NCBI GenBank assembly: GCA_946415265.1
Contig: CAMKRV010000001.1
Coordinates: 82,887-128,019, forward strand
Length of the DNA: 45,133 bases
Origin: an uncultured Candidatus Saccharibacteria bacterium
Lineage (GTDB): Bacteria > Patescibacteriota > Saccharimonadia > Saccharimonadales > Saccharimonadaceae
Direction of reading: 5' to 3'
Both the position numbers and the translations under genes were made by a program. Each line of letters starts with the position of its first letter. Positions within the stretch are counted from its first letter, which is position 1. The notes under the pieces are model-generated. The model saw nothing but the letters and a program-made list of their open reading frames with translations. It did not search any database and was not told the DNA's origin. Of the stretch, positions 1-45,133 are shown in pieces.

Positions 1-1
1 T

Positions 2-370
2 CTCACGGTTTCTTTCTGCATGGCTACGCTTTCCATTGTTTCTCACCTTCAGGGCTTTTCTCACCCAGAGCTTACTACTATCTCTGTCTTTGTTACCTTT
101 ACTATCGACCTTGTTCTCATCTATTGGATTTCTCGTCCACTCAACAAACTCCGTGCCGGCTTATTCTTTACGATTATTGGCATTATGGTAGCCGCCTTTG
201 CCGTACCCCTTATTCGCGACTTCTTCGAATTTGTCCTACTCACCCCAGATAATTTTATTGTCATGTTGGTAATTATTGGTTCGGGCCTAGTAATTTTTGA
301 AGCTATGCGCCGTCTCATGCAAAAAATCACCGCTCGCATTTTCGCCGCTGCACCCCATCGCAACCTCTAG
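2..370 (+). CDS. C-terminal end of a probable cation-transporting P-type ATPase (partial, runs off the left edge)
   Basis: The frame is open from the first full codon of the window and an ATG at 20 has no promoter or SD, so this is most likely the tail of a longer gene. The visible 120 or so residues contain three or four hydrophobic segments (around ISVFVTFTIDLVLIYWI, LFFTIIGIMVAAFAVPLI and FIVMLVIIGSGLVIFE) with short charged linkers and a basic tail. This matches the C-terminal membrane domain of calcium/cation P-type ATPases, but the catalytic DKTG and nucleotide-binding parts lie outside the window. Another polytopic membrane protein remains possible. Confidence 0.45.
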   Translation, partial: LTVSFCMATLSIVSHLQGFSHPELTTISVFVTFTIDLVLIYWISRPLNKLRAGLFFTIIGIMVAAFAVPLIRDFFEFVLLTPDNFIVMLVIIGSGLVIFEAMRRLMQKITARIFAAAPHRNL

Positions 371-399
371 TTGACAAACCATAACAAATATGCTAATAT
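371..399 (+). promoter_or_regulatory. Sigma-70-type promoter for the small gene at 481
   Basis: TTGACA at 371-376 and TAATAT at 394-399 are separated by 17 bp. This is a near-consensus housekeeping promoter immediately after the upstream stop codon. It leaves an ~80-nt leader that ends in a strong SD. Confidence 0.75.
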
Positions 400-480
400 T
401 ATGCAGAGGTCCGAAATCCTCACTGGATTTTTATCCCTCACCAAAATTTGCCGGCGGGCAAAAACGCAAGGAGGTATCTT

Positions 481-1011
481 ATGAATACCAAGAACATTAC
501 CATCAGAGAAGGATTAAAAACTCTCAAGACCGAAAGCGCCGATAATTTTGAGCTTAGCGTTACAAAGCTCTTTATCTATGGGTTGCGATTCGCCAACAGC
601 ACATTCGCAATTCCTGCTCTGCAAGAGCTTAGCTATCGTGACGCGAGCGATGTTATCGTCAAACACTTAGATGCGCTAATCAGCATCGGAGCAATCAAGC
701 CAGAAAGTGTGTTTGCTACCACCTTAGCCAGCGCCCTTTGCGAACTGGACCGCACTGCCGATCCTTTCCTTTGTATCTACGGCAAAGCTCTGCGCGACGA
801 GGGCATTTTTATGGGTCCCACCGCGTGGATTCAGGCAAACGCCAAGCGTTACCAACGCTTTCATCGTTCCGGTATGGTGCAACGCGCCAAGCCTTGGGCG
901 AGAAAGTGGGTTGAGATGTCCGAACCTGAGAAAGATGAAAACATCCCTAACAAGCCTTTCGGTCAAGATGAAGCTCTCGTCATTCCTGAAGTCGTAGATG
1001 ACGACGGCTAA
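481..1011 (+). CDS. Hypothetical protein, 176 aa, soluble
   Basis: I do not recognise the family. The start is set at ATG 481 because AAGGAGG lies at 468-474, six bases upstream; an in-frame upstream start at 448 would place that SD inside the gene. The protein is mostly helical and soluble with no membrane segment. It begins with a helical N-terminus (TIREGLKTLKTESADNF) and has a basic middle (KRYQRFHRSGMVQRAKPWARK) and an acidic C-terminus ending VVDDDG. It is monocistronic, with a consensus promoter upstream and a strong hairpin terminator just after the stop. The combination of SD, -35 box and leader differs from the leaderless neighbours tsaD and rlmH. Confidence 0.7.
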   Translation: MNTKNITIREGLKTLKTESADNFELSVTKLFIYGLRFANSTFAIPALQELSYRDASDVIVKHLDALISIGAIKPESVFATTLASALCELDRTADPFLCIYGKALRDEGIFMGPTAWIQANAKRYQRFHRSGMVQRAKPWARKWVEMSEPEKDENIPNKPFGQDEALVIPEVVDDDG

Positions 1012-1020
1012 GCGTCTTCA

Positions 1021-1050
1021 ATACCCCCAGCCCTGTGCTGGGGGTATTTA
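1021..1050 (+). terminator. Rho-independent terminator
   Basis: Perfect 11-bp inverted repeat: ATACCCCCAGC at 1021-1031 pairs with GCTGGGGGTAT at 1037-1047, followed by a short T-rich tract. It abuts the tsaD stop at 1048, so the hairpin sits between the two convergent genes. Confidence 0.85.
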
Positions 1051-2247
1051 CTTTTCTATAGATATTCTCGGATAAATGTTTAGACTATACGGATCCACCG
1101 GCTTTAACCCTGAAATAATCTCATAATATGCTGCTGCTGCCACCATTGCCCCGTTATCACCAGAAAGGGAAGGCTCCGGGAAATACGCCTCCGGTAGAGC
1201 TTCGCGGAGAGCCTTGTTCGCGCTTACTCCACCCGCAATCACTACAGATTGCACATCTGGATACTGCTCCATTGCTAAGGCTAATTTTTCACATAATATC
1301 TCCACCGCAGTTTTCTGAAACGATGCCGCAAAATCTGCCACCTGTTTTTTAGACAGGTGATTTTTTAAGTCATAACTTGGGTGTGAAATCGGCAACCCCA
1401 ATTCCTTTTGCACCGCGCGCAAAACTGCCGTTTTTAGTCCCGAGAACGAAAAATCTAGCCCTCCCACCTTTGGGTGTGGCAACTTATATTTTTCTGCATC
1501 GCCGTCTAGAGCAGCTTTCGCGATAGCCGGTCCACCAGGATATGGTAACCCCAGTATCTTCGCCACTTTATCAAAACACTCCCCCACTGCATCGTCTCTA
1601 GTCGTACCAACTATTTCAAACTGATTATGTGCCGGCATATACAGAATTTGCGTATGTCCCCCTGAAATCACTAAGGCAATAAGAGGAAACTGGGGTGTTT
1701 GGGAAACCAGAACCTGTCTTTTCTGAAGCATAAAGTTTTGATTTGAATTTTCAACACCTATATTCCTGCCGGGCCGGACAGGTTCGCCCCGTAGGGGCGG
1801 TTCTGCCCGTGACCCAGCGTATGAGGTGCTTGAAAATTCAAGTCCCGCTGAAGAAAAGACAGGTTTGGTTTCTTCGGCATTGCTTAGCCAATTCGCATAC
1901 ACATGTGATTTCAGGTGATGTACCGCATATAATGGCTTATTGTGTAAAATCGCTAATGTCCTAGCCGTCAGCGTGCCAATCAGCAAGGAACCAAGTAGCC
2001 CCGGCGCATGCGTCACCGCTATCGCGTCAATATCGTCCCAAGTACATTCCGCATCAGAGAGCGCCTTTTTCACGACTGGCATCATTACCTCTAGATGATT
2101 CCTAGCTGCCACCTCTGGTATCACGCCACCATACTCTGCAAAAATATCTATCTGAGAAACCACTACATTGGATAAAATCCGCACGCCATCTTCTACTACG
2201 GCCGCCGCCGTCTCGTCACAACTTGTTTCAATTCCCAGTATTTTCAT
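1048..2247 (-). CDS. tsaD: tRNA N6-adenosine threonylcarbamoyltransferase TsaD, with an inserted palindromic element
   Basis: TsaD transfers the threonylcarbamoyl group to A37 of ANN-decoding tRNAs, working with TsaB/TsaE in the cytoplasm. The N-terminus MKILGIETSCDETAAAVV is diagnostic. The metal-binding histidines are in HHLKSH (about residue 110), the nucleotide-binding glycine motif is SGGHT, and the C-terminal VIAGGVSANKALR is present. Length is 399 aa against about 340 usual. The excess is a low-similarity stretch at about residues 126-181, between VYANWL and FPLIALVISGGHT, coded by the palindrome at 1704-1871. The frame stays open, so the protein is probably functional with a long loop. 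TATAAT at 2254-2259 on the minus strand predicts a leaderless mRNA. rlmH lies upstream on the same strand with its own -10 box. Confidence 0.95.
   Translation of the reverse strand: MKILGIETSCDETAAAVVEDGVRILSNVVVSQIDIFAEYGGVIPEVAARNHLEVMMPVVKKALSDAECTWDDIDAIAVTHAPGLLGSLLIGTLTARTLAILHNKPLYAVHHLKSHVYANWLSNAEETKPVFSSAGLEFSSTSYAGSRAEPPLRGEPVRPGRNIGVENSNQNFMLQKRQVLVSQTPQFPLIALVISGGHTQILYMPAHNQFEIVGTTRDDAVGECFDKVAKILGLPYPGGPAIAKAALDGDAEKYKLPHPKVGGLDFSFSGLKTAVLRAVQKELGLPISHPSYDLKNHLSKKQVADFAASFQKTAVEILCEKLALAMEQYPDVQSVVIAGGVSANKALREALPEAYFPEPSLSGDNGAMVAAAAYYEIISGLKPVDPYSLNIYPRISIEK
1704..1871. repeat. Palindromic insertion element inside tsaD (E1)
   Basis: Outer arms AAACCAGAACCTGTCTTTTC (from 1704) and its near-complement at 1847-1871 enclose a second arm pair: TTGAATTTTCAACACCTATA from 1743, and its complement at 1820-1841. 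The GC-rich centre contains the hairpin CGCCCC-gta-GGGGCG. The whole 168 bp is one large imperfect palindrome and equals 56 codons, which matches the excess length of TsaD. Confidence 0.8.
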
Positions 2248-2253
2248 ATCTTA

Positions 2254-2259
2254 ATTATA
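2254..2259 (-). promoter_or_regulatory. -10 box of tsaD (leaderless)
   Basis: TATAAT on the minus strand with six bases between the box and the ATG at 2247. Initiation would fall at the start codon. Confidence 0.6.
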
Positions 2260-2274
2260 TCACAGAACGAATAA

Positions 2275-2706
2275 TTATTCGTGATGATATGGCCCTCCAC
2301 TCATAATCTGCGATGCTCTGTATATCTGTTCTGTACAGACTACGCGTGCTATTCCATGCGGATATACTAGCTTAGAAAAACTCCATACAAAATCCGCCTT
2401 TTCCCGCACCTCTGGAACAAAGCCATACGCTCCTCCTATCAAAATTACAACTTCTCGCCCATCGGTAAATGCTTTTTCTAATCTCTGAGAAAATTCGGGT
2501 GATGATATATTTTTACCTCGCTCATCGCAACAAATCACATATTCTCGCCCTGTAAACGGCCATTCGGCTAGATACTTTTCCAATTTTTCTTCCGGCATAA
2601 AATTCCATACCACATCAAAAGGTTTGCGTAGGCGTTTCTCATATTCAGCGCATGCCTCCGCCACCCATCCCGCATTTTTCTTCCCGCCGGCAATAATTTT
2701 TATCAT
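2275..2706 (-). CDS. rlmH: 23S rRNA (pseudouridine-1915-N3) methyltransferase RlmH
   Basis: RlmH is a SPOUT-superfamily methyltransferase that methylates Psi1915 in helix 69 of 23S rRNA. At 143 aa it is slightly short of the usual ~155. Family marks are the N-terminal IKIIAGGKK, the SAM-binding knot residues VVILIGGAYGF (about 88-98), the SFSKLVYPHGIARVVCTEQIYRA helix region, and the invariant C-terminus GGPYHHE. It lies upstream of tsaD on the same strand, but each gene has its own -10 box (here 2713-2718), so they are not obviously one transcript. The start at 2706 agrees with the leaderless spacing. Confidence 0.95.
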   Translation of the reverse strand: MIKIIAGGKKNAGWVAEACAEYEKRLRKPFDVVWNFMPEEKLEKYLAEWPFTGREYVICCDERGKNISSPEFSQRLEKAFTDGREVVILIGGAYGFVPEVREKADFVWSFSKLVYPHGIARVVCTEQIYRASQIMSGGPYHHE

Positions 2707-2712
2707 ACCAAT

Positions 2713-2718
2713 ATTATA
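2713..2718 (-). promoter_or_regulatory. -10 box of rlmH (leaderless)
   Basis: TATAAT on the minus strand, six bases before the ATG at 2706. Confidence 0.6.
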
Positions 2719-2738
2719 CCATAGAACCTAGTAAAATA

Positions 2739-2767
2739 TTGACAAAAATAAAATACTATGGTATACT
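2739..2767 (+). promoter_or_regulatory. Consensus promoter for the gene at 2822
   Basis: TTGACA at 2739-2744, a 17-bp spacer, then TATACT at 2762-2767. The ~48-nt leader contains AGGAGG at 2805-2810. Confidence 0.8.
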
Positions 2768-2821
2768 AGAAGTTAATACCGTAAGCAGAAACCATTAGAT
2801 TATTAGGAGGTGCATATAATA

Positions 2822-3250
2822 ATGGAATGTGTGGTATTAAAGAAAACTGCAGGTTTAGACGAAGCGTTGGAGCCTATTGTTGCGCTCCCTCAGCCGGTAT
2901 GCATAGTTGTTATTAGGAACGGCTATGATATGGCGCACGACCGCATATATCGTCAGGTAGCCGCAAAAATCGGCCAGCAGATTCCGATAATGTGTCAAGG
3001 AGATGTCTCTTGGGCCGTAGAGGACATGCTGAAGAAGGGTAAAAACGCTATCTTGTCGATAAACGACAACGTGCCCGGAGATTTGCACAAAACGATTTCT
3101 GGTCTCCGCATCATTGCGGACCAATTGCGGGGTAGCGTCGCGGGCATTCGCATAGAATCTGCCTTGCGTTCTGGCAATTTTACGGCAAATAGTGAGATAA
3201 ACTCACACGTCGGTAATTTAGACTGTTTAATTACAGTCACCTGCAACTAA
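2822..3250 (+). CDS. Hypothetical protein, 142 aa
   Basis: No family recognised. The start is placed at ATG 2822, downstream of AGGAGG (2805-2810). A GTG at 2810 overlaps that SD and is less likely. The protein looks like a small alpha/beta fold: alternating hydrophobic strands (PVCIVVIRNGYDM, IPIMCQGDVSW, NAILSIND, VAGIRIESAL, LDCLITVTCN) and amphipathic helices, with no signal peptide or membrane segment. It is monocistronic between a consensus promoter and a strong terminator. Like the 481 gene, it has strong expression signals rather than the leaderless style of its neighbours. Confidence 0.7.
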   Translation: MECVVLKKTAGLDEALEPIVALPQPVCIVVIRNGYDMAHDRIYRQVAAKIGQQIPIMCQGDVSWAVEDMLKKGKNAILSINDNVPGDLHKTISGLRIIADQLRGSVAGIRIESALRSGNFTANSEINSHVGNLDCLITVTCN

Positions 3251-3256
3251 CACTCT

Positions 3257-3285
3257 GCCCTCGCTCATCGAGCGGGGGCTTTCTC
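3257..3285 (+). terminator. Rho-independent terminator
   Basis: GCCCTCGCTC (3257-3266) pairs with GAGCGGGGGC (3270-3279) around a 3-base loop, followed by TTTCTC. Confidence 0.85.
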
Positions 3286-3334
3286 TATACTGAACACGTC
3301 ATAAAAGATAGAAAGCCAGCAAAATGCATTATGC

Positions 3335-3340
3335 TATAAT
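3335..3340 (+). promoter_or_regulatory. Extended -10 promoter of the HdeD-like gene
   Basis: TGCTATAAT ending at 3340 is an extended -10 element. A short leader carries AAAGGAGG before the ATG at 3363. Confidence 0.65.
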
Positions 3341-3362
3341 GTGGTAAAAGGAGGAAGCATAA

Positions 3363-3950
3363 ATGAAAGAGCTTTTCAAAAAAACGGCGACATCTATAAT
3401 AATATCATCAATTGCCGCCTTTATTATCGGCTTAATTATGGTAGTTGCACCTGGAGTATCGCTACAAACCATGGGTCTTGTAGCTGGTATTTATATCATC
3501 ATCCACGGCATTGTATTAATGGCCTTGGCCTTCTCAACCCACACAATCTACACTCCATTTTTTGGCGTAATGTCTGGTTTACTATCTATCATATTGGGCG
3601 TCGTCCTTGTTTCGATGCCAAGCATACTACCGGTTATCTTTACCATTGCGCTAGGCATATGGATTATACTATCCAGCATCAACGTCATCAGTATTGCCAT
3701 TACTGTCAAAAAAGAATATTCTAACTGGTGTCTGCTACTACTGCTTGGGATAATCGATTTAATCTGTGGTATTATCATCCTATTCAACCCATTTGCTTCA
3801 CTAATTTCTCTTGTCGTCCTCAGCGGTGTTATCATCATGGTGCACTCAATTGTTAATATTGTTGATATGATTATCATCCGAAACAATGTCAAAGATATAG
3901 AAAAAGCAGTCGAAGCCAATATCAAAGGGTTAAAAAAATCAAACAACTAG
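3363..3950 (+). CDS. HdeD-like (DUF308) membrane protein
   Basis: 195-residue polytopic membrane protein with six regularly spaced hydrophobic segments arranged as repeated two-helix units. Glycine-containing helices such as AAFIIGLIMVVAPG and LLSIILGVVLVSMPS, and a P-G or N-P turn after every second helix, are typical of the HdeD/DUF308 family. That family is linked to acid or envelope stress in enterobacteria; its biochemical role is not established. The start at 3363 follows AAAGGAGG at 3347-3354. It is a single gene with its own promoter and terminator. The family assignment rests on topology and repeat pattern. Confidence 0.65.
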   Translation: MKELFKKTATSIIISSIAAFIIGLIMVVAPGVSLQTMGLVAGIYIIIHGIVLMALAFSTHTIYTPFFGVMSGLLSIILGVVLVSMPSILPVIFTIALGIWIILSSINVISIAITVKKEYSNWCLLLLLGIIDLICGIIILFNPFASLISLVVLSGVIIMVHSIVNIVDMIIIRNNVKDIEKAVEANIKGLKKSNN

Positions 3951-3971
3951 TGGCCGGTTGGATCTAAGATC

Positions 3972-4003
3972 AAAAATACCATCTCATAGGTGGTATTTTT
4001 TTT
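3972..4003 (+). terminator. Rho-independent terminator
   Basis: AAAAATACCA (3972-3981) pairs with TGGTATTTTT (3991-4000) and runs into further Ts. Confidence 0.85.
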
Positions 4004-4040
4004 CAGTAATCCAAATATTTACCAATCGCCAACTTTATGA

Positions 4041-4046
4041 TACAAT
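4041..4046 (+). promoter_or_regulatory. -10 box of tRNA-Gln
   Basis: TACAAT at 4041-4046, with TTTACC 17 bp upstream (4018-4023). Initiation would fall about three bases before the mature tRNA. Confidence 0.5.
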
Positions 4047-4055
4047 ACTAAAGAT

Positions 4056-4130
4056 TAGGCCGTCGCCAAGTGGTAAGGCACTGGGTTTTGGTCCCAGCAT
4101 TCGCAGGTTCGAATCCTGCCGGCCTAGCCA
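4056..4130 (+). tRNA. tRNA-Gln (anticodon TTG)
   Basis: A complete cloverleaf can be drawn. Acceptor TAGGCCG pairs with CGGCCTA, anticodon stem CTGGG/CCCAG carries TTTTGGT with TTG as anticodon, and the T-arm is GCAGG-TTCGAAT-CCTGC. The discriminator is G and CCA is encoded (4128-4130). A hairpin terminator follows directly. Confidence 0.95.
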
Positions 4131-4172
4131 CAAGAAAAAAAGAAACCCGCAAGGGTTTGTTTTGTTCTTGTG
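4131..4172 (+). terminator. Terminator of tRNA-Gln
   Basis: AAACCC-gcaa-GGGTTT (4143-4158) is nested in a longer inverted repeat, CACAAGAA...TTCTTGTG, that begins in the tRNA CCA end. Confidence 0.7.
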
Positions 4173-4254
4173 ATTATTTCTGGCAGGATACGAGCCCAAG
4201 GTTCGCATCCTGAGCGTAGCGAAGGATTCCCCCCCCATCCTGCAGGCCTAGCCA
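4173..4254 (+). repeat. Palindromic element next to tRNA-Gln, ending in a duplicated tRNA 3' end (E8)
   Basis: 4237-4254 repeats the last 18 bases of tRNA-Gln (4113-4130) with one mismatch. Just inside, GGCAGGAT (4182-4189) is the reverse complement of the tRNA T-stem, and GGTTCGCATCCTG a diverged direct copy of the T-arm. The middle carries TGAGCGTAGCGAAGG, a motif seen in other elements of this window. Confidence 0.65.
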
Positions 4255-4264
4255 AACGTAAATA

Positions 4265-4286
4265 AGACCTTCAGGTCTATTTTTTA
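4265..4286 (+). terminator. Rho-independent terminator after the tRNA remnant
   Basis: AGACCT-tc-AGGTCT followed by A and six Ts. Together with the duplicated tRNA end this looks like the terminator that originally followed the tRNA. Confidence 0.8.
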
Positions 4287-4370
4287 TACTTCTATTACTG
4301 TCGCTGTTCGGTCATCACATTTTGTCGCCCGATAATCCCCATACCCCTTGTGCTTTTCCTTAAAATGTGC

Positions 4371-4376
4371 TATAAT
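4371..4376 (+). promoter_or_regulatory. Extended -10 box of ftsK (leaderless)
   Basis: TGCTATAAT with exactly six bases to the ATG at 4383. Confidence 0.65.
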
Positions 4377-4382
4377 GGAACT

Positions 4383-6584
4383 ATGGCTAATACAAAGCGC
4401 AAAAAAACATCCAAAAACACAAAACGCCGCACCACTCGGTCGGTCAAAGAGGTTAAGCCGGAGCATGAGCTCCCTGGTGGTTTTTGGCGCCAAACTTCCG
4501 CTGTTTTGATGATTGCGCTTTCTCTATTTTTCGTGATTACTTGGTTTGGCCACGGCGGCACAGTACTCAACGAAGTCCATAAATTCTTTTTAAACATCAT
4601 CGGTTTTGCCGCTTACTTTATCCCAGCGCTTTTAGTTTACCTCGCCGTCAAAATCTTCCGCGCCGAAGACAATCGCGTCGCCCTCCCCGTCTATATCGCC
4701 AGCTTCTTAATGATTTTCTGGATCTCGGGTGTTGCCGCTATCTGGCAAAACGGTGGCTACGTTGGCAGTTGGCTCAACTCCCTCATGACCAACGTCCTAG
4801 ATCAAGGCGTAGTTATATTAATATATATTGTCCTAATTCTCATTACCACCGCCTTTATTTTACAACTTTCCCCAGTTACTTTCTTCAAGGGTACCAAAAA
4901 TCTCGTCAAAACCGGCGGCAAAAAGTCCGTCGCAGAAGACGAAGAACCCAAAAAGCGCAAACCCGGCCAGCTAGAAATCAAAGTCAACTCTGGCCTTGGC
5001 TCTATGGAGCCTGCTTCCGCGCCCGCCACTTCTAAGCTTTTGCATAAATCCGCCATCAAAAAGCCTGCTCCTGCCCCAGAGCCCACCAAAGAGCCCACCG
5101 CCCTTGTTGCCGTTTCAGATCCTGATTGGAAAATGCCTTCTACTGATTTATTGGAAAAGAAACAATCTCCTGCCGATGCCGGTAACATCCAACAAAACGC
5201 CTATATTATCAAAACTACTCTCGCCGAATTCGGTATCGAAGTAGAAATGGAAGGCGCCAATGTTGGCCCGCGTGTCACGCAGTACACTATGCGCCCACCT
5301 GCTGGCGTCAACTTGAGTAAAATATTAGCTCGCGATAAAGAGCTTGCACTTAACCTCGCCGTAGACAAAATTCGTATCGAAGCCCCCATCCCGGGCACCA
5401 GAAGCGTAGGCGTAGAAATCCCTAATGCCCGCTCGGCAGATGTCCGCATGCGTGGCGTACTAGAATCCAACGAATGGAAAAAAGCTAGCGATCCACTCAC
5501 CTTTGCCGTAGGGAAGGATATCTCCGGTCGTGCCGTGGTGGCCAACCTCGCCAAGATGCCACACCTTCTCATTGCCGGTACCACCGGTTCTGGTAAGTCC
5601 GTTATGACCAATACCTTGATTAGCTCTCTGCTCTACCGCAACGCTCCATCCGATATGAAGCTAATCATTGTGGATCCGAAGCAAGTAGAGATGGCTCAAT
5701 ATCAGGATATTCCGCACCTCCTCACCCCAATCATCACACAGACAGACAAGGCTCTCTCCGCCATGAAGTGGGCTGTGGGCGAGATGGAACGCCGCTATAC
5801 TCTTATGGCTGAAGAAAAAGTTAAGAACATTTCTGATTACAACGCTAAGATGGCCAAAGCAAACGATCCAGGAAAAGAAGGCAAAATGCCATACATCGTG
5901 ATAATTATCGACGAGATGGCCGACCTCATGATGATGGCAGGGAAAGATCTTGAAATGCTAATCGTCCGCATTGCGCAGAAGGGCCGCGCCGCCGGCATTC
6001 ATCTAGTGCTCGCCACTCAGCGTCCAGAAGTTAAGGTTATCACTGGTCTTATCAAGGCCAATATTCCGGGCCGCATCGCTTTCGCTGTTGGCTCACAGAT
6101 GGATTCTCGTATCATGCTAGACCAAGGCGGTGCCGAGAAATTACTCGGTAAAGGTGATATGCTACTTCTTACTACCGAAATGATGGGCAAGCCTCGCCGT
6201 ATCCAGGGTGCCTGGGCATCTGACGAAGACATTGCCAAAGTAACTGATTTCTTGCGCGCGCAACGCCCGCCAGAATACAACGATGAGGTTGTGGCTCAGC
6301 AGGTTGCTATCAAGGGCATGGGCGGTGGCGCTGGTGATATGGGCGGCTTAGGTCGGCGTTTTGATCCACAGGACCCAATCGTTCGTAAAGCTGTAGAAAT
6401 CTCACTTTCCAAAGGTAAGTTTTCTACCGCCATGTTACAGACTTATCTCGGTAAAGGTCATGGCTTTGTTTCTGGCCTCGCCATCTGGTTTGAAGAAATT
6501 GGCGTCATTGGTCCACAAAATGGCAACAAGCCTCGCGACCTCCTCATCTCTTCTATGGAAGAATTTGATAATCTAGCGCAATGA
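4383..6584 (+). CDS. ftsK: DNA translocase FtsK/SpoIIIE
   Basis: Septum-anchored ATPase that pumps chromosome ends during division. The start is put at ATG 4383 (733 aa) because the -10 box at 4371-4376 lies inside the longer frame from 4350. Order of parts: a Lys/Arg-rich N-terminus; four transmembrane helices within about residues 40-170; a short Lys/Pro/Ala linker; the alpha domain (NIQQNAYIIKTTLAEFGIEV); and the motor with Walker A GTTGSGKSV (about residue 397) and Walker B VIIIDEMADLMM. A C-terminal winged-helix gamma domain (DPIVRKAVEISLSKGKFSTAMLQ) would recognise KOPS/SRS-like sequences. An XerD-like recombinase, its usual partner in dimer resolution, is encoded at 24200-25138. It ends in TGA, which supports the standard code. 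Confidence 0.95.
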   Translation: MANTKRKKTSKNTKRRTTRSVKEVKPEHELPGGFWRQTSAVLMIALSLFFVITWFGHGGTVLNEVHKFFLNIIGFAAYFIPALLVYLAVKIFRAEDNRVALPVYIASFLMIFWISGVAAIWQNGGYVGSWLNSLMTNVLDQGVVILIYIVLILITTAFILQLSPVTFFKGTKNLVKTGGKKSVAEDEEPKKRKPGQLEIKVNSGLGSMEPASAPATSKLLHKSAIKKPAPAPEPTKEPTALVAVSDPDWKMPSTDLLEKKQSPADAGNIQQNAYIIKTTLAEFGIEVEMEGANVGPRVTQYTMRPPAGVNLSKILARDKELALNLAVDKIRIEAPIPGTRSVGVEIPNARSADVRMRGVLESNEWKKASDPLTFAVGKDISGRAVVANLAKMPHLLIAGTTGSGKSVMTNTLISSLLYRNAPSDMKLIIVDPKQVEMAQYQDIPHLLTPIITQTDKALSAMKWAVGEMERRYTLMAEEKVKNISDYNAKMAKANDPGKEGKMPYIVIIIDEMADLMMMAGKDLEMLIVRIAQKGRAAGIHLVLATQRPEVKVITGLIKANIPGRIAFAVGSQMDSRIMLDQGGAEKLLGKGDMLLLTTEMMGKPRRIQGAWASDEDIAKVTDFLRAQRPPEYNDEVVAQQVAIKGMGGGAGDMGGLGRRFDPQDPIVRKAVEISLSKGKFSTAMLQTYLGKGHGFVSGLAIWFEEIGVIGPQNGNKPRDLLISSMEEFDNLAQ

Positions 6585-6587
6585 GTG

Positions 6588-6614
6588 AAAATAAAATGCT
6601 TGCATTTTATTTTT
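6588..6614 (+). terminator. Terminator of ftsK
   Basis: Perfect 12-bp inverted repeat AAAATAAAATGC-tt-GCATTTTATTTT ending in Ts. Confidence 0.85.
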
Positions 6615-6630
6615 CGAATGCGCGCAGATT

Positions 6631-6653
6631 ATACAATCGCGAAACGATTGTAT
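6631..6653. repeat. Second hairpin between ftsK and the next operon
   Basis: ATACAATCG (6631-6639) and CGATTGTAT (6645-6653) form a perfect 9-bp stem with loop CGAAA. It has no T-run, so it is not an obvious terminator. It may be an operator or part of a small palindromic repeat. Confidence 0.5.
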
Positions 6654-6696
6654 CAGCCTAGCACAATAAATTTTTCCACCCCCGCATCTTCTGTGC

Positions 6697-6702
6697 TATA
6701 AT
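6697..6702 (+). promoter_or_regulatory. -10 box of the envelope operon (leaderless)
   Basis: TGTGCTATAAT with six bases to the ATG at 6709. Confidence 0.65.
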
Positions 6703-6708
6703 AACCAT

Positions 6709-7407
6709 ATGCAAGATGGGAGTGTTTCGCCAATTGGAGCCTTTTTCCGCAATAAATGGGTGCGGCTAATCCTGGTTCTTGATGCCATAGCCATCATCTG
6801 TATCGTAGTCGCATTGATTATTGATTCTACCAAGCAGTCTATTATTACTTTCAATGTGGTCCCGGCCGACTCACAGATTTCACTTAACGGCAAAAGTGGG
6901 TATTCTAATGGTTCCTATCGCTTAGTGCCTGGAATTTATAACGTTGAAATCTCTCATGAAGGCCTTGATGCTAAAAAATTTAAGGTTGATCTAGAAAAAG
7001 ACGGTATTTCTGCTATCATTACCTTCCTTCACCAGGGTGAAAATTTTGATTTCTATACGCTTCGAGATAACATTGGTGATTATCTCAGTCTAGCTGAAAT
7101 CGCTTCGGCTGAATACAATCAAACCACCGACCAAGACATCTCCGCCGAAGGCTTTATTACTGAATTTCAAAAAAATTACGACCTCTATTCTGCTCAGCTT
7201 CCTATTGAATATCGCGAGTCAGAAGGCTATGGTGCTAATTTATCAATTTTGAAAAACATTACTATTAGAGCCGATTATGATTGTGATGTCACTTTATGCG
7301 TCGAAGCTTTAATGGTGGGCACAGACAGTAGGGGATTTGTCAATTCATTATTACAAGAAAAAGGTTTTAATGTGGAGGATTTTGAAATTGAATATAAAAT
7401 TTATTAG
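6709..7407 (+). CDS. Membrane-anchored protein with a PEGA-like domain
   Basis: 232 aa. A short cytoplasmic N-terminus precedes one transmembrane helix (LILVLDAIAIICIVVALII, about 20-40). The outer part starts with a beta-rich repeat, ITFNVVPADSQISLNGKSG...YRLVPGIYNVEISHEG. That matches the PEGA pattern (pro-x-asp turn, LVPG-x-Y-x-V, E-G), a domain usually found in extracellular wall- or sugar-associated proteins. The rest (about 110-232) is unassigned. It is first in a three-gene operon. The next gene, a large secreted hydrolase, begins inside its 3' end, so the two are probably translationally coupled and act together in the envelope. Confidence 0.65.
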   Translation: MQDGSVSPIGAFFRNKWVRLILVLDAIAIICIVVALIIDSTKQSIITFNVVPADSQISLNGKSGYSNGSYRLVPGIYNVEISHEGLDAKKFKVDLEKDGISAIITFLHQGENFDFYTLRDNIGDYLSLAEIASAEYNQTTDQDISAEGFITEFQKNYDLYSAQLPIEYRESEGYGANLSILKNITIRADYDCDVTLCVEALMVGTDSRGFVNSLLQEKGFNVEDFEIEYKIY

Positions 7408-9814
7408 GTGTCGTTCGATAATTTTTCTTGCTTTCGCATTTTTAAATGTGCCCTGTTTATGCGTCAATTCGACATTTGCCGTAGGTTCTAGCTCTGGACT
7501 TTCCGAAGGCCAGCTGAATGAGTTTGCTCAGAACGACATCTTATTTTACGATCCTGGCGACTGTATCTCCAGTGGTAAATTCTCTTCAATTTGCGGCAGC
7601 ACGCCTAGGGAAAAATATTGGTCCGCCTTGAGACAAGAGCTTGATGAGATTCATGCTGCGGCCGTCTTTGGCAGCATCGACAACGAAGGCTCGTTTGGTA
7701 CTGCCCGCTGGGAGGTCGGAGTAATAGTTAATAGAGATGGTGGCCACTTTATTAGATCATGGGATACACTTTACAACTGTACTCCAGGCAATTGTCCGGG
7801 GGGCGTCGGCGCTTTTGGTATTACATGGACATTGGGGCCCTACCTGAGACAAATCAATAACGACAATCCTGACTTGCTTAAGTATTTTAAAGACCCCACT
7901 AACTATAGTTACCCAGGAGATGAGACTTTAGAGAGAATAGGTGATGCGGATTACGATAGATTGGTGGAGCAAGAGGTTAAGTATGTTATAAATGAGGCCG
8001 ATATCGAAAGCTTCAAATCTATAACAAATCTAGACGAAGCTGCGGACTGGTGGACAAAAAACTACGAAAATTGCAAAGATTGTTGTGGTGCAGCCGACGA
8101 AGACCACTCTTGTCAGGAAATAGCAATCAGGAGAGCATCGGCAAGAAAAGAATACGACGAGATGAAAAACTTTACATGTACCGCTAGTTCATCTAATGGT
8201 TCTAATGGTGCCGCCTTATCTAGCCGTGACATTGGCCAATCCATTGCTAACAAGGCGATAGAGCTTGCTTGGGGTGGGTCAGACAAATTGAAATCTTCTT
8301 CTCCCACAAAAGCGTTTTCCGACGCAGCTAAAAGTGTCGGCTTAGATGATAACGATGATTGTCTAAGGTTTGTCCAAACCGTCGTGTTATCTTCTGGGGT
8401 AGACGATAAATTCCCTAAAGGTGAATATTCTCATGACGGCGGCGTAGATGAATACTCTACGGTCAAATATATGGATGACTCTAGCCTATGGCAGAAAATT
8501 GATACTACAAACGAGGCATCTTTGTTGCCGGGCGACATCTTAGTATCTGCAGTTGAAGGCAAAGGTAATAACCACATTTTCATTTATCTAGGCGACGGCA
8601 AAGTGGCATCGGCTAATCAAGGTCAATGGTATGGCCGTATAGAAAATTTAGAAGACGAGTGGTGGGATGGCAAAAAACCGTTTTATTATGGAGACAATCA
8701 ATATCAAGTTTACCGTATCAATCCCAACCAGAACTGCACCACTTACGAAGGAGATTTCCCAGAATATATACAAAGTGATCCGGCCTGGGGCGCAGTGCCT
8801 TATGGCCCTGGGTGCACTATAGGAAAATGTGGTTGTGGCGCAGCATCTATGGCTATGCTTGCCACCGTTGCTGCTGGGCGAGATGTGTTACCTACGGACA
8901 TAGTAGATTTGCTAGGCACTGATTATTATTGGGCTACATCGAGCTCTACCGAAGATGGCATGTATGCTTTAGACAAAAAGGTGTGTGAAAAATATGGTTG
9001 TGAGGTCGTATCGGAGCCTTATACTAAAAGCGATTTCGTCGAAAAAGCCAAAGATTATCTGAAAAAAGGCTATATGATTCACCTTTCTGGCGGCTGCAAC
9101 GGTTCTGGACACTCGGATAGCTGCCCATATAGTGACGGAGGCCACTATATCGGTATATATAAACTCACTGGCGACAACACTGTAATGGTGGCGGATTCAG
9201 GATGGGGAAATAAAGAATATGATCTCCGCGACATAGCATCGTATATATTGTCTGGTGGCGTATTCTCCGCCATTCGCGGCAACGGTAGTGGTGGTGCGTG
9301 CGAGAATAATTATTGTAATAATAACTCTGGCCCAGCGCTCAGCGGACTTACGGAATCACAGGCTCAAAAACTTGCCGATTACTATAATGGCCCCAATGTT
9401 GATGCCAGTGAATACGGGTTACCCTCTGGCAAAACAAACTGCGTTTCTTTCTCTATGTGGTTTACGAAGGCAATTGCCAGTTTGTCCTGGGTCAGTGGTA
9501 ATGGTAGAGATGTAGCACATGCGCTCGCCGAGGAGCACAATTTGCCTGAAGGTACTGAGCCACGTCCTTATGCCTTGTTCTCTGTCACCCATGGTATTAC
9601 TTATTGTGGCGAGGCCCTATGTGGCCATACTGGCATCGTAGTTGCGGTTAACGGAGACGAAGTCCTAACCGTCGAAGCAGCTTACCCAAGTACGCCGGCC
9701 TATGTCACAACGCGCGACCGTAGCTATTTCGAAAACACAGTTTATCAAAATACTTTTACATATCTAGATTCTTCCGTCGATCAATCAAAATTAAAAAATA
9801 TTGTAGGGAATTAG
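7370..9814 (+). CDS. Secreted multi-domain putative cell-wall hydrolase (tail-lysozyme-like + NlpC/P60-like + C39-like + CHAP-like)
   Basis: About 814 aa. The start is uncertain: ATG 7370, or TTG 7388, which has GGAGG at 7374-7378 nine bases upstream. Both leave a signal peptide (IIFLAFAFLNVPCLCVNSTFA). I see four modules. (1) About 30-260: phage-tail-lysozyme-like, with FGSIDNEGSFGTARWE, GVGAFGITWT, ADWWTKNYENC. (2) About 290-450: an NlpC/P60/CHAP-like fold with Cys in DDCLRFVQT and His in NNHIFIYLGDG. (3) About 465-640: a C39-like papain fold, CGCGAASMAML and then GGHYIGIY. (4) About 660-790: CHAP-like, KTNCVSFSMWF and GHTGIVVAV. Many paired cysteines fit an extracytoplasmic location. Family knowledge suggests peptidoglycan cleavage; action on a host wall is inference from the epibiotic lifestyle of the group. 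Confidence 0.75.
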   Translation: MWRILKLNIKFIRCRSIIFLAFAFLNVPCLCVNSTFAVGSSSGLSEGQLNEFAQNDILFYDPGDCISSGKFSSICGSTPREKYWSALRQELDEIHAAAVFGSIDNEGSFGTARWEVGVIVNRDGGHFIRSWDTLYNCTPGNCPGGVGAFGITWTLGPYLRQINNDNPDLLKYFKDPTNYSYPGDETLERIGDADYDRLVEQEVKYVINEADIESFKSITNLDEAADWWTKNYENCKDCCGAADEDHSCQEIAIRRASARKEYDEMKNFTCTASSSNGSNGAALSSRDIGQSIANKAIELAWGGSDKLKSSSPTKAFSDAAKSVGLDDNDDCLRFVQTVVLSSGVDDKFPKGEYSHDGGVDEYSTVKYMDDSSLWQKIDTTNEASLLPGDILVSAVEGKGNNHIFIYLGDGKVASANQGQWYGRIENLEDEWWDGKKPFYYGDNQYQVYRINPNQNCTTYEGDFPEYIQSDPAWGAVPYGPGCTIGKCGCGAASMAMLATVAAGRDVLPTDIVDLLGTDYYWATSSSTEDGMYALDKKVCEKYGCEVVSEPYTKSDFVEKAKDYLKKGYMIHLSGGCNGSGHSDSCPYSDGGHYIGIYKLTGDNTVMVADSGWGNKEYDLRDIASYILSGGVFSAIRGNGSGGACENNYCNNNSGPALSGLTESQAQKLADYYNGPNVDASEYGLPSGKTNCVSFSMWFTKAIASLSWVSGNGRDVAHALAEEHNLPEGTEPRPYALFSVTHGITYCGEALCGHTGIVVAVNGDEVLTVEAAYPSTPAYVTTRDRSYFENTVYQNTFTYLDSSVDQSKLKNIVGN

Positions 9815-9815
9815 A

Positions 9816-10586
9816 ATGGAAAATTCTATCGATTTCAAAAATACTAACTATCCACTGCTAGCCTTCATCGTACTTCAGCTATCTTTTATTGTTGTGACTA
9901 TTATATCCATAGTCTCACTGCTTAACAAAAGCGATAAAATAGTCGAAGGGGATTACGCTGAACAGCCTTCTATCACTATTGACAACTTAGCGCAGGCCAT
10001 TCCTAATTTTCCGTCCGATAATATCGAGGAACTTCAACATATCCTTCTCGATATTGTTCAGGCCAATGATTATAACGTAAATTTAGCTAATACCAAAGCA
10101 GAAATCCGCGACGGCGGTGTATTTACGCATTATTTTCCTCTCCCCAACCTTAATTATGTCAGCGCACTAGTAGATGTCCCAGAAATCGGCCAGTCTTACC
10201 AAGTTTTTCTTCAGTTTTCTAACGATAAATATAATGAAAATTTAGACCCCAACGATTCAATTATCTTTCTTTGTATTACTGACCCCAATAACATTATTTA
10301 TCCGGATTTTAATTGTACCGACATTTACGGTCAAAAAACTCGCAACGCTATAGCAGGAAAATATCTCAGATATTTTGATTTTGATGGCTTTGGCGCAGGA
10401 GTTTCCCAGAATCTAGACGAAATAACTATCGTCCCAGCTGTTTTTGGCACAAGCAACGAACAAAGTTTTATAGAACAAACCAAAACAGCAATCGGCTCTC
10501 TAGGTATTTCACCCGAATTATTTACGTATCGCATCATGCAGGCAGAAGAATATAATTTCCGCATCAATGTAGGCAATATGAACTAA
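9816..10586 (+). CDS. Membrane-anchored hypothetical protein, 256 aa
   Basis: The family is not recognised. One N-terminal transmembrane helix (LLAFIVLQLSFIVVTIISIVSLL, about 14-37) is followed by an extracytoplasmic part with mixed strands and helices and two cysteines (FLCITD, FNCTD) that could form a disulfide. The ATG at 9816 lies one base after the upstream stop with no separate SD, so translation is probably coupled to the hydrolase. Its architecture mirrors the first gene of the operon, so the hydrolase is flanked by two anchored partners that may hold or regulate it. Confidence 0.65.
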   Translation: MENSIDFKNTNYPLLAFIVLQLSFIVVTIISIVSLLNKSDKIVEGDYAEQPSITIDNLAQAIPNFPSDNIEELQHILLDIVQANDYNVNLANTKAEIRDGGVFTHYFPLPNLNYVSALVDVPEIGQSYQVFLQFSNDKYNENLDPNDSIIFLCITDPNNIIYPDFNCTDIYGQKTRNAIAGKYLRYFDFDGFGAGVSQNLDEITIVPAVFGTSNEQSFIEQTKTAIGSLGISPELFTYRIMQAEEYNFRINVGNMN

Positions 10587-10614
10587 CTTCACCTTACAGC
10601 TAATTTCCCACCCC

Positions 10615-10643
10615 TTGTCAACTCCCTCAATCTATGCTATAAT
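10615..10643 (+). promoter_or_regulatory. Promoter of the rpsF-ssb-rpsR-efp operon
   Basis: TTGTCA (10615-10620), a 17-bp spacer, and TGCTATAAT ending at 10643. Transcription would start near 10650 and give an ~80-nt leader. Confidence 0.75.
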
Positions 10644-10662
10644 CACCCCGTAATATCAGCTC

Positions 10663-10714
10663 AGCAAACGAGCCAACCGTCCGCTACGATCAGCGGGCAA
10701 GAGCAGCGTTTGCT
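10663..10714 (+). promoter_or_regulatory. Structured leader of rpsF, candidate S6:S18 autoregulatory element
   Basis: AGCAAACG (10663-10670) pairs with CGTTTGCT (10707-10714), enclosing an inner CCGCT-acgatc-AGCGG hairpin (10681-10696) next to AACCGT. A two-stem leader with an exposed CCG just before rpsF resembles the known bacterial leader bound by the S6:S18 complex. Binding itself is inferred. Confidence 0.5.
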
Positions 10715-10731
10715 TTAACCAAAGGAGTTTT

Positions 10732-11091
10732 ATGAAAGACTACGAACTCTCAGTCTTGTTCCATCCTGATTTGGAGATGAACATAGACCCCGCCCTCGAT
10801 AAGGTAAAGAAAATCATCGAGCAAAACGGCGGCAAAATCACCAAAGAAGAAGCCGAAGGCAAAAAGCGCCTCGCTTATTCTATCAACGGCCAAGATTTTG
10901 CCATCTATTATTACTTCAATTTGGAGCTTCCGGCCGACGCTCCAGCCAAACTCTCGTCTGTGTTTAACATCACCGACGAAGTTTTACGCTACTTGCTCGT
11001 CCGTGTAGACGAACGCAAAGCCAAGTTGGAGGCTCGCCGTAAAGAGGCTAAAAAATCCAACGAAGAAGATACCGAAGAAAAAGGAGAATAA
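10732..11091 (+). CDS. rpsF: 30S ribosomal protein bS6
   Basis: 119 aa. bS6 partners bS18 on the 30S platform. Family marks: N-terminal YELSVLFHPDLE, the GGKITKEEAEGKKRLAYSIN strand-helix-strand region, YYYFNLELPADA, and ITDEVLRYLLVRVDE. The tail is charged (KKSNEEDTEEKGE). SD AAAGGAG lies upstream of ATG 10732. It opens the conserved rpsF-ssb-rpsR order, with ssb seven bases downstream. Confidence 0.96.
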   Translation: MKDYELSVLFHPDLEMNIDPALDKVKKIIEQNGGKITKEEAEGKKRLAYSINGQDFAIYYYFNLELPADAPAKLSSVFNITDEVLRYLLVRVDERKAKLEARRKEAKKSNEEDTEEKGE

Positions 11092-11097
11092 TTTATT

Positions 11098-11559
11098 ATG
11101 CGCGGTTTTAGTAAAGCAATCATCACCGGTAACCTCACTCGCGACCCAGAGCTTCGCAGCACGCCAAATGGCGCTAGCGTTTGTAGCTTCTCGGTGGCGG
11201 TAAATCGTACCTACCGTGATGCTAGCGGGGAACAAAAGGAGGATGTTTCCTTTATTGATTGTTCTGCTTGGGGCAAACTCGGCGAGATGATCAGCCAATA
11301 TGCCAAAAAAGGCACCGGCGTACTCGTTTCTGGTCGCCTCGATCAGCGCAGTTGGGAAGACAAAACCACTGGCAGCAAACGCTCTCGTGTTGAAATCGTA
11401 GTAGAAGATTTCAACTTTACCGGCGCTCGCGACAATAACGGTGGCAGTTCTTACTCTAACAATTATGGTGGTGCCGGCACTGCAGATAGCTCTGCGGCCA
11501 GCGACATCCCAGATGACATTCCTGATGGCGAAATCGACCTCAGCGATGTCCCATTCTAA
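11098..11559 (+). CDS. ssb: Single-stranded DNA-binding protein
   Basis: 153 aa. An OB fold covers about residues 1-110: AIITGNLTRDPELRSTPNG, VCSFSVAVNRTY, FIDCSAWGKLGEMISQYAKKGTGVLVSGRLDQRSWEDK. A flexible Gly/Ser/Asn linker follows, then the acidic tip EIDLSDVPF, the usual docking peptide for replication and repair proteins. SD AAGGAGAAT sits between rpsF and ATG 11098. It is co-transcribed with rpsF and rpsR, as in most bacteria. Confidence 0.96.
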   Translation: MRGFSKAIITGNLTRDPELRSTPNGASVCSFSVAVNRTYRDASGEQKEDVSFIDCSAWGKLGEMISQYAKKGTGVLVSGRLDQRSWEDKTTGSKRSRVEIVVEDFNFTGARDNNGGSSYSNNYGGAGTADSSAASDIPDDIPDGEIDLSDVPF

Positions 11560-11583
11560 TAACCTATAAGCGAAGGAGATTTT

Positions 11584-11781
11584 ATGAGAAGGATTAAAAA
11601 CGATCCAAATTTATACTTCGATTATCGCGATGTTAAAACTTTACAACGCTATATCGATGTTTACGGTCGGATTGAGCCAATTTCCAAAACTGGTCTTTCC
11701 GCCAAGCAACAACGCCAACTAGCAGTCGCCATCAAGCGCGCTCGCCACTTGGCTCTCTTGCCATTCATATCAAATAGTTAA
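11584..11781 (+). CDS. rpsR: 30S ribosomal protein bS18
   Basis: 65 aa, slightly short of the usual 70-80. The family core is present: [47 protein letters not shown]. It lacks the cysteine zinc motif that some bS18 carry at the N-terminus. SD GAAGGAGAT precedes ATG 11584. It probably contributes to S6:S18 feedback on the operon leader. Confidence 0.95.
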
Positions 11782-11790
11782 GGAGATATT

Positions 11791-12351
11791 ATGTACGGAC
11801 CAACAGATCTAAAGAAAAACACTCTTATTACTTTAGACGGCCAACCGTATAAAGTAGTCGAATATTCCCAAAAAGTTATGGGCCGTGGTGGTTCCATCGT
11901 TAATGTTAAGGTTAAAAACCTTATCACTGGTGCACTTTTACCTAAAACTTTTAAAGGCCAAGAAAAAATTGAGCCAGCCGAGGTCACTACTCGCAAGGTT
12001 CAATATCTCTACAAAGACGACGAAAAATTCTATTTCATGGATCCAGAATCTTTTGAACAGTACGAGCTTCCTGCCGATATGGTTGGCGACTCTAAAGATT
12101 TCATGAAAGATGGCGACGAAATGGAGATCCAGTTCTACAACGGCACCCCAATCAACCTAGTATTGCCAAAGAATATTTGGCTTGTTGTCACTTACACGGA
12201 AAACGCCGTAAAGGGTGATACTACTAGCTCGGTTATGAAAGATGCCACCTTGGAAACCGGCGTTGTTATCAAAGTTCCAGCCTTCATCAAAGAGGGCGAT
12301 GTCGTTTCGGTGGATACGGATACTTATGCCTATCGGGAAAGAAAAAAGTAA
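11791..12351 (+). CDS. efp: Elongation factor P
   Basis: 186 aa, full length. EF-P rescues ribosomes stalled at polyproline. Three beta domains are visible: an N-terminal KOW-like part (LKKNTLITLDGQPYKVVEY), a central OB domain (YLYKDDEKFYFMDPESFEQYEL), and a C-terminal OB domain ending VIKVPAFIKEGDVVSVDTDTYAYRERK. The tip loop reads MGRGGS, placing an arginine where the modified Lys or Arg sits. Which modification, if any, cannot be told from this window. SD AAGGAGAT precedes ATG 11791. A palindromic element starts just after the stop codon. Confidence 0.96.
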   Translation: MYGPTDLKKNTLITLDGQPYKVVEYSQKVMGRGGSIVNVKVKNLITGALLPKTFKGQEKIEPAEVTTRKVQYLYKDDEKFYFMDPESFEQYELPADMVGDSKDFMKDGDEMEIQFYNGTPINLVLPKNIWLVVTYTENAVKGDTTSSVMKDATLETGVVIKVPAFIKEGDVVSVDTDTYAYRERKK

Positions 12352-12356
12352 TTCAA

Positions 12357-12449
12357 CCCGGATGGGTGGCACCGCTGGGGGAACCCCCGCCGCACGCAGG
12401 CACAGACCGAGTACGGTGGGGGAAACTGTGGTGGCAGGCCCCATCCGGG
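12357..12449. repeat. Palindromic element between efp and the tlyA-like gene (E2, type I core)
   Basis: CCCGGATGGG (12357-12366) and CCCATCCGGG (12440-12449) are exact inverted ends. Inside are GGGGG-aa-CCCCC and an asymmetric GC-rich middle. The 87-bp core 12360-12446 matches the core at 40633-40719 at about 67 of 87 positions by hand count. The same frame is used in both and gives GGTPAARR and PSTVGET. In this copy the element supplies the apparent ATG of the downstream gene. Confidence 0.85.
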
Positions 12450-13090
12450 GATATATCAAGTTATCTGATGCTGTCAGGTTTTTTGGCTTTGATTTTAAGG
12501 ACAAAATAGTTTTAGACATCGGCTCCTCCACTGGTGGTTTTACCGAACTTGCCCTCAAAAATGGCGCCAAAAAAGTAATCGCGGTAGAAAAGGGAACTAA
12601 CCAAATGAAATCCCCGCTTCGCCACGACCCCAGAGTAGAGTTGCATGAAAAAACGGATATTTTTGACACGGAAGTGAAAAAAGATTCTTTCGAAGGGGGT
12701 CCGGAGCTTGGCAAAGCGAGGAGTAGCGCCGCCCGCCCGTGGCGACGGGCCGGGCGGACGCGCCCCGAGAAAGAACTTTTTTGCGCTCCCGATGTTATTG
12801 TGGCTGATGTATCGTTCTTAAGCTTGACAAAAATCTTAAAGTATGCTAAAATACACCTATCACGTAGCAATACGGATTTCTTGGTGATGTTAAAACCCCA
12901 GTTTGAGGCTAAACCATATCAGCTAAATAAAGGTGTAATAAAAAACGAAAAGATTCGTCGCGAAATCATTAAAAATTTTGAACAATGGCTGGGGCAAAAT
13001 AATTTCATCATTATCAACAAGCGCGACAATAGATTAGCCGGCAAGAATGGCAATCTAGAAAGATTCTATTATTTAAAGCTTGCAAAATAA
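12362..13090 (+). CDS. TlyA-like rRNA/hemolysin-family methyltransferase, S4 domain absent, two inserted elements
   Basis: Rossmann-type methyltransferase of the TlyA/FtsJ-like family, which 2'-O-methylates rRNA. The core is clear: RGYIKLSDAVRFFGFDFKD, the SAM motif VLDIGSSTGGFTELALKNGAKKVIAVE, DVIVADVSFLSLTKIL, and FLVMLKPQFEAK. The usual N-terminal S4 RNA-binding domain is missing. The residues before RGYIKLSD are instead coded by the palindromic element E2, and the best ATG (12362) lies inside it; GTG codons near 12428 are alternatives. A second insertion at about residues 105-140 (GGPELGKARSSAARPW...) separates strands that are adjacent in the family. The frame is open throughout, so the gene is probably expressed. 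Confidence 0.8.
   Translation: MGGTAGGTPAARRHRPSTVGETVVAGPIRGYIKLSDAVRFFGFDFKDKIVLDIGSSTGGFTELALKNGAKKVIAVEKGTNQMKSPLRHDPRVELHEKTDIFDTEVKKDSFEGGPELGKARSSAARPWRRAGRTRPEKELFCAPDVIVADVSFLSLTKILKYAKIHLSRSNTDFLVMLKPQFEAKPYQLNKGVIKNEKIRREIIKNFEQWLGQNNFIIINKRDNRLAGKNGNLERFYYLKLAK
12677..12782. repeat. Palindromic element inside the tlyA-like gene (E3)
   Basis: AAAAAAGATTCTTTC (12677-12691) and GAGAAAGAACTTTTTT (12767-12782) are inverted arms. The centre is very GC-rich and contains GCCCGCCCGTGGCGACGGGC, itself foldable. It adds about 35 codons in frame. Confidence 0.75.
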
Positions 13091-13102
13091 AAGCCATAAG
13101 CA

Positions 13103-13108
13103 TATAAT
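13103..13108 (+). promoter_or_regulatory. -10 box of the pilM operon (leaderless)
   Basis: TATAAT with seven bases to the ATG at 13116. Confidence 0.6.
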
Positions 13109-13115
13109 AATAGAT

Positions 13116-14162
13116 ATGAACTTATTGCATGGCGTGGGCGACTTTTTCTCTCTAGATATTGGGACAAATTCGATGCGAATCGTGCAGCTTTCTGGTAATA
13201 GTCAGCATGGCTGGACTCTCCAGAAGTACGCTTATGTGCCAATTACTCCACAGCTTACTCAAGATTCTTCAGATTTAGGCAAGAAACGTCTTGGCGAAGC
13301 TATTTTAGGCGCCGTTAATCAGGCCGGTATCAAAACCAAAAACATTGCTCTCGGCCTCCCCGCTAGCAAAACTTTTACCTCTATCGTGGAGACTGAAACT
13401 CTGCCAGAAAAAGAGCTTAAAAAATCTTTCAAATATGAAATCGATAAATATGTCCCAATGGCTATGAGTGACGCCAAGGCCGACTACGTAATCCTCGGCC
13501 CTAGCTTTAACGACCCGGCCAAGACCGAGGTTCTGGTCAGCTCTGTGGCCAAAGATTATGCCGAATCCACCATGGAAATGATTGAAAAAACCGGCCTTAA
13601 TATTATTGCTATGGAGCCAGAGCCACTCGCGCTTGCCCGTGCGCTCAATAATCCAGGCTCTATAGACGCCACCATGATAGTAGATCTCGGGGAGGAATCT
13701 ACAGATATTGTTATTATGTATAAAGATCAACCACGCTTAGTGCGCTCTATTCCTGGTGGAGTAGAAGTATTGATTCGCGCCATCGCTAACGGCTTGAACG
13801 TTCGCCCAGATCAAGCACGCCAATTCTTATTAAAATTCGGCCTCGATGAGAATCAAGTTGAGGGGCAGGTTTTCAGAATTCTTAACACCCACTTGGATGC
13901 TTACGCTGCAGAGCTCGCCAAATCTGTTCGCTTCTTCCAGACTAAATACATTAATGGTAAAGTTGGTGGTATTGTGCTTTCTAGCTATGGTGAAATTATT
14001 CCACTTTTCCCAGAATACATCGAAGCCAAAACCGGTGTCGCCACCATGCGGGGTAATCCTTGGCAATTTGTCCGCACTTCGTCTAGCCAGCAACGTGCAC
14101 TCGCTAATGTCTCTAGCGAGTTTGCGGTAGCCATCGGCCTATCAGAAAGGAGCAATGATTAA
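13116..14162 (+). CDS. pilM: Type IV pilus assembly protein PilM
   Basis: Actin-like cytoplasmic ATPase of the pilus alignment subcomplex. ATG 13116 was chosen over TTG 13080 because a -10 box sits just before it and the domain starts at once with FFSLDIGTNSMRIVQLSG. Further marks are IALGLPASKTFTSIVETETLPEKEL, the second phosphate loop ATMIVDLGEESTDIVIM (about 185-200), and the C-terminal GGIVLSSYGEIIPLFPEYIEAKTG...AVAIGLS. At about 348 aa it is full length. Its stop overlaps the pilN start (TAATG). PilM binds the N-terminal peptide of PilN. Confidence 0.93.
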   Translation: MNLLHGVGDFFSLDIGTNSMRIVQLSGNSQHGWTLQKYAYVPITPQLTQDSSDLGKKRLGEAILGAVNQAGIKTKNIALGLPASKTFTSIVETETLPEKELKKSFKYEIDKYVPMAMSDAKADYVILGPSFNDPAKTEVLVSSVAKDYAESTMEMIEKTGLNIIAMEPEPLALARALNNPGSIDATMIVDLGEESTDIVIMYKDQPRLVRSIPGGVEVLIRAIANGLNVRPDQARQFLLKFGLDENQVEGQVFRILNTHLDAYAAELAKSVRFFQTKYINGKVGGIVLSSYGEIIPLFPEYIEAKTGVATMRGNPWQFVRTSSSQQRALANVSSEFAVAIGLSERSND

Positions 14163-15322
14163 TGGCACGCGAAATTAATCTAGTCCCAGACATCAAAGGC
14201 GAAATGATCAAAACGCTCAAATTGCGTAACCTCATTTATTTCATTTGTATTGTAGTGGGTGCGGTTAGCCTTGGTGCTACTGCAATTGTAGCGCTTATTA
14301 TGGGTGGACAACAGGCAGCGCTAGATGGCAAAAAATCTACTTTGGATGGTCTGTCTCAGAAACTTAACTCTTATAGCGACTTAGATGAATTCCTGACCAT
14401 CAAAGATCAGGTTGGCAATATTTCCACCCTCACCAACAATAAAAAGGTTCTTTCTCGTACTTTTAATATTCTTTCTGCCCTTATCCCAACTGGCGCCGAT
14501 ACTATTACGGTCTCAGAGCTAAATGTCAATCTTTCTGGTGATCAGCCTACGTTTAGTTTTGATGCCCAAGCCAATGCTGGCAGAGAACCATTTATCGATT
14601 ACAACGTACTAGATTCTTTCAAAAAGAGTATGCAGTACATGCGCTACGATTATGGTAACTACGTCGATAAAAACGGCGCAACCATCCCAGCTTATTGTAT
14701 GATCGAAACCGGTGCTGACGGCGCTACCTTCATGGAACCTTCTAAAGGTATCTACGCCTTCTGGACCATTAATGCGGAAGGTTGTAACCCATCCGAAGAC
14801 GCCAAGGCTAGCGATTATTCCACCGAAGAATACGAAGGCCAACAGGTTGTTCGTATTTGGCGTACCCCACAATATAGTGATTGGTATAAACAAACCCAAG
14901 TAGAAGGCCAGCCGTACATGAACTTAAATGGCCAAATCTCCGGAGTAGAACACTTTGAAAGTGCTTGTATCACTTACACTGGTAACGATAGCCAGAATGC
15001 TGCAAGTCCCAAGTGGATAGAGTCCAATGAATCTTGTCTCTTGGTCCCAGGTGGCACAGATGGTATTAGAGTGTCAGATTCTTCTAATGGTCGTGGTGCC
15101 GGCGACGAACTAGTCCTCAGATTTTCGGCTGTTATTTCTCTAGCACCGGCAGTTTATAATTTTACCAATTCTCACGTCCTAGCCATTGCTCCTTCTGGTC
15201 GTCGTAATGTTACCGATTCTTACGTTCAGGTTCAGGCCATGTTCGGTGAACGTGCTAGAGATTGTGCCGATGGCGATACGGCATGTAGTACAAATACCAA
15301 TAATGTAAATGGAGGGAATTAG
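14162..15322 (+). CDS. pilN: PilN-like pilus assembly membrane protein (long form)
   Basis: 386 aa, about twice the usual PilN length. The N-terminus AREINLVPD is the canonical PilM-binding INLxP motif. One transmembrane helix follows (about 24-50, LIYFICIVVGAVSLGATAIVALI), then a coiled-coil-prone stretch (LDGKKSTLDGLSQKLNSYSDLDEF). The large extracytoplasmic part (about 120-386) has several cysteines and ends in an Asn/Thr-rich tail. The extra length lies in the outer region and looks like a lineage-specific extension. The start overlaps the pilM stop, so translation is coupled. Confidence 0.85.
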   Translation: MAREINLVPDIKGEMIKTLKLRNLIYFICIVVGAVSLGATAIVALIMGGQQAALDGKKSTLDGLSQKLNSYSDLDEFLTIKDQVGNISTLTNNKKVLSRTFNILSALIPTGADTITVSELNVNLSGDQPTFSFDAQANAGREPFIDYNVLDSFKKSMQYMRYDYGNYVDKNGATIPAYCMIETGADGATFMEPSKGIYAFWTINAEGCNPSEDAKASDYSTEEYEGQQVVRIWRTPQYSDWYKQTQVEGQPYMNLNGQISGVEHFESACITYTGNDSQNAASPKWIESNESCLLVPGGTDGIRVSDSSNGRGAGDELVLRFSAVISLAPAVYNFTNSHVLAIAPSGRRNVTDSYVQVQAMFGERARDCADGDTACSTNTNNVNGGN

Positions 15323-15323
15323 T

Positions 15324-16193
15324 ATGGCTAAAGAAGTTGCAATCGGCAAACGCGCTAAAATCTCTGAAGCACAGCAATATATGCTCCTATCGGTCTTAGC
15401 TGCTTCTATTGTTCTTGGTGCGGCTATTTCGCTCATTATCCACTTCGTCCAGCAAATTTCTTTCAACGCTAAAGTTATTGCCGCAGAAGATGAAGCAATT
15501 GTTTCTTATTCTAACGTCATCAAAAATACGGGAATTTGTAAAAGTCCTAAAGGCGATGTATATTCCGAAGATGAGCTTAAAAAATGTAGTCCAGATAGTA
15601 TTGAGGTTTCCGAAATCCCCGGCACTCTTCGCGCCAATATCTTGGAAAACCTTGCTGCTAACGAAGCGCTAAACTCTGTACCAAAAGAAGCTAGTTCTAG
15701 CTGTATTAACCCAAACACAGAAAAAAATTATACCTATGCAGAACTCAACAAGATTTATAATGATGCCAATGGTAGCACAGAACTTGCCGCAGCTAGCCAG
15801 CTTATTAAAAGTTGTTCAGCTTTGCGTGTCATCCCGGATGCTCTCCCGGCCTTCAAAAACGAAGAAGCTCTTCTTGCTAGCTTGAATAAATTATTTATCG
15901 AATCCGGTTGGCAGCCAGAATCCCTCAGTCCTAGCGGTTCATCGTCTGCCTCCACTCTCGTTCCAGGGCTCAATGCCATCTCGGTTAGTTTATCTGTAGA
16001 AGCTGATACTGGCACCACTATGAACGTGTTAAATAATATCGAGCGCTCTATCCGCGAATTCGATATCGAACGCGCCACTATTGAGTGGGGAAGCAATAAT
16101 ACACTTAATCTTCAGGCTCAAGCCACGGCGTATTACATGGACGAATCAACAATTACCGAAACCACGAAAACCATCAAAGCGGAGGGCAAATAA
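15324..16193 (+). CDS. pilO: PilO-like pilus assembly membrane protein
   Basis: 289 aa. The start at ATG 15324 follows GGAGGG at 15311-15316; the in-frame ATG at 15309 overlaps that SD. A cytoplasmic basic segment precedes one transmembrane helix (about 23-45, LSVLAASIVLGAAISLIIHFV). A long periplasm-side region follows, with a PilO-like ferredoxin-fold ending ISVSLSVEADTGTTMNVLNNIERSIREFDIERATIEW. Position after pilN supports the call more than sequence does. Cysteines in the outer domain suggest disulfides. Confidence 0.75.
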   Translation: MAKEVAIGKRAKISEAQQYMLLSVLAASIVLGAAISLIIHFVQQISFNAKVIAAEDEAIVSYSNVIKNTGICKSPKGDVYSEDELKKCSPDSIEVSEIPGTLRANILENLAANEALNSVPKEASSSCINPNTEKNYTYAELNKIYNDANGSTELAAASQLIKSCSALRVIPDALPAFKNEEALLASLNKLFIESGWQPESLSPSGSSSASTLVPGLNAISVSLSVEADTGTTMNVLNNIERSIREFDIERATIEWGSNNTLNLQAQATAYYMDESTITETTKTIKAEGK

Positions 16194-16556
16194 ATGAAAA
16201 CAGATTTAGCTACTTCTATTATCGCAGCTATCGCCGGTGTTTTGATTGCTTATTTTGTCACCAATTTATTCATGGGCCCAATTGAAGATGTTTCTTATAA
16301 AACCATTGATTCCGCAGTCAATACCAATCTGTCCAACCCAGACCCAGAGGTCTTTAATTATCGCGCACTCAATCCTACAGTAGAGGTCTATGTTGGCGAA
16401 TGTGAAGAATACAATACTTACGGAGAATGTATAGAAGTCACTGACACGGAAACCAATGTGGAAGAGTCTACGGACGGTGAATCAACAACCGAATCGGTAA
16501 ATGTAGAAGAGGAAACAGTACTAACTCCGGAGAATAGTACTCAGGAGAATCGATAA
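16194..16556 (+). CDS. Small membrane-anchored protein in the pilP position
   Basis: 120 aa. An N-terminal transmembrane helix (ATSIIAAIAGVLIAYFVTNLFM) is followed by a short domain with a Cys pair (VGECEEYNTYGECIEV) and an acidic Thr/Glu/Ser-rich tail. It begins right after the pilO stop and its own stop overlaps the pilB start. It fills the slot where pilP lies in other clusters but shows no clear PilP lipoprotein signal, and there is no pilQ secretin nearby. That fits a single-membrane cell. Confidence 0.6.
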   Translation: MKTDLATSIIAAIAGVLIAYFVTNLFMGPIEDVSYKTIDSAVNTNLSNPDPEVFNYRALNPTVEVYVGECEEYNTYGECIEVTDTETNVEESTDGESTTESVNVEEETVLTPENSTQENR

Positions 16557-18319
16557 TGGCACTCCTTACTAAAGAAGCCGAGATCAGAATCATTGATCTA
16601 TTATTAGGTGAGGGTTTAGCTGACCCTACTCTGGTCCAAGCAGTTAAAGAAGAATCTGAAAGGGAAAACAAGCCACTTTTGTCTGAACTCGTCCGGCGTA
16701 AGCTCATCAGTGACGATATGGTGGCGCACGCAACCGCGCTAATTATTGGCGTGCCCTATGTCGAACTTAAAAATATTGATATAGATCAAGATATTCTTTC
16801 TAAAATTCCACAAGAAGCTTCCGTTCGTGTTATGGCAGTGCCGCTTGGTGAAAAAGACGGCATGCTCAACGTCGCCATGGTGGATGTCACCAACGTTCAG
16901 GCCACCGATTATCTCTCTACTCTCGTGAATCAACCCATCCGGGTATGGATGTCGTCAGAGCGTGGTATTCGTAGTGTCTTAGATCAATATCATGGAGATT
17001 TTTCTGGCGTTAAGGATGCCGTCAAAGAAACTGGAGAAGAGGCTCTTGCTGATGCGCAGTCTAACGTCAAAACTATCGTTCAGGATTCTCCAATCTCTAA
17101 GGCTCTTACTACTATTTTAAGCTATGCCGCCAAAACTAAGGCTTCCGATATTCATATCGAGCCCCTAGAAAATTCACTTATTATTCGTTGTCGTATTGAT
17201 GGTGTTCTTCGCAAAATCATGGAGCTCCCTAAAACAGTCGCTCCAGCCTTAGTTTCTCGTATTAAGATTCTCTCTAATCTTAAGATTGACGAACACCGCA
17301 TCCCTCAGGACGGCCAGTTTACTGTACTAGTAGATGATCAAGAAATTGATCTTCGTATCGCTATTTCTCCCGTTACTTGGGGTGAGCAAGTCGTAATTCG
17401 TCTCTTAGATAAAAAAGGTGTCTCTATGGAGATCGAAAAAATGGGTATGAGCGGTCATGCCTTGCGTGACGTGCTCGAAGGCATCAAAAAGCCAAACGGC
17501 ATGATCCTGACCTCTGGTCCTACCGGCTCTGGTAAGTCCACTACCCTCTATGCCCTCATCCAGAAAATTAAATCCGAAGCTATCAATATCGTTACCCTAG
17601 AAGACCCGGTAGAATACAAAATGGACGGTATTAATCAAATTCAGGTCAATGTTGATGCTGGCCTAACGTTTGCTTCTGGCCTCCGTAGTATTCTTCGCCA
17701 AGATCCAGATGTAGTTATGGTGGGTGAGATTCGTGATTCGGAGACCGCCTCGCTTGCCGTGCAGGCTGCACTCACCGGTCACTTAGTGTTTTCTACCCTC
17801 CATACCAACTCCGCTGCGGGTATTTTGCCACGTCTCTTGGACATGGGCATCGAGCCATTTCTTTTAGCTTCCACTCTCAACGTGGTGATTGGCCAGCGCT
17901 TGGTTCGTCGTGTCACCGAAAAACGCGAAATGTACAAATCTTCCGAAATAGAAACCAAGGGTGTTAATTCTATCGTCGGTGATTTATTGCCTAGTAATAA
18001 GGAATCCGTCGCCAAGGTTAGCGAAGATTTAGGTTACCCAGGCTTACCAGTTAAAAACGATGATTTTTATATGCTTGCTCGTGGCATGGACACCAAGGAA
18101 ACTCCCGGTGGTTATTCTGGCCGTGCTGGTCTTTATGAAACCATCGTTGTGGACGAAGATATCCAAAAACTGATTATCTCTCACGCCACCGCGAACGAAA
18201 TTATGCGCCTAGCCAAATCGAAGGGAACTGTGACTATGCGTCAAGACGGTGTGCTTAAAGCTTTGTCTGGCATTACTACATTGGAGGAAGTTAACCGTGT
18301 TGCGAGCGATTTATCGTAA
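16556..18319 (+). CDS. pilB: Type IV pilus extension ATPase PilB
   Basis: 587 aa hexameric ATPase that drives pilin polymerisation. An N-terminal MshEN-like domain (about 1-150: IIDLLLGEGLADPTLVQA, VPYVELKNIDID) precedes the GspE/PilB catalytic core. Visible are Walker A GPTGSGKSTT (about residue 321), the Asp box TLEDPVEY, Walker B PDVVMVGEIRDSETA and the His box HLVFSTLHTNSAAG. The tetra-cysteine zinc loop common in PilB between the His box and the C-terminus is absent; that region has no cysteines. The gene overlaps the upstream small gene. pilT and pilC follow. Confidence 0.95.
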   Translation: MALLTKEAEIRIIDLLLGEGLADPTLVQAVKEESERENKPLLSELVRRKLISDDMVAHATALIIGVPYVELKNIDIDQDILSKIPQEASVRVMAVPLGEKDGMLNVAMVDVTNVQATDYLSTLVNQPIRVWMSSERGIRSVLDQYHGDFSGVKDAVKETGEEALADAQSNVKTIVQDSPISKALTTILSYAAKTKASDIHIEPLENSLIIRCRIDGVLRKIMELPKTVAPALVSRIKILSNLKIDEHRIPQDGQFTVLVDDQEIDLRIAISPVTWGEQVVIRLLDKKGVSMEIEKMGMSGHALRDVLEGIKKPNGMILTSGPTGSGKSTTLYALIQKIKSEAINIVTLEDPVEYKMDGINQIQVNVDAGLTFASGLRSILRQDPDVVMVGEIRDSETASLAVQAALTGHLVFSTLHTNSAAGILPRLLDMGIEPFLLASTLNVVIGQRLVRRVTEKREMYKSSEIETKGVNSIVGDLLPSNKESVAKVSEDLGYPGLPVKNDDFYMLARGMDTKETPGGYSGRAGLYETIVVDEDIQKLIISHATANEIMRLAKSKGTVTMRQDGVLKALSGITTLEEVNRVASDLS

Positions 18320-18328
18320 TGCTTATGG

Positions 18329-18334
18329 TATAAT
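18329..18334 (+). promoter_or_regulatory. -10 box of pilT-pilC (leaderless)
   Basis: TATAAT with six bases to the ATG at 18341. It gives pilT its own start in addition to read-through from pilB. Confidence 0.55.
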
Positions 18335-18340
18335 AATATT

Positions 18341-19423
18341 ATGGAAAATAGTGGACAGCAAAATACGTTAAGAATAGAAAACTTATTGGAGGAATGTGTT
18401 CGTCGTAATGCTTCAGATCTTCATCTCCAATATGGCCTCCCGCCGATTTTGCGTGTGGATGGAGTATTGGCACCTGTAGCCGGTACCACCGCCATGAATG
18501 AGGATATAGTCCGTAGCCTCATTTTTGCCACCTTAGATGAAGATCAGCAAAAAATTCTTCTCAAGGATAAAGAATTTGATTATTCTTTCGCCTTTGGCGA
18601 TATTGCTCGTTTCCGCGTTAATGCTTTTCATGAACGAGGCAAGCTAGCTGCCGCCTTTCGTCTCATTCCCAACAAAATCAAGGGGATTAACGAGCTTGGC
18701 ATGCCTGCCATCGTTGAAACTTTTGCTGATTTTCCGCGTGGCTTGGTTTTGGTTACCGGTCCTACTGGCTCTGGTAAATCTACCACTCTCGCTGCATTAG
18801 TAGATAAGATTAATCGTGAAAAGTCTACCCATATTATTACTATCGAAGATCCAATTGAGTTCACTCATAAATCTCAACGTAGCGTTATCGCTCAGCGTGA
18901 AGTTCATTACGATACCTTTAGTTTTGCTGCTGCACTTCGCTCGGTTTTGCGTGAAGATCCAGATGTGGTGCTTATCGGCGAGATGCGCGATCTTGAAACC
19001 ATTCAAGCCGCCATTACCATCGCAGAAACAGGTCACTTAGTTTTTGCTACTCTCCACACCAACTCTGCTGCGCAGTCTATCGATCGTATGATAGACGTCT
19101 TCCCGGCCCATCAGCAACCCCAAGTACGCTCTCAGCTTTCAAATATACTTATGGCCATCTGTGCTCAGCGCTTGGTTCCAGCTATTGGCGGTGGCCGTGT
19201 GGTAGCTGCGGAAATCATGGTGGCCAACTCTGCTATCCGTACGCTTATTCGTGATGGTAAAACTCATCAAATTGATACCGCCATCCAGACCGGCGCCGAA
19301 CAAGGCATGCAAACCATGGATCGCACCCTGGCTAAGCTCATCCAGACTGGCGTCATTTCTTACGATTCTGCCCGTGAATACGCTGTAGATCTTACTGAAT
19401 TAAACCGGCTAGTAAAGGGCTAA
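18341..19423 (+). CDS. pilT: Twitching motility / pilus retraction ATPase PilT
   Basis: 360 aa, normal length. The N-terminal PAS-like part contains RNASDLHLQYGLPPILRVDGVLAPV. Walker A is GPTGSGKSTT (about residue 140), the Asp box TIEDPIEF, Walker B PDVVLIGEMRDLET and the His box HLVFATLHTNSAAQSIDRMIDVFP; the C-terminal region includes AAEIMVANSAIRTLIRDGKTHQI. The GEMRD variant and the AIRTLIR helix distinguish it from PilB. Presence of both ATPases implies dynamic, retractile pili. pilC starts one base after its stop. Confidence 0.95.
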   Translation: MENSGQQNTLRIENLLEECVRRNASDLHLQYGLPPILRVDGVLAPVAGTTAMNEDIVRSLIFATLDEDQQKILLKDKEFDYSFAFGDIARFRVNAFHERGKLAAAFRLIPNKIKGINELGMPAIVETFADFPRGLVLVTGPTGSGKSTTLAALVDKINREKSTHIITIEDPIEFTHKSQRSVIAQREVHYDTFSFAAALRSVLREDPDVVLIGEMRDLETIQAAITIAETGHLVFATLHTNSAAQSIDRMIDVFPAHQQPQVRSQLSNILMAICAQRLVPAIGGGRVVAAEIMVANSAIRTLIRDGKTHQIDTAIQTGAEQGMQTMDRTLAKLIQTGVISYDSAREYAVDLTELNRLVKG

Positions 19424-19424
19424 A

Positions 19425-20630
19425 ATGAAGCGCTTTAAATACAAAGCCAAGGAGAAGCAAACCGGTAAGGCTGTCAAAGGCTTTATTCAGGCCGAAAACG
19501 AACAAACTGCCGGTAAGCTCCTGATTGAGCAGGGCTATATTCCGCAATCCGTCATGGAAGAAGGTGCCGGGCTTTTTGGTAACAAAGACCGCGTTACCAA
19601 CAAAGACCGTATCACTTTTACTCGTCAGCTTTCTACTTTGATTGGTGCTGGTCTGCCTCTTGCTACTTCTCTCCGCACAGTCATTGAGCAAACTCAAGGC
19701 AAGGGCATGAAAGCCATTGCCGAAGAAATCCTTACCGATGTAGAATCCGGCAAAAGCCTCTACGATGCTTTTTCTAAACATAGCCAAGTTTTTAATGGCG
19801 TTTATCTTGCGCTTATTCGTGCCGGCGAAACTTCTGGTACTCTAGATTTAGCCTTGAAGCGCCTTGCCGACCAAGAAGAAAAAGACGCGGCTATGCTTAG
19901 CAAAATTCGCGGGGCCCTAGTTTACCCAGCCATTATTTTGGTGGTAATTATTGCAGTGCTTGCTTTTATGATGATCGCCGTAGTTCCACAGGTCAAAAAT
20001 CTCTACGAGGATATGGGGGAAGAGCTACCAGGTCTAACCCAGGCTTTGGTAAATCTTACAGATTTCTTCGGTAATTTCTGGTGGCTAGTGCTAATTATTG
20101 TTGGCGCTATTGGTGGTGGCACCTTCTATTTTGTCAAGAAAACTCCAATAGGGCGCAAAGTCATGGATGCGTTCAAGATTCACGTGCCGATCTTTGGTGG
20201 ACTCTTCCGTAAATTGTATGTTTCACGGTTCGCTCGTACTGCCGAGATGATGCTTGCCACCGGTGTACCAATGCTAGACTCTATCACCATCGCCACCGGT
20301 GCGGTTAACAACGTAGTGGTGGAAGAAGAATATGCTAAGTCCCTAGATATCATCAAAGGCGGAAAGCCTTTATCTGAATCCCTTAAAGAACGCGAATATA
20401 TGCTGCCGCTCGTACCACAAATGGCTTCCATCGGCGAGCAATCTGGTAAAATTGACGAAATGCTTGGTAAAGCTGCCCAGGTTTACGAGAACGAGCTCGA
20501 CGAGCAAATTAATAGTATCTCCACTATGATCGAGCCTATTCTCATGGTTATCATGGCTGGCCTTATTGGCGTAGTGGTTGGTGGTACTTTGCTCCCAATT
20601 TACTCTCTCGTCAACTCCGTTGCCACGTAA
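19425..20630 (+). CDS. pilC: Type IV pilus inner-membrane platform protein PilC
   Basis: 401 aa with the two T2SSF repeats of the family. Marks: the N-terminal FKYKAKEKQTGKAVKGFIQAENEQTA, ITFTRQLSTLIGAGLPLATSLRT (first repeat), ARTAEMMLATGVPMLDSI (second repeat), and three transmembrane segments (LVYPAIILVVIIAVLAFMM, WWLVLIIVGAIGGGTFYFV and the C-terminal ILMVIMAGLIGVVVGGTLLP). It organises PilB/PilT docking and pilin insertion. It is transcribed with pilT and followed by an independent pilin promoter. Confidence 0.95.
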   Translation: MKRFKYKAKEKQTGKAVKGFIQAENEQTAGKLLIEQGYIPQSVMEEGAGLFGNKDRVTNKDRITFTRQLSTLIGAGLPLATSLRTVIEQTQGKGMKAIAEEILTDVESGKSLYDAFSKHSQVFNGVYLALIRAGETSGTLDLALKRLADQEEKDAAMLSKIRGALVYPAIILVVIIAVLAFMMIAVVPQVKNLYEDMGEELPGLTQALVNLTDFFGNFWWLVLIIVGAIGGGTFYFVKKTPIGRKVMDAFKIHVPIFGGLFRKLYVSRFARTAEMMLATGVPMLDSITIATGAVNNVVVEEEYAKSLDIIKGGKPLSESLKEREYMLPLVPQMASIGEQSGKIDEMLGKAAQVYENELDEQINSISTMIEPILMVIMAGLIGVVVGGTLLPIYSLVNSVAT

Positions 20631-20637
20631 AAAATAC

Positions 20638-20666
20638 TTGATTTTATATTTATTTTAAGTTATTAT
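20638..20666 (+). promoter_or_regulatory. Promoter of the first major pilin gene
   Basis: TTGATT (20638-20643), 17 bp, TATTAT (20661-20666). The leader ends with AGAAAGGA before ATG 20704. High, separate expression of a pilin subunit would be expected. Confidence 0.55.
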
Positions 20667-20703
20667 AAGCTTAAGCATAAAAATCTAGAAAGGATTTATA
20701 TAT

Positions 20704-21297
20704 ATGGCAAAACAAAATATCAACTCTAAAAAAGGCTTCACCATCATCGAAGTCGTACTCGTGTTGGCTATTGCGGGTCTTATCTTCTTGATGGTCTTCG
20801 TAGCGCTCCCGGCTTTGCAACGCTCACAGCGTGATACTCAACGCCGCAATGATCTATCGCGCGTTGACACCTCATTAGTCCAATATCAAACTAATAACCA
20901 AGGAACTAACGGCGGCTCCAATCTGCCAGTTGCAGGCACGTTTGATCCTAGCCAAAGCAGCTCCTTCCCAGAAAATTGCAAGAATAGTTCGGCTTGTACT
21001 TTTGTTCGTAATTATATGAATTCTGGCACATCAGATAATATCACTACCAACACTTTCCAAGATCCGGATGGTTGGTACTACGGTATGACCATCATGACTC
21101 ATGCCGAATCAGGGCTCACTGATACGGGCGGCTCATGGAAGTATACAGATAAGGTAGGCAACGCCATGAACCATATAATATATGTATTTGATGGGGCTAA
21201 ATGTAATGGTGAAGAAGTTACTGGCGATTCGCAACGTCACTTCGCGATTGTTTACCGTCTAGAAGGTGCTGGTACCTACTGTATCGATGACCAGTAG
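20704..21297 (+). CDS. Type IV major pilin-like protein 1
   Basis: 197 aa prepilin. The leader ends KKG, cut by PilD before FTIIEV, with Glu at +5. The hydrophobic helix VVLVLAIAGLIFLMVFVALPALQ continues into a basic alpha-1C region (RSQRDTQRRNDLSRVD). The globular part is variable and has cysteines at about 99, 105, 180 and 194. The C-terminus YRLEGAGTYCIDDQ is shared with the next pilin. The first 208 bp from 20725 are identical to the same part of pilin 2. It has its own promoter, SD and terminator. Confidence 0.9.
   Translation: MAKQNINSKKGFTIIEVVLVLAIAGLIFLMVFVALPALQRSQRDTQRRNDLSRVDTSLVQYQTNNQGTNGGSNLPVAGTFDPSQSSSFPENCKNSSACTFVRNYMNSGTSDNITTNTFQDPDGWYYGMTIMTHAESGLTDTGGSWKYTDKVGNAMNHIIYVFDGAKCNGEEVTGDSQRHFAIVYRLEGAGTYCIDDQ
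20725..20932 (+). repeat. 208-bp exact direct repeat, copy 1 (pilin N-terminal module)
   Basis: Identical by eye to 21390-21597. It covers the prepilin cleavage site, helix and alpha-1C region up to the conserved LPV. The boundaries are abrupt, and no identity continues on either side. Confidence 0.9.
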
Positions 21298-21318
21298 GAA
21301 TAATATCTGATTTAAGGC

Positions 21319-21344
21319 AAAATGCTCCTGCGGGAGCATTTTGG
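21319..21344 (+). terminator. Terminator of pilin 1
   Basis: AAAATGCTCC pairs with GGAGCATTTT around a short loop, followed by TTGG. Confidence 0.75.
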
Positions 21345-21374
21345 TTATATAAACTAACTAGCGAGGTATAAAAA

Positions 21375-21980
21375 ATGAATACAGAAGGTTCTAAAAAAGG
21401 CTTCACCATCATCGAAGTCGTACTCGTGTTGGCTATTGCGGGTCTTATCTTCTTGATGGTCTTCGTAGCGCTCCCGGCTTTGCAACGCTCACAGCGTGAT
21501 ACTCAACGCCGCAATGATCTATCGCGCGTTGACACCTCATTAGTCCAATATCAAACTAATAACCAAGGAACTAACGGCGGCTCCAATCTGCCAGTTGGTC
21601 CAGCGTTCTGTCAAGCTAGCAAGGATTTCTCTCTCTCGAATGGCAATAAAAATGCTTGTGATTTTATTAGGGAATATATGAACACTAGCGTATCTGGTGC
21701 CGAGAATACATTTCAGGACCCAGATGGCTCCATGTATAATATCTATTTTTCAGAAAATTGGGCCACTAAGAATGGTGACCTTGTGACTAAGCATGGTCCA
21801 GCCCAACTTAAGAAAAACGGATCAACATATACTATAGGTACTGAATTTGACGATCACATGATCTATGTCATCACTGGTGGACGGTGCGATGGGGAATCGG
21901 CCGTCAAGGCCCAACCGAGAAACTTCGCAATTTTATATCGTCTAGAAGGGGCGGGTACTTATTGCATTGACGACCAGTAG
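21375..21980 (+). CDS. Type IV major pilin-like protein 2 (paralogue of pilin 1)
   Basis: 201 aa. Same prepilin signal (SKKG before FTIIEV) and the same N-terminal 69 or so residues as pilin 1, coded by identical DNA. The middle differs (GPAFCQASKDFSLSNGNKNACDF..., a Lys/Gly-rich part) while keeping FQDPDG, a MIYVI..G.CDG stretch and the C-terminal YRLEGAGTYCIDDQ. This gives a conserved head, variable centre and conserved tail. Spacing from pilin 1 is 77 bp with a terminator between. There is only a weak SD (GCGAGGTATAAAAA) before ATG 21375, so its expression may differ. Confidence 0.9.
   Translation: MNTEGSKKGFTIIEVVLVLAIAGLIFLMVFVALPALQRSQRDTQRRNDLSRVDTSLVQYQTNNQGTNGGSNLPVGPAFCQASKDFSLSNGNKNACDFIREYMNTSVSGAENTFQDPDGSMYNIYFSENWATKNGDLVTKHGPAQLKKNGSTYTIGTEFDDHMIYVITGGRCDGESAVKAQPRNFAILYRLEGAGTYCIDDQ
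21390..21597 (+). repeat. 208-bp exact direct repeat, copy 2
   Basis: See 20725-20932. The offset is 665 bp throughout, with no gaps. Confidence 0.9.
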
Positions 21981-21996
21981 AAAAAATAAACATCAG

Positions 21997-22025
21997 AAAA
22001 ATACTCCCTACGAGGAGTATTTTTT
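21997..22025. terminator. Bidirectional terminator between convergent pilin genes
   Basis: AAAAATACTCC pairs with GGAGTATTTTT. T-runs occur on both strands, so it can serve pilin 2 and the minus-strand pilin 3. Confidence 0.8.
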
Positions 22026-22051
22026 CAGAGTGATGAAGCCGGTATACCGCA

Positions 22052-22579
22052 CTAGGTATTCGCACAATAAATTCCAGCACCCTCTAACTTATAAAATACT
22101 GCGACATTCCTTGGGTTAGACGACTCTACGACTTCCGCGCCATTACAAGTAGCCTTCGTAAAGATATGTAATACGTGGTCCATCGCATCAGGTTCAGTGT
22201 ATGCACATCTATTTTTTTCTTCAGGTCTGCACTCGTTGACCTGTAGGCTATATTCACTGCCATCAGGGTCCACAAAACTATCACCTATATATCCCCAATA
22301 AAATCCGCCCCAAGATGTCTTGTCGCCTGGTTCAGTCGTTGGTCTTCCGCCGATATCTCCTGTACCGGTTGGCAGCGCCCCTCTGTTATTCGTCTGATAT
22401 TTCTTCACTGTCTCTAGAAAACTCAAAATATCATCCCTTCGGCGCGAATCTCGCTGTTGTCGTTGCAGCTGCGGCAGGGCAACAAACACCATCAAAAATA
22501 TCAATCCAGCAATCGCCAGCACCAAAGCTACTTCAATTATTGTAAAACCAGTTTTCTTTCTTGAATCACCCTTTTTCAT
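22052..22579 (-). CDS. Type IV pilin-like protein 3 (divergent orientation)
   Basis: 175 aa prepilin. The leader KKTG is cut before FTIIEVALVLAIAGLIFLMVFVALPQLQ; Glu +5 is present, followed by basic RQQRDSRRRDDIL. The globular part shares FVDPDGSEY and the C-terminal KLEGAGIYCANT with pilins 1 and 2, but the DNA has diverged throughout, unlike the 1/2 pair. SD AAGGAGAAAT precedes the ATG. It is convergent to pilin 2 and divergent from pilD. Cysteines at about 114, 121, 148 and 173 suggest two disulfides. Confidence 0.9.
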   Translation of the reverse strand: MKKGDSRKKTGFTIIEVALVLAIAGLIFLMVFVALPQLQRQQRDSRRRDDILSFLETVKKYQTNNRGALPTGTGDIGGRPTTEPGDKTSWGGFYWGYIGDSFVDPDGSEYSLQVNECRPEEKNRCAYTEPDAMDHVLHIFTKATCNGAEVVESSNPRNVAVFYKLEGAGIYCANT

Positions 22580-22631
22580 ATTTCTCCTTATGCTTATTAT
22601 AGATTATTCCCGCAAAAACTCAACCCTATGC

Positions 22632-22637
22632 TACAAT
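22632..22637 (+). promoter_or_regulatory. -10 box of pilD (leaderless)
   Basis: TGCTACAAT with six bases to the ATG at 22644. Confidence 0.55.
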
Positions 22638-22643
22638 TAACTT

Positions 22644-23450
22644 ATGCAAATTTTATTCTATATTTTACTCTTTATTCTCGGTAGTTGTTTCGGTTCATTT
22701 CTGTGTTGCCAAGCCCGCCGTCTACACCTTAAAGTAGCAGGGAAAGGCAAAAAACTTGGTGCTCGCTCTGTTTGCCTTCAGTGTAATTATCAACTCAAAT
22801 GGTATGATAATATTCCCGTTTTATCCTGGTTATTCCTCCGTGGCAAATGTCGTAAATGCGGTAAAAAAATCGGCCTCGCAGAGTTTCTGTCTGAGTTGGG
22901 CCTTGGCTTGGCTTTTTTAGCTCTTGGCACCACCATAAACCCCACAGCTGCAAATGTTTTGCAATGGTCCATCTTTATAACTACACTAATACTCACTTTA
23001 AGCCTAGGTTTTTTAGCAATTTACGACGGCATTTATGGGGAACTTCCCACTAGCTACTTGACAATATCCATTATCTGTGCTATAATAATATTATGTCTGA
23101 AAGAATGGCTTATTCTTTCCAATTCTTCATTTACTCCAGAAATCATATTCAAACCTTTAGCCTCTGTCGCAATTCTCGGCGGGGTATATCTTATCTTGTA
23201 TTTAATATCAAAAGGAAAATGGGTGGGGGATGGCGACTGGATTCTTGGTATTGCTCTTGGCATAGCCTTAGCAGACCCTTGGCTCGCGCTCATTGCGCTT
23301 TTTATTGCCAATGTTCTGGCCTGCTTGGTTATGGCTCCAGTTATCAAGCGTCGCAAAAACAAAAAAATCTATTTTGGCCCTTTCATGGTGGCGGCGTTTA
23401 TTATCGCTCTCACTTTTGCTGACTTTTTCCATTATGCTATCGGCGGCTAA
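22644..23450 (+). CDS. pilD: Prepilin peptidase PilD/TcpJ-type
   Basis: 268 aa polytopic aspartyl protease that cleaves prepilins after glycine and usually N-methylates the new end. The N-terminal segment SCFGSFLCCQARR is followed by the four-cysteine zinc loop (VCLQCNYQLKWYDNIPVLSWLF then GKCRKCGKKI). The two catalytic aspartates are in YDGIYGELP (about 126) and GDGDWILG (about 194). Eight or so hydrophobic helices fit the family. It lies between pilin genes, as expected for their processing enzyme. Confidence 0.95.
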   Translation: MQILFYILLFILGSCFGSFLCCQARRLHLKVAGKGKKLGARSVCLQCNYQLKWYDNIPVLSWLFLRGKCRKCGKKIGLAEFLSELGLGLAFLALGTTINPTAANVLQWSIFITTLILTLSLGFLAIYDGIYGELPTSYLTISIICAIIILCLKEWLILSNSSFTPEIIFKPLASVAILGGVYLILYLISKGKWVGDGDWILGIALGIALADPWLALIALFIANVLACLVMAPVIKRRKNKKIYFGPFMVAAFIIALTFADFFHYAIGG

Positions 23451-23455
23451 CGTGG

Positions 23456-23461
23456 TATAAT
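23456..23461 (+). promoter_or_regulatory. -10 box of the pseudopilin gene (leaderless)
   Basis: GGTATAAT six bases before the second in-frame ATG (23468). The box rules out the first ATG (23462), which would begin at the base after it. Confidence 0.6.
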
Positions 23462-23467
23462 ATGCTT

Positions 23468-24199
23468 ATGGCAAAGCACGTGGGCAAAAGAGGTGATACA
23501 TTGATTGAGGTAATGCTGGCCGTAGGTATTTTTTCTATGGTGGCCGTTGCTGTAGTAGCCGTAATGAGCGGCGGGACTTCTAGTGCTCAGACCGCCCTAG
23601 AAACCACTCTCACTCGTGAAGCAATTGACGCTCAGGCTGAGGCCCTGCGTTTTATTCAATCTTCATACATTGCCGAAAAAGACAACGTAAATGGTAAGTA
23701 CGCTAATCTTTGGCAAGCTATTACGGATAATGCCCTAGATATAAAAGGTAAATCAGAAGATGACCAGAAATCAATTACGCAATTTTCGCCTAATGATTGT
23801 TCTGAGCTCTATTCTGGCGATAATATGAAAAACCAACACGCTTTCTTTATCAATACGGGAGTTTTAGGGAACAATCCTGGTGCAGCTTTTGTTACCGCAG
23901 CGAATAGCGACAATTCAAAATTCTTCAGCAGTGCCTCTACTTACCCGCGTTTAATTTATAATGGTGAAGAAAATTTAGTCTCAGGTCCATCCGTTTCGGA
24001 CCCTTCTAATCTCAACAAGGCTGAAGGTATCTACATTGTTGCCGTCAAAGACCCTGGCTCCACCACAATCGCCGGTACAAATAAATCCGCCTACTACGAT
24101 TTTTACATCCGTACCTGCTGGTACGGCACTGGTGACAAAACCCCATCCACTATTTCCACTGTGGTGCGACTTTACGATCCTGGTATTGTCAAAAACTAG
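23468..24199 (+). CDS. Pseudopilin / minor pilin (PilV-like)
   Basis: 243 aa from ATG 23468, chosen by the -10 spacing. The prepilin motif GKRG precedes DTLIEVMLAVGIFSMVAVAVVAVM, with Glu at +5. The mature +1 residue is Asp rather than Phe/Met, which is unusual but tolerated in pseudopilins. The globular region is unlike the major pilins and has two cysteines (NDCSELY, RTCWYG). Minor pilins of this type usually prime the pilus tip. It ends exactly where the convergent xerD-like gene ends. Confidence 0.8.
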   Translation: MAKHVGKRGDTLIEVMLAVGIFSMVAVAVVAVMSGGTSSAQTALETTLTREAIDAQAEALRFIQSSYIAEKDNVNGKYANLWQAITDNALDIKGKSEDDQKSITQFSPNDCSELYSGDNMKNQHAFFINTGVLGNNPGAAFVTAANSDNSKFFSSASTYPRLIYNGEENLVSGPSVSDPSNLNKAEGIYIVAVKDPGSTTIAGTNKSAYYDFYIRTCWYGTGDKTPSTISTVVRLYDPGIVKN

Positions 24200-25138
24200 C
24201 TATTTTGTTTCCGAGTGGAATTTTTCGTGAATTTCTTTTAGGTGCGCATCAGTCACGTGCGTATAGATTTGGGTAGTAGAAATATCTGCGTGCCCTAGCA
24301 TTGATTGCACCGATCTTAGATCTGCCCCGTTCATCAATAAATCCGTAGCAAACGAATGTCGCAATGTGTGCGGCGACACATGTTTGGTAATCCCCGCCAA
24401 CCGCGCATATTTTTCTACAATCCTTTCCACGCTCCGCGCCGTAATTCGCCGGTAATTTCCCGATGTATCTACCGCCTGCGTATTGCGCGAATTATTCAAA
24501 AACAGCGCCGGCAAGGAATCAGTGCGCGCATCTAGGTAATCTTGTACTCTATCTGCCGCCGATTGGCTAATAAAGATTGGCCGGTCTTTGCTACCTTTTC
24601 CGCGCACCATAAATTCACGTCGTTCTAAATTAATAGACCCACGGTCTAGCCCTACTAGTTCGGATACGCGCAGCCCACCAGAATACAGCAGTTCAATAAT
24701 TGCCCGATCTCTTAATCCGGACTCGGTAGAGGTATCTATTTGATTTAGCATATCCTCTACCTCATCATAATGCAAAAACGTCACTTGCTTACGTATTACG
24801 TGCGGTAGCTCAACCAGGGAAGGATCCAAAGATTTTATCTCGCGTCGTGTTAAATATTTCAAAAATCCTCTTAGCGCTATTAGATGATAGGCCTGCGTAA
24901 TAGTCTTTAGATCATCTCCGCCGTTTTCCGACCCATACCTGTTCAGTTTTAACCTATATTTTCGCAGTAATTCACGTGTAACATCAGTAGGTTTAATATC
25001 GTCTTTATTTAATATCTCTTGCGAAAGCTCCAAAAACCTCTCCAGATACAAGCGATAATTATCTATAGTTTTTTTACTTCGCCCACCCTCAATCTCCAAA
25101 TGCTCCAAAAAATCTTCGATTAGGTCAGAGATATACAT
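24200..25138 (-). CDS. xerD: XerC/XerD-type tyrosine recombinase
   Basis: 312 aa. The N-terminal SAM-like core-binding domain (LIEDFLEHLEIEGGRSKKTIDNYRLYLERF) is followed by the catalytic domain. All active-site residues are visible: Arg in SGGLRVSELVGL, Lys in GKGSKDR, His-x-x-Arg in SPHTLRHSFATDLL, His in LGHADISTTQIYTHV, and Tyr in the same motif. This is the typical chromosome dimer resolution enzyme, matching FtsK in this window. Many reduced genomes use a single Xer. Tail-to-tail with the pseudopilin gene, with no gap. A -10 box at 25145-25150 predicts a leaderless mRNA. Confidence 0.92.
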   Translation of the reverse strand: MYISDLIEDFLEHLEIEGGRSKKTIDNYRLYLERFLELSQEILNKDDIKPTDVTRELLRKYRLKLNRYGSENGGDDLKTITQAYHLIALRGFLKYLTRREIKSLDPSLVELPHVIRKQVTFLHYDEVEDMLNQIDTSTESGLRDRAIIELLYSGGLRVSELVGLDRGSINLERREFMVRGKGSKDRPIFISQSAADRVQDYLDARTDSLPALFLNNSRNTQAVDTSGNYRRITARSVERIVEKYARLAGITKHVSPHTLRHSFATDLLMNGADLRSVQSMLGHADISTTQIYTHVTDAHLKEIHEKFHSETK

Positions 25139-25144
25139 AACTAA

Positions 25145-25150
25145 ATTATA
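25145..25150 (-). promoter_or_regulatory. -10 box of xerD (leaderless)
   Basis: TATAAT on the minus strand with six bases to the ATG at 25138. Confidence 0.6.
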
Positions 25151-25188
25151 GCATAAGATAGCGAGCCGTTATAATCGAGGGACATAAA

Positions 25189-25264
25189 GGCAAGAATCTG
25201 TCTCTAGGCAGATTCTTGCCGCCGAAAGGGCGTAGCAATGTGATAAGATTTATTATCACATTGC
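25189..25264. repeat. Tandem perfect hairpins between ackA and xerD
   Basis: GGCAAGAATCTG (25189-25200) pairs with CAGATTCTTGCC (25209-25220). GCAATGTGATAA (25235-25246) pairs with TTATCACATTGC (25253-25264). Both 12-bp stems are perfect, separated by a GC-rich GCCGAAAGGGCGTA. On the ackA strand the second hairpin is followed by TTTATG, so one may act as a terminator. The rest of the 151-bp gap holds only the xerD -10 box. Confidence 0.75.
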
Positions 25265-25289
25265 GGAGCTTCCGAGATACAATAGCTTG

Positions 25290-26483
25290 TTATTTTGTTA
25301 GCTTATAAGCATCACGAATAATCATCACCTCTTCATTGGTCGGTTCAACATATACCGGCACTGTCGAATCTTCGGTCGTGATGATTCCGCTTGTGATCTC
25401 CTTAAAGCTTGCAATCGCGTTATTTACTTCGTGATTGATTTTAATCCCTAATGGTGCCAAACCCTCGATGATCGATTCGCGAGTTTCTGCCCCATTTTCT
25501 AGTACACCCGCCGTAAATACAATAGCATCTACTTCTCCGCCTAGTTCCAAGTAATACTCGGCAATGTATCTATCAATACGATCTACATACATATCAAGCG
25601 CCAATCGTGCGTTTTCATCACCTTCTTCTATGGCTTTTTCTACGTCACGGTTGTCGTTAAAGCCACACACGCCCTTTAGCCCGGATTCTTTATTTAGCGC
25701 CTCGTCAATTTCCTCATACGTCATACCGGCTTCATCAATCATATACTTAATAATTGATGGGTCAATCGAACCAGACCTTGTCCCCATCATTAGGCCATCG
25801 AGTGGAGTCAGACCCATAGTTGTGTCGTAGCTTTTACTATCTTTTACTGCAGTAATACTAGCTCCAGAACCCACGTGGCACACAATCAGATTTACCTTTT
25901 CTTTGCCTAGTTTCTTCTGCATTGTTTCGGTGATATATTTATGACTTGTCCCATGGAAACCATACTTTCTCACGCCATATTTTTCATACCACGCCATTGG
26001 TACAGGGTACATAAACTGAACTTTTGGAATCGTTTGATGAAATGCCGTATCAAATACCGCTACCTGTGTAGCATTAGGCAACGCTTTTTGCATTGCTTTA
26101 ATTCCGGCAATATTACCAGGGTGATGCAAAGGCCCAAGTTTTGTTAGATCTTTGATATCTTTTAGCACCTGCTCGTCAATTACTACCGATTTTGCATATT
26201 TTTCACCACCGTGCAAAACCCTGTGCCCTACGCCACGGATCTCTTCCAAGTCTTTCACTGCGCCATAATTAACCAGTTCTTCAAGCATGATCTTCGCAGC
26301 TTCCGCGTGGTCCTTGATAGGTTTAGCAGTTTCGGTTTTTTTACCTTCGTATTTAATGGTATAAAAACTATCCGCCGCCCCGATTTTTTCAACATATCCA
26401 CTAATAATAGATATTTCTGCTGGCATATCGTAAAGCTGAAACTTCAAAGATGATGAACCAGCGTTAACGCACAATACTTTCAT
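25290..26483 (-). CDS. ackA: Acetate kinase
   Basis: 397 aa, normal length. AckA interconverts acetyl phosphate + ADP and acetate + ATP, an ATP-yielding step in fermenters. Marks: N-terminal VLCVNAGSSSLKFQLYD, the PLHHPGN and VFDTAFHQTIP substrate region, YGFHGTSHKYI, the phosphate loop HVGSGASI, TPLDGLMMGTRSGSIDP, and FTAGVLENGAETRE. No phosphotransacetylase gene lies next to it. It has its own promoter (TATAAT at 26508-26513 on the minus strand) and, unlike many neighbours, a short leader with GGGAG before the ATG. The ABC transporter operon ends 42 bp upstream. Confidence 0.97.
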   Translation of the reverse strand: MKVLCVNAGSSSLKFQLYDMPAEISIISGYVEKIGAADSFYTIKYEGKKTETAKPIKDHAEAAKIMLEELVNYGAVKDLEEIRGVGHRVLHGGEKYAKSVVIDEQVLKDIKDLTKLGPLHHPGNIAGIKAMQKALPNATQVAVFDTAFHQTIPKVQFMYPVPMAWYEKYGVRKYGFHGTSHKYITETMQKKLGKEKVNLIVCHVGSGASITAVKDSKSYDTTMGLTPLDGLMMGTRSGSIDPSIIKYMIDEAGMTYEEIDEALNKESGLKGVCGFNDNRDVEKAIEEGDENARLALDMYVDRIDRYIAEYYLELGGEVDAIVFTAGVLENGAETRESIIEGLAPLGIKINHEVNNAIASFKEITSGIITTEDSTVPVYVEPTNEEVMIIRDAYKLTK

Positions 26484-26525
26484 TTTTTCTCCCTTTATTG
26501 GTATATATTATACCATAAAACGAGC

Positions 26526-27251
26526 TTATAATACCTTCTCTAAGAATTCTTTTACTCTGGGGGTTTTTGGATGTGCAAAAAACTCTTCCGGCGTGCCCTC
26601 TTCTATAATTTTACCCTCATCAATAAACACTACTCTTGTTGCGATTTCTTTCGCGAAGCTCATTTCATGTGTCACTATCATTATTGTCATACCGCCATCC
26701 GCTACTTCGCGGATTAAATCTAGCACATCCCCAATGGATTCTGGATCCAGTGCCGAAGTCGGTTCATCGAATAATAAAACTTTTGGTTTCATCATCATTG
26801 CCCGGATAATTGCAATACGTTGTTTTTGTCCGCCAGACAAGCTAGCAGGGAAGGCCTCCGCTTTGTCAAGCAGATCAATGTGTCGTAGCAGTCCCCGTGC
26901 CTTTCTCTCGGCTGCCTCTTGGTTCATCAATTTTAATTTCACCGGTGCCAAAGTCAAATTTTCCATCACCGTCAAATTACTAATCAAATTAAAATGCTGA
27001 AACACCATCCCTATATCTTGGCGCATCTTCTGAATATTCTTATCTGTAATCAATGTATTTCCAAAATAAATTTCTCCTGAGGTCGGCTCTTCCATCCGGT
27101 TGATACAGCGCAAAAATGTAGACTTGCCCGAGCCACTCGGCCCCAGCACTACAACTCTTTCGCCTGTTTTTAGATCAAAATCAATACCCTTTAGTACCTT
27201 ATTTTTACCAAATTGCTTTTTCAAATCTTTAATTCTAATAATATCTTCCAT
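26526..27251 (-). CDS. glnQ: Polar amino-acid ABC transporter, ATP-binding protein (GlnQ type)
   Basis: 241 aa. All ABC motifs are visible: Walker A GPSGSGKST (about residue 37), the Q-loop MVFQHFNLI, the signature LSGGQKQR, Walker B VLLFDEPTSALDP, the D-loop, and the switch IVTHEMSFA. The GMVFQHFNLISNLTVMENLTLAP stretch is typical of the glutamine/polar amino-acid uptake subfamily. It is the last gene of the SBP-permease-ATPase operon; its ATG lies nine bases after the permease stop, with SD GGAGAAAAAG. Confidence 0.93.
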   Translation of the reverse strand: MEDIIRIKDLKKQFGKNKVLKGIDFDLKTGERVVVLGPSGSGKSTFLRCINRMEEPTSGEIYFGNTLITDKNIQKMRQDIGMVFQHFNLISNLTVMENLTLAPVKLKLMNQEAAERKARGLLRHIDLLDKAEAFPASLSGGQKQRIAIIRAMMMKPKVLLFDEPTSALDPESIGDVLDLIREVADGGMTIMIVTHEMSFAKEIATRVVFIDEGKIIEEGTPEEFFAHPKTPRVKEFLEKVL

Positions 27252-27260
27252 CTTTTTCTC

Positions 27261-27959
27261 CTATGCCCGCGAATCACTTTCTCTTAATTTTTTCTCAATC
27301 CGTTTAATCACGAACGTAATCAAATACACCACCGCCAAGTAGAACAACGCCGCCACAAACATCGGTACTATATAACTTGCCATATTTTGCCCCGAACCAA
27401 TATCTTTCGCCGCCATATTGAGGTCATATAGCCCTACCATACTCACAATAGCTGTCTCTTTTATTACGGTAATAATTTCATTACCTAATGCCGGAATAAT
27501 GTTTTTAATCGCCTGTGGCGCCACAATTTTCCGGAAAATCGTAAATCTTGATAGCCCCAGTGCCAACCCCGCTTCTGTCTGCCCACTATCTACAGACTGT
27601 ATACCGCTCCGGATCACTTCCGCTACATATGCCGCCGAATTAAACCCAAACGCCAGTATCGCCGTAATAATCTGCGGGAATCCCCTAATCGCAAATATCA
27701 CAAAGAACATAATAAATAACTGCAAAGCCATTGGTGTACCGCGAATAATGGTAGTATATACTTTACATATAAACTTTGGTATTATCATCCACCGCGATTT
27801 CTGCGCTGTGTCCACCAGTGCAATCACCGTCCCCAGTATTAGCCCAATGATTATCGCAAAAAACGAAATCTGTAGCGTTAGCAAAAATCCATGTAGCAAA
27901 GATTCGATATATTCTGGCGTTGTAAAAAGTTCTACTATTTTTTCAAAGAAATTATCCAT
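27261..27959 (-). CDS. glnP: Polar amino-acid ABC transporter permease (GlnP/HisM type)
   Basis: 232 aa with five or so transmembrane helices. The family EAA loop reads EAGLALGLSRFTIFRKIVAPQAIKNIIPALGN (about 131-162), and the start has the characteristic HGFLLTLQISFFAIIIGLILG. TTIIRGTPMALQLF before the third helix is the usual HAAT-family motif. The 5' end overlaps the substrate-binding gene by eight bases. Only one permease is present, so a homodimer is likely. Confidence 0.93.
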   Translation of the reverse strand: MDNFFEKIVELFTTPEYIESLLHGFLLTLQISFFAIIIGLILGTVIALVDTAQKSRWMIIPKFICKVYTTIIRGTPMALQLFIMFFVIFAIRGFPQIITAILAFGFNSAAYVAEVIRSGIQSVDSGQTEAGLALGLSRFTIFRKIVAPQAIKNIIPALGNEIITVIKETAIVSMVGLYDLNMAAKDIGSGQNMASYIVPMFVAALFYLAVVYLITFVIKRIEKKLRESDSRA

Positions 27960-28824
27960 TTGTAAGTCCCATATATTTTAATATTAATTTATCAATTTCG
28001 GTTTTGCCATCTTCGCCAGGCTCTAGCATCTCCGCTAGCACCTCATTGAACGCGTTTAATAGCTCCGTTCGTTGCTTATTCACTGCAATCGCATAGGATT
28101 CTTCCGCCGGATAATCTTCTTCTACGGTTTTCCCGCTATAATACAATGGCAAAGCTGCCAAGTTCGGATTTTTTTCTACAATAAACCTTGCCGCCAGTTC
28201 ATCCGCAATCGCATAATCAATAATATGTGCACCTATTGCATCCGCCGTCAATTGATGCGAATCAAATCCTTTAATTTTAGTATTGGTATTTTTCAGCACG
28301 CCGCCGTCCACTTCACCAGACATAAACAAATATCCTGTACTGCCCATTTGTGACCCAAGCGTTTTGCCAGCTAAAGCTTCCCACACTACGTGCCCATTAC
28401 GCGTCTCTGGTGCTGCATTTTTATCGAAAATTGCATACTGTACCGAAGTATAGTAGGGAATACTAAAATCTACTTTTTCCGCCCGCGCTGGCGTAATAGT
28501 CAATCCTGCCGCACCAGCGTCAGCAATAACACCACTTGCTACGTTGTCGATAATTAAATCAAATTCCACATTTTTGATCTCAATCTTTGCGTTTAATTTT
28601 TCCGCTACGCGGTTGATGATGTCTATATCCACCCCTACAATTTTGCGATTATCATAAAACTCAAACGGCGCAAAAAACGCATTAGTTTCCACTGTGTAAT
28701 CGTAACTTTCTAGATTTTGGATTAAAGTCACGGTGTTTAAAACCGCTAGCCCTACTACCAAGAGAATCAAAAGCCACCACCCAGAAAAGAACTTTTTCAC
28801 CTTCTCCGCCCGTTTTCTCGTCAT
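27952..28824 (-). CDS. Membrane-anchored extracellular solute-binding protein for polar amino acids
   Basis: 290 aa from ATG 28824; the longer frame from 28842 overlaps the -10 box. Instead of a lipobox there is one N-terminal transmembrane helix (WWLLILLVVGLAVLNTVTLI), so the protein is tethered by that helix. The family-3 SBP fold follows: FAPFEFYDNRKIVGVDIDIINRVAEKLNAKIEI, the ligand-binding AAGLTITPARAEKVDFSIPYYTSVQY, the second lobe GKTLGSQMGSTGYLF, and YAIADELAA. It is first gene of the transporter operon. The substrate is not predictable beyond a polar amino acid. Confidence 0.9.
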   Translation of the reverse strand: MTRKRAEKVKKFFSGWWLLILLVVGLAVLNTVTLIQNLESYDYTVETNAFFAPFEFYDNRKIVGVDIDIINRVAEKLNAKIEIKNVEFDLIIDNVASGVIADAGAAGLTITPARAEKVDFSIPYYTSVQYAIFDKNAAPETRNGHVVWEALAGKTLGSQMGSTGYLFMSGEVDGGVLKNTNTKIKGFDSHQLTADAIGAHIIDYAIADELAARFIVEKNPNLAALPLYYSGKTVEEDYPAEESYAIAVNKQRTELLNAFNEVLAEMLEPGEDGKTEIDKLILKYMGLTNG

Positions 28825-28830
28825 ATCTCC

Positions 28831-28836
28831 ATTATA
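28831..28836 (-). promoter_or_regulatory. -10 box of the amino-acid transporter operon (leaderless)
   Basis: TATAAT on the minus strand, six bases before ATG 28824. Confidence 0.6.
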
Positions 28837-28875
28837 CCACAAGCTTCTTAGCTCAACGTATTGACAGAATTAAGT

Positions 28876-29001
28876 ATGTGGGATGCGTTCATCAAACGTG
28901 CCGAAACATACTATCGTGGGCATTCCGCTCTTAACCTTGATCGCATCGATGCGATTATCCTGGCCCTGGCCAAGGGGTCAGAAATCACAATCATTGTCTA
29001 A
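28876..29001 (+). CDS. Possible small ORF, 41 aa
   Basis: ATG 28876 to TAA 28999-29001 encodes an ordered peptide: amphipathic helix WDAFIKRAETYYRGHSAL, then LDRIDAIILALAKGSEITIIV. It sits in an otherwise empty gap and is followed 11 bases later by a strong terminator. TTGACA at 28861-28866 is too close to the ATG to serve as its -35. There is no SD; TTG 28861 is an alternative start. No family recognised. It could be a true small protein or part of a decayed gene. Confidence 0.4.
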   Translation: MWDAFIKRAETYYRGHSALNLDRIDAIILALAKGSEITIIV

Positions 29002-29012
29002 CCCTGCCTCAT

Positions 29013-29037
29013 GGAGGCCAACCCGGCCTCCTTTTTC
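29013..29037 (+). terminator. Rho-independent terminator after the small ORF
   Basis: GGAGGCC-aaccc-GGCCTCC followed by five Ts. Confidence 0.9.
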
Positions 29038-29071
29038 GTGTAAACCTTCTGCATAAAAATAGCCCCCTCAG

Positions 29072-29106
29072 GGCTTCTTTTATTTTCTGGTGACCCGGGT
29101 GCGAGT
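29072..29106 (-). repeat. 35-bp direct repeat of the tRNA-Arg 3' end and its terminator arm (distal copy)
   Basis: Identical to 29251-29285, which contains the T-arm, acceptor 3' strand and CCA of tRNA-Arg plus adjacent Ts. The distal copy also has its own hairpin (AGCCC-cctca-GGGCT) just outside, so it is a tRNA end with terminator but no tRNA body. Confidence 0.85.
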
Positions 29107-29224
29107 AAATCTTCGCTTCGCGAAGCTTTTCCGCCGGGCGTCGCCTCGATAAATCTAAAATTTATTTTAGATTTATACTCGTCTCCTACGGCGGGCGAAC
29201 CATAGTTCGCCCCTCCCCCAGAGT
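29107..29224. repeat. Palindromic element between the tRNA-Arg end repeats (E7)
   Basis: Contains a perfect 13-bp hairpin, ATAAATCTAAAAT (29149-29161) with ATTTTAGATTTAT (29164-29176). It also has CTTCGCTTCGCGAAG, GGGCGAAC-cata-GTTCGCCC (29193-29212), and an inverted copy of the tRNA piece CGAGT. The composition and the CTTCGCGAAGC motif resemble the other elements here. Confidence 0.7.
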
Positions 29225-29227
29225 AAC

Positions 29228-29267
29228 AGAAAATAAAATAAGCCTTAAAAGGCTTCTTTTATTTTCT
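29228..29267 (-). terminator. Terminator of tRNA-Arg
   Basis: AGAAAATAAAATAAGCCTT (29228-29246) is complementary to 29249-29267 except near one base. It gives a long AT-rich hairpin directly after the CCA end on the minus strand. Confidence 0.8.
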
Positions 29268-29342
29268 GGTGACCCGGGTGCGAGTCGAACGCACAACCTC
29301 TTCCTTAGGACGGAATTGCTCTATCCATTGAGCCACCGGGCC
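29267..29342 (-). tRNA. tRNA-Arg (anticodon CCT)
   Basis: On the minus strand the acceptor GGCCCGG pairs with CCGGGTC (one G-T pair). The D-arm is GCTC...GAGC, the anticodon loop GTCCTAA (CCT), and the T-arm GTGCG-TTCGACT-CGCAC. The discriminator is A and CCA is encoded. The anticodon stem has an A-G mismatch at its base. Confidence 0.93.
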
Positions 29343-29360
29343 AAATAAAACCAAATATGC

Positions 29361-29366
29361 TATAAT
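29361..29366 (+). promoter_or_regulatory. Extended -10 box of the foldase gene
   Basis: ATGCTATAAT with nine bases to ATG 29376. It implies at most a two- or three-base leader. Confidence 0.55.
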
Positions 29367-29375
29367 GATTATATC

Positions 29376-30404
29376 ATGAAATTACTCTCCAAGAAAGAAG
29401 AGAAAAAAACCGAAAAAGAAAAGGTAGAAGAACGTCGCGAAGAGGTCCTTGCCAAAGGTCGCAAATTCAAATACCCTTTTCAGTGGACGCGTCACCGCGT
29501 CGTTATTAATACCATACTCATCGCATTGGTTGTTTTTGCAATGATTTTTATTGGTGGCTGGCTTGCTCTATACCGCATTGGCATGACGGATCAGCTACTT
29601 TTCAACATTACCAAAGTTCTGCCACTATCTGTAGCCAATGTGGATGGTGAAGAAGTTCGTTTCTCGGATTATCTCATGCTCTACCGCAGCAGTATGACTT
29701 CTATAGAACGTCAATCTGGTAGCCAGTTCGACGAATCTTCATTTGAAGAACTTCGTTCCGAATACAAACGTTCCGCTCTCACCGAAGCCGAAAAATACGC
29801 TTACGCCACCAAGCTTGCCAAAGCGTCAGATATCACGGTTTCACAGGAAGAAGTTGCTACAGAATTTGATCGTCACCTCAAAATCGGCGGTATAGACCGT
29901 AGCGAAGAAGGCTTCATCAAGATTATTGAAAACAATTTTGGCCTGGATAAAAGCGAATATGATCGTATGCTTTATCTTACTCTCGTCAAAGCCAAAGTAG
30001 AGATGGATATCGATACAAACGCCAATAAAATCGCTAGTAGGGTAGAAACACTTTTAGCGGAAAATGGCAATGACTACAAAGCCGTTGCTGATCAACTCGG
30101 CGGCGAGATTGTTTACGAAGAAACCGGCGGCTTAGTAGATAATAGGAATATAGACGGTGGCCGCGCTTCTGAGGCTATGAAATTAGAGCCCGGCGAAAGT
30201 AGTGGTCGTTTTGTCTCCATGAACGGCGATGGCTATTATTTCGTTAAACTCATCAAAAAAACCGATTCTGAAGTAGATTTCGTGTCTATCAAAGTTCCAT
30301 TTACAGAATTCGCCAAACAATTCGCTACGCTAAAAGAAGACGGCAAAATTTCTGAATACATTAGCATCGCCGATCCCGCTGCAGAAATTCCGCAACCGGA
30401 GTAA
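29376..30404 (+). CDS. SurA/PrsA-like membrane-anchored foldase (peptidyl-prolyl isomerase family)
   Basis: 342 aa. A highly charged cytoplasmic N-terminus (KKEEKKTEKEKVEERREEV) precedes one transmembrane helix (about 48-70). A SurA-N-like chaperone region follows: VANVDGEEVRFSDYLMLYRSSM...YKRSALTEAEKYAYATKLAKASDITVSQEEVATEFD. The C-terminal part has a diverged parvulin-like segment (GGLVDNRNIDGGRASEAMKLEPGESSGRFVSMNGDGYYFVKLIKK). Catalytic residues cannot be judged by eye and chaperone-only function is possible. It would help fold exported proteins such as the pilins and cysteine-rich hydrolases encoded nearby. Confidence 0.7.
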   Translation: MKLLSKKEEKKTEKEKVEERREEVLAKGRKFKYPFQWTRHRVVINTILIALVVFAMIFIGGWLALYRIGMTDQLLFNITKVLPLSVANVDGEEVRFSDYLMLYRSSMTSIERQSGSQFDESSFEELRSEYKRSALTEAEKYAYATKLAKASDITVSQEEVATEFDRHLKIGGIDRSEEGFIKIIENNFGLDKSEYDRMLYLTLVKAKVEMDIDTNANKIASRVETLLAENGNDYKAVADQLGGEIVYEETGGLVDNRNIDGGRASEAMKLEPGESSGRFVSMNGDGYYFVKLIKKTDSEVDFVSIKVPFTEFAKQFATLKEDGKISEYISIADPAAEIPQPE

Positions 30405-30409
30405 CATCA

Positions 30410-30434
30410 CTAAAAAGAGCCCCGTCAGGGGCTC
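30410..30434 (-). terminator. Terminator of the racemase operon (minus strand)
   Basis: GAGCCCC-tgac-GGGGCTC followed by TTTTTA when read on the minus strand. There is no T-run on the plus side. Confidence 0.8.
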
Positions 30435-30464
30435 AATTCAGATAAGGTGCATAGATAGATAAGT

Positions 30465-31214
30465 TTAGTCTCCGAGACATAGTTCGACAATCTTATCGAT
30501 ATGGGCCTGAGTGGAGTTGATGAGCGGGATATCTACGTCATCCTGCTCAAGAATCATCTCGAGCTCAGTGCAGCCCAGCACGATTGCGTCAGGTCGAATA
30601 TCGCTGTCCGCAGGGAATTGATAAACGAAGTTCATCATAAATTCCTTGGATTCGGGCGTTATTACCCCACGGCACAGTTCGTCAAAGATAATTCGGTCGA
30701 TCTCTTCGATTTCTTCAGGATAATTATCTACCGACATCACCTCGACACCGTGTTGTGCAAGGCGTTTCGCCATGAAATCTTCGGTCATGGTGAATTTAGT
30801 TCCGAGGAGGAGTACGCGTTTAGCCCCCACCTCTTTGCACTTCTCAGCGATGCAGTCGCCGATGTGGACAAGAGGTATTTCTACGCGTATTGCTCTGGCG
30901 CCGGTATGCTGTATCCACGTATATGGTTCGGCGATATACTCAGCGACTTTGTGCATTGTATTTGTGGCAATCGCCACATAATTACATTGGTTTTCGAGAA
31001 ATAGGTTTCTCGCTGCGGCGCGAAGGAGACGGCCGATTGTTGCCCAATCGCCTTTTTCCATCAGCTTGTGGTAGTCCTCAAAGTTTACGCTTCGGAGTAC
31101 CAGGTCTGCGGACGCTAAGCCGCCGACACGCTCGTTCGCCTGACGGTTTATCCGTTCATAGTAATGGAGAGTTGACTCGTAACTCATCCCTCCGATGATA
31201 CCGATACGTCTCAT
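30465..31214 (-). CDS. Aspartate/glutamate racemase family protein (YgeA/EcL-DER type)
   Basis: 249 aa. Start at ATG 31214, preceded by AAGGAGGTTAAA; a longer in-frame start at 31271 would lie inside the upstream gene. Marks: RIGIIGGMSYESTLHYYERIN, the first catalytic segment ATNTMHK, a central GTKFTM turn, and the second catalytic segment VLGCTELEMIL. The first motif has Thr instead of Cys, as in the E. coli YgeA-type L-aspartate/glutamate racemase, which uses a Thr/Cys pair. So the change does not imply inactivity. Product D-amino acids could serve wall synthesis, but that link is inference. It forms an operon with the Cys-rich gene upstream. Confidence 0.88.
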   Translation of the reverse strand: MRRIGIIGGMSYESTLHYYERINRQANERVGGLASADLVLRSVNFEDYHKLMEKGDWATIGRLLRAAARNLFLENQCNYVAIATNTMHKVAEYIAEPYTWIQHTGARAIRVEIPLVHIGDCIAEKCKEVGAKRVLLLGTKFTMTEDFMAKRLAQHGVEVMSVDNYPEEIEEIDRIIFDELCRGVITPESKEFMMNFVYQFPADSDIRPDAIVLGCTELEMILEQDDVDIPLINSTQAHIDKIVELCLGD

Positions 31215-31224
31215 TTTAACCTCC

Positions 31225-31872
31225 TTAGTCACAGTGTAGGTATACATTCGGGTCCGGTGCAACGACCTCAAAGATGTCGCAATCCCAGTCGGGATCTAAG
31301 AAAAACTCTTCAATGACCTTGATGGCCACAGAAGCGCAGGAGAGGTTGGTTTCCGGATTAATAATATCCCGGTCGCTAGAAACACTAACGTATATTCCGC
31401 AGAAGTCACACTTTTTTGTGCAAAGTTCGCCTTTTTCATTGGCTATTTCACTAAACTTAATCTCGGTGCAGAGTGCACCAAATTTCGGAGAGTAGCCGTT
31501 GGCTTCCGTAATATACGGCATAGAGCAAAAACAGCCAGAGAGCAGAATGTTCCCTTCGTCTTGACCGAGAGAACAGTGGGCGATTTTGAGCGCGGAAATC
31601 CCATAGCAATCTATCTTGTATTTAGCGCCATTATTTCCAACAACTTCAGCCCTTCGGCTCCCACAAAGCTCTATGGGGAAGGCGTGTTCGTAGTCAACGA
31701 TATCCGGCGAAGGCCCGCTAAAATCGCTTAGCCCTCCAAGCCACTGATCAGCCAGTTCGCAACATGGATATGCCAGTATGCGGATACAGCCCTCACGGAT
31801 GCCTATATCTTTCGCTTTTTTGCGTACAGCATCCCTGATTTGTTTTACCAGTTCTAAATATACTTTTTTCAA
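31225..31872 (-). CDS. Cysteine-rich hypothetical protein upstream of the racemase
   Basis: 215 aa, TTG start at 31872 with AGGTGA nine bases upstream; an ATG seven bases further up is out of frame. Not recognised. It contains about 14 cysteines, several clustered: YPCCELADQW, SGCFCSMPY, LCTKKCDFCGIYVSV. These could bind a metal or an Fe-S cluster, though not in a radical-SAM CxxxCxxC pattern. It has no signal peptide. The stop lies ten bases before the racemase ATG with the racemase SD between, so they form one operon and perhaps one pathway. Confidence 0.65.
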   Translation of the reverse strand: MKKVYLELVKQIRDAVRKKAKDIGIREGCIRILAYPCCELADQWLGGLSDFSGPSPDIVDYEHAFPIELCGSRRAEVVGNNGAKYKIDCYGISALKIAHCSLGQDEGNILLSGCFCSMPYITEANGYSPKFGALCTEIKFSEIANEKGELCTKKCDFCGIYVSVSSDRDIINPETNLSCASVAIKVIEEFFLDPDWDCDIFEVVAPDPNVYLHCD

Positions 31873-31940
31873 AGCACATTCACCTACCTTTCTAAAATTA
31901 TAAAAATTCGATTTTTAAGTTACCTCAAAAATACCCCATA

Positions 31941-31969
31941 AGTCTAACATATCTTTCCAAGGTTGTCAA
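31941..31969 (-). promoter_or_regulatory. Promoter of the racemase operon
   Basis: On the minus strand, TTGACA (31969-31964), 17 bp, TAGACT (31946-31941). The leader is ~60 nt. Confidence 0.7.
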
Positions 31970-31989
31970 TTTCAGTATACTAGTTCACC

Positions 31990-32018
31990 TTGTGAAATTA
32001 TCAAAAATATGATATAAT
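31990..32018 (+). promoter_or_regulatory. Promoter of the BtaA-like gene
   Basis: TTGTGA (31990-31995), 17 bp, TATAAT (32013-32018). The ~55-nt leader includes a weak AAGATA/TATCTT stem and AGAAGGGGG before the ATG. Confidence 0.7.
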
Positions 32019-32080
32019 ACAAATTGCGCATCATAAGATACAGACTTTTTGTAAACTATATCTTAGAAGGGGGATAAACA

Positions 32081-33055
32081 ATGTTCTTTAAAAAAACTAA
32101 TTTTACTTCAATCGTCAAAAAATCTTGCGCTGAAAGGCCCTTTCTTGCCACCACGCAAAACCTCGGCTATATTCAAAAGCTGCATCCCGTTCCGGAAAAG
32201 GCCTTTACTATTTTGGGCTCGGGAGACTCAGTATTCCAACTCGTTTACCGTGGGACAAAAAGCATCACGGCTGTGGATGCCAATGAAAACCAGATTAATG
32301 TTTTCTACTTGCGTCGTGCCGCCATCAAGGCCTTAAACTGTAACGATTTTTATGAGTTTTTGCTTCGTGCTTCAAGCAAGAATTTCTTAAGTCGTGGTAT
32401 CTTTGAACGGGTGGCACCATACTTTGGGGTCGGCGAAATCAAGGCACAGCAATTTTGGCAGAATTTTTTTGAAAAATATACCCCTATTCGGGACGTCCAC
32501 ACTTATGGGCTATTCTTTAGAGGTGGAATTGAATTCTGTGGGATTAATAACGTTAGGGAGTCACTTGCCTTTCTAAAAAATCCCGGTGCCTATCAGCAAC
32601 TAAAGCAAAACTTAAAATCTGCGACAGTCACGTTCCATTATAGTGATGCTATTGATTTTCTGACACAAGGCGACGCAGACTACGACTGGATAGACCTCAG
32701 CAATATATTAGTCTATTATTATCAATGTGCTTCTAATTTTGGCCCAAACGTCTTTAGTGATAGCATCAAAAAGCTCCAAGAAGCCTGGAATAGAGATGTC
32801 ATTAAGGATGGTAAAAGATCGGTCATGGTCTTAGACTATATGTTTGGCATTAGAAAACGTGAGTTAGAAAAAGGCCTCATCAAAACTCGCGGCGCTAAAA
32901 ACGCTTACGAAAAAATGGTCCTTGAGATTTATGATCAAATCTTTGCCGAGCTTACGGCAAATTTCGGCAAAGTTGACATCATGGAAGTCAAGGAAGTAGC
33001 TGATGCTATGCCTGCTAAGGGTATCAAAGATAGCGTTCTTTATGTTACGAAGTAA
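32081..33055 (+). CDS. BtaA-like (DUF3419) S-adenosylmethionine-dependent 3-amino-3-carboxypropyl transferase family
   Basis: 324 aa. The SAM-binding part reads AFTILGSGDSVFQLVYRGTKSITAVDANENQINVFYLRRAAIKAL (about 40-85), followed by a long helical insert. The second part, around DADYDWIDLSNILVYYY (about 200-216), carries an acidic strand end typical of the family. BtaA makes diacylglycerylhomoserine, the precursor of betaine lipids. Whether this homologue acts on lipid is unknown, and no BtaB-like N-methyltransferase lies nearby. It is monocistronic with promoter, SD (AGAAGGGGG) and terminator. Confidence 0.7.
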   Translation: MFFKKTNFTSIVKKSCAERPFLATTQNLGYIQKLHPVPEKAFTILGSGDSVFQLVYRGTKSITAVDANENQINVFYLRRAAIKALNCNDFYEFLLRASSKNFLSRGIFERVAPYFGVGEIKAQQFWQNFFEKYTPIRDVHTYGLFFRGGIEFCGINNVRESLAFLKNPGAYQQLKQNLKSATVTFHYSDAIDFLTQGDADYDWIDLSNILVYYYQCASNFGPNVFSDSIKKLQEAWNRDVIKDGKRSVMVLDYMFGIRKRELEKGLIKTRGAKNAYEKMVLEIYDQIFAELTANFGKVDIMEVKEVADAMPAKGIKDSVLYVTK

Positions 33056-33058
33056 AAC

Positions 33059-33086
33059 AAAGCACCTCCCTAAAGAGGTGCTTTTT
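33059..33086 (+). terminator. Rho-independent terminator
   Basis: AAAGCACCTC pairs with GAGGTGCTTT, followed by Ts. Confidence 0.9.
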
Positions 33087-33162
33087 CTTATAGCTGCGCG
33101 CCAACGGGCTTATTACATCCAGCACAAGAATAGAAGATAAAAATCAGGTATCCATTCCAAAT

Positions 33163-33195
33163 AAAAAATACGAGAGCAAGCTCTCGATTTTATTT
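33163..33195 (-). terminator. Terminator of tRNA-Gly
   Basis: CGAGAGC-aa-GCTCTCG flanked by complementary A/T tracts. On the minus strand it lies directly after the tRNA and is followed by TATTTTTTATTT. Confidence 0.8.
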
Positions 33196-33200
33196 CTACC

Positions 33201-33275
33201 TGGTGCGGGTATGGGGAGTCGGACCCCAATCTTATCCTTGGGAAGGATACATAATAGCCGCTATACGATACCCGC
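33201..33275 (-). tRNA. tRNA-Gly (anticodon CCC)
   Basis: On the minus strand the acceptor GCGGGTA pairs with TACCCGC, the anticodon stem TATCC/GGATA carries loop TTCCCAA (CCC), and the T-arm is GGGG-TCCGACT-CCCC. The discriminator is A with CCA encoded. Confidence 0.92.
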
Positions 33276-33312
33276 AGGCTCCCTCTATTATACCATATCC
33301 CTGTAAATATGG

Positions 33313-33318
33313 TATAAT
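33313..33318 (+). promoter_or_regulatory. -10 box of argS-orn (leaderless)
   Basis: GGTATAAT with six bases to ATG 33325. Confidence 0.6.
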
Positions 33319-33324
33319 AATTTT

Positions 33325-35031
33325 ATGGAACAAATCCGCGAACAGATTAAAACTACCGTCAAAGACCTCTATGGTCTAGATGTTGCGCCAGATATTACTC
33401 CATCGCCTGAGAATGTCGATGCGGATTATTCTTCTAATATCGCCCTGAAACTTGCCAAAGATTTGCGCAAAGCACCAATGGAAATAGCAAACGAAATCGC
33501 TCATAAAATCTCCGCAAAAGTTTCTGCACCAGGTTTTCTTAACTTCACTTTGCCAGACGAATATCTAGCCGCCCAAATCAAAAATCTCAGCACCAATTTC
33601 AGAGAAAATATATCATCAGACGAATATTCTGGCAAAACTGTTATTTGTGAATTTAGTGACCCCAATCCCTTTAAAGTATTGCATGTCGGCCACCTCTATA
33701 CTAGTATTGTGGGCGACTCTATTAGTAGGCTATTTGAATATTCCGGCGCTAAAGTTATTCGTGCCAACTTTGGCGGCGATGTAGGCTTGCACGTTGCCAA
33801 AACTCTCTATATCCTAGAGCAAAAATCCCCCGCAGATTTTACCATTGAGGATATCGCCAAATGCTATGTAGAAGGCACTGCTGCCTATGAAGATAGTGAG
33901 GATGCTCATGCCAAAATCACCGAACTGAACAAAAAAATTTATCAGATTAATTCCGAAAATTTTCATGATAGTAAGCTAGCTGAACTTTACTGGAAGGGCA
34001 GGGAATTATCCTACGATTATTTCAAAGATTTCTACGCTCAGATTGGCGTACATTTCGACAAATTCTACCCCGAATCCACTGTCGCCGATTTGGGCCTAGC
34101 AAAAGTCAAAGAAGAATTAAAAAACGGTGTCTACGAAATCAGCGACGGCGCAGTAATTTTCAATGGCGATAAGTTTGGTTTGCATACTCGTGTGTTTATT
34201 AATAAAGAGGGCGTCCCTACCTACGAAACTAAAGACGTCGGCCTAATTTTCACCAAGTGGCAAGATTACCATTTTGATAAATCCGTAGTCATCACCGGCA
34301 GCGAGCAGTTAGATTATATGAAGGTAGTACTAAAGTCTGTAGAACAATACGCTCCAGATTTGGTAGAAAAAACCACTCATCTCACTCATGGCCTAGTCAA
34401 ACTCCCCGGCAATGTCAAAATGTCTTCCCGTAAGGGCAATTTCCTTAAAGCCGTAGATGTATTAAATATGGTTCGTGATGAGCTGCAGAGCGAATATAAT
34501 TCCACAGACAACACCGTAGCTCTCGCCGCCACCAAATACGCTTTCCTCAAATATAAAATGGGCGGTCATATCATCTTTGATCCTAAAGAATCCGTCAAAA
34601 TGACCGGCAATTCAGGCCCTTATTTGCTTTATTCTGCCGTTCGTGCTAAGAAGATTTTGTCTAGAAACGTCAAAAATAATCTCAAAGCGAACATACGCGA
34701 CAACGGGAGCGGAATAGCAAGCGAACCCCGTAACGACGGGCGTGAGCGCAGCGGTTCGCGTGAGATTATTTTGACGTCATCCGAACGTAATCTTGTCAAG
34801 AAGATTTTAGAGTACAAGGGTACGCTAAAGGAAGCCGTCGCCGAAATGGCGCCGCACAAAGTTGCGAGCTACTTGTATGAACTCGCCCAGGAGTTCTCAC
34901 GCTTCTATGAACACTGCCCTGTAGCCGGCAGCGACAGGGAAGCTGAGCGCACCGAACTCGTCAAAGTTTATCTAGACACCATGTCTCACGGCTTAAATAT
35001 TCTAGGCATTAACATCCCGGAGGAAATGTAA
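33325..35031 (+). CDS. argS: Arginyl-tRNA synthetase with an inserted palindromic element
   Basis: 568 aa class I synthetase. The N-terminal ArgRS tRNA-binding domain is followed by FSDPNPFKVLHVGHLYTS (HIGH equivalent, about 110-127), IRANFGGDVGLH, GVPTYETKDVGLIFTKW, and MSSRKGN (KMSKS equivalent). The anticodon-binding helical domain begins SGPYLLYSAVRAKKIL and ends MSHGLNILGINIPEEM. At about residues 448-484 an extra stretch (NLKANIRDNGSGIASEPRND...) interrupts the anticodon-binding domain and coincides with the palindrome at 34667-34777. The frame is kept. The stop overlaps the orn start (TAATG). Confidence 0.95.
   Translation: MEQIREQIKTTVKDLYGLDVAPDITPSPENVDADYSSNIALKLAKDLRKAPMEIANEIAHKISAKVSAPGFLNFTLPDEYLAAQIKNLSTNFRENISSDEYSGKTVICEFSDPNPFKVLHVGHLYTSIVGDSISRLFEYSGAKVIRANFGGDVGLHVAKTLYILEQKSPADFTIEDIAKCYVEGTAAYEDSEDAHAKITELNKKIYQINSENFHDSKLAELYWKGRELSYDYFKDFYAQIGVHFDKFYPESTVADLGLAKVKEELKNGVYEISDGAVIFNGDKFGLHTRVFINKEGVPTYETKDVGLIFTKWQDYHFDKSVVITGSEQLDYMKVVLKSVEQYAPDLVEKTTHLTHGLVKLPGNVKMSSRKGNFLKAVDVLNMVRDELQSEYNSTDNTVALAATKYAFLKYKMGGHIIFDPKESVKMTGNSGPYLLYSAVRAKKILSRNVKNNLKANIRDNGSGIASEPRNDGRERSGSREIILTSSERNLVKKILEYKGTLKEAVAEMAPHKVASYLYELAQEFSRFYEHCPVAGSDREAERTELVKVYLDTMSHGLNILGINIPEEM
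34667..34777. repeat. Palindromic element inside argS (E4, type II core)
   Basis: ACGTCAAAAATAATCTCA (from 34667) and its near-exact complement ending at 34777 (TGAGATTATTTTGACGT) are the arms, extended by GCGAAC/GTTCGC. The core begins CATACGCGACAACGGGAGC and resembles the window-end element at 45073-45133. 111 bp equals 37 codons. Confidence 0.85.
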
Positions 35032-35555
35032 TGAAAAAAGCTAAATTACTATGGGTGGATTTAGAAATGACTGGCCTCGAACCAGACAAAGACAAAATCT
35101 TAGAGGTCGCTGCCATTGCTACAGATATGGAATTAAACGAAATCGCCAAATACGAAGCCGTAGTTAAGGTAGATGAAAATCTAATGAAATCCCGCATGGT
35201 GGGTGATTTCTGGGAGAAAAACAGTAAATCGCGCGATAGTTTAATGGCACAAAACAAAGACGGCAAGCCCGCAGCGGAAGTAGAAAAAGAACTTATAGAT
35301 TTTATAGATAAATATTTCGGCAAAACAATTTATCTCGCTGGCAATTCTATTCACCAAGACCGCAAGTTTATCGAACGTGAAATGCCAGAGCTAGATAAGA
35401 AATTACACTATCGTATGCTAGACGTTTCTGCTTGGAAAATTTATTTCGAAAACGCTTTGAATAAAAAATTTACCAAGCCGGAAAATCATCGTGCTTTAGA
35501 CGATATTAATGGCAGTATAGAGGAGCTAAAATGGTATTTGACGTTTCTAAAATAA
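35031..35555 (+). CDS. orn: Oligoribonuclease (DEDDh 3'-5' exonuclease)
   Basis: 174 aa. Orn degrades 2-5-nt RNAs to mononucleotides. The DEDDh residues are visible: WVDLEMTGLEPDKDKILEVAAI (Asp, Glu), NSIHQDRKFIEREMP (Asp), and HRALDDINGSIEEL (His, Asp). The family motif YRMLDVSAWKIYF is present. Length is normal. The ATG overlaps the argS stop. The 3' end overlaps the next gene by 25 bases in another frame. Confidence 0.95.
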   Translation: MKKAKLLWVDLEMTGLEPDKDKILEVAAIATDMELNEIAKYEAVVKVDENLMKSRMVGDFWEKNSKSRDSLMAQNKDGKPAAEVEKELIDFIDKYFGKTIYLAGNSIHQDRKFIEREMPELDKKLHYRMLDVSAWKIYFENALNKKFTKPENHRALDDINGSIEELKWYLTFLK

Positions 35556-35818
35556 GCGGCCTAGGCGAATTCACTATTCAGAAAGAAAAAGACCGCGAAC
35601 TATATCTTAAAAATGGCCGCACGTTTTTGGTATTGCACCGCAACACCATAGAAGTCCGCTGCGACCAAAAACTAAGCGACCTTCTAAAAGGGAAGTACGA
35701 AAGCGTGATGGAATCCCGCTATTTTGGCCGTGGCGGTATCGAAATCGTTCTTGCCGGCCAACTTTCAGAAATTGAGCTTGCCGACCTTGTCCGCCTCAGC
35801 TACAATATCACCGCCTAA
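35531..35818 (+). CDS. MmcQ/YjbR-like small protein
   Basis: 95 aa, shorter than the usual 110-120. The family pattern is weak but present: a strand-rich start (FTIQKEKDRELYLKNGRTFLVLHR), IEVRCDQKLSDLLKGKYESVMESRYFGRGGIEIVLAG, then SEIELADLVRLSYNITA, which parallels the K-C-D-P...W-x-x-V...L-x-x-L-x-x-x-S-Y-x-L signature. Members are thought to have a DNA-binding-like double-wing fold, but no function is established. The start lies within the 3' end of orn, so the genes are coupled. Confidence 0.55.
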   Translation: MVFDVSKISGLGEFTIQKEKDRELYLKNGRTFLVLHRNTIEVRCDQKLSDLLKGKYESVMESRYFGRGGIEIVLAGQLSEIELADLVRLSYNITA

Positions 35819-35880
35819 ATATTTTGCTTTTGTTGCAAAAATGCTATAGCTAAGATTCTGCATATCCGAGAGCATGGAGA

Positions 35881-36153
35881 TTGCCAATAATATCTAATCA
35901 AAATAACGATTTCAGTAAAATAATACATCTACATGACGGCAGTGTTGGTATAATTTCTAGTCCAACATTTTTCGTTAGGGCCGGAATGATGTTGGGTGGC
36001 AATATTTCATATTCTGGTAAATATGACTATCATTGGTCAGGAAACGCTAAGGATTATTGGGGGGCGTATAGGTTTAATTTTGACATTAAGAACTGGTGGA
36101 GTTCGAGCGATGATAGATATCGTGTTAGATCTCTCCGCTGCCTCGTCCGCTAA
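35881..36153 (+). pseudogene. Remnant of a FISUMP-domain surface protein (C-terminal end only)
   Basis: The frame carries VRAGMMLGGNISYSG...YWGAYRFNFDIKNWWSSSDDRYRVRSLRCLVR, the tail of a FISUMP (Fibrobacter succinogenes major paralogous) domain. The intact protein at 42382-43992 ends the same way (RYWSSTV...YDFSFT...GWLVRCLAR), and the DNA around the last codons (CGTCCGCTGCCTCG) is shared. There is no good start codon (TTG only) and no signal peptide or N-terminal half, so it is most likely a truncated copy. A terminator follows. Confidence 0.7.
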
Positions 36154-36161
36154 CTCCACAA

Positions 36162-36191
36162 AAAATCCCCCAGCCACCACTGGGGGATTTT
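36162..36191. terminator. Bidirectional terminator between the FISUMP remnant and mscL
   Basis: AAAATCCCCCAG and CTGGGGGATTTT form a perfect 12-bp stem with a 6-base loop and A/T tracts on both sides. Confidence 0.88.
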
Positions 36192-36207
36192 GAATACAAA
36201 TAAACTA

Positions 36208-36612
36208 TTATTTCTTCTCAGTGGCTTTTGCTTCTTTGGCGGCTTTGCGTGCATCGCGCCGACGGTTTAATCGGTTCATCGCCTTAATTACCATAAAGAT
36301 TACCCAGGCGATTACTAGGAATTGCACTACATTTTGGATGAAATTACCGTATGCAATCACTGCCTCGTCGCCTGTGCCAAAGAAATTCGGCACCCGGATA
36401 GCTAAATTAGTGAAATCTACGCCACCAACTATTAACCCTACTATCGGCATCACGATATCGTTCACTAGGGAATTAACAATCGCAGTAAACGCACCACCCA
36501 CGGCCACACCTACGGCGAGATCTATCATCGAGCCACGATTAATAAATTCGATAAACTCTTCCTTTAAACCTTGTTTTTCTTGAATTTTGGCTGCTTCTTC
36601 GGACTTTGCCAT
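36208..36612 (-). CDS. mscL: Large-conductance mechanosensitive channel MscL
   Basis: 134 aa from ATG 36612, which has AAAGAAAGGAAT upstream; the longer frame from 36648 lacks an SD. MscL opens on membrane tension to release solutes. TM1 is preceded by [41 protein letters not shown], the family hallmark. The periplasmic loop is short, TM2 is [26 protein letters not shown], and the tail is a Lys/Arg/Ala-rich cytoplasmic bundle. It lies 13 bp after the upstream minus-strand gene, so it is probably in the same transcript. Confidence 0.96.
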
Positions 36613-36625
36613 ATTATTCCTTTCT

Positions 36626-37243
36626 TTATTTAGTTTCCGAAAAATCATTAAATTTATCGTATAAATTATCTAAACTATTATACGACGTGGTCAGCATTTC
36701 TTTTAGTGCGTCATTGCCAGTAGATTTTAAAAGCTGCGCTTCGGTATTGGCTATCAGTGAAATCTCGTATGCCATCTTGTGGGCATAAATTCTATCTAGT
36801 ACACCATTAATCTTTGCCTCAAAAAACTCATCCTTCAAAGCATCTTTAGCGGTAGTCTCTTCTTCTATGATATTTTGTTTTACGTCTTTAGCTTTAAAAT
36901 TATACTTAGCTGTGGCGTATTCTGTTAGATCTTTGCTAGTGTTAGACAAAATTCCACTAAGAGATGCACTATAAGAGCGTAAATCTGAAGATTTTATGTT
37001 TGGCTGGTATTCGCTGATTATTTCTGAAGTGTTATCAATGTGTAAAATCAGGGCAAATAGACGGTCTTTATCGCTACCGCGTGCACCGCCCAAAATCCCA
37101 CCAAGAATCATAATAAACACAAAAACAGCCACACCGATCACACCTACCCAGAAAAATTTAGAACCAAAAATACCGCTCAATTTAGACTTTTTAACTGGTC
37201 GATTTTTCATAGAAATCTGGTTCAGATATTCTTGTCTATCCAT
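36626..37243 (-). CDS. Membrane-anchored hypothetical protein, 205 aa
   Basis: Not recognised. A basic N-terminus ([15 protein letters not shown]) precedes one transmembrane helix ([24 protein letters not shown], about 30-53). The outer region of about 150 residues is almost all helical, with regular Leu/Ile spacing ([40 protein letters not shown]), and is likely a helical bundle. There are no cysteines. It is divergent from dnaG across an 18-bp gap with a shared symmetric promoter, and upstream of mscL on the same strand. Confidence 0.7.
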
Positions 37244-37261
37244 ATGGTATAATTATAGCAT
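37244..37261. promoter_or_regulatory. Symmetric bidirectional promoter between dnaG and the membrane protein gene
   Basis: The 18-bp gap reads as a near-palindrome around TATAATTATA. TATAAT occurs on the plus strand at 37248-37253 and overlapping on the minus strand. Each box is eight bases from its ATG, so both mRNAs should be nearly leaderless. Confidence 0.6.
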
Positions 37262-38893
37262 ATGAACGATGCTAAGGAGGAGATAAAATCCCGACTGGCG
37301 GTGGAAGATGTAGTGGGGCAGTATGTGGAGCTAAAGCGGGCCGGCCGAACTTTAAAAGGTCGTTCTCCTTGGGGGGTGGATAAAACTCCTAGTTTTATGG
37401 TTTCGCCGGAAAAGGGGATCTGGCACGATTTTTCTGCCAATAAAGGTGGCGATATCTTCACTTTTGTCATGGAGGTAGAAGGTATTGGTTTTCGTGAGGC
37501 ATTAGAAAAACTCGCTGCGCAAGCCGGCGTAGATCTTGCCAAATATCGCGGCGGCGATCCGCAAGTTTCTCGCAAAAAAGCCCGTGCCCGCGAAGCTTTA
37601 GCACTGGCTACCAAATATTATCAAGCTTGCCTGGTGCGCAGCAAAAATGTTTGCGAATACGTGTTTTATCAGCGCAACCTTAACCGCAAAACCGTAGAAG
37701 AATTTAAAATTGGCTATTCGCCCGCCAGCGGCAAAGCCTTGCTTACGGCATTAAAGAAACGTGGTTTTTCCGAAGAAGAATTAGACGTGGCTGGGCTTTT
37801 GAACCGTTTTAAATCTGATATGTTCCGTGATCGTATGATGGTGCCTTTTATCGATACCACTGGCAATGTAATCGGCTATACCGCTCGTATTCTCGGCAAG
37901 GGCGAGCCCAAGTATCTTAATACGTCGGAAACCCTGCTTTTTAATAAGTCTCGTTTTATTTTTGGTTTATATCAGGCCAAAGAATCTATTCGTCGCAATG
38001 GTTTTGTAGTAATAGTGGAAGGGAACATGGACGTGATTTCTAGTCACCAAGCCGGTGTAAAGGAAGCCGTAGCTACTTCTGGTACCGCCATGACCGAACA
38101 ACATCTGAAAGCTCTTTCTAATCTTACTTCTGATATTCGTCTAGCTTATGACGGTGATGCCGCCGGGGTTAAAGCCACGGAACGCGCCATTATGCTGGCC
38201 GGCGACCTAGGGATAGATTTAACGGTAATTTCTGATTATCACGGTGCCAAAGACCCAGATGAGCTCATTCAAAAAGATCCTAAGCTATGGCAAGCCGCGG
38301 TGAATAAAAGCGTGCCTGCGGTAGATTGGCTACTTAAAAAATACGAAGAAACCGTAGATTTGAGTTCTGCTCCCGGTAAACGCAAATATTCCGATGTAGC
38401 TCTAAAGTTATTGGATTACGTTAAAGACGAAATAGAGCGCGCCAGCTACGAAGAAAAAGTTGCCAAAAAGCTGGATGTGGACGTGGCTGTGCTTCGCGAA
38501 AAAGGCGAAAGACTGAGTAAAAAATTAGAACAGTCTGGTAAGAAATATCTCAAAAAACCCAAAACCGAAATTAAAAGTGACACTATAAAAAAACTAGAAA
38601 ATAGTTTATTGGCCCTCAAAGTTTTTGGCGGTGTCAGTAAAATCCAGATTCCACTAGAAATTCCAGAAGACGATACTCGCTTGGCTGAGTTGGAATTAAT
38701 TTTTAATTCTGAACACCAGCTCTCCGAAAACGCAGATTATGACCGCGAGGCCAAAGAACTTTTAGACCGCTATAGGGAAGAAGTCAAAAAACAAAAAATT
38801 AAAGAGCTTAGCAAAAGGCTAGATGAGCTAGATGAGAATGACGAAGAGTATGAAAAAGTTTTGCGTGAGATAAGAAACTTGCAAAAACTCTAA
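37262..38893 (+). CDS. dnaG: DNA primase DnaG with a zinc-binding domain lacking its ligands
   Basis: 543 aa. Makes RNA primers for replication. The N-terminal CHC2-type domain is recognisable (IKSRLAVEDVVGQYVELKRAGRTLKGRSPWG..KTPSFMVSPEKGIWHDFSANKGGDIFTFVM), but the usual C..H...C..C ligands are gone: CPFH reads SPWG, and the CFGC segment reads DFSA. The RNA-polymerase core follows (FKIGYSPASG, FRDRMMVPFID, GYTARIL, GEPKYLNTSETLLFNKS). The TOPRIM motif is IVEGNMDVIS (about 250) and the metal site AYDGDAAGVKA. The C-terminal region is helical and charged, in place of a clear DnaB-binding domain. rpoD follows, the usual dnaG-rpoD order. Confidence 0.95.
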   Translation: MNDAKEEIKSRLAVEDVVGQYVELKRAGRTLKGRSPWGVDKTPSFMVSPEKGIWHDFSANKGGDIFTFVMEVEGIGFREALEKLAAQAGVDLAKYRGGDPQVSRKKARAREALALATKYYQACLVRSKNVCEYVFYQRNLNRKTVEEFKIGYSPASGKALLTALKKRGFSEEELDVAGLLNRFKSDMFRDRMMVPFIDTTGNVIGYTARILGKGEPKYLNTSETLLFNKSRFIFGLYQAKESIRRNGFVVIVEGNMDVISSHQAGVKEAVATSGTAMTEQHLKALSNLTSDIRLAYDGDAAGVKATERAIMLAGDLGIDLTVISDYHGAKDPDELIQKDPKLWQAAVNKSVPAVDWLLKKYEETVDLSSAPGKRKYSDVALKLLDYVKDEIERASYEEKVAKKLDVDVAVLREKGERLSKKLEQSGKKYLKKPKTEIKSDTIKKLENSLLALKVFGGVSKIQIPLEIPEDDTRLAELELIFNSEHQLSENADYDREAKELLDRYREEVKKQKIKELSKRLDELDENDEEYEKVLREIRNLQKL

Positions 38894-38901
38894 AATTAGA
38901 T

Positions 38902-38907
38902 TATACT
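38902..38907 (+). promoter_or_regulatory. -10 box of rpoD (leaderless)
   Basis: TATACT with seven bases to ATG 38915. Confidence 0.5.
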
Positions 38908-38914
38908 TAGTGCA

Positions 38915-39889
38915 ATGAGCTCTAAAAAAGACAATATTTTGAACGCAAAAGATTTACCAATAGACTTAGACGAGCCAGAAACTGGCGATCTTGAAAACGA
39001 AGAAGAACTCTCCGACGAAGAGCTAGCTATCACTGCCGAAAACGTTGATGCTTTCGCAGATGATTCCGTACGGCTTTATCTTCGTGAAATTGGTAAAATC
39101 CCATTGCTTACTCCAGAAGAGGAGGCGGATCTTGCTCAACGCATCGTCAAAGGCGATAAAAAAGCCAAAGACAAAATGGTAGAATCCAATATGCGTCTCG
39201 TGGTTTCTATCGCCAAGCGTTATGGCGGCCGCGGTCTAGATTTCCTTGACCTCATACAAGAGGGAAACACTGGTCTTTTGAGAGCTGTAGAAAAATTTGA
39301 CCCAGACAAAGGCTTTAAATTTTCCACCTATGCTACTTGGTGGGTGCGTCAGGCTATTACTCGGGCTATTGCCGACCAGGCTCGGACTATCCGTATTCCC
39401 GTCCATATGGTAGAGACTATCAACAAAGTATTGCGTACTACTCGTAAACTTACTTCAGAACTAAACCGTGAGCCCACCAACGAAGAAATCGCTAAAGAGC
39501 TGGATATGGAACCGGAAAAAATCGATTATGTGATGCGAATTAAGCAAGACATTGCATCGCTTGATGCCTCCGTTGGCAAGGATGGTGACGACGAAGATTC
39601 TGTACTTGGTGATTTTGTAGAGGATGAAGAGCGTGCCTCGCCAGAAGATTCTGCTGCTAATCAAATACTAAAAGAGCAACTTTCCGAAATTATCGCCACA
39701 TTGACCGATAGGGAACAAAAAATCATTCGCCTGCGTTTTGGCATTGGTGGCGGGCGCCCGCACACCCTAGAAGAAGTTGGCAATGAATTTGATGTTACTC
39801 GCGAACGTATCCGTCAGATTGAGGCCAAAGCCTTAGCAAAACTTCGCAAGAACAAAGACACTAAAAAATTACACGAATATTTAAGGTAG
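38915..39889 (+). CDS. rpoD: RNA polymerase primary sigma factor (RpoD/SigA)
   Basis: 324 aa. Region 1.1 is reduced to a short acidic N-terminus. Region 1.2 is [28 protein letters not shown]; region 2 has [63 protein letters not shown]; region 3 includes [14 protein letters not shown]; region 4 ends [39 protein letters not shown]. The region 2.4 helix [13 protein letters not shown] predicts recognition of the TATAAT boxes seen here. It is downstream of dnaG with its own -10 box. Confidence 0.97.
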
Positions 39890-39896
39890 GAGGCAT

Positions 39897-40289
39897 ATGC
39901 TCAAGAAAATATTACCACTAATTTTAGCAGTTGTGCTAGGCCTCTCATTTATTACTGTTCCGGCTTTTGCCGAAGATTCCAACCCTAACTGCGTAAAAAC
40001 CTCCATTATAGGCGGAGGGGAAGTTTGTGATTCCGGCAATGGGGACAGCGTAATACAAATTTTGAATTTAATTGTAGACATCATGACTGTGGGTATCGGT
40101 ATCCTTGGTGTCATTGGTATTACTATTGTCGGTATCCAGTATCTTACTGCTGGCGGTAGTGAAGAAAAAACCCGTAAAGCCAAACGCCGCATGTTTGAAA
40201 TTGTCATTGGGCTAGTTGCTTACGTCTTAATTTACGCCGCTCTTAAATGGCTCTTACCAAACTTCGGCGGTGGTGGCAGTAACCCGTAA
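39897..40289 (+). CDS. TrbC/VirB2-like pilin family protein
   Basis: 130 aa. Signal peptide (MLKKILPLILAVVLGLSFITVPAFA), a short Cys-containing segment (NPNCVKTSIIGGGEVCDSG), then two transmembrane helices (IVDIMTVGIGILGVIGITIVGIQYLTAG and RMFEIVIGLVAYVLIYAALKWLL) joined by a positively charged turn (GGSEEKTRKAKRR). This is the topology of VirB2/TrbC conjugative pilins. No other type IV secretion genes lie in this window. SD AGGAGG is five bases before the ATG. It may share the rpoD transcript. Confidence 0.7.
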   Translation: MLKKILPLILAVVLGLSFITVPAFAEDSNPNCVKTSIIGGGEVCDSGNGDSVIQILNLIVDIMTVGIGILGVIGITIVGIQYLTAGGSEEKTRKAKRRMFEIVIGLVAYVLIYAALKWLLPNFGGGGSNP

Positions 40290-40298
40290 TTTATCATC

Positions 40299-41279
40299 AT
40301 GCAGCGCCTTATTATCGTTTATAACCCCAGTTCCTCTCGTTTTGCCGATGTCAAAAAAAATGTCCTCACCCCCGCCCAGAGACTAAACGGATACATTATC
40401 GGTAAATATGAAGTAGAAAAAACCAATCTAGAAGCTAATATCACAAAGCTTGCCAAATTGATTCAAGACGGCGATCTAGTAATTTCCGCCGGCGGCGATG
40501 CTACCGGTATTATTGCAAGCAATGGCATCCTTAAATCTGGCAAGGATGCTACTCTCGCGGTGCTTCCATACGGCAACTTCAACGATCTTTCTCATACTCT
40601 CGGTACGAGTAAATTAGCGGATATCGTTACACGGACGGGTGGCCTCGCTGGGGGGACTCCCGCCGCGCGGAGGCGTGAGCCGAGCACGGTGGGGGAAACT
40701 GCGAGGTCAGGACCCGTTCAGAGACTATATCCATTGGAAATTATCGTGGATGGTAAATTCTTTCGTTATGCTACCTGTTACGTTACTATTGGCATGATGG
40801 CAGAATCTGTTAAAATCTACGATCAGCCCAAAATGCGAAAAAAACTTAAGACATCATTTGGCCGTAAAATTAGTTCTTACACGGATCTTGCCGGCTGGTA
40901 TTTTAAATATCGTCATAAAAAACAGTTCCTGCCAGATTTTAAATTAAACGGCGAACCACAGCCCAAAAATACTTCAGATTATGCTGCCGTTAATGGTCGC
41001 TTCTTGGCTCGCGTTTTAAAAAGTACGCCATATTATCAAAATCCCCACACTTTTCTACATGAGACAGATCGCCTTACCAACTTCTGGCGTCTCTCTAAGC
41101 TCATCACAAAAAGCATCTTTTTCCGCATCGCCAATACTGAAACCACACATGACAAAATAGAGTTTCTAGAGCCAGCCACCATAGAACTCCAAGCCGAAGG
41201 TGAGTATAAAGTTTTCAAAAATATTAAACAAATTGAAATTAAGAAAAGCGATAAGTTTATTAAGGTTATCCATAAGTAG
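40299..41279 (+). CDS. Diacylglycerol/sphingosine kinase-like protein with an inserted palindromic element
   Basis: 326 aa. N-terminal IIVYNPSSSRFADVK and the nucleotide-binding VISAGGDATGIIASNGI (GGDGT-type, here GGDAT) identify the DAGK catalytic family; LAVLPYGNFNDLSHTLG matches the family's P-x-GT-x-ND-LA motif in altered form. The C-terminal beta domain (LEIIVDGKFFRYATCYVTIGMM...) follows after an abrupt insert at about residues 108-144, TRTGGLAGGTPAARRREPSTVGE..., coded by the palindrome. The lipid substrate cannot be told. The start follows the upstream stop by nine bases without a clear SD. Confidence 0.75.
   Translation: MQRLIIVYNPSSSRFADVKKNVLTPAQRLNGYIIGKYEVEKTNLEANITKLAKLIQDGDLVISAGGDATGIIASNGILKSGKDATLAVLPYGNFNDLSHTLGTSKLADIVTRTGGLAGGTPAARRREPSTVGETARSGPVQRLYPLEIIVDGKFFRYATCYVTIGMMAESVKIYDQPKMRKKLKTSFGRKISSYTDLAGWYFKYRHKKQFLPDFKLNGEPQPKNTSDYAAVNGRFLARVLKSTPYYQNPHTFLHETDRLTNFWRLSKLITKSIFFRIANTETTHDKIEFLEPATIELQAEGEYKVFKNIKQIEIKKSDKFIKVIHK
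40620..40731. repeat. Palindromic element inside the diacylglycerol-kinase-like gene (E5, type I core)
   Basis: The 87-bp core 40633-40719 matches the efp/tlyA element with no gaps. Weaker outer arms GATATCGT... and ...ACTATATC flank it. It is translated in the same frame as the E2 copy. Confidence 0.85.
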
Positions 41280-41288
41280 GAGATTATC

Positions 41289-42083
41289 ATGCAGCAAACC
41301 CCAGATTTTATTAAAATTATTGAGTACATGAAGGCTCATTGGCCTAGCCAGGTCAAGCCAGAATGGCAGGTAAGTTTGCCAGAATACCCAGCACTTGTGC
41401 AAAAAGTACTTGCGGATTTTACTGTAGCTGCTACCAAAAACCGCCATCTTGTCCGCATCGCGGGCCTTTCTGGTTCTGGCAAGACCACTCAGATTTTGCC
41501 TGCCGTAGAAGCTTATTGCCAGAAAAACGGCTACGAACCTATTCTTATTGCTGCGCGTCGTTTCGTAGAATATCATCCTCATTATCAAGAAATCAAAGAT
41601 TTTTATGGCGATGCCGATCTTCGCAAGATGACAGACGAATTCGCCACCATCATGCTTTTTCTTACCCTTACGGAACTTTTAAAAAACGGCTACGACATTG
41701 TCTTGGATGTTACGCTGCTAGATCCAGAAATCGAAGCTATGCTTCTAAAAACTATTAAAGCCACCCAGTACGAAATGTTGCTTCTAATGATTGCCGTTTC
41801 GCCTGCAGTCACTGCACATTTCTTAGCTGGTCGCGCTTGGCGTCACACTAAGGAAACCGAAGCAGAATTTATCCGTGCCACTTCACATGCGCTTGATTTC
41901 TATGCTGAGCGCGCCCCGGATATGCATATTATATTGTGGAGCGTTTATGATGAACCACCCATCTATGACGGTCCAATAAAAGATTCTCTAGATATTTTCG
42001 CTAAGTATTCAGCTCGCGAAGATTTACCAAAAGATGACGACGACGCCCGCCGCGACGCCAAAATCGCATATCTCACTAAATAA
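41289..42083 (+). CDS. Zeta-toxin-family P-loop kinase
   Basis: 264 aa. Walker A IAGLSGSGKTTQ lies at about residue 58. AARRFVEYHPHYQEIKDFYG resembles the zeta-toxin D-x-x-R-x-x-HP-x-Y substrate motif, and GYDIVLDVTLLDPEI the strand carrying the second acidic group. Zeta toxins phosphorylate UDP-N-acetylglucosamine and block wall synthesis; related kinases have other substrates. No small epsilon-like antitoxin ORF flanks it, so a housekeeping or stand-alone role is possible. SD AGGAGA precedes ATG 41289 and it sits ten bases after the DAGK-like gene, suggesting an operon. Confidence 0.65.
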   Translation: MQQTPDFIKIIEYMKAHWPSQVKPEWQVSLPEYPALVQKVLADFTVAATKNRHLVRIAGLSGSGKTTQILPAVEAYCQKNGYEPILIAARRFVEYHPHYQEIKDFYGDADLRKMTDEFATIMLFLTLTELLKNGYDIVLDVTLLDPEIEAMLLKTIKATQYEMLLLMIAVSPAVTAHFLAGRAWRHTKETEAEFIRATSHALDFYAERAPDMHIILWSVYDEPPIYDGPIKDSLDIFAKYSAREDLPKDDDDARRDAKIAYLTK

Positions 42084-42101
42084 CAGGGAATTATGACCTA
42101 A

Positions 42102-42135
42102 TTAAGTGTTGTAATTTTTACAACACTTAATTTTT
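42102..42135 (+). terminator. Rho-independent terminator
   Basis: TTAAGTGTTGTAA-ttt-TTACAACACTTAA is a perfect 13-bp stem followed by five Ts. Confidence 0.92.
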
Positions 42136-42147
42136 ATATGACTATGG

Positions 42148-42153
42148 TATAAT
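42148..42153 (+). promoter_or_regulatory. -10 box of the structured leader RNA and FISUMP gene
   Basis: GGTATAAT; initiation about seven bases later would fall at 42160, at the base of the long stem. No consensus -35. Confidence 0.6.
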
Positions 42154-42159
42154 AAAAAT

Positions 42160-42290
42160 GTTACAGTTTGATAAATTGAAAAACACTAGGTATTTTCAAT
42201 TTTAATAGGTTAATTGGATATAAACGGCATCGTAAGGAGCTGATTATTCAATTAGCCTACATGGCCTAGTGTGATTATCAGACTGTAACA
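42160..42290 (+). ncRNA. Structured leader RNA upstream of the FISUMP surface protein
   Basis: Nested long-range pairing is visible. TGTTACAGT (42159-42167) pairs with ACTGTAACA (42282-42290), continued by TGATAA with TTATCA (42275-42280). Inside, CACTAGG pairs with CCTAGTG and TAATTG with CAATTA, closing a loop that holds CGGCATCGTAAGGAGCTGA. A second independent stem, GGTGCCAT (42299-42306) with ATGGCACC (42332-42339) extended by TTGTA/TACAA, follows before the SD. I do not recognise the class; it may be a cis-regulatory RNA or a small RNA. The 298-bp gap before the gene contains nothing else. Confidence 0.65.
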
Positions 42291-42381
42291 CCCCTTGCGG
42301 TGCCATTTTTGTATTACTACCCCGTTTACAAATGGCACCACAAAGATAACTTAATAAAGTAATCAATTAAAGGTGATACAT

Positions 42382-43992
42382 ATGGGCCATAGAACCACAA
42401 AGTTTAGAATAGAAGCAGGTAGTGATAAAACCAAATTACTTGATAATTCAGGTAATAGTTATACCGCCTTCTTCTACCACGCTTTCCGCAATATATTAAT
42501 TATTAGTATTCCGTTAGTCATCATTTCTGCTATTATCTTATCTTCGTTTCACATCTCCGCTACAGGTTCTAGTAGTGGTTCTACTTCCTCCACAGATAGT
42601 TTATCCTTTTCCATTTCATCATCCTGTACATTAAGTAGTGTAGTAGATAGTAGTCATACAGCAGAATTGATTAATGGTACTTATACTAATGGTATAGGTA
42701 AGACTACCATTACTACACTATGTAATGATGGTAATGGGTATAGTGTATATGCAGTAGGATATAGTAATAATGAGGAAGGTAATAATAGACTAGTTAATAC
42801 AGAAAGTTCTAACTTTAATATAGTATCAGGAACAGCAGAGTCAGGCGATACCTCTAACTGGGCTATGAAACTAAGTCTTAAGGAAGGTGATACTTCCACT
42901 ACTCCACCTACTATTATTCCTCCATTTGATAACTACGCTACAGTTCCTATTACTTGGACTAAAGTAGCTACTATACCTTCTTCTACTACTGACATGGAGA
43001 AAGGTTCTAACTTTACTACTACTTATGCTACATATATCTCTCCTACTCAAGCAGCAGGTACATACTTAGGGCAAGTAAAGTATCTACTTACTCATCCTTC
43101 AGCAGTAGAACCTGGCACTAATTATTTCATTATGCAAGAAGTAGCTAACTGGAAGAATGATTTAGATGAAGAAGAAAGTGTCCAGGCCATAGACATTAGA
43201 GACGGCAAGATCTATTGGGCAACTAAACTTAAGGATGGGCATATCTGGATGACACAGAACTTAGATTTTGATATAGACACCACCAGAACTTATACTCATA
43301 ATGATACAGACTTGGGCTGGGATCCAAATAGTTTTGATAGTAATGCTACATGGAAACCAGATACTACTAATGGTAGATATAACCTACCAGTAGACGGTAC
43401 TTCTGTTCCTGGTTGGTCTAATAAGAATAGCTATCCATATTCTGCAGATCCAGGTGATGTGTATTACTATACATCAAACTCAGAAGCAGATGATATAAAA
43501 TATACTTCACTATCTAACTGTACATCTGCAGGCCATACAGCAGGAGAATGTAAACATTATCATGCAGGCAACTACTATAACTGGACTACAGCCATAGCTT
43601 CTAATAATTCTAGCAGTCTTACGACACAATACGCTAACGCCCCTAACTCTATTTGTCCTAAAGGGTGGAGATTACCTATAGCCACTAACGCCAACCAATC
43701 TGTTTATGAGTTTGGGGAATTATTATATCAACAAGGTATTATAACAACTAAAACCAGTACTTCTTACACGGAAAACGGTTTCAACAATATTCGTAAAGCT
43801 CCTTTGTGGCTTGCACGATCCGGCTATGTCTTTTCTGGTACTCTTTACCCAGGATCGAACGGTCGTTACTGGTCTAGTACTGTTATCAATGGCAGTGATG
43901 CTTACGACTTCAGTTTCACGGCTAGTACAGTTATCCCTACTAGCAGTAATTTGAAAAATCGTGGATGGCTCGTCCGCTGCCTCGCCCGGTAA
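42382..43992 (+). CDS. FISUMP-domain surface protein
   Basis: 536 aa. Start at ATG 42382, six bases after AAAGGTG; an in-frame GTG at 42373 overlaps that SD. A cytoplasmic basic N-terminus is followed by one transmembrane helix (NILIISIPLVIISAIILSSF, about 36-56), a Ser/Thr/Gly-rich stalk, and a beta-rich region of about 200 residues. The C-terminal FISUMP domain follows: DIRDGKIYWATKLKDGHIWMTQNLDFDI, SICPKGWRLPIATN, SNGRYWSSTV, and GWLVRCLAR. Codons are unusually AT-rich and AGT/GTA-heavy compared with neighbours, which suggests transfer or a distinct evolutionary history. Proteins of this type are probably cell-surface exposed, but their function is unknown. Confidence 0.8.
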   Translation: MGHRTTKFRIEAGSDKTKLLDNSGNSYTAFFYHAFRNILIISIPLVIISAIILSSFHISATGSSSGSTSSTDSLSFSISSSCTLSSVVDSSHTAELINGTYTNGIGKTTITTLCNDGNGYSVYAVGYSNNEEGNNRLVNTESSNFNIVSGTAESGDTSNWAMKLSLKEGDTSTTPPTIIPPFDNYATVPITWTKVATIPSSTTDMEKGSNFTTTYATYISPTQAAGTYLGQVKYLLTHPSAVEPGTNYFIMQEVANWKNDLDEEESVQAIDIRDGKIYWATKLKDGHIWMTQNLDFDIDTTRTYTHNDTDLGWDPNSFDSNATWKPDTTNGRYNLPVDGTSVPGWSNKNSYPYSADPGDVYYYTSNSEADDIKYTSLSNCTSAGHTAGECKHYHAGNYYNWTTAIASNNSSSLTTQYANAPNSICPKGWRLPIATNANQSVYEFGELLYQQGIITTKTSTSYTENGFNNIRKAPLWLARSGYVFSGTLYPGSNGRYWSSTVINGSDAYDFSFTASTVIPTSSNLKNRGWLVRCLAR

Positions 43993-44027
43993 GTTTGGCG
44001 GACATTCGAAACCTAGACCCTTCAAAT

Positions 44028-44200
44028 CTCAAAACTAACTTTTTGTTTGTATAAAGCAAACCCGAGAAAATTTTTCTAAATTTTAGAAAAATCGACGAGC
44101 GAACCCAGGGCAGGCGTGAGACGAGCGATTTTTCGTCAAGAAATTTAGAAAAATTCTTCCCGGCGTGCAGCGTAGGCGCAAACAAAAAGTTGGTTTTGAG
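44028..44200. repeat. Large nested palindromic element between the FISUMP and APH-family genes (E6)
   Basis: Outer arms CTCAAAACTAACTTTTTGTT (from 44028) and the complement ending at 44200 differ at one of 22 positions. Nested inside are GAAAATTTTTCTAAATTT with AAATTTAGAAAAATTCTT, and GAAAAATCG with CGATTTTTC. The centre GCGAACCCAGGGCAGGCGTGA resembles the argS element. It fills the 223-bp gap between the convergent genes. Confidence 0.8.
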
Positions 44201-44215
44201 ATAAAGACAAAAGAC

Positions 44216-45031
44216 CTATAATTGGTTCAAATTAATCTCTGGGAAATTCGTCCGGATATGGTCTGCATACCCCGCATCTATATGCTTCCACGCTAATTTC
44301 ATTCTATCCACTTCTTCTGCATCATCCGCAAACTGCGCCAGGAATACTCTTTCAAACTCTTCTGGCACTGGGCGCGACACCATCCGTGCCACATCCATAT
44401 TTGGATTACCCGTGCCAGCAAAACAAAAATCTATCACCCCCACTACGCGGTCATTTTTATCTAGTAAAATATTACCTAAATTCAAATCACCATGTACCAA
44501 ATTTTGCAGCTCAGTCTCTTTGATGTAATCATGATCTGCATCTATATGCTTGGTATAGTGTTCATAATCTAATTCATGTAAAAATTCACTCAACGGATAT
44601 TTCACTTTCTCCGGCGCTCCGCGCAAATCTATACCAGACAATTCCTTAATAAACTTCGCCACATCATATGCTGCACCGGTTAATGCTGTGTGTGATAGAT
44701 GATAAATCCTATCGCCCAGCGTATATCCTTCAATTTTTTTGTGCACTGAATATGGACGCTTTTTATCGTCATAATGTAATTCCATTTGTGGGGTATAAAA
44801 ACTAGTTTTGCCATCTACAAAATTACATACAGTAGCATCTTTCACGATCATTTTAGACCAAAACGGATTGCGCGGAAATCTAAAAAAATACGCACCATCA
44901 TTAGTGGTGACCTCAATAACAATATTAGTCCAACCAGTAATGATATGTTTGGTATTCTCAATTTGCTTATCAGGAAAAGTTTCCGCAATAATTCTGTCTA
45001 ACGGATCTTTAGTGGTAAAAAAGTTTGCCAT
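44216..45031 (-). CDS. Aminoglycoside phosphotransferase (APH)-family kinase
   Basis: 271 aa with the APH/choline-kinase fold. The nucleotide-binding region is GWTNIVIEVTTNDGAYFFRFPRNP. The catalytic loop LVHGDLNLGNILLD contains the HGDxxxxN motif (about 184-194), and the metal-binding Asp is in VVGVIDFCFAGTGNPNMDVAR. Family members phosphorylate antibiotics, choline, homoserine or sugars, so the substrate is not predictable; there is no resistance-gene context. A -10 box five bases upstream predicts a leaderless mRNA. The 3' end faces the palindromic element E6. Confidence 0.85.
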   Translation of the reverse strand: MANFFTTKDPLDRIIAETFPDKQIENTKHIITGWTNIVIEVTTNDGAYFFRFPRNPFWSKMIVKDATVCNFVDGKTSFYTPQMELHYDDKKRPYSVHKKIEGYTLGDRIYHLSHTALTGAAYDVAKFIKELSGIDLRGAPEKVKYPLSEFLHELDYEHYTKHIDADHDYIKETELQNLVHGDLNLGNILLDKNDRVVGVIDFCFAGTGNPNMDVARMVSRPVPEEFERVFLAQFADDAEEVDRMKLAWKHIDAGYADHIRTNFPEINLNQL

Positions 45032-45036
45032 ACCTT

Positions 45037-45042
45037 ATTATA
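45037..45042 (-). promoter_or_regulatory. -10 box of the APH-family kinase (leaderless)
   Basis: TGCTATAAT on the minus strand with five bases to ATG 45031. Confidence 0.6.
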
Positions 45043-45072
45043 GCATATAGGCAACTAGAATAATACCTTTCG

Positions 45073-45133
45073 GGACCATACGCGACTAACGAGGAGCGGA
45101 ATGAGCGAAGCTTCGCCCATAACGATGGGCCGA
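45073..45133. repeat. Start of another GC-rich palindromic element, cut by the window edge (E9)
   Basis: CATACGCGACTAACGAGGAG followed by GCGGAAT and AACGATGGGC parallels the argS element core (CATACGCGACAACGGGAGCG, then AACGACGGGC). GCGAAGCTTCGC forms a hairpin. The right side is outside the window. Confidence 0.6.

Follow-up and report, generated by a model that had tools for sequence, protein, structure and literature searches.

An in-frame palindromic insert in argS of a Saccharibacteria genome and its likely mobile family

Introduction

Palindromic elements that encode parts of proteins have so far been described as peculiar to Rickettsia and Wolbachia. The Rickettsia palindromic elements (RPEs) and their Wolbachia counterparts are palindromic sequences of about 100-150 bp that lie in frame in genes for conserved proteins as well as in intergenic regions, and orthologous RPE loci can bear different element groups (PMC3767692; PMC2229807; PMC10969869). 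A guanylate kinase containing an RPE is translated and active (PMC2229807). REP/BIME sequences and other MITEs (ERIC, RUP, and Correia) are mostly intergenic and have conserved terminal repeats (PMC2229807). Palindromes within genes are also found in mitochondria: those of Nematomorpha carry long inverted repeats in translated essential genes, with arms that are apparently kept identical and for which template switching has been proposed, and the byp elements of Magnusiomyces are palindromic inserts in protein genes (PMC6649704). In a search of the open-access literature (subscription papers lie outside it), such elements were undescribed in Saccharibacteria or Patescibacteria.

In this study, a 45,133-nucleotide stretch of DNA (the window) from a Saccharibacteria-type genome (G000; 772,665 bases, 24 contigs, 83% complete) was analyzed, in which the gene for arginyl-tRNA synthetase (ArgRS) contains a palindromic insert. 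Similar to RPEs, this element is short (111 bp), dispersed, and in frame in conserved genes, and its types differ between orthologues. Different from RPEs, its host phylum is unrelated to Rickettsia and Wolbachia and its named matches are all Candidatus Saccharibacteria, its family has a two-hairpin core between arms of about 21 nt that are different at every site, its copies use at least five reading frames, and a second element nests in a core hairpin. On this descriptive comparison, the family appears to be separate and lineage-specific, and is RPE-like in behavior.

Like REP/BIME, ERIC, RUP, and Correia sequences, the Saccharibacteria elements are short, non-autonomous, structured, and dispersed, but most examined copies lie in open frames and the arms are site-specific; their outer arms are 0.55-0.58 identical between sites against a background of 0.42, so that terminal repeats are not conserved as they are in a classical MITE. 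The presence of inverted repeats inside essential genes is shared with Nematomorpha, whose arms, however, encode conserved native protein and for which no dispersed core has been described, whereas here a repeated and probably mobile core is found and the insert occupies loops. Byps are skipped by the ribosome, whereas the frames of the Saccharibacteria copies stay open and continuous.

Results and Discussion

The Insert in ArgRS

The features of the window that are relevant to this element are as follows (all on the plus strand).

33325-35031, plus strand: argS (arginyl-tRNA synthetase, 568 aa), the host gene that the element interrupts; identified by Pfam and by PDB ArgRS matches (E 1e-42)
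34667-34777, plus strand: palindromic element in argS, in frame; from the open reading frame, the fold, and the loops of relatives
34667-34692, plus strand: left arm; pairs with 34754-34777, with compensatory changes relative to G118 and G086
34693-34753, plus strand: family core with two internal hairpins; repeats of this stretch at other places in the genome have different arms
34696-34711, plus strand: core hairpin 1 (CGCGACAACGGGAGCG); from the fold
34721-34747, plus strand: core hairpin 2, containing CCCGTAACGACGGG (34727-34740); from the fold and pair changes, and the target of a nested type-3 element in other copies
34754-34777, plus strand: right arm; from the fold and compensatory changes
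45050-45133, plus strand: second family copy (type 1), truncated by the contig end; from BLAST (C1:127960-128019), with a full-length orthologue in G127

The open reading frame at 33325-35031 encodes a complete ArgRS with the Pfam domains tRNA-synt_1d, DALR_1 (435-568), and Arg_tRNA_synt_N. Within it, the element comprises 111 nt, that is, 37 stop-free codons in frame, in agreement with an earlier reading made from the sequence alone (the sequence-only reading). The same reading described a 111-bp palindrome with near-perfect arms, which is accurate for the outer arms, as they pair almost perfectly, but not for the middle, which forms two hairpins of its own. The RNA fold of the element is -46.1 kcal/mol (z -4.5), and none of 200 shuffles was equally stable. 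The proposed addition of about 37 residues has to be reduced to a net gain of about 22-25, given a loop of 50 aa compared with 24-29 aa in element-free relatives, the latter being the range in most measured uninserted argS loops.

The insert lies, as had been proposed, in the anticodon-binding domain, where it occupies the linker joining two helices of the DALR domain; in E. coli ArgRS this linker is some 18 residues long, and across the genus its length varies. The suggested location on a surface loop is consistent with an AlphaFold model of low quality (mean pLDDT 59.6), in which residues 449-479 fall below 50 between predicted helices at 430-446 and 485-495, as would be expected for a disordered loop, and nothing points to a contact of the insert with the anticodon site. 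The sequence-only reading would have been refuted by the same residues in ArgRS of unrelated bacteria, a result that was not obtained: E. coli ArgRS and most relatives lack them, and they are shared with only two relatives (G118 and G086), both of which carry the same element.

Measured from the AKKIL helix as far as a fixed downstream anchor, the 55 fetched argS loops range from 44 to 98 aa, and those without an element from 44 to 53 aa. Many of the other loops carry a hairpin element, and this one site holds several element types in different species: the type found in G000 recurs in G118 and G086, type 2 is present in G080, G127, G009, G079, G109, G138, G003, and G012 and, in reversed orientation, in G007, and further types occur in G006, G060, G167, and G018. 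The nearest relatives by DNA, G080 (87%) and G127 (84%), have an argS element that differs from that of G000, and the argS of G088 (90% upstream) has none. Decayed arms were identified in argS of G012, G097, and G072.

A Dispersed Family and Its Host Range

A genome-wide search, which the sequence-only reading had suggested, revealed the family: BLAST with the element identified about 12 copies in G000, a number that rests on searches. Further copies are located in ileS, mnmA, tatD, obgE, and tsaE, just upstream of glmM, and in intergenic regions (gene names at the copy sites were read from translations, with Pfam used for argS only). Their centers are conserved, and their arms differ between copies yet stay mutually complementary. 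The insertion seen in the anticodon-binding domain therefore stands, but as a member of a genus-wide, probably mobile family and not as a single oddity. ArgRS linkers are variable in length in general, and the insert could in principle be ordinary, non-mobile variation of the native linker; this reading is contradicted by the dispersed copies, as the core recurs in unrelated genes and intergenic regions, in both orientations and several frames, and we consider it extremely improbable.

A covariance model (R1) built from nine cores had matches in 97 of the 118 genomes sampled from the genus, at 1-23 copies per genome. Across 392 genomes of the order, R1 matched 65 that belong to the genus and two from other genera of its family, with zero matches in the remaining sampled genomes. 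A search for an exact 38-nt pattern across 84,980 species returned 14 stretches, all 14 from Candidatus Saccharibacteria (13 from assemblies of the ruminant gut, the other from one whose title names no source), and the plasmid, phage, and viral collections searched contained zero family matches. As judged from these sequence searches, the element family is almost confined to one genus of rumen Saccharibacteria.

The argS insert is thus likely to be a copy of a non-autonomous, palindromic, mobile family of about 110-120 bp, which belongs to a genus of rumen Saccharibacteria, is tolerated in proteins, and resembles the RPEs. Such an element is most likely moved as a DNA hairpin by an enzyme acting in trans; insertions would persist in loops, in intergenic spaces, and where the frame is kept, and the insert in ArgRS would be translated as a disordered linker. 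A candidate mobilizer, the Y1/REP transposase (PF01797), was absent from 36 sampled genomes of the genus except for fragments in G024, which sets the family apart from REP/RAYT systems; as far as the search shows, a Y1/REP enzyme is not what would move the element in these genomes.

The family appears to be independent of those in Rickettsia and Wolbachia and very active in streamlined Patescibacteria, where it enters tRNA synthetases and GTPases. These observations suggest that, in reduced genomes, proteins are repeatedly altered by selfish DNA that enters their loops, and gene annotation and structure prediction in this genus should anticipate such inserts.

Reading Frames

At the fetched loci, 115 of 138 copies are located in long open frames (92 sense and 23 antisense), mostly of housekeeping genes and many of them for essential proteins (argS, ileS, obgE, mnmA, tatD, tsaE, and others); because this coding class was set by open-frame length, which favors in-frame copies, frame conservation within it is in part built into the definition. 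The frame was checked independently in a search of ArgRS in 60 relatives, in which every match was stop-free although loop lengths were very different. Five frames are used in proteins (54 and 38 copies in sense; 12, 9, and 2 in antisense), and the sixth, used by none, holds the TAA of a GTAACGA motif. Type-2 cores keep five of the six frames open in 45 of 67 copies and four in 20 of 67. Over whole elements, 2.7-3.7 frames are open (3.7 in type 2) compared with 1.5 in shuffled sequences, and likewise in five non-coding copies.

At one locus of G000 (L030, C4:23715-23866), an element lies at the 3' end of tsaE and the open frame continues into tsaB, a possible fusion.

Anatomy and Covariation

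Each copy consists of a conserved core of 72-74 nt with two hairpins, flanked by complementary arms of about 21 nt. Arm complementarity, measured over 92 copies, stays at about 90% out to approximately 20 nt and then drops to the background level over about 3 nt. A comparison of the eight orthologous type-2 elements in argS gave 95.6% paired cells and two-sided changes in 20 of 45 pairs, compared with an average of 6.7 in shuffles, none of 500 of which reached 20; the kinship of the sequences inflates such counts, but shifting the partners by 1-3 columns abolishes the signal. Core hairpin 1 is 100% paired in related type-2 argS elements, with two-sided changes in five of eight pairs, and the three elements of the G000 type in argS show two-sided changes in eight of 38 pairs.

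A structure of such stability, with covariation in both arms and core, might be kept for a role in the mRNA, such as excision, ribosome bypass, or expression control. The pairing, however, is not specific to the mRNA strand: when read on the mRNA, arm mismatches in coding copies comprise 44 G.U and 45 A.C, and because these are equal the pairing looks to be at the level of DNA and not a selected mRNA structure. Selection on the arms at the RNA level was rejected on this lack of strand bias. Copies are also present in both orientations, their open frames would be needless under bypass or excision, and an Rfam search returned two tRNAs only, with no match to the element. An mRNA role is accordingly regarded as very unlikely.

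Origin of the Arms

Between orthologous copies, the arms are 0.81 identical, similar to the flanking DNA (0.79), and the cores 0.92; between copies at different sites, the corresponding values are 0.59 for arms and 0.85 for cores. Where cores are near-identical, the outer 15 nt of the arms are 0.88 identical in orthologues (five pairs) and 0.58 between sites (31 pairs), with a background of 0.42. As copies with identical cores have near-unrelated arms at different sites, and orthologous arms diverge like their flanks, these sequence comparisons indicate that arms were probably fixed at or soon after insertion. An exchange of cores within lasting arms was also considered; cmk and obgE are suggestive singly, but there was no overall support (permutation p 0.84).

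In the explanation that we favor, the second arm would either be made at insertion, for example by fold-back copying of about 15-20 nt of target, or be kept equal to the first by correction of the palindrome. Either process would tie the arms to the locus and the core to the family. Arms that differ at every site may point to an unusual mode of insertion, and strain-level data would allow this mechanism to be tested through the combination of a fixed core and site-specific arms.

One explanation of the site-specific arms is that they are made from the target, with one arm native and the other an inverted copy produced during insertion. At the C19 site, the uninserted allele of G001 has CAATTAAAACTA, a match to the left arm but not to the right; at L149, G127 and G000, in which this element is missing, have ACAATAAGATAGC, resembling the left arm of G080; and the right arm of the G060 argS element, TTGAACTCGTCCGAACG, resembles the uninserted TTAAACTCGTCTGAACG of G035. 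At L150, however, neither arm is present in uninserted alleles, and the argS arms match element-free alleles hardly any better than arms taken from other sites do (right, 9.48 versus 9.14; left, 9.52 versus 9.83), which leaves an origin from the target rather doubtful. We consider unlikely a specific form in which each insertion copies about 15-20 nt of target beside a fixed hairpin core, which would make the arms a target duplication in inverted form; if true, these elements would insert in a way that departs from the direct target-site duplications known from other small elements.

Arms might instead belong to the element, arriving alike and then drifting, with template switching or gene conversion keeping them complementary and constraint or conversion keeping the core. 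The many two-sided changes in orthologous arms, the absence of mRNA-strand bias among mismatches, and the inner 7 nt of the arms, which are partly common between sites (0.70), are consistent with this explanation, and template switching has been invoked for coding palindromes elsewhere (PMC6649704). The contrast in outer arms beside identical cores (0.58 between sites versus 0.88 in orthologues) argues against it, since it would then need gene conversion of the core only or a very strong constraint on the core, and we hold element-owned arms to be conceivable but tentative.

Near-identical genome pairs with and without an element of the main types were searched for and none was found, the nested type being the only one with such a pair; the exact ends and duplications of the main types are therefore provisional.

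The Nested Type-3 Element

Some elements carry a further element of 75 bp (type 3) within their CCCGTAACGACGGG hairpin. It is present in G000 (obgE and tsaE) and in G127 (ileS), and is always flanked on both sides by GACGG, an apparent 5-bp duplication. In obgE of G127, the same host element is present without type 3, and the type 3 in obgE of G000 is thus an insertion with a clean, uninterrupted counterpart. Its exact ends are uncertain because all cases have one target.

Other Repeats

Several other repeats were observed. A second superfamily of structured repeats with short arms is represented in the window at 12356-12451 and 40629-40724 (76% mutual identity), the one downstream of the EF-P gene and the other an in-frame part of a DAGK-like gene (ORF 40299-41279), and similar sequences occur elsewhere in G000, including beside tsaE and at a site where G080 has a type-2 element. 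An intergenic repeat pair at 29056-29290, AAAATA...GGCTTCTTTTATTTTCTGGTGACCCGGGTGCGAGT, resembles tRNA 3' ends with hairpins and was not called as tRNA by Rfam. A long intergenic hairpin at 44026-44202, with 23-bp outer arms, inner arms, and a core-like center, is 94% identical in G127. An identical 208-nt direct repeat (20725-20932 and 21390-21597) is located in neighboring ORFs, the first of which has a prepilin-type N-methylation motif.
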